Positions 1 through 53,360 of a stretch of 53,360 nt of DNA are shown here, one piece after another (the first letter of the stretch is position 1; each line of letters starts with the position of its first letter). The notes under the pieces are model-generated. The model saw only the letters and a program-made list of their open reading frames with translations. It was not told the origin of the DNA and ran no database searches. This DNA comes from Candidatus Woesearchaeota archaeon (GTDB taxonomy: Archaea; Nanobdellota; Nanobdellia; Woesearchaeales; UBA9642), in assembly GCA_016928115.1 (NCBI GenBank), contig JAFGLI010000010.1, forward strand, positions 1-53,360. Reading direction: 5' to 3'. Both the position numbers and the translations under genes were made by a program.

Positions 1-1
1 C

Positions 2-954
2 GTTTTAAATTTAATATAGTATTTTTGAAATATTATTGGGAGGTAAATAAAATGATAAGTCTGTTGTGTTTTAAATTTAATATAGTATTTTTGAAATCAA
101 TACACTGTACAAACAAAGGTGAATGGTATTTTGGTTTTAAATTTAATATAGTATTTTTGAAATCAAGGATGGGAGTTTAAGAAATGGTTTACAGGAAAGT
201 TTTAAATTTAATATAGTATTTTTGAAATAATCTTGATTCTAATGTATGCTCAAAAGCAAGATTGGTTTTAAATTTAATATAGTATTTTTGAAATAAGGAT
301 ACTCTTGTGATTGTCCTTTTGGAAGTCTCGTTTTAAATTTAATATAGTATTTTTGAAATCACTTTCGATAGTTATTATCATTTAATTCCATTAGGTTTTA
401 AATTTAATATAGTATTTTTGAAATAGTGTAACAAAGTTTCCTTCTTTTGGCAATATATCTAGTTTTAAATTTAATATAGTATTTTTGAAATGTTAAACCC
501 CGCCCAGTAGATTTGGGACGGAATTGGTTTTAAATTTAATATAGTATTTTTGAAATTTTCATTTTACAGATGGAGATAAAACTGATACTTGTGTTTTAAA
601 TTTAATATAGTATTTTTGAAATATGTTACAATTGGAGCAAGAAATCTAAGAGGAAGTAGTTTTAAATTTAATATAGTATTTTTGAAATAGTATAAACCAA
701 CTACTGCAGAAGAAGAAAATGAAGTTTTAAATTTAATATAGTATTTTTGAAATAATACATATAGGATATGAAATTTGGTTCAAAAGCATAGTTTTAAATT
801 TAATATAGTATTTTTGAAATAAGATTGTTCAAAATATGAAGGAAATAGAGAAGAAGTTTTAAATTTAATATAGTATTTTTGAAATCGCTATCAAGCCCAT
901 TACGGTATTGGATTTCTCCTCCCAGTTTTAAATTTAATATAGTATTTTTGAAAT
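2..954. CRISPR. CRISPR array, 15 repeats and 14 spacers, open at left edge
   Basis: Fifteen identical 30-nt repeats start at 2, 68, 134, 199, 265, 330, 395, 462, 527, 593, 659, 724, 791, 856 and 925. Each begins GTTTTAAATTT and ends TTTTTGAAAT; the unit has three G and no C. Spacers are 35-39 nt and all different; the last (886-924) is the longest at 39 nt. Base 1 is the end of another spacer, so the array continues to the left. The GAAAT 3' end resembles the GAAA(N) tail of many type I/III repeats, suggesting transcription left to right with the leader outside the window. On the right only 17 nt separate the array from a gene, leaving no room for a leader. No cas gene is visible, so the type cannot be assigned. 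Confidence 0.98.
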
Positions 955-971
955 ATTTTAAAATAAAAACC

Positions 972-1343
972 TCATTCCCTGCTAATAATCTTATCATTAT
1001 TATTAAAAGGCATATAATTACCCAATCTTGTTTTAACTATTTTATCTAATTGATAAATTTCCATAAGTTCAAGAACTTTTTCTTCTACTTCTCCATTTAA
1101 AACATCTTTCTTTATATCATCTAAAGTTTTAACTTTTCCAAAATAATATATTCCTGAATAATTTCTTCTTTCACCAAAAAGTTTCTCATCTCCAGTATCC
1201 GCAACAGTTCTGTCAAAAAACCTATAACCAAAACAATCTTTAGGTAAATTGATTTTGGAAGGATCTCTGTTTTTAACTTCAACAACTAATGTTTCACACA
1301 TCTGAGGTCCTGGCGATATATATTCAACACAATGTTTATCCAT
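972..1343 (-). CDS. hypothetical protein next to CRISPR array
   Basis: A 123-residue soluble protein with no family I recognise. It has no membrane segment. Two cysteines (C5, C16) lie near the N-terminus and aromatic residues cluster in the middle (GYRFF, YSGIYYFG). Its stop codon is 17 nt from the last CRISPR repeat and it reads toward the array. Nothing in it resembles a Cas protein, and adjacency alone is weak evidence for a CRISPR role. Start chosen as the first ATG; the 124 nt to the next gene hold both promoters. Confidence 0.7.
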   Translation of the reverse strand: MDKHCVEYISPGPQMCETLVVEVKNRDPSKINLPKDCFGYRFFDRTVADTGDEKLFGERRNYSGIYYFGKVKTLDDIKKDVLNGEVEEKVLELMEIYQLDKIVKTRLGNYMPFNNNDKIISRE

Positions 1344-1433
1344 TTTATTATAATAATATAAATATAGATTATATAAAAAATTTACTGAAAAATATTTCCA
1401 ATTCTATCGGAAGATCATAGGACAACCACGAGT

Positions 1434-1456
1434 AAAGATTATAAATAAAAATCTTT
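1434..1456 (+). promoter_or_regulatory. promoter with palindrome spanning TATA box
   Basis: Arms AAAGATT (1434-1440) and AATCTTT (1450-1456) flank a TATA-like TTATAAATA (1439-1447). The TATA centre lies about 26 nt before ATG 1468, so the mRNA is probably leaderless. A protein bound to the palindrome would block TBP. The HTH domain of the first gene is the obvious candidate for autorepression (inference). Confidence 0.5.
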
Positions 1457-1467
1457 TTTCTAAATAT

Positions 1468-2052
1468 ATGCTAAAACAATTAAAAAAACAAAATATTTAT
1501 ATACTATCTGATATTTATATCTATCAAATGATAGAAAAAACTACCACAAACAAAATATTAGAGTTTTTCTTTGATAATCCAACAACTGAATTTTATATAA
1601 GAGAGATATGCAGAAAAACCAATATTTCCATACCCTCAGTAATATCTGGTGTAAAAAAACTAAAGAAAAATAATATTTTAACCGTAAAAAAAACCAAGGC
1701 AATAAAACTAGTAAAAGCAAATATAGAAAACAAAAAATTCATAGAACTAAAAAGAATAAATAATCTTTTAAAACTACAGGATTCAGGATTTTTAGACTTT
1801 TTAAAAAATAATTTTAATGAAACAATTGTATTATTCGGCTCTTATTCAAAAGGAGAAGATACAGAAAGATCTGATATAGATATTGCAATAATAAACTCAG
1901 AATACAAAAACTTAGACTTAACTAAATTTGAAAAAAAATTAAACAGGAACATAAACTTACATTTTGTAGAATACAAAACTATGAAAGAAGATTTTTATAA
2001 TTCTTTATGCAACGGAATAGTTCTGAATGGGTATTTATCTAAAAATGGTTGA
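1468..2052 (+). CDS. HTH-nucleotidyltransferase (MNT), antitoxin-like
   Basis: 194 residues. Residues about 25-80 form a winged helix (FYIREICRKTNISIPSV as recognition region). Residues 119-190 are a minimal nucleotidyltransferase with G124-S125 in LFGSYSKG and the metal pair D136-x-D138 in SDIDIAI. In known MNT-HEPN modules such a protein neutralises a HEPN partner, in studied cases by AMPylation. The HTH fusion suggests it also represses its own operon. The next gene overlaps its end by 8 nt, as expected for a coupled pair. Start at 1468 fits the TATA box; M21 (1528) is an alternative. Confidence 0.85.
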   Translation: MLKQLKKQNIYILSDIYIYQMIEKTTTNKILEFFFDNPTTEFYIREICRKTNISIPSVISGVKKLKKNNILTVKKTKAIKLVKANIENKKFIELKRINNLLKLQDSGFLDFLKNNFNETIVLFGSYSKGEDTERSDIDIAIINSEYKNLDLTKFEKKLNRNINLHFVEYKTMKEDFYNSLCNGIVLNGYLSKNG

Positions 2053-2464
2053 TTTTAAATATTATTTAAACAGGAGGGATGTAAAAAAACAGGGAAAAGA
2101 CAGAAACCTCTCTAAATCATTGCTTAACTCAGCTTTAGAAAGATTAAAACATGCTCAAAACACAAAAGAAATCAAATCCGAAGCAAAATATATCATCGAA
2201 GACTGTTATGATGCTATTAGAGAAGCAGCTGATTCTGTTTTAATAAAAGAAGGCTTTAAGTCTTATTCACATAAAGCGACTTTCATTTTCTTAAAAGAAA
2301 ATAAAATCTTTAATGAAGAAGATTATATGAAAGCAGATAAACTAAGAGACATAAGAAACGGCATAAAGTATTATGCACAGGAAATATCTTTAAAACAAGC
2401 AATAGAAGCTAAAAAAACAGCAAATAAATTGATTAAAAAACTACATCAAAAAATAAAACAATAA
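2045..2464 (+). CDS. HEPN-domain protein paired with MNT
   Basis: 139 residues, all helical, with the HEPN layout: YIIEDCYDAIREAAD helix, then KLRDIRNGIKYY near residue 108. The canonical RNase motif R-x4-6-H is not intact: a tyrosine (RNGIKYY) stands where HepT-type toxins carry histidine. It may therefore be a non-nuclease HEPN of the PF05168 kind, or catalytically dead. ATG 2045 overlaps the previous stop (ATGGTTGA) and is preferred over ATG 2027, which only adds residues read in another frame by the upstream gene. Toxin role is inference. Confidence 0.8.
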   Translation: MVDFKYYLNRRDVKKQGKDRNLSKSLLNSALERLKHAQNTKEIKSEAKYIIEDCYDAIREAADSVLIKEGFKSYSHKATFIFLKENKIFNEEDYMKADKLRDIRNGIKYYAQEISLKQAIEAKKTANKLIKKLHQKIKQ

Positions 2465-2468
2465 AAAA

Positions 2469-3617
2469 TCAAATCAGCCTTTCTAAAGACTTCTTGCCAA
2501 AAGCACAGGGGCTTCCCCTGCACTCAATATTAGGAAATGTGCATCTTGGGCCATTAGCATAATCAACTAATTCATTATACACCGCTTCATTGTTGTCCTT
2601 TGCTGCTTTAATGTATTCATCTAAAGTCTTCTTGGTCTGGTCCATTATTTCCCATTGTGCATGCCCGCACAGCCTCTCATGCATCTTGGTTATGAAATCC
2701 GCATACTTTCCGGACTCATGGATATTTATCAGCATACCCTGCGGATAATCATAATCTGCAACAGAACACATATCTTTATTCCATTCTTCAGTAATTTTTT
2801 CATCTCCATTAAAAATCTCAGGCATAAAAAAACCCTGCAGTTCATCATCTCCGATAAGCCTCATTTCATAAGATATAGTCCTGTGCCTGTGCAGTTGTGC
2901 AAGGCAGGCAAAAGAAACATTATAATTAGTTGAATAATTCTCCCCAAACTCCTCTTTAAAGTCTTTTCTTTTGGCAAAAAAACTAAGATGCCTGTCATTC
3001 CTGCTCCTGAGATTATCAACATAAAATGATTTTAGAATTTCATTGAACTCTGACATAAAATCCTTAACTCCTTCATAAAACTTTGAATTTTCCACAGAAT
3101 TCTCAATAAACTCTTCAAAATAATGCATAATATAATTAAGCTGCCTGAAAGATAAAGTATGAACCATCTTGGTTGGTGTGAAAACAGAAGTCATATACCT
3201 TGCATTCTCCTGGGCAAGTTTCTTAATCTTTAGTTCATCCAGTTTTTTTCCATATTTCGCGCCTATTTTTTTCTCCAGTATCGTCATCCATTTATTATAC
3301 AACTCTTTCTGATGGAGTACCGGCTCCATCTGTGTATATCTTGCAGATTTCTCAGAAGTTGTATAATCTCTTTCATTATTAAGAATCATTGCTCCTATTT
3401 TAGGGATTCCGTCAATATAAAAATTAAGGTGGACATGGTCGTAAACACTATGATGTCCGCTCTTCAAAGTTCCTTCTATCAGCTTCTTTTTATCTTCTTT
3501 AACCAAAGTGTCAAAGTCCTTCTCAGAATAACAAACTCTTGCTGCTGCAGCAGAAAAATCCAGGATATCTTTTTTCTCTGTTAGATTATTTGTAGACCCT
3601 TCTAATTTAATTTTCAT
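2469..3617 (-). CDS. thyX: FAD-dependent thymidylate synthase ThyX, tandem-domain
   Basis: 382 residues, against roughly 220-250 for ordinary ThyX. ThyX methylates dUMP to dTMP using methylene-tetrahydrofolate, NADPH and FAD. Two ThyX-like halves are visible: the first has GHHSVYDHVHLNF and the dUMP-binding type SEKSARYTQM, but no RHR. The second has LHRHRTISYEMR. A full set of motifs thus appears only when both halves are combined. ATG 3617 is preferred over an ATG 36 nt upstream: it follows an AAGTGATAAA ribosome-site-like stretch and sits about 27 nt after a TATATATAAA box (3641-3650). It ends 4 nt from the convergent HEPN gene. Confidence 0.9.
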   Translation of the reverse strand: MKIKLEGSTNNLTEKKDILDFSAAAARVCYSEKDFDTLVKEDKKKLIEGTLKSGHHSVYDHVHLNFYIDGIPKIGAMILNNERDYTTSEKSARYTQMEPVLHQKELYNKWMTILEKKIGAKYGKKLDELKIKKLAQENARYMTSVFTPTKMVHTLSFRQLNYIMHYFEEFIENSVENSKFYEGVKDFMSEFNEILKSFYVDNLRSRNDRHLSFFAKRKDFKEEFGENYSTNYNVSFACLAQLHRHRTISYEMRLIGDDELQGFFMPEIFNGDEKITEEWNKDMCSVADYDYPQGMLINIHESGKYADFITKMHERLCGHAQWEIMDQTKKTLDEYIKAAKDNNEAVYNELVDYANGPRCTFPNIECRGSPCAFGKKSLERLI

Positions 3618-3671
3618 TTTATCACTTTTTAATAAATAATTATATATAAACATTTCTATTAACTGAAAAAT

Positions 3672-4874
3672 TTATAATAAAAAATAAAACAACACAGGCA
3701 ACAACAAACAACCCATTGAATGTATTCTTCTGGTTTTTATTAATGCAGGCAGCATTCCTATGAATGAAGAAACTGTTAAAACAATTAAACCTTGTAAGCC
3801 TGTAAGAAAAATAACCAATAATATAATCAAGGATATTACAAAAACAGTTATTTTCTGATAATTCATTTTATTCAGTAAAGAAGTAAATCTTTTTCCTATG
3901 AATAATGTTAAAAACACTCCGACAGAGCCTGCTATAACAACAGAAGACAACATGATCATTAAAAAAGAGATATTTAATTCGGGCAGTAATTCCTGAACTG
4001 TAATCACAGCACCGTTTCTTGCCTTATCCAGAACCCAGAAAGTAACCAATGAAAAAATAAAATTAAATGTATTGATTGAACCAATTAAAACCATAAAGCC
4101 GTGGTCTTTCAGATTCCTGGTTATCTGCATGGCCAATAAGGCAGCAATCCCCGAGCCTATTCCTGGAAAGACAGCTGTAAGAAAACCTGAAAATGATCCT
4201 GAAGACAAAGCCTGAACTGTCCTTTTCTTATCCAGCTCTATTTTATCACTGAACTTCTGCTCGGGAATCTTCTCTTTCCTGTTAAGGCTTATTGCCAAAG
4301 TAGAAATTCCAAACAATCCTGAAAGCATAGGAAACAAGGGATTGGTTAAAGAAGGCAGATTAAAGACAATTATTCCCAGAACACCCGACAATGAAAAAAT
4401 AAACAAAGCCCATAATTTTTTTCTGTCCTGAATTAGCATAAACAAGACAACCATTATAAGCAAAAAGCCAATATAATTCTCAATTAAAGGATAAACATGC
4501 CTCACAATAAGAATGCCCGGAAAAAACAATACTATTGAAAACAGCAAAGCACCATAAGAGCCGATCAGGGTTAATTTCAAAGCCATCATCCCATTACCCT
4601 GCAAGACATACCTATGCCCGGGCAAAACCCCCAGGGCCTGTGCCTCATCAGGAGCACCCAGAAAAATAGAGGGAATGGAATCAAGAAATGTATGGGTTAC
4701 TGCCATTGAAACTATAAAAATAACCACAGATATCAAAGGAAACCTCAATAACAAAACAGAAGAATAACTCAAAACCAGGACAGATATTAAATTAATGTGT
4801 ATTCCTGGGATTAAGCCTGTAAATATACCTATAATTATACCAAGCACTATTGATGATATTATTACCAAAAACAT
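3672..4874 (-). CDS. TctA-like permease (DUF112 family)
   Basis: 400-residue polytopic membrane protein with about ten hydrophobic segments. The N-terminus GIIIGIFTGLIPGIHIN is the glycine-rich signature of the TctA/DUF112 family, whose bacterial members are the large subunit of tripartite tricarboxylate transporters. A related stretch (GSFSGFLTAVFPGIGSG) recurs near residue 230, in line with the internal duplication of the family. No TctB or TctC-like gene is adjacent, as usual for archaeal members, so the substrate is unknown. Upstream 4875-5022 holds divergent promoters. Confidence 0.8.
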   Translation of the reverse strand: MFLVIISSIVLGIIIGIFTGLIPGIHINLISVLVLSYSSVLLLRFPLISVVIFIVSMAVTHTFLDSIPSIFLGAPDEAQALGVLPGHRYVLQGNGMMALKLTLIGSYGALLFSIVLFFPGILIVRHVYPLIENYIGFLLIMVVLFMLIQDRKKLWALFIFSLSGVLGIIVFNLPSLTNPLFPMLSGLFGISTLAISLNRKEKIPEQKFSDKIELDKKRTVQALSSGSFSGFLTAVFPGIGSGIAALLAMQITRNLKDHGFMVLIGSINTFNFIFSLVTFWVLDKARNGAVITVQELLPELNISFLMIMLSSVVIAGSVGVFLTLFIGKRFTSLLNKMNYQKITVFVISLIILLVIFLTGLQGLIVLTVSSFIGMLPALIKTRRIHSMGCLLLPVLFYFLL

Positions 4875-5022
4875 ATTTTATTGTTTTCATAAGTTTAAAT
4901 AAGGATTTCCCTGAAAAAACCAGAAGATTTTCAATAGGACTGAATATTATTTAATCTATTAAATAGTAGTAAAAAAAGAAATATTTATAAATAACATTCA
5001 TTTACTGGTTTTTATATTTACA

Positions 5023-5973
5023 TTGGGGGTAGTTAAAACGGGATATATTGATTTTGCATTAAATGTTATAAAAGAGATAAGTTCTACTGAGCCTGTTTTA
5101 TTTCAAAGAGATGGTTCATTATATGTTGCTTCTGAAAAAGGATTTGGCCAAATTACATATGTTTTACATACACTACCTGAAAATGTAGAGAAAAGAAGAC
5201 AACCGCTGGAGATTGCAGAATCAGAAAATGCTATTCACAGATGGTATAAGGACGGATACCATGAAAAACCTGCTTTTAAGAAAAGCGAGAAACCTTATTT
5301 AGAGAAAATCTGTTGTGGTCCGGATGGCAAATCATTTTCTCTTGAGGAAATTACTAAAAACGCCCAAGAATTAGCAAAATTAAAAGATGATGGAAAGATC
5401 CGTATGGTACTAAAAGGTAATTGTTACCGAGCTCACAAGTATGGATATTACGGCAAATATGTTACAAAGTTTTCGGCTAGAGCAGCAAGAGTAATGGATA
5501 AAAAAAAATATTTGGGGATTATTAGAGATAAAGAAAAAAAAATCCTTAATAAGCTAGAGGAGTATTATAATATTCCTGATTGTGTTATTCTCACTCCATA
5601 TATAATGGTTAGTGTACCAAGAGGAGGACTTTTAAATATATCTGGAACTCTTAATAACCTTAATTCCTGGACAAAAACATCAAGACTAGAGCCATATTAT
5701 GGCAGGGGGAGTATTTTACGTTCTCGTAAAGTAAACATTTACACTGAATCTCCTTTTGGGGTTAATGCTTATTTAAACACACAATTTTTCAATGCCTCTA
5801 ATACTCAAACATTTGAGAAAAAAAGCCAAGATATTATGGAGAGGACTGAAAAAGAATTATCTGTTGTAAAATCAAATCTGGATTTAATAAGTGAATATGT
5901 TGAAAGGCTTAATAAAACACATAATAACTTATGTGCCAAACATATTAAATATAAAAAAGAACATTGGAACTAA
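5023..5973 (+). CDS. hypothetical protein, uncertain non-AUG start
   Basis: About 316 residues, soluble, unrecognised. It has a lysine-rich middle, a GKNCYRAHKYGYYGKY-like basic aromatic patch near residue 130, and a C-terminal coiled-coil-like stretch (260-305). There is no ATG near the start. TTG 5023 is the only standard-type start, but the GGGGG right after it looks like a ribosome site itself, which would point to ACG 5038 after AGTTAAA. A TATA box (TTTATAAATA, about 4984-4993) supports transcription starting near 5013. Function unknown. Confidence 0.7.
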   Translation: MGVVKTGYIDFALNVIKEISSTEPVLFQRDGSLYVASEKGFGQITYVLHTLPENVEKRRQPLEIAESENAIHRWYKDGYHEKPAFKKSEKPYLEKICCGPDGKSFSLEEITKNAQELAKLKDDGKIRMVLKGNCYRAHKYGYYGKYVTKFSARAARVMDKKKYLGIIRDKEKKILNKLEEYYNIPDCVILTPYIMVSVPRGGLLNISGTLNNLNSWTKTSRLEPYYGRGSILRSRKVNIYTESPFGVNAYLNTQFFNASNTQTFEKKSQDIMERTEKELSVVKSNLDLISEYVERLNKTHNNLCAKHIKYKKEHWN

Positions 5974-6063
5974 ATTATAAATCCTTTTTTTCTTTAACAA
6001 ACCCAATTTTTCACAAACAGATAGATTTTAATATAAGATTATTAATATATTCAGGATTTTACA

Positions 6064-6960
6064 ATGAAACGAAAAATACAAAACCAGATTGAATTCAAGG
6101 ATATGTTCAAAAGGATAAACAACAGGAACCTTATAAGGTGGATGGACAATCTTACCTTTTTCAAGATTCTTATTATATTAACAATAGTTATAATTATTTT
6201 CGGCGTTACTTATATAATATTCAGCAACAACAGTTCTTTCCTACTGAATAACCAGGAAGGCAAGCATGTTTCAGGAATAAAAGACTCTATTTACTTCAGC
6301 TTTGTAGCTGCAACAACAACGGGCTTCGGGGATATAATACCTATGGGCATGTTCAAGTTCATAGCAATAATCGAGGTCATTTTCGGGCTTTTGCTTATTG
6401 CTTTTGTAACATCAAAGCTTGTTTCAATAAAGCAGGATGTCATACTTAGCGAGGTCTATGAGCTGTCATTCAATGAAAAAATAAACAGGATAAGGTCATC
6501 TTTATTGCTGTTCAGGCAGAATATTGACCGGATAATGGGCAAGATAGAGGAAAACTCAATTAAAAAGAGGGAAATCAACAATATCCATATCCATATCTCA
6601 TCACTTGAAGATGTCATAAGCGACCTGATACATATTATTGTCAAGCAGAAAAGGGATAAAAGCAGCACTTATTTCATAAAATCCATTGATTCAGTAAATA
6701 CTGAGCTTATCCTGAATAGCATAATTACCTCTTTTGAGAAATTATATGACCTGATATTCCTCATGGCCCAGAACAAGACAGAGTGGAAAACTGACATTAA
6801 CATTCTTATACTGAATAAATGCCTGAATATGAATGAAACCCTTTTTAACCAGTTAATATCCTCTAATATCATCATAAAGGAAAAACTAAATGACATCATA
6901 TCACAGAAAAACAAGATTGTAAGTCTCATTAAGAGTGAAATTGAGCAAAAGCAGAACTGA
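6064..6960 (+). CDS. two-TM potassium channel with long helical C-terminus
   Basis: 298 residues. TM1 spans about 33-54, the pore helix 76-86, the K+ selectivity filter TTGFGD sits at 85-90 and TM2 spans about 97-119. This is the Ion_trans_2 (KcsA/MthK-like) fold, expected to be a tetramer in the cytoplasmic membrane. Residues 120-298 are helical and charged with coiled-coil character; there is no RCK Rossmann motif, so gating is not by a standard RCK ring. It is a lone gene with its own TATA region just upstream. Confidence 0.88.
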   Translation: MKRKIQNQIEFKDMFKRINNRNLIRWMDNLTFFKILIILTIVIIIFGVTYIIFSNNSSFLLNNQEGKHVSGIKDSIYFSFVAATTTGFGDIIPMGMFKFIAIIEVIFGLLLIAFVTSKLVSIKQDVILSEVYELSFNEKINRIRSSLLLFRQNIDRIMGKIEENSIKKREINNIHIHISSLEDVISDLIHIIVKQKRDKSSTYFIKSIDSVNTELILNSIITSFEKLYDLIFLMAQNKTEWKTDINILILNKCLNMNETLFNQLISSNIIIKEKLNDIISQKNKIVSLIKSEIEQKQN

Positions 6961-7022
6961 AACTGTTCCCAGGACAACAAATAATTGCAAATATTTAAAT
7001 AATAATTTATTCTTACCGTATA

Positions 7023-7577
7023 ATGACAAAAACAGAAGAACATTATCTTTATAAAAAAACATTGGAAAAATATTTTGATTTAAATAAATACAAAATCAAA
7101 GAAAACCCTTCTATTTTGAATATAGGCTGTGGCAAAGGATGGGATATGAAAGCCCAGAAAGAACATTTAAAAGCAAAAACAATTCTCGGAATTGATGATA
7201 ACATAAAATCAATAGAAAAAGCAAAAAAATCATTTTCTAAAAAAGAAGAATTTCATTTTGAAACAGAAAATGCCTTATTTCTAAATTATTTTATAATGAT
7301 GGACTTTGACATAATATTCTGCTCTCATCCCGAAGTCTGGCATAGAAATAATGTATGGAAAGAAATATTTGAAAAAGCATCTCTAAAACTAAAAGAAAAT
7401 GGTTATATGATTTCCACTTTTTATACTGAGAAAGAAATGAATATCACAAAAGAAATTTTAGAAGGATTAGACTATGAAATAAAAACTGCTGAGAAAAACC
7501 CTTATTCTGTAAAAATACCTGGATACAAATTTAAAAGGCACGACTATATTTTAGTAGCAGAAAAGAATCAAATATAA
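7023..7577 (+). CDS. class I SAM-dependent methyltransferase
   Basis: 184 residues. Motif I ILNIGCGKGWDM (about 33-44) binds S-adenosylmethionine, followed by the acidic strand end ILGIDDN. DIIFCSHPEVWHRNNVW fills the motif IV region, followed by LKENGYMIS. The substrate cannot be read from the sequence. It may act on a small molecule or RNA. A TATA-like ATTTAAATAATAA precedes the ATG. It converges on the next gene. Confidence 0.8.
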   Translation: MTKTEEHYLYKKTLEKYFDLNKYKIKENPSILNIGCGKGWDMKAQKEHLKAKTILGIDDNIKSIEKAKKSFSKKEEFHFETENALFLNYFIMMDFDIIFCSHPEVWHRNNVWKEIFEKASLKLKENGYMISTFYTEKEMNITKEILEGLDYEIKTAEKNPYSVKIPGYKFKRHDYILVAEKNQI

Positions 7578-7625
7578 ACTCCAACTTCTTCTGATAAATT
7601 TTTCTTTTGAAGTTTTATTGATGAA

Positions 7626-8147
7626 TCATGAATTTTTTTTATGATTAGATTTTATCTCAAAATAATTCTTAAATTCTTCATGACAAATATAGTTTTCATC
7701 ATATTTATATTCAGAAGCCTCTCTGGGTTCATAAAAAACCAAATAAGCTAATAGATGGTCATTTTTTATTTCTATCATATTTCTATGATTTTTAAAATCC
7801 CATATCAAATGCGGATTTTTGCTTGAAGGCTTAAAGTCGGGAAATGGATTATGTTCATTATCAATAAGTTTAATCTCATTTGAACCATTTGAATTGAGGT
7901 CATAAGAAGATTTAAAACCATATTTTTTTTCTAAACCATAGATAAAATCCTCAAGTCTGGATTTTGTTTCTGGATTATCTATAATATTCATTCCAAGAGC
8001 AAGCTCAACTTCCATTTGACTAAATGACTTAACATCTTCGCATACTTTAACATAAGCAGGAATCTGCTTAAATAAGAAAGCACTATAAAATACATTAAAA
8101 TCCTCTAAACTGGTATTTATTTTCTTAAAAAACTCTCCAGGCCCCAT
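7626..8147 (-). CDS. hypothetical protein
   Basis: 173 residues, soluble, unrecognised. The N-terminus MGPGEFFKKINTSLEDFNVFY is helical; the C-terminal half is acidic and rich in aromatic residues and histidine (LIWDFKNHRNMIEIKNDHL, YICHEEF). It forms a minus-strand pair with the OB-fold gene upstream, 32 nt away. Confidence 0.65.
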   Translation of the reverse strand: MGPGEFFKKINTSLEDFNVFYSAFLFKQIPAYVKVCEDVKSFSQMEVELALGMNIIDNPETKSRLEDFIYGLEKKYGFKSSYDLNSNGSNEIKLIDNEHNPFPDFKPSSKNPHLIWDFKNHRNMIEIKNDHLLAYLVFYEPREASEYKYDENYICHEEFKNYFEIKSNHKKNS

Positions 8148-8179
8148 TATACTAAAAAATAAACAAAAAATATTTAAAA

Positions 8180-8518
8180 CTATCGGTTTTGTCTTATCTC
8201 GTCTATAATTATTTCTTTTTCTCCATTATATTCATCCACTGTACCCGTAATCTCAGCAAAGGTATTTTCTTTTAAACTAATATTGTCAAATATAATTCCT
8301 GTTATGGTGCATTCCTGAGATATCTCAATAAAGGTAGTTTCTCCAATATTGCTAACCTTCACTATTCTTCCCTGAATCCTTACTTTTTCATCTATCTTAT
8401 CATCAATCTCATTTATATTAACCAATTCTATTTCAGAAAAATGTAAAATCAAAAACAAGACTATTATTCCGATTAAAGAACTAAATAATGCTATTTTCAA
8501 TAATATATTATCATCCAT
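8180..8518 (-). CDS. membrane-anchored OB-fold protein
   Basis: 112 residues. One transmembrane segment at about 7-26 (IALFSSLIGIIVLFLILHF) precedes a five-strand OB-like domain (40-110: KVRIQGRIVKVSN, TFIEISQECTITGIIF, FAEITGTVDEYNGEKEIIID), similar to small archaeal OB-fold nucleic-acid-binding domains. It probably sits in the membrane with the OB fold on one face. Ligand unknown. A short promoter separates it from the divergent MNT gene. Confidence 0.7.
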   Translation of the reverse strand: MDDNILLKIALFSSLIGIIVLFLILHFSEIELVNINEIDDKIDEKVRIQGRIVKVSNIGETTFIEISQECTITGIIFDNISLKENTFAEITGTVDEYNGEKEIIIDEIRQNR

Positions 8519-8609
8519 AATAAAAAAATAAAATTATAATTAATAAAATTTAAACAGAAAAAAACGGAAATTTTACAATTATAGAACATATTATAAAAAG
8601 AAAAGATTT

Positions 8610-8636
8610 ATAAGTAATAAAATACTTATATAAGTA
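8610..8636 (+). promoter_or_regulatory. promoter/operator with three ATAAGTA half-sites
   Basis: ATAAGTA at 8610-8616 and 8630-8636 and its inverse TACTTAT at 8623-8629 form nested palindromes; ACTTATATAAGT (8624-8635) is a perfect 12-mer. They overlap the TATA-like TTTATAAGTA and the expected start of the mRNA, just before ATG 8639. The HTH domain of the gene is a likely ligand. Confidence 0.5.
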
Positions 8637-8638
8637 AA

Positions 8639-9289
8639 ATGTTACTAAATAACAAAAGAATAAAAACAATTGAGCCTTTTTTAAAAAACTATAATATAAA
8701 ATTAACAGGAAGTGAAATAGCAAAAAAGCAAGATTTAAACCAAAAGTCTGTTTCTTTGTTCTTGAGAGAATTAGAGAAGAATAACATACTAAAAAAAACC
8801 ACACAAGGAAAAAACAAGTTATATTGTCTAAACATTGAAGATATTATGATAACAAAGAGTTTTATTTCTGCTGTTGAGAATATAAGAACCATGAATTTTT
8901 ACAAAGAAAAACCTTTGATAAAAGAAATATGTAAAAAAATAAAAAAATACAATAAAGGAATAATGTTGATTTTCGGTAGTTATGCAAAAAGAAAAGAAAA
9001 AGAAGATTCTGATCTGGATGTCTTAATAGCAGGAAAATACAATAAAAAACAGATTAAAAAAATATCAAAGATTTACCAAATTGAAATAAATGTAAAAAAC
9101 TATTCTCCGGAAGATTTCTGTAAATTACTAAAGGAATCCGATTTTTTAGCAGAAGAAGTTATAAAAGACCATATTATTGTCAATAATACCGACGGATTTA
9201 TATCTGTATTATTGGAATGTAAATATGAAAAAGATTCACTGGTGCCTGAAAATAAAAAAAGGTCTGGAAATAACAGAGCCCAATATTAA
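8639..9289 (+). CDS. HTH-nucleotidyltransferase (MNT), second copy
   Basis: 216 residues. Residues 15-65 are a winged helix (LTGSEIAKKQDLNQKSVS); 105-175 are a minimal nucleotidyltransferase with G113-S114 in IFGSYAKR and D125-x-D127 in SDLDVLI. Same architecture as the protein at 1468 but of low identity, so not a recent duplicate. It overlaps the HEPN gene by 65 nt, so its last 20 or so residues share DNA with the partner's N-terminus. Probably the antitoxin and repressor of a MNT-HEPN module (inference). Confidence 0.85.
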   Translation: MLLNNKRIKTIEPFLKNYNIKLTGSEIAKKQDLNQKSVSLFLRELEKNNILKKTTQGKNKLYCLNIEDIMITKSFISAVENIRTMNFYKEKPLIKEICKKIKKYNKGIMLIFGSYAKRKEKEDSDLDVLIAGKYNKKQIKKISKIYQIEINVKNYSPEDFCKLLKESDFLAEEVIKDHIIVNNTDGFISVLLECKYEKDSLVPENKKRSGNNRAQY

Positions 9290-9695
9290 TCTTAGTAAAG
9301 CCTATTTAAAAAAAGCAGAAGACAGCCTTGAAGTCCTTAGTGAGATCAAAGATGAATCATGGAAAATATCTGTAGGTTATTATGTTATGTATTTCTCATT
9401 ATATTCCATCTTAATGAAAATCGGGGTTAAGTCAGAAAATCATTCCTGCACAATAGAATTTATGAAGAAATTATTATCTGAATATTTCTCAGAAAAAGAG
9501 GCAGATTTCCTAGACAGCTCTAAAAATACGAGAATTGACGCCCAGTACCACACAAAGAAAATCCCTGTAAAACAATATAAAGAAATCACTAAAAGAGCTC
9601 CGGGATTTTTTATAAAATGCAAGGAAACCTTGAATAGACTAACAGAAGAAGAAATTAAAAAAATAAGAAAAAACCTAAAACAACAAAATATATAA
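9225..9695 (+). CDS. HEPN-domain protein, second copy
   Basis: 156 residues. N-terminus KIHWCLKIKKGLEITEPN, then helices SKAYLKKAEDSLEVL and the motif RIDAQYH near residue 105, which matches both R-x4-6-H and the R-x-DAQY pattern of UPF0332-type HEPN proteins. ATG 9225 is chosen over TTG 9177 because homologue-like sequence begins there. Unlike the first HEPN in the window its histidine is present. Likely toxin or RNA-binding partner of the preceding MNT. Confidence 0.82.
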   Translation: MKKIHWCLKIKKGLEITEPNINLSKAYLKKAEDSLEVLSEIKDESWKISVGYYVMYFSLYSILMKIGVKSENHSCTIEFMKKLLSEYFSEKEADFLDSSKNTRIDAQYHTKKIPVKQYKEITKRAPGFFIKCKETLNRLTEEEIKKIRKNLKQQNI

Positions 9696-9720
9696 AATTA
9701 TATTATTTTTTATATTTAAA

Positions 9721-10704
9721 ATGGCAATCTGTTTAGGAATAGAAAGCACTGCACACACTTTTGGCGTGGGTATTGTGGAAGACGGCAAGGTAATAGTTAA
9801 TATCATAGATTCTTATAAGACAAAAAAAGGGGGAATGATTCCTTTTAAAGTAGCAGACCATCATGTTGATATGTGCGACAAAGTCATAAAAAAAGCATTA
9901 AACAAAGCAAAAATAAAATTAAAAGATATTGATATTATTGCATATTCGCAAGGACCTGGTATAGGGCATTGTCTGAGGATAGGGGCGCAGGCAGCAAGAA
10001 CCTTAAGCCTGAAATTAAAAAAGCCCATTGTCCCTGTAAACCACTGCATAGCTCATCTGGAGATTGGCTCTCTGGAAAAGGCAAAAGACCCTGTTTTATT
10101 ATATGCTTCAGGGGCAAACACACAGATAATAGCTTATGAAGCAGGAAAATACAGGATTTTCGGTGAAACTCTGGATATGGGTGTTGGTAATTTTCTGGAC
10201 TCTTTTGCAAGAGACCTGAAAATAGGCTTTCCCGGCGGTCCTGTAATAGAAAAACTCGCAAAAAAGGGGAAAAAATACATAGAAGTTCCTTATTCTGTAA
10301 AAGGAATGGATGTTTCATTTTCTGGTTTATACACTAACTTAAAACATAAAATTAACAAATACAAAAAAGAAGACCTATGTTATTCAACCCAGGAAACCAT
10401 TTTTGCTATGCTGATAGAAGTAAGTGAAAGGGCAATGGCCCATCTGGGCAAAAAAGAATTATTGCTTGGTGGGGGAGTTGCATGCAACTCAAGGCTTCAG
10501 GAAATGTGCAGGATAATGTGCAAAGAAAGAAAAGCCAAATGCTTTATACCAAAAAAGGAATTCTTAATAGATAATGGAGCTATGATAGCACATTTAGGCT
10601 TAAAAAAATACAAAGCAAATCCTAAGAAGAATACAATTTCTATAGAAAAATCTGTAATAAAACCTTATGAGAGAACTGATGATGTTATTGTGAACTGGAG
10701 ATAA
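9721..10704 (+). CDS. kae1: KEOPS subunit Kae1, tRNA t6A transferase
   Basis: 327 residues, full length for Kae1/TsaD without a Bud32 fusion. It transfers the threonylcarbamoyl group to A37 of ANN-decoding tRNAs. Metal ligands H108 and H112 lie in NHCIAHLE; the ASKHA nucleotide motifs are LGIESTAHTFGVGI, YSQGPGIG, LDMGVGNFLDSF and LLGGGVACNSRL. It works with the threonylcarbamoyl-AMP synthase encoded at 30681. Bud32 and the other KEOPS subunits are not in the window. The gene starts 25 nt after the HEPN gene and has a TATA-like stretch in that gap. Confidence 0.97.
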   Translation: MAICLGIESTAHTFGVGIVEDGKVIVNIIDSYKTKKGGMIPFKVADHHVDMCDKVIKKALNKAKIKLKDIDIIAYSQGPGIGHCLRIGAQAARTLSLKLKKPIVPVNHCIAHLEIGSLEKAKDPVLLYASGANTQIIAYEAGKYRIFGETLDMGVGNFLDSFARDLKIGFPGGPVIEKLAKKGKKYIEVPYSVKGMDVSFSGLYTNLKHKINKYKKEDLCYSTQETIFAMLIEVSERAMAHLGKKELLLGGGVACNSRLQEMCRIMCKERKAKCFIPKKEFLIDNGAMIAHLGLKKYKANPKKNTISIEKSVIKPYERTDDVIVNWR

Positions 10705-10706
10705 AA

Positions 10707-10997
10707 TTATTTTAGTTTCTCATATATTTTGTTCTCTAAATCTTTTGATTTAGATTTAAAAAGCGGATTAAGGGGATATATCTCCACTCTTTTGTTATTA
10801 TATTTTATTCTAATTAAAGGATAATCTCCGGAAGGAAGATATGATTTAATCTCGATTATATTTTGATTCTTTTTATTAATTTCAAATTTCAGTTTCCATG
10901 ATACAGGAATACTCTGATCTATAATATTTTCTATAGTAGAAGAATTTAATAAATATCCATCCAACCCCACAATATTATTTCCTAGTTTATAACTCAT
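10707..10997 (-). CDS. hypothetical protein
   Basis: 96 residues, unrecognised. Predicted mostly beta (VSWKLKFEINKKNQNIIEIKSYLP, IRIKYNNKRVEIYP) with a short C-terminal helix. This resembles a UBC-like or small beta-meander domain, but no motif settles it. It converges on kae1 with 2 nt between stops. Confidence 0.65.
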   Translation of the reverse strand: MSYKLGNNIVGLDGYLLNSSTIENIIDQSIPVSWKLKFEINKKNQNIIEIKSYLPSGDYPLIRIKYNNKRVEIYPLNPLFKSKSKDLENKIYEKLK

Positions 10998-11091
10998 TTA
11001 AAATTATTTAAAAAAATACTTATTTAAATTTTTTCATTGAACAAAAAAACATTTATACTAATTCATATATTTATTTTAAAGGTGAGTTAAA

Positions 11092-12072
11092 ATATTTGAT
11101 TCAACAATTTCCCAAATTGCACTAGGCCTGATTTCTTTAATAGTTTTGGTAATAAGCGCAAGATTTGTTGTTAAGAAACTGGTTTTATTGGCTAATTACT
11201 ACAATATCTCAACCACATTTATGGGATTGACTGTACTGTCAATAGGAACAAGCATTCCTGAGATAAGCTCACACATTATTGCCTCTCTAGGAATTTTAAC
11301 TAATAAATTGGATTATAATATCATATCAAGCACCGTTCTTGGAGCCAACATAGGCTCAGATATTATCCAGCAGACTTTTATTCTCGGCTTGGTTATATTA
11401 ATATGCGGAGGCTTAACATTCAGCAAACATTTTCTGAAAAAAGATTTCTCTATTATGATAGGAACTGCTTTATTAACTTTAATTCTTGGTCTGGATGGCA
11501 CCATATCAAGGCTGGATGGTATTTTACTTTTTACAGTATTTGTCTGGTTTATCTATTCATTATACAAAGATGAAAGGAAAACAATGATAGAAAAAGAAAA
11601 GATAAACAAAAAGCCTCGGGTTGAAATATTAAGCACTGCAGGATGGCTGATTTTACTTATCATTGCAAGCACAATAGCACTAAAGGTTATAGAATCATTT
11701 GTAAAAAGTACTAGTTTAAGCGGCTCTATGGTGGGTGTTTTCACCCTGGGCATAGCATCAGCACTGCCTGAATTCTTTACGGCCATAGAGGGATTGAAGC
11801 AAAAAGCAAGAGGCATATCAATAGGAACTTTAATAGGAAGCAACATAACAAACCCATTAGTTGCCATAGGCCTTGGAGGGATGCTTTCAACTTATTATGT
11901 TCCAAAACCTTTGGTACAATGGGACCTGCCTATGGCCACAATAACAGCAGCCTTATTACTTATGTGGATAATAAAGCACAAAGGAAAAGCAAATAAAGGA
12001 GTTGCTGTTTATCTTATGTTATTGTACTTTGCCTATATTTTTGTAAGAATAAGATATTTCGGCATTGATTAA
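11092..12072 (+). CDS. Ca2+/cation antiporter (CaxA/YrbG-like), apparent ATA start
   Basis: 326 residues from 11092. Two alpha repeats typical of Na+/Ca2+ exchangers are present: GLTVLSIGTSIPEISSHI with GANIGSDI, and GVFTLGIASALPEFFTAI with GSNITNPL. About ten TM segments, so it exports Ca2+ against Na+ or H+. The frame has no ATG or GTG upstream of TM1; TTG 11146 would delete half of TM1. GGTGA (11081-11085) sits 6 nt before ATA 11092, giving the normal N-terminus I/M-F-D-S-T-I, with an in-frame TGA at 11083. ATA is therefore the best start. Confidence 0.85.
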   Translation: MFDSTISQIALGLISLIVLVISARFVVKKLVLLANYYNISTTFMGLTVLSIGTSIPEISSHIIASLGILTNKLDYNIISSTVLGANIGSDIIQQTFILGLVILICGGLTFSKHFLKKDFSIMIGTALLTLILGLDGTISRLDGILLFTVFVWFIYSLYKDERKTMIEKEKINKKPRVEILSTAGWLILLIIASTIALKVIESFVKSTSLSGSMVGVFTLGIASALPEFFTAIEGLKQKARGISIGTLIGSNITNPLVAIGLGGMLSTYYVPKPLVQWDLPMATITAALLLMWIIKHKGKANKGVAVYLMLLYFAYIFVRIRYFGID

Positions 12073-12112
12073 AAAAATACATTTTTAAATTCTGAATAAA
12101 TAAAAATAAAAA

Positions 12113-12604
12113 ATGCTGAATAAAAAACAAATAAAAAAACTGATAGAAGATAATAAACTTATTGAAAATTATATAGACCTGGAAACACAATTAACACCAA
12201 ATGGATTTGACTTTAGTGCTGAAAAGATATTCAGGATTAAAGGAAAAGGAAAACTGGATTTCTCAAATTCTGAAAGGGTCTTGCCTAAAGTTGAAGAAAT
12301 AATTCCTGAAAACAGCTGGTGGTTTCTGGAAAAAGGAGCCTATAAAATAAGGACCAATGAAATCATAAACCTGCCCAATAACTTAATAGCTGTTTCATTT
12401 CCGAGAAGCTCTTTATTGAGGATGAATGCATTCACACAACACGGCGTATGGGATGCCGGCTTTAAAGGCAAAAGTGAGTTTATTCTCATAGTGGAGAATG
12501 AACAAGGAATTGAAATAAAGGAAAATGCAAGAATAAACCAGTTAATATTCGTACCTATAGATGAAAGCGAAGCTTATGACGGCATTTATAAGAATATAAA
12601 ATAA
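12113..12604 (+). CDS. dut: dUTPase of the archaeal Dcd/Dut superfamily
   Basis: 163 residues. PNGFDFS near residue 33, PRSSLLRMN, VWDAGFKGKSE and a C-terminal EAYDGIYK match the archaeal deoxyuridine triphosphate nucleotidohydrolase subfamily of trimeric dCTP-deaminase-like proteins. Hydrolysis of dUTP gives dUMP, the substrate of ThyX (2469-3617). A dCTP deaminase activity cannot be excluded from sequence. It follows the antiporter by 40 nt. Confidence 0.85.
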   Translation: MLNKKQIKKLIEDNKLIENYIDLETQLTPNGFDFSAEKIFRIKGKGKLDFSNSERVLPKVEEIIPENSWWFLEKGAYKIRTNEIINLPNNLIAVSFPRSSLLRMNAFTQHGVWDAGFKGKSEFILIVENEQGIEIKENARINQLIFVPIDESEAYDGIYKNIK

Positions 12605-12646
12605 TAAATTTTTTAAATAATTTAATCTTAAAAATATCGGGGGAAA

Positions 12647-13222
12647 ATGAACAAGATATACACTAAAGAGCAGCTGGAGCATTATTTCAATAAACTAATG
12701 AAAGAGCTAAAAAGAATCCCCACCCAGAAAGACATAAACAAAGCCTCAAGAGAAAAAACAAGGTTTCCTTCTTTATCAGTTTTCCTGAACAGGTTTGGCT
12801 CATGGGAAAAGGCTAAAAAATATTATGGGAAAGATTTTTTTAATAAGACCAAATGCAAAAATTGCGGTAATGAATTTGTCAGAGAAAGGAAAAACCAGAA
12901 ATTCTGCTCAAAAAAATGCAGGGAAAACAGCCAGTTAAAAAAACATAAGTTAACATGGTATAAAGAGAATAAAATAAAAGATATTCTGGGCACTAAATGC
13001 AAGTTATGCAAATTTAATTATATTAAATTATGCAAAATAATACCTAAGAAATTCAATAAAAGAAAAACGATTTCTGAAAAAGATTTAGTTGATATGTATA
13101 ACCAGTATAAAAAAGGAAATGATAAAAAGAAAAAAGAGATTAAGAAAAAACTAAAGGAAGATTATATTTTATTGTGCCCGAACCACTATGAATTATGGAA
13201 AAGGAATATTATTGAGATTTAG
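12647..13222 (+). CDS. HNH-repeat and zinc-finger protein
   Basis: 191 residues, very basic. Residues 1-62 match the homing-endonuclease-associated repeat (RIPTQKDINKASREK, FLNRFGSWEKAKKYYG). Residues 70-90 form a zinc finger, CKNCGNEFVRERKNQKFCSKKC. A second Cys pair CKLC (about 122) and CPNH near 176 could complete a degenerate HNH/zinc site. A GGGGG ribosome site lies 4 nt before ATG. Probably a DNA-binding protein or nuclease relic. Its last 14 nt overlap the convergent gene. Confidence 0.75.
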   Translation: MNKIYTKEQLEHYFNKLMKELKRIPTQKDINKASREKTRFPSLSVFLNRFGSWEKAKKYYGKDFFNKTKCKNCGNEFVRERKNQKFCSKKCRENSQLKKHKLTWYKENKIKDILGTKCKLCKFNYIKLCKIIPKKFNKRKTISEKDLVDMYNQYKKGNDKKKKEIKKKLKEDYILLCPNHYELWKRNIIEI

Positions 13223-13604
13223 ACAAGGGATTGTGCTTTAACATGAAATTTTTCTCATCTGGTATATATCCTTCAGGAACTCCTTTATTAAAATTGCAAA
13301 TTGCATTCAAGTTAGATACCCCAACATAAACTTCTCTGTTATTTTTAGTTATTTTCTCTTTTATTATTAAATCATTCTCTTTAAGAAATTTATCATAAGA
13401 TTCTTTATCATCAAATTTTTTTGTTTCTATAATTTTATCTTCTGGAATAGGTGTTTTTAATTTACCCCCTAAAGGGCTTTCTACAAAATGAATATAATAA
13501 TTTCTTATCTTATCAGTCAAACCTTCTTTCACACCATTTAGTTTTAAAAGCCCTGAATGATAACCATCTGTTATTTTTTCATTTATTTTTGCCAACCCCA
13601 ACAT
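13209..13604 (-). CDS. hypothetical protein
   Basis: 131 residues, soluble, basic, unrecognised. Repeated lysine/glutamate segments (YDKFLKENDLIIKEKITKNNREVYVGVSN) suggest an alpha/beta domain. It overlaps the end of the HNH-repeat gene tail to tail by 14 nt and follows the small membrane-type gene at 13626 by 21 nt, so those two may be one transcript. Confidence 0.6.
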   Translation of the reverse strand: MLGLAKINEKITDGYHSGLLKLNGVKEGLTDKIRNYYIHFVESPLGGKLKTPIPEDKIIETKKFDDKESYDKFLKENDLIIKEKITKNNREVYVGVSNLNAICNFNKGVPEGYIPDEKNFMLKHNPLSKSQ

Positions 13605-13625
13605 AATATCACCTGAAAATAATAT

Positions 13626-13967
13626 TTATTCTGATGCTTCTTTTGTTATATCTTCTAAACTTTTTTCATATCTTTTAATTTTAGAGCTTTCTGCTCCTAT
13701 AGCTCCAAATATCATTCCTGCCATACCTGTATAAAAAGGAACTGGTAAATGTGGTTCCTTAATCATTGGACTCGCATTAATTAATATTGATCCTCCCCAC
13801 CCAATAACTTCTTCTATCCAACCACTTGATTGAATCCCCGAAGTTAATATATATTTTACAGCAACAATTGGGGCAATTGCTCCTGTGAAAGCTCCACTAT
13901 AAATATATACTCTCTCTTTGGCATTGTAGCCCATACGTTTTAATTCTTCTTTTAGTGATAATCTCAT
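13626..13967 (-). CDS. small glycine-rich hydrophobic protein
   Basis: 113 residues with two moderately hydrophobic glycine/alanine segments, YSGAFTGAIAPIVAVKYIL (about 22-40) and FYTGMAGMIFGAIGAE (about 80-95). These may be membrane helices or helical hairpins. The C-terminus is charged. No family recognised. First gene of a two-gene minus-strand unit with its own AT-rich promoter region. Confidence 0.6.
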   Translation of the reverse strand: MRLSLKEELKRMGYNAKERVYIYSGAFTGAIAPIVAVKYILTSGIQSSGWIEEVIGWGGSILINASPMIKEPHLPVPFYTGMAGMIFGAIGAESSKIKRYEKSLEDITKEASE

Positions 13968-14052
13968 ATAAATCTAGAAATAAAGTATTATTTATAAACT
14001 TTTCTGTTATTTACTACTATTAAAAAGTAAATTAATTAAAACCAAATAAAAA

Positions 14053-15975
14053 TCATTTCCTCTTAATCTTTTCAAGAATTTTTCTTTTTCCTTTCCAATC
14101 TAAAACTTCTTCAAGAACTTCTTCAATAGTCTCTACAGGAATTATTTTTATATTCTTTAATTTATCTTCATCAACAACTATGTCCTTCAGGTTTGACTTA
14201 GGGACAATGACTTTTTTTATACCTGCCTCGCATGCAGCCTCTATCTTGCTACTCACACCTCCAACAGGTAAAACCTCTCCTCTTACAGATAAAGAGCCTG
14301 TCAAAGCATATTCCTGTTTAACAGGAATGTTCTTTAAGGCTGATATTATTGCTGTTGCAACACCCACGCTGGCGGAATCCCCTTCCACACCTTCATAAGT
14401 CTGTAAAAACTGTATGTAAATATCATACTTTTCTTTTATGTCCTCGCCAAAGTATTTCTTTACAATAGCAGAAACATTCTTCACAGCTTCCTTGGCTATT
14501 TCCCCCAGCTTTCCTGTGGCAATTATTTCAGAAATCTCACCTCCTGGCGTGACTTCAGCTTCTAATGGCAGCATTATTCCTGAATAGCTTGTGCCTGAGC
14601 CCATTACAGCCAGCCCGTTTACTCTTCCTACTTTTTTTCCTTTTACTACAATAACATCATATTCTTTTTTCTGTTCTATATATTTGTCTGCAATCTGTTT
14701 TTCTAAAGTTCTGGCTAACTGCTTTGCCCTTATGACGTGCTCTTTTTTTACTATTTTATCATTATTTTCAACAGCTAAATCACCTGCAGCCCTTATCAGG
14801 CCGCCAAGCTCCCTGAAATGCAATGTCAGACTGTTCTTCCTGTTGGCTCTTTTCCTTGCCTCTTCAATAATATAATCAACTGCCCCCTTGTCAAAATGAG
14901 GTATTTTACCGTCTTTTTTTACTTCCTGTGCAACAAAAACCGCAACCCTGTTCCTGTTTTTTACATTGTCGGGAAAAGTCTTATTCATAAATATCTCATA
15001 GCCATAGCCCCTGATCCTTGACCTTAAAGCAGGATGCATGTTTTTTATGGTTTCAACATTGCCTGCAGCAACAAGAACAAAATTGCAAGGCACAGGCTCT
15101 GTTCTTACCATAGCTCCTGCTGACCTCTCAGACTGGCCTGTAATTGCATATTCTCCTTCCTGGATTGCAGTCAGTAATTCCTGCTGTGTGGAAGGCTTTA
15201 AGGTTGCAACCTCATCAATAAATAATACTCCCTGATGTGCCTTCTGAATCATGCCTGCAACAACCCTTTTATGGGCAGGAGTTCCTAAACCTCCGCTTTG
15301 AAAAGGGTCATGCAGAACATCTCCTAATAAAGCGCCTGCATGGGCACCTGTTGCATCATAAAAAGGCGCATGTTCCTTATTGTAATTATCCACGATTAAC
15401 TTGGGTGCATTATCCTGGGCGCCTATTCTTTTTCCCAGATTCATGAAAAGTATAGCAGCAGCAAGGAATATCATTCCACCCAGAAAAAAGGCAGCGAACA
15501 TAATATCTGACTTATATCTTTCCCTTACCCACCAAGGGATTATTAAAGCTGCAATTGCCAATATAAACATAATTATATTCTGTGCCTTAAACCCTCCGAC
15601 ATCAGTTGCTTTTGCCTTTGAGACTATCTTCCTTCCCTCTCCTCTTTTAACTGTCCTTATTAAGGGCTGATTTTCATCATCAGGATTAGAAAAAGAAAGT
15701 ATATCCTTCAGGTTCTCTTCAGGCAATAATTCAGCCAGGGCTATTCCCAGCATAGATTTTCCTGTTCCGGGCTCTCCTATTAATAAAACATGCCTTCTTT
15801 GTTTGGCTGCTTTTTTTATTATCTTAACAGCCTCATCCTGGCCTATGACCTGGTCAACAATCCTGTCATAAGTCTTTATGTCTGCAGTGGTCTTAAATTC
15901 AAGAAGCTTATCTTCAGGAACATTATCAGAAGAATAAACTCCACTACCTCTTTTTTTAGTTTTCTTTTTGGCCAT
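14053..15975 (-). CDS. lonB: membrane-anchored ATP-dependent protease LonB
   Basis: 640 residues. Walker A GEPGTGKS at 67-74. A membrane insertion in the AAA+ domain has two helices (about 133-150 and 157-178), diagnostic of archaeal LonB. Walker B is LFIDEVATL. The S16 protease domain has the catalytic serine in GDSASVG and lysine in GGVSSKIEAA. It degrades cytosolic and membrane proteins as a hexamer on the inner face of the membrane. No intein. Single gene with a short TATA-containing upstream region. Confidence 0.97.
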   Translation of the reverse strand: MAKKKTKKRGSGVYSSDNVPEDKLLEFKTTADIKTYDRIVDQVIGQDEAVKIIKKAAKQRRHVLLIGEPGTGKSMLGIALAELLPEENLKDILSFSNPDDENQPLIRTVKRGEGRKIVSKAKATDVGGFKAQNIIMFILAIAALIIPWWVRERYKSDIMFAAFFLGGMIFLAAAILFMNLGKRIGAQDNAPKLIVDNYNKEHAPFYDATGAHAGALLGDVLHDPFQSGGLGTPAHKRVVAGMIQKAHQGVLFIDEVATLKPSTQQELLTAIQEGEYAITGQSERSAGAMVRTEPVPCNFVLVAAGNVETIKNMHPALRSRIRGYGYEIFMNKTFPDNVKNRNRVAVFVAQEVKKDGKIPHFDKGAVDYIIEEARKRANRKNSLTLHFRELGGLIRAAGDLAVENNDKIVKKEHVIRAKQLARTLEKQIADKYIEQKKEYDVIVVKGKKVGRVNGLAVMGSGTSYSGIMLPLEAEVTPGGEISEIIATGKLGEIAKEAVKNVSAIVKKYFGEDIKEKYDIYIQFLQTYEGVEGDSASVGVATAIISALKNIPVKQEYALTGSLSVRGEVLPVGGVSSKIEAACEAGIKKVIVPKSNLKDIVVDEDKLKNIKIIPVETIEEVLEEVLDWKGKRKILEKIKRK

Positions 15976-16030
15976 TTTATATAATAGAAAAAAGAAAAGA
16001 TATTATTTAATAAAGTTTTTGATTTTGAAA

Positions 16031-16417
16031 TTATATGGATGACAATAATCCTTTATATTTATTCAAAAAACCATATTTTTCTGCGACCACACCACCAAGA
16101 GCTACCCCGCAGGGAGTAGAAGAATACAACCTAAATATCCTGTCGTCATATCCACATTTCTGGATTATTTTTTCTAATCTGTTTTTTGCTTTAAAATGGT
16201 CTCTGATTACAAAACCACATCCTGCCAATGAAACAGCTCCAAGACCTGCCAAAAATCCATCATTAGAACAAATACCTGCCAAAGTCATCAAAGAATATCC
16301 TAAAGCTAATGGCTCAATATAAGGAGAAGTTAAATATATTTCTTTTAATTTTTCTTTTATCATATACAGAGAAAAAACATATTTATTTATAAATCTTTCT
16401 ATTTTGTTATTACTCAT
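16031..16417 (-). CDS. hypothetical protein
   Basis: 128 residues from ATG 16417. Residues about 50-75 are hydrophobic (ALGYSLMTLAGICSNDGFLAGLGAVSLAGCGFVI) and may hold one or two membrane helices. Four cysteines and the run YSSTPCGVALGGVVAEKYG mark the C-terminal half. An ATG at 16462 would overlap the nth gene by 35 nt and is less likely. Family unknown. Confidence 0.6.
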   Translation of the reverse strand: MSNNKIERFINKYVFSLYMIKEKLKEIYLTSPYIEPLALGYSLMTLAGICSNDGFLAGLGAVSLAGCGFVIRDHFKAKNRLEKIIQKCGYDDRIFRLYSSTPCGVALGGVVAEKYGFLNKYKGLLSSI

Positions 16418-16427
16418 TAGTAATATA

Positions 16428-17078
16428 TTATAAATTCTTATTCTTAAATTTGCAGTAATCAACTATTTTGCAGTTATAACACTCAGGCTTTATTGGCTTG
16501 CATACTGTCTGCCCGTGATTAACCAATAACTCATTAAAAACCTGCCAGTATTTTTTAGGGACTATTTTCAATAATTCCTTTTCAGTTTCCTCTGGCTTTT
16601 TTGTATTAACAAGCTTTAACCTGTTGCTTATCCTATGCACGTGAGTATCCACGGGTATTGCATCTTTTCTATAAGCATAAACCAAAACACAATTAGCTGT
16701 TTTTCTTCCAACACCGGGCAATTCTAATAATTTATCCATATCCTTAGGAACTTTTCCATTATATTTTTCCAGAATAATCCGGGATGTTTTCTTTATATAT
16801 TTAGCTTTTGTCTTGTAAAAACCAGATTGTTTTATTAGTTTTTCAATTTCTTTTAGAGAAGCATTTGCCATTTTTTCAACATTATCAAACTTTGAAAACA
16901 ATTTTTTTGAAGCTTTTTCAGTCATTATGTCTCTGTTTCTCTGGCTTAATATTGTCCCTATAAGAATACGGAATGGAGAATCCTTTTTATGCACACTAAG
17001 ATAAGGCATTCCTTTTAATTTTTTAAGAATTTCAACAATTTTCTCTGCCCTTTTGCTCTTTTCTTTCAGTGACTCCAT
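16428..17078 (-). CDS. nth: endonuclease III
   Basis: 216 residues. Helix-hairpin-helix LPGVGRKTANC with the catalytic lysine, followed by the catalytic aspartate in PVDTHVHRIS. The C-terminal [4Fe-4S] site is C-x6-C-x2-C-x5-C (CKPIKPECYNCKIVDYC). It is a bifunctional glycosylase/AP lyase of base-excision repair acting on oxidised pyrimidines. Divergent from the JAMM gene with 45 nt between starts. Confidence 0.96.
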   Translation of the reverse strand: MESLKEKSKRAEKIVEILKKLKGMPYLSVHKKDSPFRILIGTILSQRNRDIMTEKASKKLFSKFDNVEKMANASLKEIEKLIKQSGFYKTKAKYIKKTSRIILEKYNGKVPKDMDKLLELPGVGRKTANCVLVYAYRKDAIPVDTHVHRISNRLKLVNTKKPEETEKELLKIVPKKYWQVFNELLVNHGQTVCKPIKPECYNCKIVDYCKFKNKNL

Positions 17079-17123
17079 AAAATAAAAAGAAATATAAATT
17101 GTTTTTAAAACTTATTATAAAAC

Positions 17124-17579
17124 ATGGGCAAAATCATAAACACAATAAAACACTGGTCAGGAAAATTCTTCAGGAAATTATTTAATCTGGATAGATATGT
17201 TTTTGAAAAAATAGTGTTGAAAAAAGATGTCATTGATGAAATAACAGAGTTTGCAAAAGATGCCTATCCTAAGGAATTTATTGGTTTCCTTTCAGGAAAA
17301 ATAGAGGATAAAACCTTAGTTGTAGATGACTTAATTTATCAGATTTACCAGGCATCCCATAATTCAGCTTTCACAAAAATGAACCTGCCTATGCTAAATA
17401 ATGTTTACGGAACAGTCCATTCGCATCCCTCGGGAAACAACAGGCCTTCAAGAGCAGACTTATTCTTCTTCAGAAAACACGGTGTTTTCCATATAATTAT
17501 AGGAAGACCTTATAACATAGGAACCATGCAGGCCTATGATAAGAACGGCAGCAGAATAAAAATCTATGCTGAAAGATAA
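17124..17579 (+). CDS. JAMM/MPN+ metalloprotease
   Basis: 151 residues. The zinc-protease motif is complete: E51 in PKEFIGFL, then H99-x-H101-x7-S109-x2-D112 in HSHPSGNNRPSRAD. A basic N-terminal extension of about 40 residues precedes the MPN fold. Archaeal relatives cleave ubiquitin-like SAMP conjugates or act in sulfur-carrier recycling. No Ubl or E1 gene is near, so the substrate is open. Confidence 0.88.
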   Translation: MGKIINTIKHWSGKFFRKLFNLDRYVFEKIVLKKDVIDEITEFAKDAYPKEFIGFLSGKIEDKTLVVDDLIYQIYQASHNSAFTKMNLPMLNNVYGTVHSHPSGNNRPSRADLFFFRKHGVFHIIIGRPYNIGTMQAYDKNGSRIKIYAER

Positions 17580-17629
17580 AAAGATTACAAGAGCAATATT
17601 TGAAACATTATTTTTAATTTTTGAATAAT

Positions 17630-18082
17630 TTAATTACTATAATTTATTCTCCTAATCCTGTTCAAGGCATTCACACGTTTTTCAAATCCTTCAGAAGGAG
17701 GTTTATTCATTTGTTTAGAAAAATATTTATTTCCTATAGATTTCAAAAATTCCTCAAAATTTTCACCCAATTCAATCTGAAGAATATTTATAAGACTTTT
17801 ATACATAGTATCTACAATTTGGTCTTTAATTATTTTTTCCTCTATTCCCCCCAAACCGGTTCCACTGTATTCTTCTAACTCCTTATTTATAATTTTTATA
17901 TATTCTAAAAATGTGTCTTTTATTTGTTGAACTTCATAAGATTGTTTCACAAATTGCTTAATATATTTTTTACCATAATTTATGAAAATTTTTTTCTTTT
18001 TATTATTTATTTTCTTTTTTATTAATCTTTTTTCTTTATCCTCAAAAAAGTCCGTCTGTCTACCATATCTATCACAAGTCAT
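17630..18082 (-). CDS. hypothetical lysine-rich helical protein
   Basis: 150 residues from ATG 18082 (MTCDRYGRQT). This is favoured over 18124 because the extra residues are hydrophobic AT-rich translation. The protein is basic and helical with a run KKKINNKKKKIFINYGKK and a C-terminus rich in arginine. No family recognised. It lies between a JAMM protease gene (convergent) and tRNA-Gln. Confidence 0.55.
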   Translation of the reverse strand: MTCDRYGRQTDFFEDKEKRLIKKKINNKKKKIFINYGKKYIKQFVKQSYEVQQIKDTFLEYIKIINKELEEYSGTGLGGIEEKIIKDQIVDTMYKSLINILQIELGENFEEFLKSIGNKYFSKQMNKPPSEGFEKRVNALNRIRRINYSN

Positions 18083-18164
18083 ACTATCACCAAAATTCCT
18101 TATTATATTAATAAATATAATCAATATACTTATAAATTTTTTTATTAGTGGAAATACAAAAAAA

Positions 18165-18237
18165 TAGCCCCGGACAGATTCGAACTGTCGTCGCCAGGTC
18201 CAGAGCCTGAAATGCTTGGCCGCTACACTACGGGGCT
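18165..18237 (-). tRNA. tRNA-Gln (CTG)
   Basis: 73 nt, complete cloverleaf: acceptor AGCCCCG/CGGGGCT, anticodon stem TCAGG/CCTGG with loop CTCTGGA giving CTG, T-arm GACAG-TTCGAAT-CTGTC, discriminator A. No intron and no encoded CCA. Confidence 0.96.
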
Positions 18238-18303
18238 AAAAATTTAATTATATTTCAGGGAAAAAGGGTTATATTTTTAAATCTTACAGTTTTTTCATGG
18301 TTT

Positions 18304-18972
18304 ATGCAAATAGAATTCATTGAATCAAGGAGAAAAGAGCAGTATTCTTTACCTGATGAGTTTATTAAAAAACTGCCGAAAAAGATTGCATTATTCACCA
18401 CAATAACATATATGGACTCTCTGGAAAACATAAAAAAACAATTAGAGAATGATGATAAAGAAGTATTGGTATTAAAGACAAAACACACCAAATACAAGGG
18501 ACAATTGCTGGGATGCAATATTGAATCCTGGAATGGTGAGGATTTTGATGCATTTCTTTATGTTGGAGATGGAATGTTTCATCCAAAAGCATTATTATTA
18601 AAAAATGAAAAAAAGGTTTTTGTGTATAATCCTCTTACAGAAGAAACAAAAACTCTGACTGTAGAAGACACAGATAAATGGAGAAAACAGGAAAAATCTG
18701 CATATTCTGTATTCTTAACATCAAAAAAAATAGGTGTATTGATAACTACAAAATTCGGACAGGCTAATCTAAACAAAGCCAAAATGTTAAAAAAGCAGTT
18801 TCCTGAAAAGAAATTCTATTTTCTATTAGACAACACTTTTGACTATTCTGACATAGAAGACTTTAATTTTATAGAATGTTTTGTCAATACTGCATGCCCA
18901 AGAATAGCTTATGAAGATTTTGAAAAATTTGAAAAACCAGTAATAAATATAAATAATCTGTTAAAAGAATAA
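18304..18972 (+). CDS. Dph2-like protein lacking first domain
   Basis: 222 residues, about two thirds of archaeal Dph2 (about 340). Dph2 is a [4Fe-4S] radical enzyme that starts diphthamide formation on EF-2. Seen here are domains 2 and 3: KIALFTTITYMDSL, KGQLLGCNIE with C71, YVGDGMFHP, FGQANLNKAK, and VNTACPRIAYEDF with C198. The first domain and its cluster cysteine are absent. A TATA box (about 18270-18278) lies directly upstream, so the short start is natural rather than a sequencing loss. The missing domain may be encoded elsewhere. Confidence 0.82.
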   Translation: MQIEFIESRRKEQYSLPDEFIKKLPKKIALFTTITYMDSLENIKKQLENDDKEVLVLKTKHTKYKGQLLGCNIESWNGEDFDAFLYVGDGMFHPKALLLKNEKKVFVYNPLTEETKTLTVEDTDKWRKQEKSAYSVFLTSKKIGVLITTKFGQANLNKAKMLKKQFPEKKFYFLLDNTFDYSDIEDFNFIECFVNTACPRIAYEDFEKFEKPVININNLLKE

Positions 18973-18976
18973 TTAA

Positions 18977-19579
18977 TCACCTTGCAGAATCAGCCTGCCT
19001 TTCTAACTCCATTTTCTTGCTTATTGCAGTTGAATTTGAGTTCATTTCATAAGTATCTATAATTTCCTCAGCCAAAGCCTGCTCTGCTGATTTCTTAGAC
19101 TTAAACCTTCTTTGGTATGAGCCCTGGGCTATCATCCTTAAGACAAAATCTATCCTCCTTTGTGGAGCACATTCAACCGGCTTTGGATATCTTGCACCCC
19201 CATATGTTATTGTTGTAATCTCTTCTCTTGGGGCGCCATTCTCAACTGCCCTCACCAACACTTCAATAGGATTTTTGTTTAATTTTTTTTCTATAATCCC
19301 AAAAGCCTTTTCTACAATATTATATACTGTGGAAGCCTTTCCTGTAACAACACCGCTGCTAATCTTATGTTTCTTTCCCCTATGCCCCGGAACCATTAAT
19401 TTATTGATTAATCTCTCAACTATAGAAATATGTGATTTATGAAACCTGTTTCCTGAGTAAGTGCCTCCTGTTTTAGGCACAATAACAGGCACTAAGCTTA
19501 TATATTTTTTCAGACCCGGATCTTTCACATCTATTGCTGAAACATCCCATCTGCCCATTATTTTTGCCTTATTCTCCAT
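18977..19579 (-). CDS. rps7: ribosomal protein uS7
   Basis: 200 residues, archaeal length. RRIDFVLRMIAQGSYQRRF and SAEQALAEEIIDTY are characteristic of uS7, which nucleates the 30S head on 16S rRNA. It stands alone here: rps12 and EF genes, usual neighbours in archaea, are not in view. It ends 4 nt from the convergent Dph2-like gene. Confidence 0.96.
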   Translation of the reverse strand: MENKAKIMGRWDVSAIDVKDPGLKKYISLVPVIVPKTGGTYSGNRFHKSHISIVERLINKLMVPGHRGKKHKISSGVVTGKASTVYNIVEKAFGIIEKKLNKNPIEVLVRAVENGAPREEITTITYGGARYPKPVECAPQRRIDFVLRMIAQGSYQRRFKSKKSAEQALAEEIIDTYEMNSNSTAISKKMELERQADSAR

Positions 19580-19676
19580 TATTCTGAAAGAAATAACGGG
19601 CTATTTATAAATATTACTGTTAACTCTTTAACAAAAGATACAAATATTTTTAAATACTTTATTTTTCTAGAAATAC

Positions 19677-20069
19677 ATGGAGAAAAAACAGATAATACTT
19701 GACACTAATTTTTTACTGATACCCGAGCAGTTTAATGTGGATATTTTTAAAGAAATAGACAGGATAATAAATTATCCTTATGGATTATATATTGTCGAAG
19801 GCACAGAAAAGGAACTGGAAAAGATAAAAAAGGAGGGAAACCAGAAAGACAAAAGGGCTGTGAATATTGCATTAAAACTAATAGAACAGAAAAACTTAAA
19901 AACCCATCCTGATTCCGATAAGAAAACAGAGGATTCTGTTGATGATTTAATAGTGGAGAAAGCAAGGGATTATGTGGCAACCCAGGACAAAGAGCTGAAA
20001 AAAAGGCTGAAAAAGAAAAAAATAAGGATTATAACCTTAAAACAGAAAAAATATTTAAATATTGAATAA
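19677..20069 (+). CDS. PIN-domain protein, Fcf1/Utp24-like
   Basis: 130 residues. PIN nuclease acidic residues appear in ILDTNFLL (D9), the EGTEKELEKI helix, DSVDDLIVEKA and ATQDKELKKRL. Archaeal Fcf1-like PIN proteins sit just upstream of rpo7, as here, and are thought to act in rRNA processing. First gene of the fcf1-rpo7-CBS-spt4-rps24e-rps27ae operon. Confidence 0.88.
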   Translation: MEKKQIILDTNFLLIPEQFNVDIFKEIDRIINYPYGLYIVEGTEKELEKIKKEGNQKDKRAVNIALKLIEQKNLKTHPDSDKKTEDSVDDLIVEKARDYVATQDKELKKRLKKKKIRIITLKQKKYLNIE

Positions 20070-20084
20070 ATATGGATGAATAAA

Positions 20085-20660
20085 ATGTTTTACAAAATAA
20101 AAATAAAGGACCATGTAAGGATTCCGCCGCATTATTTCGGAGAAAATCTTAATGAAGCTGTAATAAAAGAAGCCAAAAATAAGTTCTCTGGACATATATC
20201 TAATGAACTTGGTTTAGTTATAGACGTATGTGATGTTGAGGATGTTGGAAAAGGAGTCATAATCCCTGGAGACGGAGGGTCATTTTACAAAACAACCCTG
20301 AAATTGCTGACATTCAAACCTGAAATGCAGGAAGTTGTTATGGGAACAATAAAAGATATAACTGATTTTGGCGCTTTTATTAATATAGGCCCTATAGACG
20401 GGATGATTCATATAAGCCAGACAATGGATGATTATGTATCATTTACCAAGGATAATGTACTGCAGGGAAAAGAAAAAAAAAGAACCCTGAAGATGGGAGA
20501 TAAATGCAGAGCAAAAATAATTACTATTTCATATAAGGACATAACCAATCCAAAAATAGGACTGACAATGAGGCAAAAAGGGTTGGGAAAAGAAGAATGG
20601 AGTGAAGAGAAAAAAGAGAATACAAAAGAATCTGATAATAAAAAGAAGGAAAAAAAATAA
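20085..20660 (+). CDS. rpo7: RNA polymerase subunit Rpo7 (RpoE')
   Basis: 191 residues. N-terminal tip domain MFYKIKIKDHVRIPPHYF and S1 domain VVMGTIKDITDFGAFINIGPIDGMIHISQ are typical; with Rpo4 it forms the RNAP stalk. ATG 20085 fits the family N-terminus better than ATG 20076. The last 25 residues are a lysine/glutamate tail not usual for the family. Lies 15 nt after the PIN gene. Confidence 0.95.
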   Translation: MFYKIKIKDHVRIPPHYFGENLNEAVIKEAKNKFSGHISNELGLVIDVCDVEDVGKGVIIPGDGGSFYKTTLKLLTFKPEMQEVVMGTIKDITDFGAFINIGPIDGMIHISQTMDDYVSFTKDNVLQGKEKKRTLKMGDKCRAKIITISYKDITNPKIGLTMRQKGLGKEEWSEEKKENTKESDNKKKEKK

Positions 20661-20673
20661 GGAGGGGGTTAAA

Positions 20674-21051
20674 ATAATAAAAATAGAAGAATGGATGTCA
20701 ACTGATGTGAAAACAATCGGGCCTGAAGAAACCGTAAGCAAAGCAAGCCAGATTATGGCAGAAAATGATATTGGCTGCCTGCCTGTTGTGGAAAATGAAA
20801 AAATAATGGGCATTGTTACTGAAAGAGATATGGTTAAAAAAATTATTGCCCATCACAAAAATCCTGAAGAAATTAAGGTTAAAGAAATAATGAGCAAAAA
20901 CCCAAAAACAATAGACATCAACACAACTTTTTTGGAAGTAAGCAAAATGATGACTGAAAATGTCTTCAGAAGAACAATAATCACAAAACAAGGAAAAATT
21001 GAAGGTATAATAACCTCGAAAGACATTGTAAGAATGCTGGCAACAGAATAA
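20674..21051 (+). CDS. two-CBS-domain protein, apparent ATA start
   Basis: 125 residues from ATA 20674. Two CBS repeats: EEWMSTDVKTIGPEETVSKA with GCLPVVENEKIMGIVTERD, then VKEIMSKNPKTIDINTT with VFRRTIITKQGKIEGIITSKD. These bind adenosyl ligands. A strong GGAGGGGG (20661-20668) precedes ATA 20674 and ATA 20677. No ATG, GTG or TTG lies between it and the CBS fold; ATG 20695 would remove the first strand, and ATG 20602 would read 23 lysine-rich residues out of frame with rpo7. It is an unusual insertion between rpo7 and spt4. Confidence 0.85.
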   Translation: MIKIEEWMSTDVKTIGPEETVSKASQIMAENDIGCLPVVENEKIMGIVTERDMVKKIIAHHKNPEEIKVKEIMSKNPKTIDINTTFLEVSKMMTENVFRRTIITKQGKIEGIITSKDIVRMLATE

Positions 21052-21065
21052 TAATAGGTGTAAAA

Positions 21066-21254
21066 ATGGTAAAGAAGAAAGCATGCAAAAAATGCAAGAT
21101 ATTCGTAAGCGGGGAATTATGCCCGATATGCAAGAAAAACTCATTCACAACAAGCTGGAAAGGCAGAATCCACATAGTAGACTCAGAAAAATCAAAGATA
21201 GCCAAACAAATAGGAATAGACAAAAGCGGCGAATATGCTATAAAAGTGAGGTAA
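21066..21254 (+). CDS. spt4: transcription elongation factor Spt4 (RpoE'')
   Basis: 62 residues, one zinc ribbon with CKKC and CPIC, then FTTSWKGRIHIVD and IGIDKSGEYAIKVR, matching archaeal Spt4. It pairs with Spt5 (47212-47757) on the RNAP clamp. GGTG ribosome site 7 nt upstream of ATG; 3 nt before rps24e. Confidence 0.95.
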   Translation: MVKKKACKKCKIFVSGELCPICKKNSFTTSWKGRIHIVDSEKSKIAKQIGIDKSGEYAIKVR

Positions 21255-21257
21255 AAT

Positions 21258-21698
21258 ATGAATATAGATATTAAGGAGAAGAACAAAAAACCATTGATGC
21301 AGAGGGAAGAATTCATAGGCAAAATCAGTTTTAAAGGACCAATGCCCTCAAGAACGGAACTAAAAAAAGAAATAGCCAAAAAGCTGAATAAGAAAGAAGA
21401 GCTTATTATTATAAGAAAAATCAATCCTTTTTACGGCAAGGAATCAGCAGATGTTTATGGTTTTGTATATAACAATAAAAAAGCATTGGAAGAGCTGGAA
21501 GAAGATTATATGAAAAAAAGGAACTCTGAGAAAAAAGAAGCAGAAGAAGGCTCTGAACAGAAAAAGCCTGAGGAAGAAAAACAACCAAAGAAGGCTGAAG
21601 AAAAACCTAATAAAGAAAAAGAATTTAAGGAAGAGCCAAAACCGGATGAGAAAGACAATGAACCTAAAGAAGAAACAGTAGAAAATAAGGATGAATAA
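21258..21698 (+). CDS. rps24e: ribosomal protein eS24 with charged tail
   Basis: 146 residues. The first 95 or so are the eS24 fold (LMQREEFIGKISFKGPMPSR, NPFYGKESADVYGFVYNN). The remaining 50 are a low-complexity Lys/Glu/Pro tail (KPEEEKQPKKAEEKP) absent from most homologues. Located between spt4 and a small unknown gene before rps27ae. Confidence 0.94.
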   Translation: MNIDIKEKNKKPLMQREEFIGKISFKGPMPSRTELKKEIAKKLNKKEELIIIRKINPFYGKESADVYGFVYNNKKALEELEEDYMKKRNSEKKEAEEGSEQKKPEEEKQPKKAEEKPNKEKEFKEEPKPDEKDNEPKEETVENKDE

Positions 21699-21700
21699 AA

Positions 21701-21997
21701 ATGATTACGGGAATAAAAAACAAAATATATGAAGGTATGGCTTCAACATTGGCCGCACTTACATTTGGAATGTTAAAGTCAAACCCAAATTGCACTGGCG
21801 AGTTTGTAGGTTATAATCTCTTCCCAGAAACTTATGATGTCGAGAAAGAGAAAAACGTTTATTGTATTGCTATCCATAGATATGGTGCTGGTGGTTTTAA
21901 TATATGTAACGAAAATCCAATAACCACAGTAAGTAAAGCTTGGGAAATATATAAAAAAGAAGAAAGAGAAAATAAAAGAAGATCGGAAACAATATAA
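21701..21997 (+). CDS. hypothetical protein inserted in ribosomal operon
   Basis: 98 residues, unrecognised. Residues include GMASTLAALTFGMLKS, then NPNCTGEFVGYNLFPE and VYCIAIHRYGAGGFNICNEN, with three cysteines. It begins 2 nt after rps24e and is followed by rps27ae, which normally follows rps24e directly in archaea. Confidence 0.65.
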   Translation: MITGIKNKIYEGMASTLAALTFGMLKSNPNCTGEFVGYNLFPETYDVEKEKNVYCIAIHRYGAGGFNICNENPITTVSKAWEIYKKEERENKRRSETI

Positions 21998-22035
21998 AAA
22001 ATCAGTATTTTACATAAAATAAATGAATAATAAAA

Positions 22036-22218
22036 ATGGCTGAAGAAAAACAAAAACCAAAGAAAAAAGGAAAAGTATACAAGATGAGCAATGTTTATGA
22101 TATAGATGGAAACAGCATAAAAACAAAGAATAAAAAATGTCCTAAATGCAAGGTATTCATGGCAAACCACAATGACAGGTGGACCTGCGGCAAATGCGGC
22201 TATACTGAAATGAAATAA
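22036..22218 (+). CDS. rps27ae: ribosomal protein eS31 (S27ae)
   Basis: 60 residues, zinc ribbon CPKC...CGKCGY with the typical [18 protein letters not shown]-terminus. There is no ubiquitin fusion, as in other archaea. It ends the operon. Confidence 0.94.
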
Positions 22219-22326
22219 TTCTTATGATTAATCCATAAAATCCTTCTAAAACCAAAACACTTAAAAAACAATAGCTTTTCAAGATAGAAAACGGGTTGTG
22301 ATGCTTGTTTTTAATAAGGTGATAAT

Positions 22327-22761
22327 ATGGCAAAAAAAGCAAAAAAAGGCGATATTGTAAATATAGAATATGAAGGAAGCCTGGAAGACGGCACAGTATT
22401 TGACTCAACAGAAAAACATGGAAAACCTCTGGAGTTTGAAATAGGGTCTAAAAAAGTAATAAAAGGTTTTGAAGAAGCTGTTATGGATATGGAGAAAGGT
22501 GAAGAGAAGAAAATAACACTGAAACCAGAAGAAGCCTACGGCAATCCAAATCCTGATTTGATAAAAGAAATCCCAAGGGAAAAACTGCCCAAAGAGCAGG
22601 AGCCAAAAAAAGGCATGATTCTGGGGATGATGCTGCCTAACGGACATCAGATACCTGCAAGAATAACAAAAGTTGAAGAAGATAAAGTTACTATAGATCT
22701 AAATCATCCGCTGGCAGGAAAAACATTAAACTTCGATATTAAATTAGTGGATTTTTCTTAA
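22327..22761 (+). CDS. FKBP-type peptidyl-prolyl isomerase, short type
   Basis: 144 residues. FKBP core: DIVNIEYEGSLEDGTVFDST, GKPLEFEIGSKKVIKGFEEAV and EAYG, with an insert-in-flap domain (about 85-125), then DLNHPLAGKTLNFDIKL. SlyD-like folding catalyst and chaperone. GGTGAT ribosome site. A second, longer FKBP is at 45036. Confidence 0.94.
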   Translation: MAKKAKKGDIVNIEYEGSLEDGTVFDSTEKHGKPLEFEIGSKKVIKGFEEAVMDMEKGEEKKITLKPEEAYGNPNPDLIKEIPREKLPKEQEPKKGMILGMMLPNGHQIPARITKVEEDKVTIDLNHPLAGKTLNFDIKLVDFS

Positions 22762-22765
22762 TATT

Positions 22766-24064
22766 TTATTTTTTATTGTTTTTTATTTTATTTTTTACAG
22801 AAAGCTCCATCATTTCTTTTAATTTTTTATTTAAGCGGGAAGAAGAAAAGTTAGCCTTTGCAATCTTATAATTTTTTTCCACCATCTTTTTCCGTTTATC
22901 CTCAAAAGACAAAACCTCAAAAGCCTCTTTTATGGTCTCATTGGAAATATCACCATCTATAGTTATAAAATCAAATCCCAGGGGAAGAAAATCCTTTTTC
23001 AGCACTTCATATTTATTGACAAACAGGGGTTTTTTATAAGCACATGCCTCAACAACAGGATTCCCGAACCCTTCCAGCAAAGAGGGAAAAGTAACCATAT
23101 CAGCATGAATATATGCATCACCTATAGAATATATCTTCTCACCCTCAACCATATGCCTCTGGTACATTATCTTATTATCCATAAGGAAAAGTGTAATGTT
23201 CAAATCCTTTGCCATCTGTTTTATTTTCCTGAAATAAGATGCCCTTTTATAAACAGGAGGGCCTGTAATCCCGAGGACAATATCCTTTCCTATTCTTTCC
23301 CTCAGAAAATATATTAGCTTAAGAGAGTTTTCTATGCCTTTTCTTTTCATTAATCTTGTTGGCTGCAGAAAAAAAAGCTGGTCTTTTTTTAGGCCTATAT
23401 TCTGCCTGAAATCTTTGTTGTAATCATCAATTTTCTGTATGTTCCTGAAATCAACCACATTAGGCATATAAACACTGTCAAATCCCCTTTTTTTAAGGCT
23501 TTGTGTTATTGCTGAATTTATGCCAACATGAACTATGTTTGGTAATTTGGGAGGGAAGCACCTTTCCATGATATCTGGAATGTTGTTTTGTCTTCTGCTG
23601 AAATATTTTCTGTACCAGAAAGGGTCATGATGCCTTATCAGGCAGCTCAGTTTCAACTCATCTATAACATCTGTAACTGCCCATGCAAACTGTAAATTCA
23701 GGGGCAATGAAAGAACATTCTCAACAATAAGGGTGGATATATTATTCTCTTTGATGAATTTTTTTATCTCTTTTTTTATAGGCTGGGCCATTCCAATTAT
23801 CTCTTTTTTCAGCCTTTTTTTCTCCTCGTTAGTAAGCTTATGAACAAATGACTCCCTTTTTAGCCTCCTTACAGAAGGGTCCTTGAAAAAAAGTCTTTCA
23901 TCCAGAAGATAAGGCTCTTCAACCCCGCCCCCTATTTTGCCTGTGATATAATGAATATTATAATCCAGCTTTTTCAGCACATTTGCCCATTTTTTTATCT
24001 CAAATGATACTCCGTCAATGCACTCTATTGTGCTGTGGATTATGGCAACATTCTTATTAGTCAT
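22766..24064 (-). CDS. GT4-type glycosyltransferase
   Basis: 432 residues, GT-B fold. The N-terminal acceptor domain is NKNVAIIHSTIECIDGVSFEI. The donor domain has FLQPTRLMKRKGIENSL and the E-x7-E motif in EGFGNPVVEACAYKKPL. Cytosolic, probably adding a hexose to a lipid or surface glycan. Lone gene; converges on FKBP with 4 nt between stops. Confidence 0.88.
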   Translation of the reverse strand: MTNKNVAIIHSTIECIDGVSFEIKKWANVLKKLDYNIHYITGKIGGGVEEPYLLDERLFFKDPSVRRLKRESFVHKLTNEEKKRLKKEIIGMAQPIKKEIKKFIKENNISTLIVENVLSLPLNLQFAWAVTDVIDELKLSCLIRHHDPFWYRKYFSRRQNNIPDIMERCFPPKLPNIVHVGINSAITQSLKKRGFDSVYMPNVVDFRNIQKIDDYNKDFRQNIGLKKDQLFFLQPTRLMKRKGIENSLKLIYFLRERIGKDIVLGITGPPVYKRASYFRKIKQMAKDLNITLFLMDNKIMYQRHMVEGEKIYSIGDAYIHADMVTFPSLLEGFGNPVVEACAYKKPLFVNKYEVLKKDFLPLGFDFITIDGDISNETIKEAFEVLSFEDKRKKMVEKNYKIAKANFSSSRLNKKLKEMMELSVKNKIKNNKK

Positions 24065-24113
24065 TTTATCTCAACCGGATTTTTGTATTAAATTTACATT
24101 GAAATCTATAAAT

Positions 24114-24139
24114 AAAAAAATCTCCCCGAAAAGGGGAGA
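24114..24139 (-). terminator. intrinsic-type terminator
   Basis: Perfect 7-bp stem TCTCCCC/GGGGAGA (24121-24127 and 24133-24139) followed on the minus strand by seven T (24120-24114). It would end ftsZ1 or the candidate sRNA A, and shields the glycosyltransferase gene 50 nt downstream. Confidence 0.8.
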
Positions 24140-24215
24140 CAAGCTCTCACTGTTTTGTTGTTGGGGGTATTTGAAAGTGAGAGCTAGAACAAAGCCCTTG
24201 CGAAGCATGATAAAT
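24114..24215 (-). ncRNA. candidate sRNA A: hairpin with C-rich loop plus terminator
   Basis: On the minus strand arms at 24176-24185 and 24142-24151 (AGCTCTCACT/AGTGAGAGCT, 10 perfect pairs) enclose a 24-nt loop containing ATACCCCCAACAACA. A second hairpin (24121-24139) and seven T follow. A TATA-like stretch near 24236-24250 would start the RNA near 24215; otherwise it is the 3' UTR of ftsZ1. The loop could pair with G-rich ribosome sites (inference). Confidence 0.45.
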
Positions 24216-24285
24216 GATTTTTGTTAATTGACTGATTATATTAATATAAAATAAAAAAATAAAAAAGGAAATAAAAAGGTAAAAA

Positions 24286-25371
24286 TTACCTCATTATTTC
24301 TATTCCCAGTTCTTCGGAAATCTGCTGTCTTGCTTCTTCCTTCTGCCCTGCAGTCTGCTTGCCCAATATCCATGGGGACTTGACTCCTGTGATTATAGTC
24401 ATAACTGTAACTTTTCCTTTCATATCCTCGCTTACTCTTGCGCCCCATATGACATTTGCGTCTTCATCCATACTGTCTGTTACTAACTCTCCTACTTTGC
24501 TTATTTCATCCAGAGTCATATCATTTCCGCCTGCTATATGTATTATTGCACCTGTTGCTCCCTCATAGCTTATATCCAGCAAAGGGTTGCTCAAAGCGCC
24601 TTTTACTGCCTCCTCAACCCTGTTATCTGTGTCAGAAGCACCTACTCCAATAGCAGCAACTCCGCCGTTGGTCATGATTGCCTTGACATCAGCATAATCC
24701 AGGTTCACCAAGGATGGTACTGCAATGGTCTCAACTATGCCTTTTATCATAGTGGCAACAAGCTCATTTGCAACAGCAAATGCCTGCTGTACCGGCAGGT
24801 TTCCTGCAATCTGCACCAATCTGTTGTTGTCTATAACAATTACAGTGTCTGAAACCTGTCTCAGCTGCTGCAATCCAAATTCTGCCTTATCAACTCTTGC
24901 CCTTTCAATTTTAAAAGGCATTGTAACTGTGCCAATAACAATTGCTCCTGTTTCCTTGGCTGTCTTTGCAACAACTGGTGCTCCTCCTGTTCCTGTTCCT
25001 CCGCCCATTCCTGCACATACAAAAACCATATCTGAATCCTTCAGTACATTTTTCACTTCCTGAATAGACTCATTTGTAGCCTCAGCCCCTCTTTCCGGGA
25101 AACCTCCACAACCTAATCCTTTTGTGGTATCCTTTCCTATCAAAAACTTCCTGTCAGACTCAATCATATTAAGATGCTGCTGGTCTGTGTTGCATGCTAT
25201 TATTGTAGCCCCTTTAATCCCTTTCTTATACAGCCAGTTTACCATATTATTTCCGGCACCGCCTACGCCGATTACTTTTATGTTTGCCTGACCAATCTCT
25301 ATCCCTTCAAACTGGCTCATCTCTGTGTTGTCGACAGCTTCCTCCACAATAAAATCCATTGTTTTTGTCAT
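24286..25371 (-). CDS. ftsZ1: cell division protein FtsZ, paralogue 1
   Basis: 361 residues. Tubulin/FtsZ signature GGGTGTG in [16 protein letters not shown]1 loop [13 protein letters not shown]7-region [13 protein letters not shown] and the C-terminal GTPase-activating fold. It polymerises with GTP into the division ring. ATG 25371 follows GAGGGATATAAA; ATG 25458 would add 29 lysine-rich residues. A second paralogue is at 45830, as in most FtsZ-using archaea. Confidence 0.96.
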
Positions 25372-25468
25372 TTTATATCCCTCGCCCTTTCTTTTTTCTT
25401 TTTCTATTTTTCTATATTTTTTCGATTTTATTTTTATATTCTTGTCGTCAGAAAACATATTTAAAAAA

Positions 25469-25534
25469 ACATATATATTGTAATATATGTTTCTGAAAAC
25501 AATAATATTTATAAGTATGTTTAGACATACTTAT
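25469..25534 (-). promoter_or_regulatory. palindromes in ftsZ1 upstream region
   Basis: Two perfect inverted repeats: ACATATAT/ATATATGT (25469-25476, 25483-25490) and ATAAGTATGT/ACATACTTAT (25511-25520, 25525-25534, loop TTAG). They lie 100-165 nt before the ftsZ1 start, near the likely TATA box. Probable regulator sites (inference). Confidence 0.45.
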
Positions 25535-25550
25535 TCCTAGAAGAAGTAAA

Positions 25551-25618
25551 TTATTTCGCCAAAAATATTATTTTACCAAAAATGATTTCTTTTTAAGATA
25601 TAAAACTTTCGCCAAAAA
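25551..25618 (-). repeat. CCAAAAA direct repeats upstream of ftsZ1
   Basis: TTATTTCGCCAAAAAT (25551-25566) and TTATTTTACCAAAAAT (25568-25583) are tandem 16-mers differing at two bases. TTTCGCCAAAAA recurs at 25607-25618 and an inverted TTTTTGG near 25659-25665. They fill the gap between the HTH gene and ftsZ1 and could be an operator array. Confidence 0.45.
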
Positions 25619-25702
25619 GTTTTAAGTATTAATATTAATTATTAAACTAGTATTTAAAGTTTTTGGTTTTCTAAAATATAAATTTAAAAAGAACTTTCGG
25701 CG

Positions 25703-26242
25703 TTATATATTTCTTCTGAACAAAATTTTCTTCTCACCAGAGTATAATCCAATGGAGCTCATCTGGTTAAACTGCTCTTTTGTCAAGGTTAAAACATTCA
25801 GGATAAAGCCATGCTTTTCTTTTATCTCGTCGGTAATCTCCTTGATTTTCTCATTTTGCACACCCTCGCCAATAACCAGTATGCTTGCTTTGTCTTTCTC
25901 CTCTTTTCCATACAGAATAATAAAAAATATCTCATTTATTCCCGAGACCTGTTTTACAAAATAGTCTATAACAGATTCTTTCTCTGAAAAAATATTCCTG
26001 AGATAAGAGCTGTTTTTATCCTCAATTAAGCTGTAAATCCTGAATTTTTTTATATGATTCTCCCTTATTATCTCAAGCTCCCTGAGCTTTTTCAATATGC
26101 GGAAAGTTGTTGCCACAGGAACCCTGCTTTCCCTTGAGATTTCACGAAGATAAAACTCCTGGTCCGGATTATCAAGAAATAGTCTCAAAACAGATATCAG
26201 CTTATTATCAAATAACCTCTCTAACAAATATAATTTACCCAT
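25703..26242 (-). CDS. winged-helix regulator with degenerate nucleotidyltransferase domain
   Basis: 179 residues. Residues 10-75 are a winged helix (FYLREISRESRVPVATTFRILKKL). Residues 95-165 keep the outline of a minimal nucleotidyltransferase (IFFIILYGKEEKDKASILVI), but the GS and D-x-D catalytic residues are missing. It resembles the two MNT antitoxins in this window with catalysis lost and no HEPN partner. It reads toward ftsZ1, separated by 330 nt of palindromes and repeats, so it may control ftsZ1 or itself. Confidence 0.75.
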   Translation of the reverse strand: MGKLYLLERLFDNKLISVLRLFLDNPDQEFYLREISRESRVPVATTFRILKKLRELEIIRENHIKKFRIYSLIEDKNSSYLRNIFSEKESVIDYFVKQVSGINEIFFIILYGKEEKDKASILVIGEGVQNEKIKEITDEIKEKHGFILNVLTLTKEQFNQMSSIGLYSGEKKILFRRNI

Positions 26243-26345
26243 ATTTTATATTATATTTAAGGCTAATAATATATAAATATTTCGTTTTTGGAACAATGTT
26301 TCATTTTTGAAATATAAATCAATACATAAGAAAAATTATGAAAAA

Positions 26346-28097
26346 TCACTGCTCTTCATATAATTTATTTATCTCTCCTAATGTATGTACTTCAGAAGGG
26401 TCCTTGTCTTCCCTTAAGCTTATGACTCTAGGAAAACGCAGTGCAAAGCCTGAACTGTATGAGGGGCTTTTCTGTATCTCTTCATAAACCACAGATATAA
26501 CAATCTCAGGCTTTACTTTCACAGTTTTGCCTTTTTCCTCAATAATCAGGGGATTTAATAAAGAAGTCAGTTTTCGGAATGTCAAACCCTGCTCCTCCAG
26601 TTCTTTTATGCCTGTCCCGACCTTTCCTATTTCCAGATATTCGTTCTTTTCTTTATCCAGAACAGAAACCAGAAATGAAGAAAGCCATTTTCCCCTTTTG
26701 CCAGTACCCCATTCTGCTCCGGTAATGACAAAGTCCAATGGATCTTTTGATGATTTTAGTTTAACCATATGTCCCACCCTTTTACCTGGCTTATAATGTG
26801 AAGTTAAGTTTTTCATCATTATTCCTTCCATTCCCCTATCAACAGCATTCTCATAAAACTCCTTGGATTTCTTTTCTGAATCTGTAATAATCTGCTCAGC
26901 AGCCTTTATAATGTATTTCTCGGGATTCTTAAGTATTTTATCAAGTATTTTTCTCCTCTCTTTAAAAGGCCTTTTTATCAGGTTTTTGCCATTAAGATAT
27001 AATACGTCAAAAATATTGAGTTCAACAGGGTATTTTTTTGACATCTTTTCTATATTATATTTCCTTTTTATCCTCTTCGATATATTCTGAAAGGGAAGAT
27101 ATTTTTTTGTACTTGGATCATAACCAACAGCTTCAGAGTCAATAACAAAGTTTTTCTCTTTTATGTGTTCTTTCACATAACCTACAACCTCAGGAAACTG
27201 GTTTGTGACATTCTCCAGCCTTCTGGTAAATATCATTATTGCCCCTTCTTTGTTTTTGTGAATCTGCATCCTGAATCCGTCATATTTATACTCCAAAGCA
27301 GCTGGCTTTTCAACCCGTGAAAAACCTTCCTTAATACTATCAACTTTCTGGGCCAGCATCACTTTTATGGGTGTCCCGACTGAAAGGTCAACCTTTTTCA
27401 GGGAATCCAATCCCTCTTTTGCTTTTTTTATAACAACAGAAAAATCATTGGACATATCATAAGCCTCCTGAATTGTATCCAGAACATGGTTGTAATATTC
27501 ACGGTCTTTTTTCATCTCCACCTTGTTTTCTTTTTTGTTATACTCAGCAATATTAAAAAAAGCCCATCCTATGGAATCCCTCACAGTCCCTTCCCCCAGC
27601 CCGACTCTTAATTCCTCAAGAATTGTCCTTATTATGTACTTGGTCTCATTCAACTTTGAATAAGATAATAATTCAGCAATGAGCTTTATCTTTGAATCCA
27701 CACTCCCCATACCTTCTAAGGTTGGCAATTTCCTCAGGTTTGTGAACACCTTATCTACAGTTAAATCTTTTGAGATTAAAGTAAACTGGCTTTTTTTATT
27801 TACAAGGCTGGCGGCTGCTTCACCAAGGTCTCCTGTATTTTTCCATTCATTTATTATATCTTTCTCCCTCTTGCCTGTTGCAACCTTCAGAGCCTTTATC
27901 ACTAATTGCGAGGATACTCCTATCTTAGTCTCATTCCAGTCCGGAAATATCTTTCCCTGCACCAATAAAATAATCTTCTCAAGCTCTTTTTTATCCAGAT
28001 TTCTCAGAAAATCACTCAGACAATTTATTTTCTCCAATCTCTTTGTTGTGCTCTCTAATTGTTCATAGATTTTCACAAGATCAGAGTATTTCATCAT
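26346..28097 (-). CDS. lig: ATP-dependent DNA ligase
   Basis: 583 residues. The adenylation motif I is EYKYDGFRMQIH with the nucleophilic lysine; motif III is FVIDSEAVGYD, motif IV EGIMMKNL and motif V MVKLKSS. An N-terminal DNA-binding domain (1-220) and a C-terminal OB domain complete the archaeal/eukaryal Lig1 architecture. Seals Okazaki fragments. It lies 32 nt upstream of the HAD gene, same strand. Confidence 0.97.
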   Translation of the reverse strand: MMKYSDLVKIYEQLESTTKRLEKINCLSDFLRNLDKKELEKIILLVQGKIFPDWNETKIGVSSQLVIKALKVATGKREKDIINEWKNTGDLGEAAASLVNKKSQFTLISKDLTVDKVFTNLRKLPTLEGMGSVDSKIKLIAELLSYSKLNETKYIIRTILEELRVGLGEGTVRDSIGWAFFNIAEYNKKENKVEMKKDREYYNHVLDTIQEAYDMSNDFSVVIKKAKEGLDSLKKVDLSVGTPIKVMLAQKVDSIKEGFSRVEKPAALEYKYDGFRMQIHKNKEGAIMIFTRRLENVTNQFPEVVGYVKEHIKEKNFVIDSEAVGYDPSTKKYLPFQNISKRIKRKYNIEKMSKKYPVELNIFDVLYLNGKNLIKRPFKERRKILDKILKNPEKYIIKAAEQIITDSEKKSKEFYENAVDRGMEGIMMKNLTSHYKPGKRVGHMVKLKSSKDPLDFVITGAEWGTGKRGKWLSSFLVSVLDKEKNEYLEIGKVGTGIKELEEQGLTFRKLTSLLNPLIIEEKGKTVKVKPEIVISVVYEEIQKSPSYSSGFALRFPRVISLREDKDPSEVHTLGEINKLYEEQ

Positions 28098-28129
28098 ATA
28101 ATTTTAAAAAGAAACTTTGATTTAAAAAA

Positions 28130-28933
28130 TTAATGTTTTTGCTTTATTTTTTTATATTCCTTCAGGAAAGGGATCCAGCTTTGAGTAACATAAATATCAC
28201 AATATTCCCTGAACAATTGATCTTTGGGATTCATGCCGGCAACAAAAACATTTTCTTTCCCGATAACCTCATGAAGCAACCCAACCATTTGGGAATCTGA
28301 GCCGCCATTGCCAAAAACCAGAACACCTTCAGGTTTACCAATAATATCAGAATAAATTACCCGCTCCACAAAATACCTTTTTTTATTTACTTTAGTGGAA
28401 ATTCTTCCATCTTCCAAAACAATATAAGGGACCTCTTCAGACCAAAAATTGGTTCCTTTTTCTATATATGGTTTTAATCTGGCAACATAATTATTTTTTA
28501 TCTCATTCAGACCATCACTAATAATAACCATTGATTCAAAATCTCTTGAAATTAATCCAATCAATTCTTCAACACCCGAATATAAAGAACTCACTTTTCC
28601 GGAATAAATCTTCTTCATTTTCTCAGGCAGAGAATTTGCAAAATTTACTGAATCATAGCTTAAACTGTTTTTCATCTGCTCTTTTTTATTATTGAAAACA
28701 GGAGATTCCATGATCAAAGTTCTTATAAAAAATTCGAAATTCTTCTTAAAATAATTAAAGGCAAAATCACAGTTTTCTCTGGAAACAGCATATCCCATTC
28801 CTTTTAGCATAAATTCCATTATTGAAGGCCTTTTATTTAAAGTCTCATCAAGGTCAGAAATAAACAAATTGCCATTATTAATTATCCTTTCTAATTTTTT
28901 TCTTGTCTTTTTGCCTTCTTTCCAATAGACCAT
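28130..28933 (-). CDS. HAD-superfamily hydrolase
   Basis: 267 residues. Motif I FISDLDETLNKR carries the nucleophilic aspartate; VIISDGLNEIK is motif II. VFGNGGSDSQMV stands in the motif IV position with the usual GD changed to GN. Likely a small-molecule phosphatase. The same fold is encoded at 34554. Upstream of ligase and divergent from cdc6. Confidence 0.75.
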   Translation of the reverse strand: MVYWKEGKKTRKKLERIINNGNLFISDLDETLNKRPSIMEFMLKGMGYAVSRENCDFAFNYFKKNFEFFIRTLIMESPVFNNKKEQMKNSLSYDSVNFANSLPEKMKKIYSGKVSSLYSGVEELIGLISRDFESMVIISDGLNEIKNNYVARLKPYIEKGTNFWSEEVPYIVLEDGRISTKVNKKRYFVERVIYSDIIGKPEGVLVFGNGGSDSQMVGLLHEVIGKENVFVAGMNPKDQLFREYCDIYVTQSWIPFLKEYKKIKQKH

Positions 28934-29047
28934 ATTTAAAGAAGGATAATATTATTTATAAATTTTACTACCAATAGGATATAAACAATAATCCATTAAA
29001 AATATATAAATATTTATAAACCTTTTATATTTATTAATCTAGAAAAA

Positions 29048-30109
29048 ATGGGGCAGTTTGATAATATATTAAAAGCAGATGAAAGCTTATTCAAACAAGA
29101 GGAAGCTCTTTCTTATGAATACCTGCCAAAAGTTATTCCCCACAGGGAAAAAGAGCAGGAGCAGATAGCCTCGGCAATAAGGCCTGTGTTAACAGGTAGG
29201 AACGGCAGAAATATATTAATCCACGGTCCTCCGGGTGTGGGGAAAACAGCAGCAGTAAGGCATTTGCTGGAGGAACTGGATGAGAATGATGAGTTCTCAG
29301 ATAAATTAAACCTTGTTTATATCAACTGCTGGGAAAAAAACACCTCTTTTAAGATTATCGAGGACATATGCAACAAAATAGGCTATGCCTTCACCCAGAA
29401 TAAGAACACAGAACAGCTTTTAGAAGTAGGAAGCCAGATTTTGAACAAAAAGGCATCAGTTATTGTATTTGATGAAATTGATAAAACAAAAGAGCAGGAT
29501 TTTTTATACAGCCTCATAACAAAAGTAAGCAAAAAAACAATCATTATGATAACAAACTACAAGTCATGGCTGTTGGACCTTGATGAAAGGATAAAGAGCA
29601 GAGTAATGCCTGAGCAGCTTGAGTTCAAGCCATACAACCAAAATGAAACAAAAGACATACTGGAAAAAAGAAAAGAATATGCTTTTTATGATAATGTATG
29701 GGAAAAGGATGCTTTTGAGTATGCTGCTGAAAAATGCTTCAGGATGAGAGACATGAGGGCAGGATTATTCCTGATGAAAGAATCAGGATTAGAGGCAGAG
29801 GAAGAAGCATCAAGAAAAATAAGGAAAAAGCATGCTGAAAAGGCAGTGAAAAAACTAAATGAATTCACAATAAAAAACAGCGAGGAGCTTGACAGCGAGC
29901 TGAAATTCATACTGAAAATAATAAAAGAAAACTCCGGGAAGAAGATAGGTGACTTATATAAAATATATAAAAAAAATGCAGGAGAATATTCTTATAAAAC
30001 ATTCCAGAGAAAAATATCCAAACTTGATGAGGGAAAATTCATAACTCTGGAAAAAACCCATGCGGGGGGGAATACAACCATAGTTAACAAAAAACTGAGT
30101 GATTTCTGA
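29048..30109 (+). CDS. cdc6: origin-recognition protein Orc1/Cdc6
   Basis: 353 residues. Walker A GPPGVGKT (60-67), Walker B VIVFDEIDK, sensor 1 IIMITNY, arginine-finger region DERIKSRVMPEQLEF, and a C-terminal winged helix (NSGKKIGDLYKIYKKNAGE). Initiator of replication that binds origin repeats and loads MCM. Origins often lie next to this gene, but I see no G-rich ORB-type repeats in 28934-29047 or 30110-30290. Confidence 0.95.
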   Translation: MGQFDNILKADESLFKQEEALSYEYLPKVIPHREKEQEQIASAIRPVLTGRNGRNILIHGPPGVGKTAAVRHLLEELDENDEFSDKLNLVYINCWEKNTSFKIIEDICNKIGYAFTQNKNTEQLLEVGSQILNKKASVIVFDEIDKTKEQDFLYSLITKVSKKTIIMITNYKSWLLDLDERIKSRVMPEQLEFKPYNQNETKDILEKRKEYAFYDNVWEKDAFEYAAEKCFRMRDMRAGLFLMKESGLEAEEEASRKIRKKHAEKAVKKLNEFTIKNSEELDSELKFILKIIKENSGKKIGDLYKIYKKNAGEYSYKTFQRKISKLDEGKFITLEKTHAGGNTTIVNKKLSDF

Positions 30110-30147
30110 GCACAGGACATTTTCTTATATACCAAATTCTGAACTTT

Positions 30148-30173
30148 CAGGCTCTTAAAGCCTGTTTTCTTTT
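30148..30173 (+). terminator. intrinsic-type terminator after cdc6
   Basis: Stem CAGGCT/AGCCTG (30148-30153, 30159-30164) with loop CTTAA, then TTTTCTTTT. It lies 39 nt after the cdc6 stop. Confidence 0.7.
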
Positions 30174-30292
30174 AATTATGATGAATATATTTTCACTGGA
30201 CATCATCGCACAGGATATATAAAGCAAGAAAAGGATATTATACTCATAAATCATAACCAAAACTACAAAACCATAAAGGGGGTTGATATAAA

Positions 30293-30409
30293 ATGAAAAA
30301 ACATCAGGATACAGAGTTTATATCAAAATTATTTTTTGGACAGATTAAAAAACAAACTATGGACACAATTCAGAAAAGAGAATACTACTGCATGAATGGG
30401 GGTGTGTAA
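30293..30409 (+). CDS. 38-aa small protein, first of tandem pair
   Basis: Starts at ATG 30293 after a strong GGGGGTTGAT ribosome site and a TATA box TATATAAA (30216-30223). 38 residues, basic, with FISKLFFGQIKKQ as a possible amphipathic helix. Its stop overlaps the next start (TAATG). Function unknown; the ribosome site and coupling are the evidence that it is translated. Confidence 0.55.
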   Translation: MKKHQDTEFISKLFFGQIKKQTMDTIQKREYYCMNGGV

Positions 30410-30525
30410 TGATGGGAAAAGAAAAGATGAGAATTATTGCCCTATTGGAAAAATATGAGCAAAAAAATAATATAAATGAATTTATTTTTGAGCTTGTTGA
30501 TGATATGTGCCCGGGAATGCAATGA
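30409..30525 (+). CDS. 38-aa small protein, second of tandem pair
   Basis: Starts at ATG 30409, overlapping the previous stop, behind GGGGGTG (30397-30403). 38 residues, acidic C-terminal half (INEFIFELVDDMCPG). With its basic neighbour it could form a small complex such as a miniature toxin-antitoxin pair, but nothing proves that. A hairpin with a U-run follows at 30560. Confidence 0.5.
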   Translation: MMGKEKMRIIALLEKYEQKNNINEFIFELVDDMCPGMQ

Positions 30526-30559
30526 ACATGATAAACCTCTGTGCTTTTTTCCTTTGTAA

Positions 30560-30604
30560 GGTGGCCCTCGCCTCTTTCCCTGCTTCTAAAGGCCACCCGT
30601 TTTT
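30560..30604 (+). ncRNA. candidate sRNA/terminator B: C-rich loop hairpin
   Basis: Stem GGTGGCC/GGCCACC (30560-30566, 30591-30597) with a 24-nt pyrimidine-rich loop (CTCGCCTCTTTCCCTGC then TTCTAAA), followed by CGTTTTT. Long loop, perfect stem and U-run match candidate sRNAs A and C. It may simply terminate the small-ORF transcript. Confidence 0.5.
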
Positions 30605-30680
30605 AATATAAATCTGGATAGGGAATTTTCTTGTGATAATTTTGGTAATATTTTTAAATAAAGGCGGTTTCAATTGTTAA

Positions 30681-31250
30681 ATGTTAATTATATCCAAGAC
30701 CGAATTCAACAAAAAATACAAAAGAATTATTGAGGAGATGAAAAACTGCATATTCATACATCCCACAGATACCATATACGGCATAGGGTGTGATGCAACA
30801 AATAAAGAGCTTGTTGAAAAAATAAGAATCGCAAAAAAAAGACCAACTGACCCGTTTTCTGTTATTGCACCTTCAAGGGAATGGATAATCGAAAACGCTG
30901 TTATGAATAAAAAAACAGAGGAATGGCTGAATAAGCTGCCTGGCCCGTATACATTAATTATTAAACTAAAAAATAAAAATGCCGTTGCTGAAAACGTAAA
31001 CCCTGGCATGGATACACTGGGCATAAGGATACCTGACCACTGGTTCTCAGAAGCTGTTGAAAAAATAGGTGTGCCTGTAATAACAACCTCGGCCAACCCT
31101 TCGGGGGAAGAGTTTATGGTTGAGATTGAGGACCTGCATAAAGACTTAATGGATATATGCGATTATGCTTTCTATGAGGGGCCTAAAAAAGGAAGGCCCT
31201 CAGATATAATAAATCTTGAAAAAGAAAATATAGAGATTAAAAAAAGATAA
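30681..31250 (+). CDS. tsaC: threonylcarbamoyl-AMP synthase (TsaC/Sua5 family)
   Basis: 189 residues, a lone YrdC domain without the Sua5 C-terminal domain. Motifs HPTDTIYGIGCDA, KKRPTDPFSVI and TTSANPSG are complete. It makes threonylcarbamoyl-AMP from threonine, bicarbonate and ATP for Kae1 (9721-10704). TATA-like TATTTTTAAATAAA precedes ATG. A metallophosphoesterase gene follows after 12 nt. Confidence 0.94.
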   Translation: MLIISKTEFNKKYKRIIEEMKNCIFIHPTDTIYGIGCDATNKELVEKIRIAKKRPTDPFSVIAPSREWIIENAVMNKKTEEWLNKLPGPYTLIIKLKNKNAVAENVNPGMDTLGIRIPDHWFSEAVEKIGVPVITTSANPSGEEFMVEIEDLHKDLMDICDYAFYEGPKKGRPSDIINLEKENIEIKKR

Positions 31251-31262
31251 TAAAAAACAAAA

Positions 31263-31865
31263 ATGAAAATATTATCTGCAGGAGACATACATGGAGACAG
31301 CAGGCTGGCTGAAAAGCTTGCTGAAAAGGCTGAAAAGGAAAATGTTGATTTAGTTATTTTAACAGGAGATTTAACCTTTTTTGACAAATCATCAGACAAT
31401 CTTATCGGCCCTTTTGTTAAAAGAAACAAGAAAGTTGTTTTTGTTCCCGGAAACCACGAATCCCTGGCAACAGCAGATTTTCTTGCTGATTTTTATGGAA
31501 TAAAGAATATACACGGCTATTCTGTGAAATATAAGAACATAGGTATATTCGGATGCAGCGGGGTGAATATAGGTATAAACAAAATCAATGATAAAGAGGT
31601 TCTTGAATTGTTTGAAAAAGGATTCAATAAAATCAAATACCTGAAGAAAAAGATAATGGTAAGCCACGTCCATCCTTCTGGAACAAAAATGGAAAAGTTT
31701 ACAGATATATTCCCCGGAAGCAAGGCAGTGAGAAAAGCAGTGGAAAAATTTAAGCCAGATTTATTATTATGCAGCCATGTGCATGAAGCAGAAGGTTTAG
31801 AGGAAAAGATAGGAAAAACCAAAGTTATTAATGTTGGAAAGAAAGGCAAAGTAATTAATATTTGA
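31263..31865 (+). CDS. calcineurin-like metallophosphoesterase
   Basis: 200 residues. Metal motifs: GDIHGD, LTGDLTFF, GNHES, SHVHPSGT and CSHVHEAEG, a full two-metal site. Relatives act on phosphodiesters or nucleotides. It is a paralogue of the protein at 49798 (both have AGDLTFF and a GPEG/GKKG-x-IIxI end). Co-transcribed with tsaC. Confidence 0.88.
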   Translation: MKILSAGDIHGDSRLAEKLAEKAEKENVDLVILTGDLTFFDKSSDNLIGPFVKRNKKVVFVPGNHESLATADFLADFYGIKNIHGYSVKYKNIGIFGCSGVNIGINKINDKEVLELFEKGFNKIKYLKKKIMVSHVHPSGTKMEKFTDIFPGSKAVRKAVEKFKPDLLLCSHVHEAEGLEEKIGKTKVINVGKKGKVINI

Positions 31866-31898
31866 TTAAAATTAAGTATTTATTTTCTTTTTCTGGAT

Positions 31899-33338
31899 TT
31901 AACCTTTTATAACAGCAACAGGAACAACCCTTGCCACAGGCTTAGCCAAACCAGCTTCTTTGGTTACTTTAATGACTTCATCTATATCTTTATAGGCACC
32001 AGGAGATTCCTCAGCTATTCCTTTAAATGAAGCTCCTTTTAATTCAATATCTTTTTCCTGTTTTAATTTTGATTGGATTTCCTCTGCCCTGAATTCCCTT
32101 TTTGCCTGATTTCTTGACATTACCCTTCCTGCACCGTGGGCGCTGCTGCCAAAAGACATTTCCTCTGCTTTTTTAGTACCAACCAAAATATAACTAGCAG
32201 TCCCCATTGTTCCTGGTATTAAAACAGGCTGTCCTGTATCACGATAAACCTCAGGTATTTCTTTTCTTCCCGGCCCGAATGAGCGGGTAGCGCCTTTTCT
32301 GTGGACACATAAGTTCTTAGTTTTGCCGTCTATGATGTGCTCTTCGATTTTAGCAATATTATGACATATTCCATACAACATTCTTATTTTCTCTTGAGGA
32401 TTTTCAATTCCAAAAACCTTTTCAAAAGCCTTTCTTATCCTGTGTGCTATTATCTGTCTGTTTACAAAACCAAAGTTTGCAGCAGCAGACATTGCTTTCA
32501 GATAATCCTGTCCCAATTTGCTTTTTATCGGAGCATTAATCAGCTGCCTGTCAGGTAAATTTTCAAAGCCATATTCGGATTCCATTTTTTTAATATAATC
32601 ACTTGCTATCTGGTGACCAAAACCCCTGCTCCCGCAATGGACAGTAAAACAAATCTGGTTTTCTTTTTCAATCCCGAATTTTTTTGCTGTATCCACATCA
32701 TAGATCTCATCAACCTTCTGTATTTCTATGAAATGGTTTCCTGCACCAAGAGTACATAACTGGCTTTTTCCTCTGCTGTAAGCTCTCTCTGAAATCTTAG
32801 AGGGGTCTGCATACTCAATACAGCCTTCTTCTTCAGTCCTCTTCATATCATCTTTTGTGCAGTAGCCCTTGCTTAGAGCCCATTTTAAGCCGTTTTCAAG
32901 CATTTCATTAAATTCTTTTCTCTCCAGATAAAGATCGCTTTTCCTGCCTACGCCTACTGGAACATTATTAAAAATCTCATTTATCAACTGCTTGATTTTT
33001 GGTTTTATCTGTTCCAGATAAAACTGTGTTGTTAGCATTTTAACTCCGCAGTTTATATCAAAGCCAACACCGCCCGGGCTTATTATCCCTTCATCCATAT
33101 CAAAAGCAGCAACCCCCCCTATAGGAAAGCCATATCCCTGGTGTGCATCAGGCATTGCATAAGCTTTATTTTGAATTCCTTTCAGGCAGGCAACATTTCT
33201 TAGTTGCTCCAGTGTCTGGTCTTTTTTTATAACTTTCAATAATTTTTCAGAACTATAAACTACAGCAGGAACCTTCATAGGGCCCGATTTGGGAATCTCC
33301 CATACAAAATCATTTATCTTTTTAAGTTCAATATCCAT
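31899..33338 (-). CDS. rtcB: tRNA-splicing ligase RtcB
   Basis: 479 residues, no intein. Metal and GMP-binding residues are in GGVGFDINCGVK, GAGNHFIEIQ, HCGSRGFGHQ, GATRSFGPGRKEIP and SSAHGAGRVMSR, where the histidine is guanylylated. It joins exon halves after BHB intron excision, as needed for tRNA-Glu and tRNA-Lys in this window. Last gene of the acidic protein-archease-rtcB run. Confidence 0.98.
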   Translation of the reverse strand: MDIELKKINDFVWEIPKSGPMKVPAVVYSSEKLLKVIKKDQTLEQLRNVACLKGIQNKAYAMPDAHQGYGFPIGGVAAFDMDEGIISPGGVGFDINCGVKMLTTQFYLEQIKPKIKQLINEIFNNVPVGVGRKSDLYLERKEFNEMLENGLKWALSKGYCTKDDMKRTEEEGCIEYADPSKISERAYSRGKSQLCTLGAGNHFIEIQKVDEIYDVDTAKKFGIEKENQICFTVHCGSRGFGHQIASDYIKKMESEYGFENLPDRQLINAPIKSKLGQDYLKAMSAAANFGFVNRQIIAHRIRKAFEKVFGIENPQEKIRMLYGICHNIAKIEEHIIDGKTKNLCVHRKGATRSFGPGRKEIPEVYRDTGQPVLIPGTMGTASYILVGTKKAEEMSFGSSAHGAGRVMSRNQAKREFRAEEIQSKLKQEKDIELKGASFKGIAEESPGAYKDIDEVIKVTKEAGLAKPVARVVPVAVIKG

Positions 33339-33393
33339 AATTACCTATTTTATTAATTAAAAAGAACAAGTTCATATTTTTAAAGTTTATTGA

Positions 33394-33822
33394 TTATATG
33401 TCAATAACAACCTGAATTATATAATTGCTTTTTTCTTTTTTAACTTCCATTTCATTATAAGTTACTGCTTTTGGCTCTGTTTCCAGTTCATATTTTTTAT
33501 TTTTTGTAAAATCCCCTTTTGCTTTGGCTTTTAAAAAAAATACTTTATCTTTTGATTCAATTTTCATGTTTTCTATATTATTTAATAAAAAGCCTTCTGT
33601 ATCAAATAAAAACAACAATTCCTCGAGAAAATTATACAATAATGATTTCTCATCATTTCCATTGACTTTTATAATCTTTTCCTCATTGCTTTCAACTTTT
33701 TCAGGCTTTATCAGTATAGAGCCAAAAGCAAGGGCGGCATTTGAAAAAACATTTTCCAGACTTTTACCATAAGCCCTGAATTTAATGTCTGCAGTATGCT
33801 CCAAGAACTCGTATTCTTTCAT
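33394..33822 (-). CDS. archease
   Basis: 142 residues. EFLEHTADIKFRAYG at the N-terminus with the metal-binding aspartate, and the C-terminal strand SNYIIQVVIDI are diagnostic. Archease raises the guanylylation turnover of RtcB. It lies 55 nt upstream of rtcB and 3 nt after the acidic protein gene. Confidence 0.96.
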   Translation of the reverse strand: MKEYEFLEHTADIKFRAYGKSLENVFSNAALAFGSILIKPEKVESNEEKIIKVNGNDEKSLLYNFLEELLFLFDTEGFLLNNIENMKIESKDKVFFLKAKAKGDFTKNKKYELETEPKAVTYNEMEVKKEKSNYIIQVVIDI

Positions 33823-33825
33823 TTT

Positions 33826-34080
33826 TTAATACCTTACTAACCTAACTGGCTCATCATATTCTTCAGATTCTTCTTCATCCCTGTTATCTTCATCATCCTT
33901 GTCTTCTGAAGAGCTGTCCCCAAAAATATTGAAGATGCCCTCTTCTGCATTATAATCTTCATTTGAGCCGGAACTGTCTCCATAAGAGGAACTGTCGCCC
34001 ACAATTGATTTCAGATACTCTATTATTTTCTTTATCTCTTCCCTGGAATCCTTTTTTGTGTCTATATGTATTTCAACCAT
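33826..34080 (-). CDS. small acidic protein in archease-rtcB operon
   Basis: 84 residues. The basic, folded-looking N-terminus VEIHIDTKKDSREEIKKIIEYLKSIVG is followed by a serine/aspartate/glutamate-rich disordered tail (about 35-75) and a closing basic/aromatic motif EPVRLVRY. Start 3 nt upstream of archease, so they are translationally close. Possibly an accessory factor of the ligase complex, or a nucleic-acid-mimic tail (inference). Confidence 0.75.
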   Translation of the reverse strand: MVEIHIDTKKDSREEIKKIIEYLKSIVGDSSSYGDSSGSNEDYNAEEGIFNIFGDSSSEDKDDEDNRDEEESEEYDEPVRLVRY

Positions 34081-34146
34081 ATTGATTTTATTTTGTGAAA
34101 AGGGTTATTTAAATTTTTCGAAAAAGAAAATTTTTAATCCCAAAAA

Positions 34147-34497
34147 TCAAAGAACATCAAAAAAGTTTTGTTTATTTAATTCATTCATAAAATCTACAGC
34201 TTCATTAAAATGTTTTTTCAAACGGGGGAAACAAGAATAAGCAGCACTTTTTTTCTCAGAAGGAACCATATATTTTATTAAATAATTATTAAAACAGATT
34301 ATTTCTTCATTATTAAAATAAAACTGTTTAAGGTCTGGGATATTATTTAGATTATTTATACATTCCTCTAAATTTGATGAGCGTTCATTGCTCCTGCCAA
34401 TTACTATCTGGTCCAGAGCCCTGATAAATTTTCTTATCTCACCAGGACTGCCTCTTATTTCAATTTTATATTTATCTTCATTAATTTTGTAATCCAT
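34147..34497 (-). CDS. hypothetical protein
   Basis: 116 residues. The N-terminus YKIEIRGSPGEIRKFIRALDQIV looks like a strand-helix unit; the rest is helical with AAYSCFPRLKKHFNEAVDFM. No family recognised. It precedes the acidic protein gene by 66 nt on the same strand, so may be part of the same transcript. Confidence 0.6.
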   Translation of the reverse strand: MDYKINEDKYKIEIRGSPGEIRKFIRALDQIVIGRSNERSSNLEECINNLNNIPDLKQFYFNNEEIICFNNYLIKYMVPSEKKSAAYSCFPRLKKHFNEAVDFMNELNKQNFFDVL

Positions 34498-34553
34498 TTT
34501 TGTTCATTATTTTTGTTTTTTAGTTATAGTATTAAACAATTAGAATTATTTTT

Positions 34554-35393
34554 TTATTTATATAATTTTAGATATTTGATAACATCAACAAGGTTTTTTG
34601 TAACATAACCTTTTGAATATGAGTTTACAGCTTTTAACTCAAAATCAGCAGTAGTGTCTCTGGGTGTTAGTATTGTTACCATCTCTTTGTATTCAGGAAG
34701 AAGCAGGTCTAATTCATATATATCCCCAACTACTGCCATTTGTTCAGATTCTATGTTGTTTTCTTGCATTATTTTTTGAAGAACATTCCAGTATTGTTCC
34801 CTTTGTAAGAATAATGGTCTTCCAAATCCTTCTCTTTCTATACTTTCAGGAACTTCTTTCCAGTCCAGATTTAAATTATATTTTTTAGCATTTCCATATA
34901 TAGGAATAGAACTATGATTTGTTAGGATTTCTTTAATTTTTTCAGAAACTTTTGATGTATCTGAATTAGTCACTATATAAACATTAAACATTTTTTTTAA
35001 TTCACTCAGAAAATCATCAGTTCCTTCTTTAAAAACAGTTATTGCTTTTTCATAATTCTTAATAAAAAATCTTTTCTGTATTAGTTCTTCTCTCTCATTT
35101 AAATCCATGTACTTTTTTTCTTCATCAAATAGAACTTGAGTAACAACTGTTGCCATGACAAGAGGGTCAGCACACGCTGGAGCAATAATCTTTCCACCCC
35201 TTATCCAACCATATTTTTTTGGATTATCTCTGATTTTTATCTCTGCATTGTTCCATCTTTTTTGTATTTCTTTATTTGTGAAACATAATTCTTTACCAAC
35301 ATCTTCTTTCCAGCCTTCCACAACAGGAACAGATTCTTTATCTACGTCAGTAATTGTTCCATCAAAATCCAAAACAACTGATTCTATATTCAT
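34554..35393 (-). CDS. HAD-superfamily hydrolase
   Basis: 279 residues. Motif I VVLDFDGTITDV at the N-terminus, motif II VYIVTNSDTSKV, motif III lysine region near GNAKKYN, motif IV VVGDIYELDLLLPE. A cap domain lies between about 20 and 125. Substrate unknown. Confidence 0.8.
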   Translation of the reverse strand: MNIESVVLDFDGTITDVDKESVPVVEGWKEDVGKELCFTNKEIQKRWNNAEIKIRDNPKKYGWIRGGKIIAPACADPLVMATVVTQVLFDEEKKYMDLNEREELIQKRFFIKNYEKAITVFKEGTDDFLSELKKMFNVYIVTNSDTSKVSEKIKEILTNHSSIPIYGNAKKYNLNLDWKEVPESIEREGFGRPLFLQREQYWNVLQKIMQENNIESEQMAVVGDIYELDLLLPEYKEMVTILTPRDTTADFELKAVNSYSKGYVTKNLVDVIKYLKLYK

Positions 35394-35417
35394 TTTAAAT
35401 AAAACTATTTTTATAAT

Positions 35418-35939
35418 CTAATAAATTATTGCCACGACTTTCCCCACAATATCATCAAACCTTATCTTCTCGGTGCTTCTTTCCACATTATCTCCTTTTA
35501 CTATAAAATAATATCCGTTGCTGTCTTCCCCTTTTTCAATAACCCTGTGTATAAAAACCCCTTCCCCGTAATTTGAAGTGTAAGCCACAATATCCCCGGT
35601 AATAACATCCTCAGGAAATTTTGGTTTTATCTCAATAGCATTTGCTTCAACATCAATAACAGGATCCATTGAGTTTGTATCTGTGAAAACAGCCCAGAAA
35701 GCATCCTGTATGTCAATAACCACCCGGTCATTATAAACCAATATCTGCTCAGGCTTTATTGTATCTGAAGGAGAGGCTCTCTCAACAGGCCCTGAATAGA
35801 TTCTTTCCATAATAGAATAATTATTACCCTGATCAGGCATTTGTTCAATATTCACATCTGCATAAACCTGGTTGATAAGCATGCCTAACACGAAGAATAT
35901 AGACAATATCATAATATTCTGTATGATTCTTAATCTCAT
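35418..35939 (-). CDS. type I signal peptidase-like S26 protease
   Basis: 173 residues from ATG 35939, which follows GGGGGT at the right distance; ATG 35999 would add 20 residues. One membrane helix (about 6-25, IMILSIFFVLGMLINQVYA), then the serine motif TDTNSMDP and box HRVIE, where archaeal and ER signal peptidases use histidine in place of lysine, then VKGDN. The helix makes it membrane-bound with the active site outside. Confidence 0.85.
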   Translation of the reverse strand: MRLRIIQNIMILSIFFVLGMLINQVYADVNIEQMPDQGNNYSIMERIYSGPVERASPSDTIKPEQILVYNDRVVIDIQDAFWAVFTDTNSMDPVIDVEANAIEIKPKFPEDVITGDIVAYTSNYGEGVFIHRVIEKGEDSNGYYFIVKGDNVERSTEKIRFDDIVGKVVAIIY

Positions 35940-36086
35940 TTTACCCCCTGAAACAAATCTCAATAAAGGAATTTTTTTATTATTTATAAATATTTTCATT
36001 TTGTTATTATTTTATAGTAGTTATAATAAAATAACAATAAAATATAAAAGCAATTGATTTATCTTATTTATTATAAATTTAATTAA

Positions 36087-36159
36087 GGAGGTAAGCGAAA
36101 AAAGTGAGCGCATCCTCCCCGGTTTTTACGAGAATTTTTAGCGAAGAGTCCAAAAATCT
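36087..36159 (+). other. two hairpins upstream of tRNA-Val-like gene
   Basis: GGAGG...CCTCC with inner GCG/CGC (about 36088-36118) is followed by CCGG and five T. A second hairpin pairs GAG-ATTTTT (bulged A) with AAAAATCTC (about 36130-36160), ending two nt before the tRNA. They could be a small RNA with terminator or a structured tRNA leader. Neither strand use nor function is clear. Confidence 0.35.
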
Positions 36160-36161
36160 CT

Positions 36162-36234
36162 GGGCCTGTGGTCTAGCAGCTATGATGTCGGTCTCACTCA
36201 CCGAAGGTCGCCGGTGCAAATCCGGCCAGGCCCA
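36162..36234 (+). tRNA. tRNA-Val-like (CAC), noncanonical loops
   Basis: 73 nt with intact stems: GGGCCTG/CAGGCCC, TCGGT/ACCGA, GCCGG/CCGGC, discriminator A. Anticodon loop CTCACTC reads CAC for valine. Three near-universal loop bases are changed: position 18 is A, position 37 is T, and the T-loop is TGCAAAT (G at 55). Paired stems imply selection for folding, but it may be a decaying or repurposed tRNA. Confidence 0.75.
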
Positions 36235-36301
36235 CTAATCTCTTAAAATTTATCCTTTAAAAACAAATTTTTATATACTATTTCTGAATTTATATGTAAA
36301 A

Positions 36302-37210
36302 ATGGACAAAGAAATCAAAGAAAAATACCTGAAAGCAGGCAGGATAGCAAAAAAAACCCTTGACATGGTTAAAACAAAGGTAAAAGAGGGTATAAAACTA
36401 GCTGATGTTACTGACTTTATTGAAGAGAATATCAAAAAAATGGGAGGTGGGCTGGCATTCCCTGCACAAATCTCAGTAAATAATATAGCCGCCCATTATG
36501 CCGCATTATTTGAGGACAAAACTGTTTTTAAAAAAAATGATATGGTAAAAATAGATATTGGTGTTCATATAGACGGTTATATAGCTGATACAGCCATAAC
36601 AATTATTGTCGGAGAAAAACCAGATGAAAAACTGGAAAGATTATCCCTGGCTTCAAAAGAAGCATTGGATAATGCATTAGAAATAATAAAACCAGGAATA
36701 GAAATCCGAGAGATAGGAAAAATAATCCAGGATACAATAACAAAATTTGGCTTCAGTCCTGTTATAAATCTAAGCGGACATGGTCTTGAAAGATACCAAA
36801 TTCACTGCAAGCCATCTATTCCTAATTTTGATAACCGTACTAAGGAAAAATTAAAAGAAGGCCAGGTCATAGCAATAGAGCCGTTTGCAACAGACGGCAA
36901 AGGAAAGATATATGAAAGCTCAAATGCGTCTGTTTTCAGTTTGATTGAGGAAAAACCTGTCAGGAGCAGAATAACAAGAGAAATTTTAAGGGAAATAAAA
37001 AAATATAATAGAATGCCTTTCAGTGAAAGAAGGTTAATGAAAAAGTTCGGAAAAGGGAAAACAATAATTGCATTGAAAGAACTGATGGGCAGAAACCTGA
37101 TACAGGACTATCCTCCGTTGCCTGAAATTAACGGAGGTATGATATCTCAATGGGAGCATTCTGTTATAATTGAGAAAAAGCCTGTTGTTTTTACAAGAGA
37201 TATAAACTGA
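36302..37210 (+). CDS. map: methionine aminopeptidase, type II
   Basis: 302 residues. Metal ligands are in VKIDIGVHIDGYIADTA (two Asp), SGHGLERYQIH (His), AIEPFA (Glu) and the final MISQWEHSVII (Glu). The type II helical insertion is present (about 180-250, FSERRLMKKFGKGK). Removes the initiator methionine from new proteins. Short AT-rich promoter with TTTTATATACTA before ATG. Confidence 0.96.
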   Translation: MDKEIKEKYLKAGRIAKKTLDMVKTKVKEGIKLADVTDFIEENIKKMGGGLAFPAQISVNNIAAHYAALFEDKTVFKKNDMVKIDIGVHIDGYIADTAITIIVGEKPDEKLERLSLASKEALDNALEIIKPGIEIREIGKIIQDTITKFGFSPVINLSGHGLERYQIHCKPSIPNFDNRTKEKLKEGQVIAIEPFATDGKGKIYESSNASVFSLIEEKPVRSRITREILREIKKYNRMPFSERRLMKKFGKGKTIIALKELMGRNLIQDYPPLPEINGGMISQWEHSVIIEKKPVVFTRDIN

Positions 37211-37219
37211 TTCAGATAT

Positions 37220-37519
37220 TTATCTGTGGCACAAAGAGCCATCCTTGTTTATCTCAGGAGAAAATTCTTTTGTTATATTGACTTTATGCTCCCTGCCCGA
37301 GGAATGGTCCATATTTAGGCAATCTTTTGCGCTTGTTCCGTTGCCGCAGACAACATTATTTATTTCCCAGAAATTTTCATGCTTACATCCGTTACATCTT
37401 AAAGAGATGTATGTTTTATTATCATGATGCTGAAGTTTAGCCTTGTTTATATCGAGTTTTTCCCTGCATACTTCACAAACCCTCTCTAAATTATCCTTTC
37501 CGACACTATGAACAACCAT
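37220..37519 (-). CDS. zinc-ribbon hypothetical protein
   Basis: 99 residues. CEVC (about 15-18) and CNGC (about 43-46) form a likely zinc ribbon, with two more cysteines later (VVCG, KDCL). Histidine-rich patches (QHHDNK). Function unknown. It converges on map with 9 nt between stops. Confidence 0.65.
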   Translation of the reverse strand: MVVHSVGKDNLERVCEVCREKLDINKAKLQHHDNKTYISLRCNGCKHENFWEINNVVCGNGTSAKDCLNMDHSSGREHKVNITKEFSPEINKDGSLCHR

Positions 37520-37592
37520 CTTATATTTATAGAACTTGTATGGGTTGTTTATAAAATTTTTGTTTTGATTTTTTATGCAGAGATTATTAAAT

Positions 37593-40106
37593 TTATTGTT
37601 TAGTATATTTTTTTATATCCTCCAGAAACCTCTTCACTGTCTTGACAACATGCTCGGGCTGTGTTCTTAGAATATGTGCTGACTGATTCATAATGTCGCC
37701 TTCATATTTATCTTTTGATTTAAGCTCGAACTTATCCAGTTTGTTTTTCCTGGCAAGCTTCCATTTCTTAAACAGCTCTTCGCATCTTGCAGGAATCTGT
37801 TTTTTATCGCATTTTAATAAATCCATAAGCTCGTTTATCTGCTTTGTTTCCTGGTTAAAATAATTCTCTGCAGCCTGACCTGCCAGAAACTCTATCCTGA
37901 CAACACCATCCTGTATTTTGGATGTCTTTATTATCTTTATTGAAATGACCTCTCCTGTAGTATTTAAATGTGTCCCGCCGCATGCTTCGACATCAAAATC
38001 AGGAATCTCAACAATTCTTAATTCTTTTCCCGGGACAGCACCGCCCTGATAAATCCCAAAACCATATTTTGACTCAGCAAGTGTCTTTTTCATTGTTGTC
38101 TTGTAAATAGGAATATTATTTTTAACAACTTCATTTGCTATTCTTTCTATCTCATTTATATCCTTATCAGAAAGATTTTCATAATGCGTAATATCCAGTC
38201 TTGACTTTTCCATTGTCTTTGAAGCTCCTGCCTGCCACACATGATTTCCCAGATGCCTTTTTGCAGCGCCATTTACTATATGGGTTGCTGTATGGTGCTG
38301 TGCAAGCTGTATCCTTCTTTCCCCGTCTATTCTCCCCTTAATCTTCTGTCCTTTTTTAAAAGAGGGTTTTTTATCCAGCACATGGACAATGACCTTGCCC
38401 TGCTTAAAAACATCAACAACTTTGTAATTAGCTAAAAAACCTTTATCATGTATCTGACCTCCTGAGGTTGGGTAAAAAGCAGTTTCATTAAGGACAACAT
38501 TTCTTCCAATGACTTTAAGGACAATGCCCTCAAACTCAAGTATATCATAGCTTTCATAATACAGGGGTTTTGTTTCAGGCATATCTTTTAAACTGATTTT
38601 TTCCTTTATTGTCTTTTCTTCTTTCTCCCTATGCTTTTCCTGTTTTTCACTTATTAAAGCATAAAAATTAGGAGGTATCTCAATCTTTACATCATATTTA
38701 TTTTCCTCAGCCTCTTTTTTCAGTTCCTCGGGATTTATGCCCTGGCTGTCATATAATTCCATAAGTTTGTTTTTTCCTATGGATTTATTATTCTTCAGAA
38801 TCTTCTCAATTATCTGCCTGCTTCTTTTCCTGTTATCAAGATATTTCCTTTTTTCAACAATCATTATATTATTTATATCATTGAGATTTTCCTTCATTTC
38901 AGGATACTGCTCTTTCAAATAATCAGCATGCAATCTTATAACATCCATGGGGTCAACATCCCAATCATACTTGTTTATAAAATCCATGACTCTCCTGTAT
39001 AAAACCCTAAGGTTATAATTGCCCCCGGTATTACTGGGCAGCGCCCCGTCATTCAGGGCATAAAGAAGGGTTCTTGTATGCTCCCCTATTGAATAAACAG
39101 CACAGTATTTCATTATCTCATCCTTAAGCTTATCTTTTTTTACACCTGTCTTTTTAGATATATAATCCCAGTTTTTCTCAGCATTGCCTGATTCCTCAAA
39201 ATCAATAATCCCTGCATAAGAAACAAATTTCTTCAGAAGGGAATTTTTAAAATTAACTCCTGTGGTCTTCTTTATATATTCAAAAACTGAAGGAAAAACA
39301 GCCTCATAATTGGTTAGTGTTCCCTGCGAATACCATGCGCATCGTTCCTGCCCCATACCCATGTCCAGAACTTTTATATCCAGCTCTTTCTTGTTTCCCT
39401 TATGGTCCTGCTCAAAAAACATATATACCTGGTTTCCCAGCTCTAAACCTTTTGAAAAGAACTCAAGGCATGGCCCGAAATTACCCCCCCCAGCCCATAT
39501 GTCCTCATGTATGACCAGGTCTTTTTTATTTATTTTCATGCCTTCCTCAAACCACCTGAAATAATCAAGGAACATTTTTCCCTGGTCAAATCTGTCGGGT
39601 GGCAAAAAAGCATGCTGACCTATCATAGTAAATCCTGTAAAATGCCTTCCCGTAATACCCACATTATCTATATCATTAAACCTTAAGCACAACTGGGGCA
39701 CTATTAATGGATTAGCAGGCGCTTTCACAGTTCCGTTAACGACATAAGGCTGAAAATCAGAAATGCTTGCTATTGTAAAATCGCTTGTGGGATTCCATCT
39801 TGAAACAACAGGATATCTTTTTATGGGCGTATAACCCATACCAGAAAGCAACTCACTGAATTTTTTCCACACATCTGTAAAACTCATGGGATTATGCTCC
39901 CTGCCTATAAACTTATAACCGCCGATGCATTCAGGCTCGCCGCATAGTTTTCTTTTTTTGTCTGACGACCAGAAATATTTTCCACAATTAGTGCATTTAT
40001 TTCTTGAAAAACCCAGTTCCTTAAGCTCTGAAACAGGAAAGTATTTCTCATAATTTTCAGTGAACTCCCTGCCAAATTTTTTTTTCAGTTCTTTATCAGA
40101 CAGCAT
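37593..40106 (-). CDS. alaS: alanyl-tRNA synthetase, archaeal type
   Basis: 837 residues from ATG 40106. N-terminal zinc-like module CTNCGKYFWSSDKKRKLCGEPEC is archaeal-specific. Class II core motifs lie in 60-450; the editing domain has QHHTATHIVNGA and CGGTHLN. The C-terminal domain is short. An upstream ATG at 40211 would add 35 residues read through a structured RNA region and is rejected. Confidence 0.97.
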   Translation of the reverse strand: MLSDKELKKKFGREFTENYEKYFPVSELKELGFSRNKCTNCGKYFWSSDKKRKLCGEPECIGGYKFIGREHNPMSFTDVWKKFSELLSGMGYTPIKRYPVVSRWNPTSDFTIASISDFQPYVVNGTVKAPANPLIVPQLCLRFNDIDNVGITGRHFTGFTMIGQHAFLPPDRFDQGKMFLDYFRWFEEGMKINKKDLVIHEDIWAGGGNFGPCLEFFSKGLELGNQVYMFFEQDHKGNKKELDIKVLDMGMGQERCAWYSQGTLTNYEAVFPSVFEYIKKTTGVNFKNSLLKKFVSYAGIIDFEESGNAEKNWDYISKKTGVKKDKLKDEIMKYCAVYSIGEHTRTLLYALNDGALPSNTGGNYNLRVLYRRVMDFINKYDWDVDPMDVIRLHADYLKEQYPEMKENLNDINNIMIVEKRKYLDNRKRSRQIIEKILKNNKSIGKNKLMELYDSQGINPEELKKEAEENKYDVKIEIPPNFYALISEKQEKHREKEEKTIKEKISLKDMPETKPLYYESYDILEFEGIVLKVIGRNVVLNETAFYPTSGGQIHDKGFLANYKVVDVFKQGKVIVHVLDKKPSFKKGQKIKGRIDGERRIQLAQHHTATHIVNGAAKRHLGNHVWQAGASKTMEKSRLDITHYENLSDKDINEIERIANEVVKNNIPIYKTTMKKTLAESKYGFGIYQGGAVPGKELRIVEIPDFDVEACGGTHLNTTGEVISIKIIKTSKIQDGVVRIEFLAGQAAENYFNQETKQINELMDLLKCDKKQIPARCEELFKKWKLARKNKLDKFELKSKDKYEGDIMNQSAHILRTQPEHVVKTVKRFLEDIKKYTKQ

Positions 40107-40152
40107 ATTAAAAATATAGTAACAAAGAAGTTTAAAAATATTATGGAAAAAT

Positions 40153-40292
40153 GGGTATGTTAAAAAAGTGCGTCTGTGCCGTGAATGGCATTGATTGTTT
40201 TTGGCAATCATGGCATGGCCAGACGGAGCTTACTCTGTTCCCATACAAAGTGTGGGGTTGTGGTAAGCGCAGTAGGACTTTTTAAACATAGC
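40153..40292. ncRNA. candidate three-way-junction RNA
   Basis: A 140-nt segment upstream of alaS folds as a three-way junction in either strand. The closing helix pairs TATGTT+AAAAAGT (40155-40170) with ACTTTTT+AACATA (40277-40290). Arm 1 is CGTCTG/CAGACG with an inner GATTG/CAATC stem. Arm 2 is GCTTAC/GTAAGC with CCCATAC/GTGTGGG, which pairs fully only in plus-strand RNA (G-U), hinting at plus. It is not 5S rRNA (no CCGAAC loop) and I cannot match SRP or RNase P RNA. Alternatively an alaS leader on the minus strand. Confidence 0.5.
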
Positions 40293-40307
40293 CGTAAGAA
40301 ACAAAAT

Positions 40308-40380
40308 AAAAAAATCAAAGGCCCCTGTGGGGTGTGTTGGGGAGGGGTAGAAAAATAGTAGAAGGGCAGGGGCCTTCATA
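40308..40380 (-). ncRNA. candidate sRNA C: C-rich loop hairpin with own promoter
   Basis: On the minus strand, stem AAGGCCCCTG/CAGGGGCCTT (40376-40367 with 40327-40318, 10 perfect pairs) closes a 39-nt loop containing CTACCCCTCCCCAACACACC, which includes the anti-Shine-Dalgarno CCTCC. It is followed by TTTGATTTTTTT. A TATA box at 40401-40410 predicts initiation near 40380, so a discrete RNA of about 70 nt made only of this hairpin is expected. The complementary strand has four G-runs (possible G-quadruplex). Confidence 0.6.
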
Positions 40381-40400
40381 TTATAAACATAATTTCTTGT

Positions 40401-40410
40401 TTTTTTATAT
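40401..40410 (-). promoter_or_regulatory. TATA box for candidate sRNA C
   Basis: ATATAAAAAA on the minus strand, 16 nt after the stop of the gene at 40427. Spacing of about 26 nt to the first base of the sRNA stem fits an archaeal promoter. Confidence 0.5.
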
Positions 40411-40426
40411 CACCACAATCTGTTGT

Positions 40427-40612
40427 TTAAACATAAACAATATTTTCTCTGTTATAATCAATTCTTCTATATTCAGGATTTGTTTTTATTGAAGCATTAC
40501 TATCTGAAGAATCAATCAACAAATCCTGAATAGAACTTTCTTCTCTTAATATAACAGTTCCATCCATCAGCATTGTTCCGTCTTTTTTTCCGGAATTATT
40601 TAATTCGTACAT
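40427..40612 (-). CDS. small hypothetical protein
   Basis: 61 residues, polar, no cysteine, unrecognised (GTMLMDGTVILREESSIQDLLID). GAAGGT ribosome site 5 nt before ATG and only 9 nt after the preceding gene's stop, which supports translation as second gene of an operon with 40622-41044. Confidence 0.6.
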   Translation of the reverse strand: MYELNNSGKKDGTMLMDGTVILREESSIQDLLIDSSDSNASIKTNPEYRRIDYNRENIVYV

Positions 40613-40621
40613 TTTTACCTT

Positions 40622-41044
40622 CTATTTCTTGTCTTTATCTTTGAATTTAATGTCAAATGGGGGCTTTTTTATTTCCTGAAGCCACATAAGGCCTATTCTC
40701 ATAAGGTTCTTATTCAGCTTATTGCTTATTGTGTATCTTTTTGAGTATAAGTCATAATCAATTAGGCCCATTGTTTTCATGGGTGTTAAAATCCTGTCAT
40801 AAAACTGCCTTTTGTTGTAGGATATTACTTCTTTCTTTTTGCCGAACCTTGTTTCTTCAACAGGCAAAAGGTTTCCGTCATGCAATGCTGTTGCAAAAAC
40901 GCTCATCTCTGTCTTGGTTAACTCACCATCATGCTGCTTCATCTGGTTTATTAACAACTTAGCGACTATCTCCTGTTGCTTTGTTGCAAAGATTATTTTG
41001 AATACATCTTCAGGTAGATTGAACTGGTCAAATAGTATTGTCAT
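40622..41044 (-). CDS. helical protein, probable winged-helix
   Basis: 140 residues from ATG 41044. The C-terminal half (SYNKRQFYDRILTPMKTMGLIDYDLYSKRYTISNKLNKNLMRIGLMWL) has helix-helix-wing character of an archaeal transcription regulator. The N-terminus is helical (EDVFKIIFATKQQEIVAKLLINQM). A TATA box TTTATATACTA near 41110-41120 fits a 40-nt leader; the frame extends to ATG 41137, but those residues are hydrophobic AT-rich translation. Confidence 0.6.
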   Translation of the reverse strand: MTILFDQFNLPEDVFKIIFATKQQEIVAKLLINQMKQHDGELTKTEMSVFATALHDGNLLPVEETRFGKKKEVISYNKRQFYDRILTPMKTMGLIDYDLYSKRYTISNKLNKNLMRIGLMWLQEIKKPPFDIKFKDKDKK

Positions 41045-41183
41045 TTTAGCAAGGACTTTTTTGATTTTGACTAATTTTTGCTCTATTTTTAATATATATA
41101 GTAATACTAGTATATAAATATTTCGATTTTTATACAAAAATGTATACTGATATAGTATTTATAATAATAAACCAAACTAGAAT

Positions 41184-43103
41184 CTAAAAATCATCAAGAG
41201 ACTTGTTCTCTTTAAAGAATTCATTGATTCTTTTTTTATACAATAAACTGACTTTCATGTTCCATACAGGAGGAAAACAACTCATATATTTTTCCCATCC
41301 ATATCTTTCATCAAGAAAAACTATAATGCCCTTATCTTTCTCAGTTCTTATGCACCTTCCTGCAGCCTGTATGGCTTTTGTGAATGCAGGATATAAATAA
41401 CCATAGTCCCATCCCCTTCCGAATTTTTTATCATAATAGTCAATAAGAGCCTTTGCTTCCAGGTCTGGTTTTTTTAATGGCAATCCTATTATTATAACTG
41501 CCCTCAAATAATCGCCGGGAAGGTCTATGCCCTCGCCAAAAGAGCCTGAAATTACCCCCATCAAAACTGCCCCTGTTTTGCTGTAACTCTTAAACCTATC
41601 CAAAAACTCCTGCTTTTCATCCTTATTCATCAGGGATTTTTCCACAAAAACACTTTTTCCTGTCTTATCCCTAAAATCCATTAGAACTGCATCCCTTAAT
41701 TTATAGCTTGGAAAGAAAACAGCACAGTTGCCGGGTATTTCATCTATAATATCTTTCAGCACAAGAGCAATCTCCCTGAATTGTTCCGGATTCCTTTTTT
41801 TGTATCTTGTAGTTGTCTTGGGGACTATCAGGTTCATCCTGTTTTTTTCAGGAAATGGGCTTTTAAGAACAAGCTCTTCACTTTTTTCTATGCCCAAAAG
41901 CTCCTTATACATTTCAGGGGGCGTTAAAGTCCCTGACATTAATATTACAGAATGTGCCCTCTGGATAATATCCTTAGTAATCAAGCCTGGATCAAGGCAA
42001 CGGTAGCTCAAAACAACATAATGTCCTTTGGATGATTCCTTCAGCGAAATAATCCTTGTAAAACCAAAATCATCTCCCAACCACGACTCCAGAAAATCGC
42101 CTATTGAACCAATATAAGACTGCCTTTGTTCTTCCCTTATCTCATCACCTGCATTTTTAAAATCATCAAATATTTCTGTATAATCCCCGATTTTCTTTAT
42201 TTCCCCAATAAATTCCTCTTTTTCTATATACTGCTCATCAAAAACAATTCTTTTTTGCTCTTCCCCGTCCAAAGTCCTGTTTCTTATTTTTGTGCTGTAA
42301 TTCTCCATGATTTCATTAATTTCCTCAAGTCTTTTTTTTATTTCATTGTATTTATATTTCTCAGCTTCCTTAACGGCATTTCTCACCATATAAGTTGTTA
42401 ATCTCTGAGTCATCAGGTTTTTTACCCTTTCAGGAAGGTTATGTGCCTCATCAACTATTATTATTGATTTTTCAAGCTCAATATCTGCCCTTTTAAAGAG
42501 CATATCTATTATTGCAGGATTGAATATATAATAATAATCAGTTATGATTACCCTGGAATTCTTTATCAACTCCATTGATATCTCATAAGGGCAGACATTA
42601 TATTCCCTGCTTATCTCAAGGATTTCTTTTGTGTCTGCGATATCAGGAAGTTTTTCTATTACTATCTTTGCTTCAGGGGTTAATTTGTTTTTCTTCCTGA
42701 AATTCTCATAATAAATGCATTTGTTGTCTTCTTTTAGGGCCCTGCAGAACTCACTAAATTCTTTTGTATACAGGTCATTTACATTTGACTGCAGGCAGAG
42801 CCATTTTTTTCCTATTATGCTGCTTGCTTTTAAGTCTAAGCCATATTTTTCCGACATCTTTTTTAGGGTTTCTGCAGCTATTTTATGCTGAGTATGCCTG
42901 GAAGTAAGGAAGAAAACCTTATAGTCCTCATCAATAGCTTTTTTCACAGCAGGCCCTAATGCAGCCGCTGTCTTGCCTAAGCCTGTGGGGGCATGAACTA
43001 TAAGATTTGAAGAATTGTTTATCACCCTGTTTATTGCTAAAATCAGCTTGTCCTGCTCTTCCCTTATCTTATCATGGGGAAAAAGAAGATTGTCAAAATC
43101 CAT
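41184..43103 (-). CDS. xpd: XPD/Rad3-family helicase
   Basis: 639 residues. Walker A APTGLGKTAA, Walker B DEAH in IIVDEAHNLPERV, and the [4Fe-4S] cysteines in WLCLQ, EFCRAL, NKCIYY and NVCPYE. C-terminal motifs are VFFPSYKL, GSFGEGIDLPG and QAAGRCIRTEKD. 5'-3' superfamily 2 DNA helicase of repair type. Divergent from prs. Confidence 0.95.
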   Translation of the reverse strand: MDFDNLLFPHDKIREEQDKLILAINRVINNSSNLIVHAPTGLGKTAAALGPAVKKAIDEDYKVFFLTSRHTQHKIAAETLKKMSEKYGLDLKASSIIGKKWLCLQSNVNDLYTKEFSEFCRALKEDNKCIYYENFRKKNKLTPEAKIVIEKLPDIADTKEILEISREYNVCPYEISMELIKNSRVIITDYYYIFNPAIIDMLFKRADIELEKSIIIVDEAHNLPERVKNLMTQRLTTYMVRNAVKEAEKYKYNEIKKRLEEINEIMENYSTKIRNRTLDGEEQKRIVFDEQYIEKEEFIGEIKKIGDYTEIFDDFKNAGDEIREEQRQSYIGSIGDFLESWLGDDFGFTRIISLKESSKGHYVVLSYRCLDPGLITKDIIQRAHSVILMSGTLTPPEMYKELLGIEKSEELVLKSPFPEKNRMNLIVPKTTTRYKKRNPEQFREIALVLKDIIDEIPGNCAVFFPSYKLRDAVLMDFRDKTGKSVFVEKSLMNKDEKQEFLDRFKSYSKTGAVLMGVISGSFGEGIDLPGDYLRAVIIIGLPLKKPDLEAKALIDYYDKKFGRGWDYGYLYPAFTKAIQAAGRCIRTEKDKGIIVFLDERYGWEKYMSCFPPVWNMKVSLLYKKRINEFFKENKSLDDF

Positions 43104-43193
43104 TCAACAAGATAAAAAAGCGTTATATATAAGTTTTATTGTTAAACAGATATAAAAAGAAATATTTAAAAAAAATAAGTCATTTCTAAGAAT

Positions 43194-44222
43194 ATGAAAG
43201 AAATAGGCATATTATCATGCAAATCAGGAAAACCCTTTGCAGAGAAGATTGTATTAAATTTAGAAGAAATTGTAAAAAAGGAGCATACATATAATATAAG
43301 AATACGAAAAATAGAATCCAAAGAAATACAATTTGCAAACACAGAGATAAAAACAAGAATCAATGAAAGCATAAGGGGCTTACCTATTTTTATAATACAG
43401 GATGTGTCTAATTTAACAAATAATTATTCAGTAAATGACAATGTTATTGCATTAATAACTGCAATAGAAGCAACAAAAACAGCACAATCAGGCAAAATAA
43501 CTGTGGTTATCCCTTCCTTCCCTTATGTGAGGCAGGACAAGGCAATAGGAAGAGAAGGAATTACATCAAGCTGGTATGCCACTGCTATAGAAAAAGCAGG
43601 AGCAGAGCATATACTAACATTAGATATTCATAATGAAGCAATTGCAGGGTTTTTTAAAAAAGCTGTTTTAGACAATCTTAAAGCCAAAAAAAACATATCA
43701 GAATATCTGGAAAAGGAAATAAACACTGAAAATTTAATAGTGGTTTCACCTGACTTGGGAGGTGTAAAAAGAGCAGATAACTATGCAAAAATACTAAACC
43801 TGCATTTGGCCATAATACATAAAGAAAGGAACTACTCAAAAAACCCCAGAGAAGGAAATGTTGAGAAAATGACATTGATAGGGGATGTAAAAGATAAAGA
43901 AGTCATAATGATTGATGATATTATTGATACAGGAAAAACAATAATAAAAGCAGCAGAATTACTGAAGAAAAACCATGTTAAAAACATATACATAGGAGCA
44001 AGCCTGGGTTTATTCAGCCCGCCTGCTGCTGATATATTTAAAAAGGCATATGACGAAAAAACCATAAATAAAGTCTATGTAACAAATGCGGTTTATCATG
44101 GAGAAAAATTCCGTAAAGAGAACAAATGGTATAATGAAATTGATATATCAGACTATTTCGCAAAGGTAATTTTTAATCTATCCCAAGGCAAATCAATAAG
44201 CCAATTACTAAAGAACAAATAA
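43194..44222 (+). CDS. prs: ribose-phosphate pyrophosphokinase
   Basis: 342 residues, longer than the usual 285-315. ATP/ribose motifs: SFPYVRQDKA, TLDIHNEAIAGFF, VVSPDLGGVKRADNYA and the PRPP loop VIMIDDIIDTGKT. Makes PRPP for nucleotides. The extra length is mainly a C-terminal extension (about 300-342, WYNEIDISDYFAKVIFNLSQGKS). Confidence 0.95.
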   Translation: MKEIGILSCKSGKPFAEKIVLNLEEIVKKEHTYNIRIRKIESKEIQFANTEIKTRINESIRGLPIFIIQDVSNLTNNYSVNDNVIALITAIEATKTAQSGKITVVIPSFPYVRQDKAIGREGITSSWYATAIEKAGAEHILTLDIHNEAIAGFFKKAVLDNLKAKKNISEYLEKEINTENLIVVSPDLGGVKRADNYAKILNLHLAIIHKERNYSKNPREGNVEKMTLIGDVKDKEVIMIDDIIDTGKTIIKAAELLKKNHVKNIYIGASLGLFSPPAADIFKKAYDEKTINKVYVTNAVYHGEKFRKENKWYNEIDISDYFAKVIFNLSQGKSISQLLKNK

Positions 44223-44237
44223 CATTATTAAAATAAA

Positions 44238-44927
44238 TTATTTCTTTCCTTTGTTGTTTTTATTATTTTCCCCTAAAAAAACCTTCCCCCATGCTTTTTT
44301 CATTCTTTTAAAAAAACGAACAAAAAAATCCTGGGACTCCTGCAGCTTCTTGTTCCATTCAACACTGAAATCCTTTAAATAGATGTGAGGGGAACTCGCG
44401 GCTGTGCCGTATTTATCAGAATAAAAATAGCTTTCAATGGGTTTAAGCTTTCTTTTTTTAGGGATATAATCAGAATAACCGAAAGTTAAAACTGCCTGGG
44501 GCCTTATATTATCAGGTATCTTAAAAATCTCTTTTATTTTTTCCTCGTTAAAAGCACCAATCCAGCATGAGCCTAAGCCCAGAGAAGTTGCAGCCAATAA
44601 CATATTCTCAATAGCCACTGCCGTATTCTGTACTGTATACAGCCTTTTACCCCTTAAGCCATAATTTCTTTCATTTATATCTGTCATTGCACAGGCAATA
44701 ACAACAACAGGAGCTGTGGCTATCCAGTACTGCTCTCCGCAGTTGTGGCTTATTTTCTCTATTAAACCCTTATCGGTAACGAGAATAAACCTCCTGTCCT
44801 CCAGATTGCCTGAAGAAGGAGCATATCTTCCTGCCTCAATTATTTTAGTTATTTTATTAAACTCCACAGGCTTATCAATATATTTCCTTATGCTCCTCCT
44901 TGCAACAATTGCATCAAACAAGTCCAT
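44238..44927 (-). CDS. nitroreductase-family FMN oxidoreductase
   Basis: 229 residues. FMN motifs ARRSIRKYIDKPV, APSSGNLEDRRFI and GLGSCWIGAFNEEKI; FGYSDYIPKKRKL follows. Residues 170-229 are an extra C-terminal helical/basic part (FFVRFFKRMKKAWGK). NAD(P)H-dependent reductase of unknown substrate. Confidence 0.9.
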   Translation of the reverse strand: MDLFDAIVARRSIRKYIDKPVEFNKITKIIEAGRYAPSSGNLEDRRFILVTDKGLIEKISHNCGEQYWIATAPVVVIACAMTDINERNYGLRGKRLYTVQNTAVAIENMLLAATSLGLGSCWIGAFNEEKIKEIFKIPDNIRPQAVLTFGYSDYIPKKRKLKPIESYFYSDKYGTAASSPHIYLKDFSVEWNKKLQESQDFFVRFFKRMKKAWGKVFLGENNKNNKGKK

Positions 44928-45035
44928 ACTATATCTATAACTTAAATATTTATAAAATTTATGAATTTCGTAGTTTTATTATTTTTAGTGAAATAAAGAA
45001 TAGATTTATAAATCAAAATTTTTTCATAATAAAAA

Positions 45036-45719
45036 ATGAGCAAGAAAAAAAATAAAGAAGAAGGCATTAAAAAAAAGGATTTCATTGAAATAGATTATAG
45101 TGGAATAATAAAAGAAACCAACCAGGTTTTTGACACAACAAAGAAAGAAACTGCCATGAAAGAAAAAATATATAATAAAAATATAAAATACAAACCCATA
45201 ATAATCTGTGTGGGTGAAAATCAGGTTGTCAGGGGCTTGGACAAGGCTCTGGAAGGAAAAAATACCGGAGATAATTTTAAAACAGAGCTAAAACCCGAAG
45301 AAGCTTTTGGCAAAAAAAAGGCTGAATTGCTTAAGCTTATATCAAAAAGAAAATTCAGGGAGCAAAATATAAATCCTTTACCTGGAATGGAAGTAAATAT
45401 TGACAACCAGATGGGGATTATAAGAAGCAGTTCGGGAGGAAGGGTTATTGTGGACTTCAATCATCCTCTTGCAAATAAAGAGATAATTTATGAGGTTACT
45501 ATCAACAAAAAAATAAAAGATACCCAAAAACAAATAGAAAGCCTTATGGAAATGTGGGGCATTCCTTCCAAAGAAGTAAAAATAGACAAGGAAAACAAAA
45601 AAGCAATTTTGAAATTTGAGAATCCTAAAATAGCAAAAAACATAATTCCTGTTCTGGGAGATAAAATAACGAAGAAAATAGAGGAATTATGCAATATTAA
45701 AAAAGTCGATTTTAAATAA
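45036..45719 (+). CDS. FKBP-type peptidyl-prolyl isomerase, long type
   Basis: 227 residues. FKBP core DFIEIDYSGIIKETNQVFDTT, VVRGLDKALEGK and PEEAFG, insert-in-flap domain (about 95-140), then VDFNHPLANKEIIYEV. A further 70-residue C-terminal domain (about 155-227) is typical of the archaeal long FKBPs. No signal peptide. Paralogue of 22327-22761. Confidence 0.93.
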   Translation: MSKKKNKEEGIKKKDFIEIDYSGIIKETNQVFDTTKKETAMKEKIYNKNIKYKPIIICVGENQVVRGLDKALEGKNTGDNFKTELKPEEAFGKKKAELLKLISKRKFREQNINPLPGMEVNIDNQMGIIRSSSGGRVIVDFNHPLANKEIIYEVTINKKIKDTQKQIESLMEMWGIPSKEVKIDKENKKAILKFENPKIAKNIIPVLGDKITKKIEELCNIKKVDFK

Positions 45720-45829
45720 CAGGAAAATAAATTTTCTTTATGTTTTGTAAATACAGAATGTTATCAACAATAAAAATATTTATAAATAAGTTATGACTAT
45801 AGAATAAATAGGAGATGTGAGGTGTATTT

Positions 45830-46936
45830 ATGGAAAATAACTTCTCAGAAGAAAATAAAAATATGACTACAAAAGAAATATATCATGCTGAAAATAAACT
45901 GGATGAAGAACTTGAAAATCTTTTATCTAAACAAAAGGCAAAGATTAAGGTTGTAGGTATAGGGGGTGGAGGAAACAACACCATTAACAGGATAAATGAT
46001 GTGGGTATTATAGGGGCAGAAACTATAGCAATAAATACTGATGCACAGGACCTTCTTTATACTAATGCTGATAAAAAAATCCTTATAGGCAAGGAACTGA
46101 CAAAAGGACTGGGTGCAGGGTCTATACCTAAAGTTGGTGAAGAATCCGCAAGGGAAAATGAGCATGAGATTAAGCATGCATTAGAAGGCAGTGATATGGT
46201 CTTTTTAACCTGTGGCCTGGGAGGAGGAACTGGAACAGGAGGAATTCCTGTTGTGGCTGAAGTAGCAAAAAAAACAGGAGCTCTTGTTGTAGGGGTAGTG
46301 ACTATGCCTTTCAGAATGGAAGGCCAGAGAAGATATGAAAACGCTGTTTACGGTCTGGAAAATCTCCAGAAAAATGTAGACACTTTGATTGTTATACCTA
46401 ATGAAAAACTTATGGAACTTGTTCCTGACCTGCCATTGCATACTGCTTTTAAAGTAGCTGATGAAGTGCTGACAAACTCAGTTAAAGGAATAGCAGAGCT
46501 GGTAACAAAAGCAGGATTGGTCAACCTGGACTTTGCAGACATAAAAGCTGTGATGGGAAACGGAGGAGTATCATTAATTGGTTTGGGAGAATCAGATTCA
46601 GAAAAAAGAGCAGAAGAATCAGTTGAAAAAGCAATACAGAACCCATTGCTGGATGTAGATATATCAGGTGCAAACGGCGCTTTAATCAATGTTTCAGGTG
46701 GTAATGACATGAGCCTGGATGAAGCCAAAAGGGTTGTTGAAAAAGTATCTGAGCAGCTGGATGAAGACGCCAGACTAATATGGGGTGCACAGATTTCAGA
46801 GGATCTGGAAGGAATAATAAGGGTTATGCTGATAGTTACTGGAGTAAGGTCAAACCAAATAATAGGGCAGAGGATAAGCCCTAAGAGCAAGAAAGAAGAA
46901 ATCGAGAATGAACTGGGCATCGAATTTGTGGAATAA
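45830..46936 (+). CDS. ftsZ2: cell division protein FtsZ, paralogue 2
   Basis: 368 residues. GIGGGGNNTINRI, the tubulin signature [16 protein letters not shown], and LVNLDFADIKAVMGNGGVSLIG. Clear paralogue of FtsZ1 at 24286. GGAGATGTGAGGTG leader before ATG. It precedes secE-spt5-rpl11, a common archaeal order. Confidence 0.96.
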   Translation: MENNFSEENKNMTTKEIYHAENKLDEELENLLSKQKAKIKVVGIGGGGNNTINRINDVGIIGAETIAINTDAQDLLYTNADKKILIGKELTKGLGAGSIPKVGEESARENEHEIKHALEGSDMVFLTCGLGGGTGTGGIPVVAEVAKKTGALVVGVVTMPFRMEGQRRYENAVYGLENLQKNVDTLIVIPNEKLMELVPDLPLHTAFKVADEVLTNSVKGIAELVTKAGLVNLDFADIKAVMGNGGVSLIGLGESDSEKRAEESVEKAIQNPLLDVDISGANGALINVSGGNDMSLDEAKRVVEKVSEQLDEDARLIWGAQISEDLEGIIRVMLIVTGVRSNQIIGQRISPKSKKEEIENELGIEFVE

Positions 46937-47015
46937 TTATTAATATAATGAGAAATTCCGTAAACTTTAAAAAACGTTGCTTTTTTCTAAAGATTTATAA
47001 AGTATTATAATTAAA

Positions 47016-47210
47016 ATGAAAAACAATAAACAAGAAAGTCTGGGTGCTAAACTAAAAGAATTCATTAAAGAATGTAAAAGGGTATTAAGGGTTACAAGAA
47101 AACCCGAAAAAGATGAATTCAAGAATATAGTTAAAGTTACAGGACTAGGAATTACTGCAATAGGGTTTATTGGTTTTATAATCCAGATAATAAAGCATTT
47201 ATTCAGTTAA
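47016..47210 (+). CDS. secE: preprotein translocase subunit SecE
   Basis: 64 residues: amphipathic helix LGAKLKEFIKECKRVLRVTRKPEKDEF and one TM helix (about 44-62, LGITAIGFIGFIIQIIKHLF), as in SecE/Sec61-gamma. One nt gap to spt5. Confidence 0.92.
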   Translation: MKNNKQESLGAKLKEFIKECKRVLRVTRKPEKDEFKNIVKVTGLGITAIGFIGFIIQIIKHLFS

Positions 47211-47211
47211 A

Positions 47212-47757
47212 ATGGAAGAAGAAAACAAAAAGGAAACTGAAAAAGAAGAATCCGGCGAAAAAAAGGATAATAAGCTGGAAGATATAAATATATTTGCATT
47301 AAGAACTACTGCAAACAGAGAAGACCAGGTAATGAGTTTTTTAGTCAGCAATGTGAAAAAGAAAAAAATTCCTGTATACTCAATAATAAGACCCCACGGG
47401 ATGAGGGGTTATATCTTCCTGGAAGCTGAAACACAGTCGGATGCAGAACAGGCAGCATTTGGAGTTCCTTATGCAAAAGGAATATTAAGAAAAAAGGTTA
47501 AATATTCTGAAATAGAGCATATGCTAGAACAGACAAAGGTAAAAAGAAATATACAGAAAAACGATATTGTAGAGATTATATCAGGAGCATTTAAAAGGGA
47601 AAACGCCAAGATCATGAGGGTTGATAAGGATAAAGGTGATGTTGTTGTGGAGCTTCTCGAAGCCGCAGTTCCAATACCTATAACCCTGAAAATGGACTCT
47701 GTCAAGGTAATCAGAAGAGAAAAAGAAGAGGGCGAGGAAGAAAAAGAACAGGTGTAA
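47212..47757 (+). CDS. spt5: transcription elongation factor Spt5 (NusG-like)
   Basis: 181 residues. NGN domain IFALRTTANREDQVMSFL and HGMRGYIFLEAET, KOW domain NDIVEIISGAFKRENAKIMRV. Acidic tails at both ends. Partner of Spt4 (21066-21254). Immediately precedes rpl11. Confidence 0.95.
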   Translation: MEEENKKETEKEESGEKKDNKLEDINIFALRTTANREDQVMSFLVSNVKKKKIPVYSIIRPHGMRGYIFLEAETQSDAEQAAFGVPYAKGILRKKVKYSEIEHMLEQTKVKRNIQKNDIVEIISGAFKRENAKIMRVDKDKGDVVVELLEAAVPIPITLKMDSVKVIRREKEEGEEEKEQV

Positions 47758-47761
47758 AAAT

Positions 47762-48550
47762 ATGGCAACTCAATCTATAGAAGTTTTAATTGAAGGTGGA
47801 AAAGCAACAGCAGCTCCTCCATTAGGACCTGCTTTAGGTCCCTTAGGCGTAAATATAGGGGAAATTGTAAATGAGATTAATTCCAAAACCAAAAACCTCA
47901 TGGGAATGCAGGTTCCTGTTAAAGTTGAAGTAGACAGTGAAACCAAGAAATTCAATATCAGCATAGGTACTCCAGCAGTATCCTCATTAATACTAAAAGA
48001 AGCTAATATACAAAAAGGCTCAGGAAGGCCGCAGGATGAAAAAGTAGCAGATGTTGCTATTGAGCAAATTATCAAAGTCGCAAAAATCAAAGAGAAAAGC
48101 CTGCTTGGCAAAGACCTTAAAAATAAAGTCAAAGAAGTTATGGGGAGCTGTGATTCAATGGGAGTATTGGTTGAAGGGCTTCCTGCAAGAGAAACAATAC
48201 AAAAAGTAAATGAAGGGAAATTTGACAAAGAGATTGAAGAAGAAAGGACTGAAATCAGTGAAGAGAAAAAGAGAACGCTTGAAAGCAAGAAAAAAGAAAT
48301 GCAGGCTGAGCTTGAGAAACACCACAAAGAAGAAAAAGAAAAGGCTGAAGCCATTATCAAAAAAATGGCAGGAAAGGAGAGAAGCGATATTAAGCATGCT
48401 CTTGAAGAGGAAGGAATACCTTCAGAATTAATAAACCAGTTACTGCCTGCTGAAGGTGCAGTGGCTGAAGGTGCTTCTGCTGGAGGAGTAAAAGAAGAAA
48501 AAGCAGAAGAGCCAGCAAAGGAAAAAGCCGAGCCAAAAGAGGAAAAATAA
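47762..48550 (+). CDS. rpl11: ribosomal protein uL11 with long C-terminal extension
   Basis: 262 residues against about 160 in most archaea. The core (APPLGPALGPLGVNIGEIVNEIN, LGKDLKNKVKEVMGSCDSMGV) is normal. From about 155 on there is a coiled-coil-like Lys/Glu helix (KRTLESKKKEMQAELEKHHK), a small segment IKHALEEEGIPSELINQLLP, and an alanine/glycine hinge with Lys/Glu tail like the ends of P-stalk proteins. The usual downstream genes rpl1, rpl10 and rpl12 are absent. Confidence 0.95.
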   Translation: MATQSIEVLIEGGKATAAPPLGPALGPLGVNIGEIVNEINSKTKNLMGMQVPVKVEVDSETKKFNISIGTPAVSSLILKEANIQKGSGRPQDEKVADVAIEQIIKVAKIKEKSLLGKDLKNKVKEVMGSCDSMGVLVEGLPARETIQKVNEGKFDKEIEEERTEISEEKKRTLESKKKEMQAELEKHHKEEKEKAEAIIKKMAGKERSDIKHALEEEGIPSELINQLLPAEGAVAEGASAGGVKEEKAEEPAKEKAEPKEEK

Positions 48551-48621
48551 TTTTTCTATTTTAGTTTTTTTATTATATTTTTAAGGGATTAACCGAAAGT
48601 TATATCCCTTCTGTTTTGATT

Positions 48622-48662
48622 ACTTGGAAATTTTTTCCAAGTTCAAAATTCTTTGAATTTTG
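48622..48662. terminator. tandem hairpins between convergent units
   Basis: ACTTGGAAA/TTTCCAAGT (48622-48630, 48634-48642) and CAAAATTC/GAATTTTG (48644-48651, 48655-48662), both perfect with 3-nt loops. They lie between rpl11 and the minus-strand tRNA cluster, so probably a bidirectional stop. Confidence 0.5.
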
Positions 48663-48692
48663 TAAAACTTTTGCCTTTACGGGAAAAGTCTA

Positions 48693-48775
48693 CGCCAGGT
48701 CCAGGATTTGAACCTGGAATCCTTTTCAGGATCCGCTTTCGAGGCGGACGCATTACCTGATTCTGCCAACCTGGC
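48693..48775 (-). tRNA. tRNA-Ser (CGA)
   Basis: 83 nt, class II. Acceptor GCCAGGT/ACCTGGC, anticodon loop CTCGAAA giving CGA, long variable arm ATCCTGAAAAGGAT, T-loop TTCAAAT, discriminator G. No intron. Confidence 0.96.
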
Positions 48776-48795
48776 TTTTAAGAAAAATAAATATA

Positions 48796-48924
48796 TGCTC
48801 TGTCCGGGATTCGAACCCGGGTCATCGCCTTTCTCTGATAAATCTTAAACTTATTATCATCCCGAGAGGGCGATATGATTAATTGCCCAACCTTATCAGG
48901 TTTACCGGACTACACCAACAGAGC
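48796..48924 (-). tRNA. tRNA-Glu (CTC) with intron and D-loop insertion
   Basis: 129 nt. Acceptor GCTCTGT/ACAGAGC, T-arm CCGGG-TTCGAAT-CCCGG, anticodon stem TCGCC/GGCGA and anticodon CTC. A 32-nt intron (48831-48862) sits at 37/38, with TGATAA/TTATCA hairpin. The D-loop is about 33 nt: roughly 22 extra nt (about 48881-48904) fold as AACCT-GATA-AGGTT after G18-G19. This may be a second noncanonical intron. Confidence 0.93.
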
Positions 48925-48934
48925 ATACCTCTCT

Positions 48935-48955
48935 ACTACGTTCGCGGGCCCAGGG
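48935..48955. repeat. partial copy of tRNA-Lys 3' end
   Basis: 21 nt matching 48999-49019 at 18 of 21 positions, including the 11-mer CGGGCCCAGGG, which is the acceptor and first T-stem bases of tRNA-Lys on the minus strand. The copies are 64 nt apart, both downstream of the tRNA-Lys 5' part in transcription order. Confidence 0.7.
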
Positions 48956-49008
48956 ATAAAAGAAAACCTTTACGGTTTCCTAGACCCCTGATCCGTTCAC
49001 TATGTTAA

Positions 49009-49105
49009 CGGGCCCAGGGGGATTTGAACCCTCGACCCCATGGTTTCTTTCTCTATAAACTAAAAGATAAGAGCCATGTGCTCTACCAGACTAAGCTATG
49101 GGCCC
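49009..49105 (-). tRNA. tRNA-Lys (CTT) with intron
   Basis: 97 nt. Acceptor GGGCCCA/TGGGCCC, D-arm GCTTAGTCTGGTAGAGC, anticodon stem CATGG/CCATG with anticodon CTT, T-loop TTCAAAT, discriminator G. A 23-nt intron (49045-49067) at 37/38 contains TCTTT/AAAGA, compatible with a relaxed BHB motif. Confidence 0.94.
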
Positions 49106-49171
49106 TGAATTAATATTTTTTCTGTTTTGAATTTATTCTGCTTAAACTTTTCTTAATTTAAAAAAGAGCAA

Positions 49172-49254
49172 CGCCCAGGCTGGGATTTGAACCCAGAATT
49201 CCCAAGGGAACAGGATTAGCAATCCTGCGCAATACCAGGTTATGCGACCTGGGC
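49172..49254 (-). tRNA. tRNA-Ser (GCT)
   Basis: 83 nt, class II. Acceptor GCCCAGG/CCTGGGC, anticodon stem CAGGA/TCCTG with loop TTGCTAA giving GCT, variable arm TTCCCTTGGGAA, T-loop TTCAAAT, discriminator G. First of the four-tRNA minus-strand cluster. Confidence 0.96.
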
Positions 49255-49316
49255 ATCGACGTTAAAATAATACAAATTTTAGAATTCTATAACATTTATA
49301 AATATTACTAAAAAAA

Positions 49317-49739
49317 CTAAAAACCACTAAACTCTTCATACTTCAAAACTTCTGTTAAAAAATGAGAATGAATTTCTTCCAGTTCTATTTTATTTAATTC
49401 CTGCTGGAAATCATGAAAATCCCTCATTCCGAAAAATAAGGCATCGAAACAATAATCATAATCCTTCAACTCAAAGATATTATTAATATATAAGCAGTTA
49501 TCCAGAAAATCAAATAATTCTTTTTTATTCTTGGATTTTACAATAAAAAAAACCCTTATGCCCAGACCAATTTTTTTAAAGTCTATAAGGGAAACATATT
49601 TATCAAAAAAGCCCTGCATGGAATAAAAATAATCGAAAACAGTGGATACAGGAATGTCAAACTTTCTTCCTATTTTAGCAAAACCAATCCGTGAATTCTC
49701 CTGAATTTCCTTAAGAATATTTTTCTGATTTTCTTTCAT
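49317..49739 (-). CDS. Lrp/AsnC-type transcription regulator
   Basis: 140 residues. The HTH spans about 4-35 (NQKNILKEIQENSRIGFAKIGRKFDIPVSTVFDY); the ligand-sensing RAM-like domain is about 45-125 (IRVFFIVKSKNKKELFDFL). Shorter linker than usual. Could respond to an amino acid (inference). Confidence 0.8.
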   Translation of the reverse strand: MKENQKNILKEIQENSRIGFAKIGRKFDIPVSTVFDYFYSMQGFFDKYVSLIDFKKIGLGIRVFFIVKSKNKKELFDFLDNCLYINNIFELKDYDYCFDALFFGMRDFHDFQQELNKIELEEIHSHFLTEVLKYEEFSGF

Positions 49740-49797
49740 ATTGATATTATAAAAAAAAGATTAATAAACCTTTACAGCAAAAAACCGGAAAACTTAC

Positions 49798-50388
49798 TTA
49801 AATATCTATTATCCTGCCTTCAGGACCGGGGTTAATCAGTTTGGTTTCCCCAATATTCTCCTCTTTCCCGCCGTATTCATGCAGATGGCCGAAAATAACA
49901 ATAGCAGGCTTTGTCTCATTGATAAAAGCCCTTGTTGTCCTGTTGCCCACATGCTCCCCGTTTATTATATCCAGCTGTGTCCCGTATGGGGGGCCATGTA
50001 TCATAAAAATGACTTTATGCTCATCTTTAATCTTATCTTTAAAAGCCTCGCCAACTTTATAAAAACCACTGTCTGTCATGCTAAAACCTCCTCCACCATA
50101 GCCTAAGATTAAATATTCATCCCTGACAAACATTCCTTTGTGAATCTGAAAAACATTCTCTAAATTTTTAGTCAATTCAGTTAAATTTTCCTCAGACTCA
50201 TGATTCCCAGGTATAATCAAAACCTTTTTACCCATTTTATTTAACTCATTGAGAAAATAATCCAGCTCATTTTCAAAAAAAGTCAAATCACCCGCACACA
50301 ATATTAAATCAACCTGTTTGGCTTTTTCTTTTATTTTCTCAAATATCTCCTTATCCCCGTGCAAATCTACAAAAGCAAGAATTTTCAT
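49798..50388 (-). CDS. calcineurin-like metallophosphoesterase
   Basis: 196 residues. FVDLHGD, CAGDLTFF, IPGNHESEE, MIHGPPYGT and FGHLHEYGG give the full metal site; the C-terminus is INPGPEG. Paralogue of 31263-31865. Overlaps the srp54 stop by 4 nt, so translation is coupled. Confidence 0.9.
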   Translation of the reverse strand: MKILAFVDLHGDKEIFEKIKEKAKQVDLILCAGDLTFFENELDYFLNELNKMGKKVLIIPGNHESEENLTELTKNLENVFQIHKGMFVRDEYLILGYGGGGFSMTDSGFYKVGEAFKDKIKDEHKVIFMIHGPPYGTQLDIINGEHVGNRTTRAFINETKPAIVIFGHLHEYGGKEENIGETKLINPGPEGRIIDI

Positions 50389-51740
50389 TTTTTCATCTTA
50401 AAGTTTCCTGACTGAAACTGTTTCATTAATTTATTAATGTTTTTCCCTTTTCCAAGCCCTTTCATCTTTTTCATTATGTTCTTTGACTGCCTGTACTGCT
50501 TAATCAATGACCTCACATCTTTTATATCCAAACCTGAGCCTTCTGCTATTCTTTTAACCCTCTGCCCCGATATCAAATCAGGATTCTCAAGCTCCTCTTC
50601 AGTCATCGAGTCCATTGCAAACTTCCATTTTTCCAGGTTCTCCTCCTGGACATCCAGTACATTATCAGGCAAATCCATTCCTGAAAACCCAGGAACCATT
50701 TTCATAATTTTCTTAAGCGGGCCCATTTTTTTCATAGCATTCATCTGCTCATATAAGTCAACAAGGTTAAAATCACCTTTCATAAACCTCTGGCTTATAT
50801 CAACTGCCTTCTCTTCATCAATAGAATGCTTTGCCTTTTCAAGCAAAGCCTCTATATCACCCATGCCCAACAACTGTGAAATAAAGCCTTCAGGCCTGAA
50901 TTCCTCAATATCATCAACCTTCTCCCCAACACCAATAAAAACTATGGGGGACTTTGTTGCTGCGCATGCAGCCAGAGCGCCTCCTCCTTTTGCTGTTCCG
51001 TCAAGCTTTGTAATAATAACACCATTAACCTTACATGTCTCATGAAACTTCTCAGCCTGCTTTCTTGCAGCCTGCCCTATGTCTGCTCCCATTACCAACA
51101 GATTCTTATCGGGCTTTATTATCCTGTTCAGGTTGGTTAATTCCTTAATCAGCTCTTTGTTCAATGCATCCCTTCCTGCAGTGTCTATAATAACCAGGTC
51201 ATAATCATTAAGCTTCTTTGAGAATTCATTATATACTTTAATTGCATTTTTTTGCTTCTCATTGCCGAAAAAATCAACCTTTATTTTATCTGACAACTGC
51301 TTCAGCTGGTCATAAGCAGCAGGCCTGTATGTGTCTGTCTGCAGTAACGCTACCTTTTTCCCTCTTTTTTTAAAATGCTTGGCTATTTTTGCAGCAGTTG
51401 TTGTTTTTCCATTACCAAACAAGCCGACAAGCATAATTTTTACAGGCTTTTTGCTTATTTCTATTTTAGAGCCTTCGCCTACAAAACCGACAAGCTCCTC
51501 ATATATGATTTTAATAAGATATTCTTTCTTATCCAGTCCTGAAGGTGCTTTTTCCTCCAAAGCCCTTTCCTTTATTTTCTTGGTAAGTTCCATGACCAAT
51601 GAAACATCAACATCACTTTGAAGTAAGGCTCTCTGTATGTCTTTTATTATCTCCTGTACCAGAGCCTTATCTAAGAACAAAGCTGATTTTATCTTCTTCA
51701 GACTGTCTTTCAATGAGCTGCTTAGCCTATCCAATACCAT
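50385..51740 (-). CDS. srp54: signal recognition particle protein SRP54
   Basis: 451 residues. N domain helices, G domain with GLFGNGKTTTAAKIA, VIIDTAGRD and ITKLDGTAKGG, then the M domain (about 300-435) with methionine-rich helices (FMKGDFNLVDLYEQMNAMKKMG, KKMKGLGKGKNINKLMKQ). Binds 7S RNA and signal peptides. The first G-loop reads GNGKT where GSGKT is common, but the GKT core is intact. Confidence 0.97.
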   Translation of the reverse strand: MVLDRLSSSLKDSLKKIKSALFLDKALVQEIIKDIQRALLQSDVDVSLVMELTKKIKERALEEKAPSGLDKKEYLIKIIYEELVGFVGEGSKIEISKKPVKIMLVGLFGNGKTTTAAKIAKHFKKRGKKVALLQTDTYRPAAYDQLKQLSDKIKVDFFGNEKQKNAIKVYNEFSKKLNDYDLVIIDTAGRDALNKELIKELTNLNRIIKPDKNLLVMGADIGQAARKQAEKFHETCKVNGVIITKLDGTAKGGGALAACAATKSPIVFIGVGEKVDDIEEFRPEGFISQLLGMGDIEALLEKAKHSIDEEKAVDISQRFMKGDFNLVDLYEQMNAMKKMGPLKKIMKMVPGFSGMDLPDNVLDVQEENLEKWKFAMDSMTEEELENPDLISGQRVKRIAEGSGLDIKDVRSLIKQYRQSKNIMKKMKGLGKGKNINKLMKQFQSGNFKMKK

Positions 51741-51836
51741 AGATTTCTGAAATAAAGTTTAGTTTATAAATGTTTATGTAAAAATAAGAGGAAATTAGTT
51801 AATTTTATAAATTGACGATATTTTCAGTATTTCAGC

Positions 51837-51908
51837 GCATCGGTGGTCTAACGGCTATGACTGCGGCCTTCCAAGCCGCCTATCCGGGTTCGAATCCCGG
51901 CCGATGCA
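51837..51908 (+). tRNA. tRNA-Gly (TCC), abutting rnhB
   Basis: 72 nt. Acceptor GCATCGG/CCGATGC, anticodon loop CTTCCAA giving TCC, T-arm CCGGG-TTCGAAT-CCCGG, discriminator A at 51908. The next base, 51909, is the first of the rnhB start codon. A TATA-like TTTTATAAATT (about 51803-51813) is the only promoter seen for both. Confidence 0.96.
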
Positions 51909-52583
51909 TTGGTCCTAATTGCCGGAGTGGAGGAAGCAGGAAGAGGCCCTGTAATAGGCCCCATGGTTATGGTAATTGCAGTTATTGATGAGAAAAAAGA
52001 GAATGAATTAAGAAAAATTGGTGTAAAGGATTCTAAATTAATACTGCCTGAAAAAAGAGAATATTTGTTTAAAAAATTAAAGGGAATTGTTGATTATGAA
52101 ATGATTATTGTTGAGCCAAAAGAGATTGATGAGGCATTATTGTCTGAAAGATTAAATCTGAACTGGCTTGAGGCTGAAAAGGCTTCTTTTTTGATAAATA
52201 AAATGTTTAAAAAAAAGAGTTTTGATAAGGTTATTCTGGATTGTCCTTCGACTAATATAAAATCCTATACAGATTATGTTGAGAAAAACCTTGAATTAAA
52301 AACAAGGAAAAACATCAAGGTCATAGCAGAGCATAAGGCAGATGTAAACCATATTGTTGTAGGCGCTGCTTCTATTATAGCAAAGGTTACAAGAGACAGG
52401 GAAATAGAGAAAATAAAGAAAAAAATAGGAAAAGAAATTGGCTCAGGTTATCCTGCTGACCCAAAGACAAAAAAGTTTCTTAAGGAAAACTATGACAAAT
52501 ACCCTGAAATCTTTAGAAAGACCTGGGATACTTATAAAAAGATTGTAAATGACAAGAAGCAAAGGGGATTGGAGGAGTTTTAA
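51909..52583 (+). CDS. rnhB: ribonuclease HII, TTG start after tRNA-Gly
   Basis: 224 residues. Removes ribonucleotides and RNA primers from DNA. EAGRGPVIGPMV, VILDCPST (D111) and KADVNHIVVGAASIIAKVTRD (D145) are the RNase HII signature. The first catalytic aspartate is replaced: VEEAGRG (E8-E9) instead of the near-invariant DEAGRG. TTG 51909 is the only possible start before the active site (GTG 51927 would cut it off). No ribosome site, since the preceding DNA is tRNA. Confidence 0.93.
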   Translation: MVLIAGVEEAGRGPVIGPMVMVIAVIDEKKENELRKIGVKDSKLILPEKREYLFKKLKGIVDYEMIIVEPKEIDEALLSERLNLNWLEAEKASFLINKMFKKKSFDKVILDCPSTNIKSYTDYVEKNLELKTRKNIKVIAEHKADVNHIVVGAASIIAKVTRDREIEKIKKKIGKEIGSGYPADPKTKKFLKENYDKYPEIFRKTWDTYKKIVNDKKQRGLEEF

Positions 52584-52592
52584 TATAATCCA

Positions 52593-53360
52593 CTACAAAT
52601 ATTTCTTAATTTTTTTAATATATAAATTATTAAGGCCACCAAGCCTGAATATTACCACAGCATCAATTTTTTGTTCTTTACAAAAAGATAAATCACTATC
52701 AAGATTTTCTGGTGTTAATATTGGCTCATTTCCAAGTATGCCAATAGCAATAGTCCCTAAGCCTATTTGGAGATTTTTGCCTAACTCTCTGGAACATTTT
52801 CTGATATATTGCTTTATTTTTTTCAAAAGAAACTTGTTTTTAACCATACTGGAATAAAACATTATGATTTTTTTATGAGGATATTTATCAACAGGATAAG
52901 AAACACCCAATGCCCAAAATATTTTTTGGATAATTTTGCTTGAGACTGGATATTCTGCTGTCAGAATCTCAATATTTAATTTTTCTGAATCTGCAAAAAA
53001 CCTTTTTATCAATTTTTTATTTCTAAAAAAAGAAAATAAATTCAATAAAAATAACTTAATATTAAGAAAAGGTAATTCCAGATCAATAAGGATTTTAAGT
53101 GGCTTGTCTTTTTTACGTTTAATCAGATCATTGTATAATTCTTTTAATTCAGAAGTATATGAAAATGGGGATATGTAATAAGACTTTTCTAAAATCGGCC
53201 AATAAGCTACTTCAACTTTTGAGTTAATTTTTAATATTTTCTTTTTTATAATATTAAACTCTTTTAAAGACTTTGAAGCCACATAAATTACAGAAGGAAA
53301 ATCTACAAGCTTTAATTTTGCTAAATTTTTATCATTCGGGAATTCCTCAAAAAAATCAAC
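52593..53360 (-). CDS. hypothetical protein, partial at right edge
   Basis: At least 255 residues. The frame stays open to the window edge with protein-like sequence (DFFEEFPNDKNLAKLK), so the GTG at 53282 is not the start. Repeated strand-helix units (VEVAYWPILEKSYYISPFSY, KILIDLELPFLN, IGLGTIAIGILGNEPILTPENLDSDLSF, DAVVIFRLGG) suggest a TIM-barrel-like fold. Family unknown. Converges on rnhB with 9 nt between stops. Confidence 0.7.
   Translation of the reverse strand, partial: VDFFEEFPNDKNLAKLKLVDFPSVIYVASKSLKEFNIIKKKILKINSKVEVAYWPILEKSYYISPFSYTSELKELYNDLIKRKKDKPLKILIDLELPFLNIKLFLLNLFSFFRNKKLIKRFFADSEKLNIEILTAEYPVSSKIIQKIFWALGVSYPVDKYPHKKIIMFYSSMVKNKFLLKKIKQYIRKCSRELGKNLQIGLGTIAIGILGNEPILTPENLDSDLSFCKEQKIDAVVIFRLGGLNNLYIKKIKKYL

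Follow-up and report, generated by a model that had tools for sequence, protein, structure and literature searches.

Messenger RNAs freed by tRNA punctuation in mitochondria carry little or no leader. In animal mitochondria, it is the processing of tRNA ends that frees the mRNAs adjoining them (PMC9181182). A related arrangement is known from the small-genome archaeon Nanoarchaeum equitans, in which an RNase Z cut after the tRNA in a tRNA-Val/C-D box sRNA8 precursor is proposed to generate the 5' terminus of the RNA that follows; this RNA is a guide sRNA and not an mRNA (PMC3491384). Co-transcription of an archaeal tRNA with a protein gene is described for tRNA-Lys and TK0306 of Thermococcus kodakarensis; there, the tRNA lies within a 159-nt leader rather than at zero distance, and the passage on it describes no release of the mRNA by RNase Z (PMC4247193).

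Leaderless mRNAs, defined as having the start codon 0 to 5 nt from the 5' end (PMC4983044), occur in Haloferax and Saccharolobus (PMC4983044, PMC7531240). Their 5' ends come from transcription initiation and thus carry a triphosphate, and the promoter-made 0-nt leaderless genes of S. solfataricus avoid UUG, which has been ascribed to the start preferences of RNA polymerase (PMC7531240). In the open-licence literature, we found no description of a leaderless mRNA made by a tRNA cut in prokaryotes.

Here, we describe a tRNA-Gly gene that runs without any spacer into rnhB in the window, by which we mean the whole 53,360-nucleotide stretch of DNA that was analyzed (contig 17 of a Woesearchaeota metagenome-assembled genome [MAG]). 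In kind, the arrangement is tRNA punctuation as known from mitochondria and from the N. equitans tRNA-sRNA precursor; the case at hand involves a protein gene of a cellular archaeon. It differs from its mitochondrial counterpart in being a local two-gene unit with its own predicted promoter rather than part of a genome-wide polycistron, and in having UUG rather than AUG or AUA at the junction. If the tRNA cut makes the mRNA, mitochondrion-like punctuation would yield leaderless messages in cellular archaea, among them messages starting with U, which promoters produce inefficiently, and the supply of some proteins would be tied to tRNA maturation. The junction also makes it possible to ask, at the level of sequence, whether archaea can translate a leaderless mRNA with a 5'-monophosphate, and a UUG at the very 5' end.

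A tRNA-Gly gene directly abuts the start codon of rnhB

The source genome comprises 774 kb (33% GC, 92% complete). It is the smallest among the six family genomes examined, the other five measuring 1.2 to 1.7 Mb, and is the sole member of its genus among the genomes compared. The features of the locus are collected in Table 1.

Table 1. Coordinates of the features at the tRNA-Gly/rnhB locus, in window positions
Feature	Positions	Strand	Basis
SRP54 gene, divergent from tRNA-Gly	50385..51740	-	ORF; coordinates in relatives
Predicted promoter of the tRNA-Gly/rnhB unit (BRE/TATA-type, AGTTAATTTTATAAA)	51797..51811	+	Motif scan
tRNA-Gly, anticodon UCC	51837..51908	+	ARAGORN, RF00005, cloverleaf fold
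Zero-nucleotide junction, expected tRNase Z cut	51908..51909	+	Sequence; cleavage predicted
rnhB, archaeal RNase HII, TTG start	51909..52583	+	Pfam/NCBIfam, start alignment, homologs 1uax/1eke

An earlier note on this DNA had placed the tRNA discriminator base at 51908 and the rnhB start at a TTG beginning at 51909. ARAGORN, RF00005 (same span, 63.4 bits) and the sequence itself agree exactly on this zero spacing, which reads GCATCGG...CCGATGC-A/TTG. As in mitochondrial-type punctuation, the tRNA thus abuts a frame on the same strand with 0 nt between them. The tRNA is complete, with a cloverleaf fold, a perfect 7-bp acceptor stem, A at position 73 and a UCC anticodon; CCA is not encoded. No other Gly-UCC copy was found in the assembly.

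The rnhB frame opened by this TTG is intact over 224 aa. The named relatives of the gene are mostly Woesearchaeota MAGs. Between the upstream stop codon (51858-51860) and 51909 there is no in-frame ATG, GTG or TTG, and the next in-frame starts, GTG 51927 and ATG 51963, would cost the protein its first beta strand, with the truncation extending up to or beyond the first catalytic motif. GTG 51927, the choice of a naive gene caller, was rejected since it would delete this strand, which is kept in relatives. The TTG-started N-terminus (LVLIAGVEEAGRGP) aligns with those of ATG-started relatives (e.g., MTLIAGIDEAGRGP) and with the RNases HII of M. jannaschii and P. horikoshii (solved homologs 1uax, 1eke). 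Because of these matches, TTG 51909 is, on comparative grounds, the rnhB start, and the earlier view that it is the only usable one holds: no other in-frame start gives a complete protein.

By family profile, the product is a predicted RNase HII (PF01351, E=5e-44, 150.9 bits with a cutoff of 25.8; TIGR00729, 210.7 bits with a cutoff of 123.3), the full activity of which is not assured. At the first acidic catalytic residue, it has Glu (GVEEAGRGP, window positions 51927-51950) in place of the Asp of G[IV]DEAGRGP. Most relatives have Asp; the change to Glu is common to loci L004, L010, L011 and L034. The substitution is conservative, and metal binding or activity may be altered.

These features could be those of a gene in decay, in which a rearrangement took the promoter and the UUG junction is a fossil that yields little or no product. 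The TTG start, the lost promoter and the catalytic Glu would all fit such a history, as would the fact that rnhB went undetected in 7 of 60 genomes. However, the 224-aa frame is intact and 53 to 60% identical to its best relatives, and the same Glu occurs in the intact, ATG-started rnhB genes of L004, L010 and L011. We consider decay quite unlikely.

The only good promoter-like site lies ahead of the tRNA

We built a BRE/TATA-type promoter motif from 197 first-in-unit genes of the source genome and scanned positions 51741 to 51935 with it. The best site, AGTTAATTTTATAAA, scores 8.9, compared with a median of 8.6 for first genes, and is the only good one; it starts 40 nt upstream of tRNA-Gly. 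The motif-to-start spacing of first-in-unit genes (36 to 39 nt) predicts a transcription start at approximately 51833-51836, which is 1 to 4 nt before the tRNA. In the interval that an rnhB promoter of its own would occupy (-46 to -21, inside the tRNA), the best score is -20; each of the 197 first genes scores higher, and among 874 genes this value falls within the bottom 0.7%. By this computational scan, the downstream gene is without a separate promoter, as in mitochondrial-type punctuation.

In the 197 first-in-unit genes, TATA hexamers show a sharp peak 32 to 28 nt before the ATG (-32 to -28), so their transcripts should begin at or near the start codon. In internal genes, this peak is absent and G is slightly enriched from -12 to -8. 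Judged by motif position, leaderless mRNA is the norm for first genes in the source genome. The rnhB genes of relatives often have a TATA-like box about 25 to 30 nt before the ATG, as read from the alignment, which makes it probable that the leaderless state of the rnhB mRNA is ancestral.

That relatives seem to own leaderless rnhB promoters also speaks for a promoter within the tRNA, weak or of an unusual kind, from which rnhB transcription would start at or near 51909. The tRNA is GC-rich, however, and no position within it exceeds -20, against the median of 8.6; furthermore, U is disfavored as the first base of an RNA (PMC7531240). Such an internal promoter seems to us very unlikely.

Probable release of a leaderless rnhB message by tRNase Z

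A Shine-Dalgarno (SD) leader has no room before rnhB: the 70 bases preceding the TTG are tRNA, the 3' end of which is paired in the acceptor stem. Together with the promoter scan, this agrees with the earlier statement that rnhB has no other promoter or ribosome site.

Translation might instead take place on a tRNA-rnhB precursor that stays uncut, or on an mRNA with a longer leader, with the cut serving tRNA maturation only and destroying or bypassing the message. There are parallels for this in the tRNA-Lys inside the TK0306 5' leader (PMC4247193), in N. equitans, where a tRNA half serves as the 5' UTR for valyl-tRNA synthetase (PMC3491384), and in the genes that we found 11 to 20 nt from tRNAs in the survey described below. 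This route is unlikely in our estimation, given that the tRNA fills the space that an SD would need and that it must be cut, since no second Gly-UCC copy was found. The fold of the uncut precursor was dropped as evidence of occlusion, as its alternative pairing (-47 kcal/mol) was no better than that of shuffled sequences.

As the best and, in our judgment, a probable explanation, we infer from the locus that the tRNA cut releases the rnhB message. The single promoter ahead of tRNA-Gly would give a joint tRNA-Gly/rnhB precursor, and tRNase Z cleavage after discriminator A51908 would complete the tRNA. The same cut would free a leaderless 5'-monophosphate mRNA starting at the UUG of rnhB, which would then be translated by the leaderless route apparently used by most first genes of this genome. 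The source genome has an RNase Z gene (G000:C13:30257-31156, 338.5 bits with a cutoff of 293). Over its first 60 nt, the mRNA so released would fold weakly (z=+1.3), with the UUG unpaired. tRNase Z leaves a phosphate on the 5' end of its downstream product and not a hydroxyl, which the earlier note had allowed for.

In one Haloferax leaderless mRNA, a change of AUG to UUG abolished initiation (PMC4983044), so a leaderless UUG may initiate weakly. A review gives UUG as usable in all mRNA types (PMC7531240). Ends made by processing escape the limit that RNA polymerase sets on UUG starts. The evidence does not reach as far as the further proposal that RNase HII synthesis is gated by tRNA maturation. 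The arrangement would entail co-transcription, not regulation, and relatives lack the junction.

The junction is private to the source genome and lies in a partly conserved neighborhood

The earlier note had suggested looking for the same junction in relatives, and at 29 of 29 other rnhB loci no tRNA abuts the gene; the junction is private to the source genome. In those relatives that were scanned, tRNA-Gly(UCC) abuts no gene at 0 nt, and viral contigs do not contain the junction sequence. The zero gap is unique among the approximately 30 tRNAs of the source genome, the others of which lie at least 20 nt before any same-strand gene.

G002, which by SRP54 is the closest family member, also has the divergent SRP54/tRNA-Gly pair; there, rnhB lies 7.6 kb from the tRNA and is oriented towards it. 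G001 and G032 have the same order with larger distances, and in many other relatives rnhB and tRNA-Gly are on one contig, about 5 to 20 kb apart. Since the pair and the contig linkage recur, SRP54, tRNA-Gly and rnhB constitute one neighborhood that is partly conserved, and the junction looks like a rearrangement inside it. Probably, an inversion or a loss in a reduced genome brought rnhB up to the tRNA and deprived the gene of its own promoter.

A junction of this kind could also be created if the metagenome contig had been wrongly joined at the tRNA, and the assembly is indeed fragmented, with contigs C20 and C21 ending beside tRNAs. Against this, the Gly-UCC tRNA is single copy in the source genome and relatives have both the SRP54/tRNA-Gly pair and, often, rnhB on the same contig some 6 to 20 kb away. 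We hold an artifact to be highly improbable.

Several other features of tRNAs in these genomes were observed. Near-identical 3' flanks (ATAGCCCTTTAAAAGTGCTATTACCCC...) are found at several source-genome tRNAs (e.g., C20:1-64, C21:1-63 and C14 near 19100), and contigs C20 and C21 end beside them; these flanks may represent a repeat or terminator family adjoining tRNAs. When introns are allowed, ARAGORN reports an intron-containing CTA-anticodon tRNA, labeled Pyl, at window positions 49009-49105 (- strand); this is probably another tRNA with a misplaced intron. ORFs that by eye resemble PIG-L deacetylases lie 17 and 7 nt 3' of tRNA-Gly(UCC) in two relatives (L308 and L356, respectively); this tRNA is therefore tied to different genes across lineages.

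Tight tRNA-gene junctions recur across the order

We surveyed 145 genomes of the order, using a T-arm pattern for tRNA-like sequence and then recognized tRNAs. ATG followed a tRNA-like sequence at 0 nt in 12 matches, none of which was a recognized tRNA. Recognized tRNAs were directly followed by TTG or GTG in 85 cases, 79 of them TTG. ORFs of at least 138 aa open at 8 of these 79 tRNA/TTG junctions, all eight with TTG and the source rnhB included; they include a GNAT acetyltransferase and a PDZ/Lon-like protein, and for two (L255, L256) a nearby in-frame ATG may be the real start. Where a single nucleotide separates the tRNA from ATG, 8 of 23 cases open ORFs of at least 120 codons (including TruD, GNAT and DJ-1/PfpI proteins), and SDR-like and MazG-like proteins were recognized by eye after tRNA-T-ATG. 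Genes in the tRNA-T-ATG arrangement with plausible N-termini also occur outside the order, within the same class.

The base that follows the tRNA shapes these junctions. U is the first trailer base in 39 of 49 tRNAs not selected by trailer, and in 53 of the 58 in the +1 set, so a gene abutting a tRNA tends to TTG at 0 nt or to T-ATG. A takes this position in 7 of 23 tRNAs in the source genome and in 0 of 26 elsewhere. A separate avoidance of ATG right after tRNAs on account of leaderless starts could not be claimed, since A is scarce in that position in any case.

The frequency with which such junctions open genes was compared with that at nearby spacings. Random TTG or GTG codons of the source genome open ORFs of at least 120 codons in 6.8% of cases. 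Across the order, TTG is gene-opening at 0 nt in 8 of 79 cases versus 2 of 32 at +1 nt (Fisher p=0.72), and ATG opens ORFs of at least 120 codons at +1 in 8 of 23 cases versus 6 of 21 at 2 to 9 nt (p=0.75). Because these fractions do not differ, zero is the end of a short-gap continuum and not a preferred spacing. Selection for exact zero spacing was rejected, the gene-opening fraction being flat from 0-1 to 2-9 nt: the arrangement is real, and its exact zero spacing is without a statistical signal of selection.

One junction separate from that of rnhB provides the best evidence that tight tRNA-gene junctions can persist. In three genera of one family, a shared gene follows tRNA-Arg(CCT), separated from it by T (G029), T (G140), TG (G149) or TAAC (G150), with the starts aligned at about 40% protein identity. 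The gap sequence varies yet stays within the 0- to 5-nt definition of leaderless (PMC4983044). The gene encodes an unnamed protein of 340 to 356 aa that has no Pfam match (L378, L381, L382, L384). The G150 frame runs for 85 codons before a stop interrupts it, and a distance of 0.5 to 0.7 kb separates the tRNA from the gene in G157 and G163. It is possible, though we lean slightly against it, that in Woesearchaeota and related small-genome archaea tRNA 3'-end processing is a regular substitute for a promoter in making leaderless or near-leaderless mRNAs, one that would allow U-starts (UUG, U-AUG), with some junctions under selection.

Two further loci in relatives were noted by eye. In L354, an ORF with a histidyl-tRNA-synthetase-like N-terminus begins 9 nt after tRNA-His, and in L363 a prolyl-tRNA-synthetase-like ORF begins 6 nt after tRNA-Pro; each would place a tRNA and its apparent cognate synthetase in one unit.
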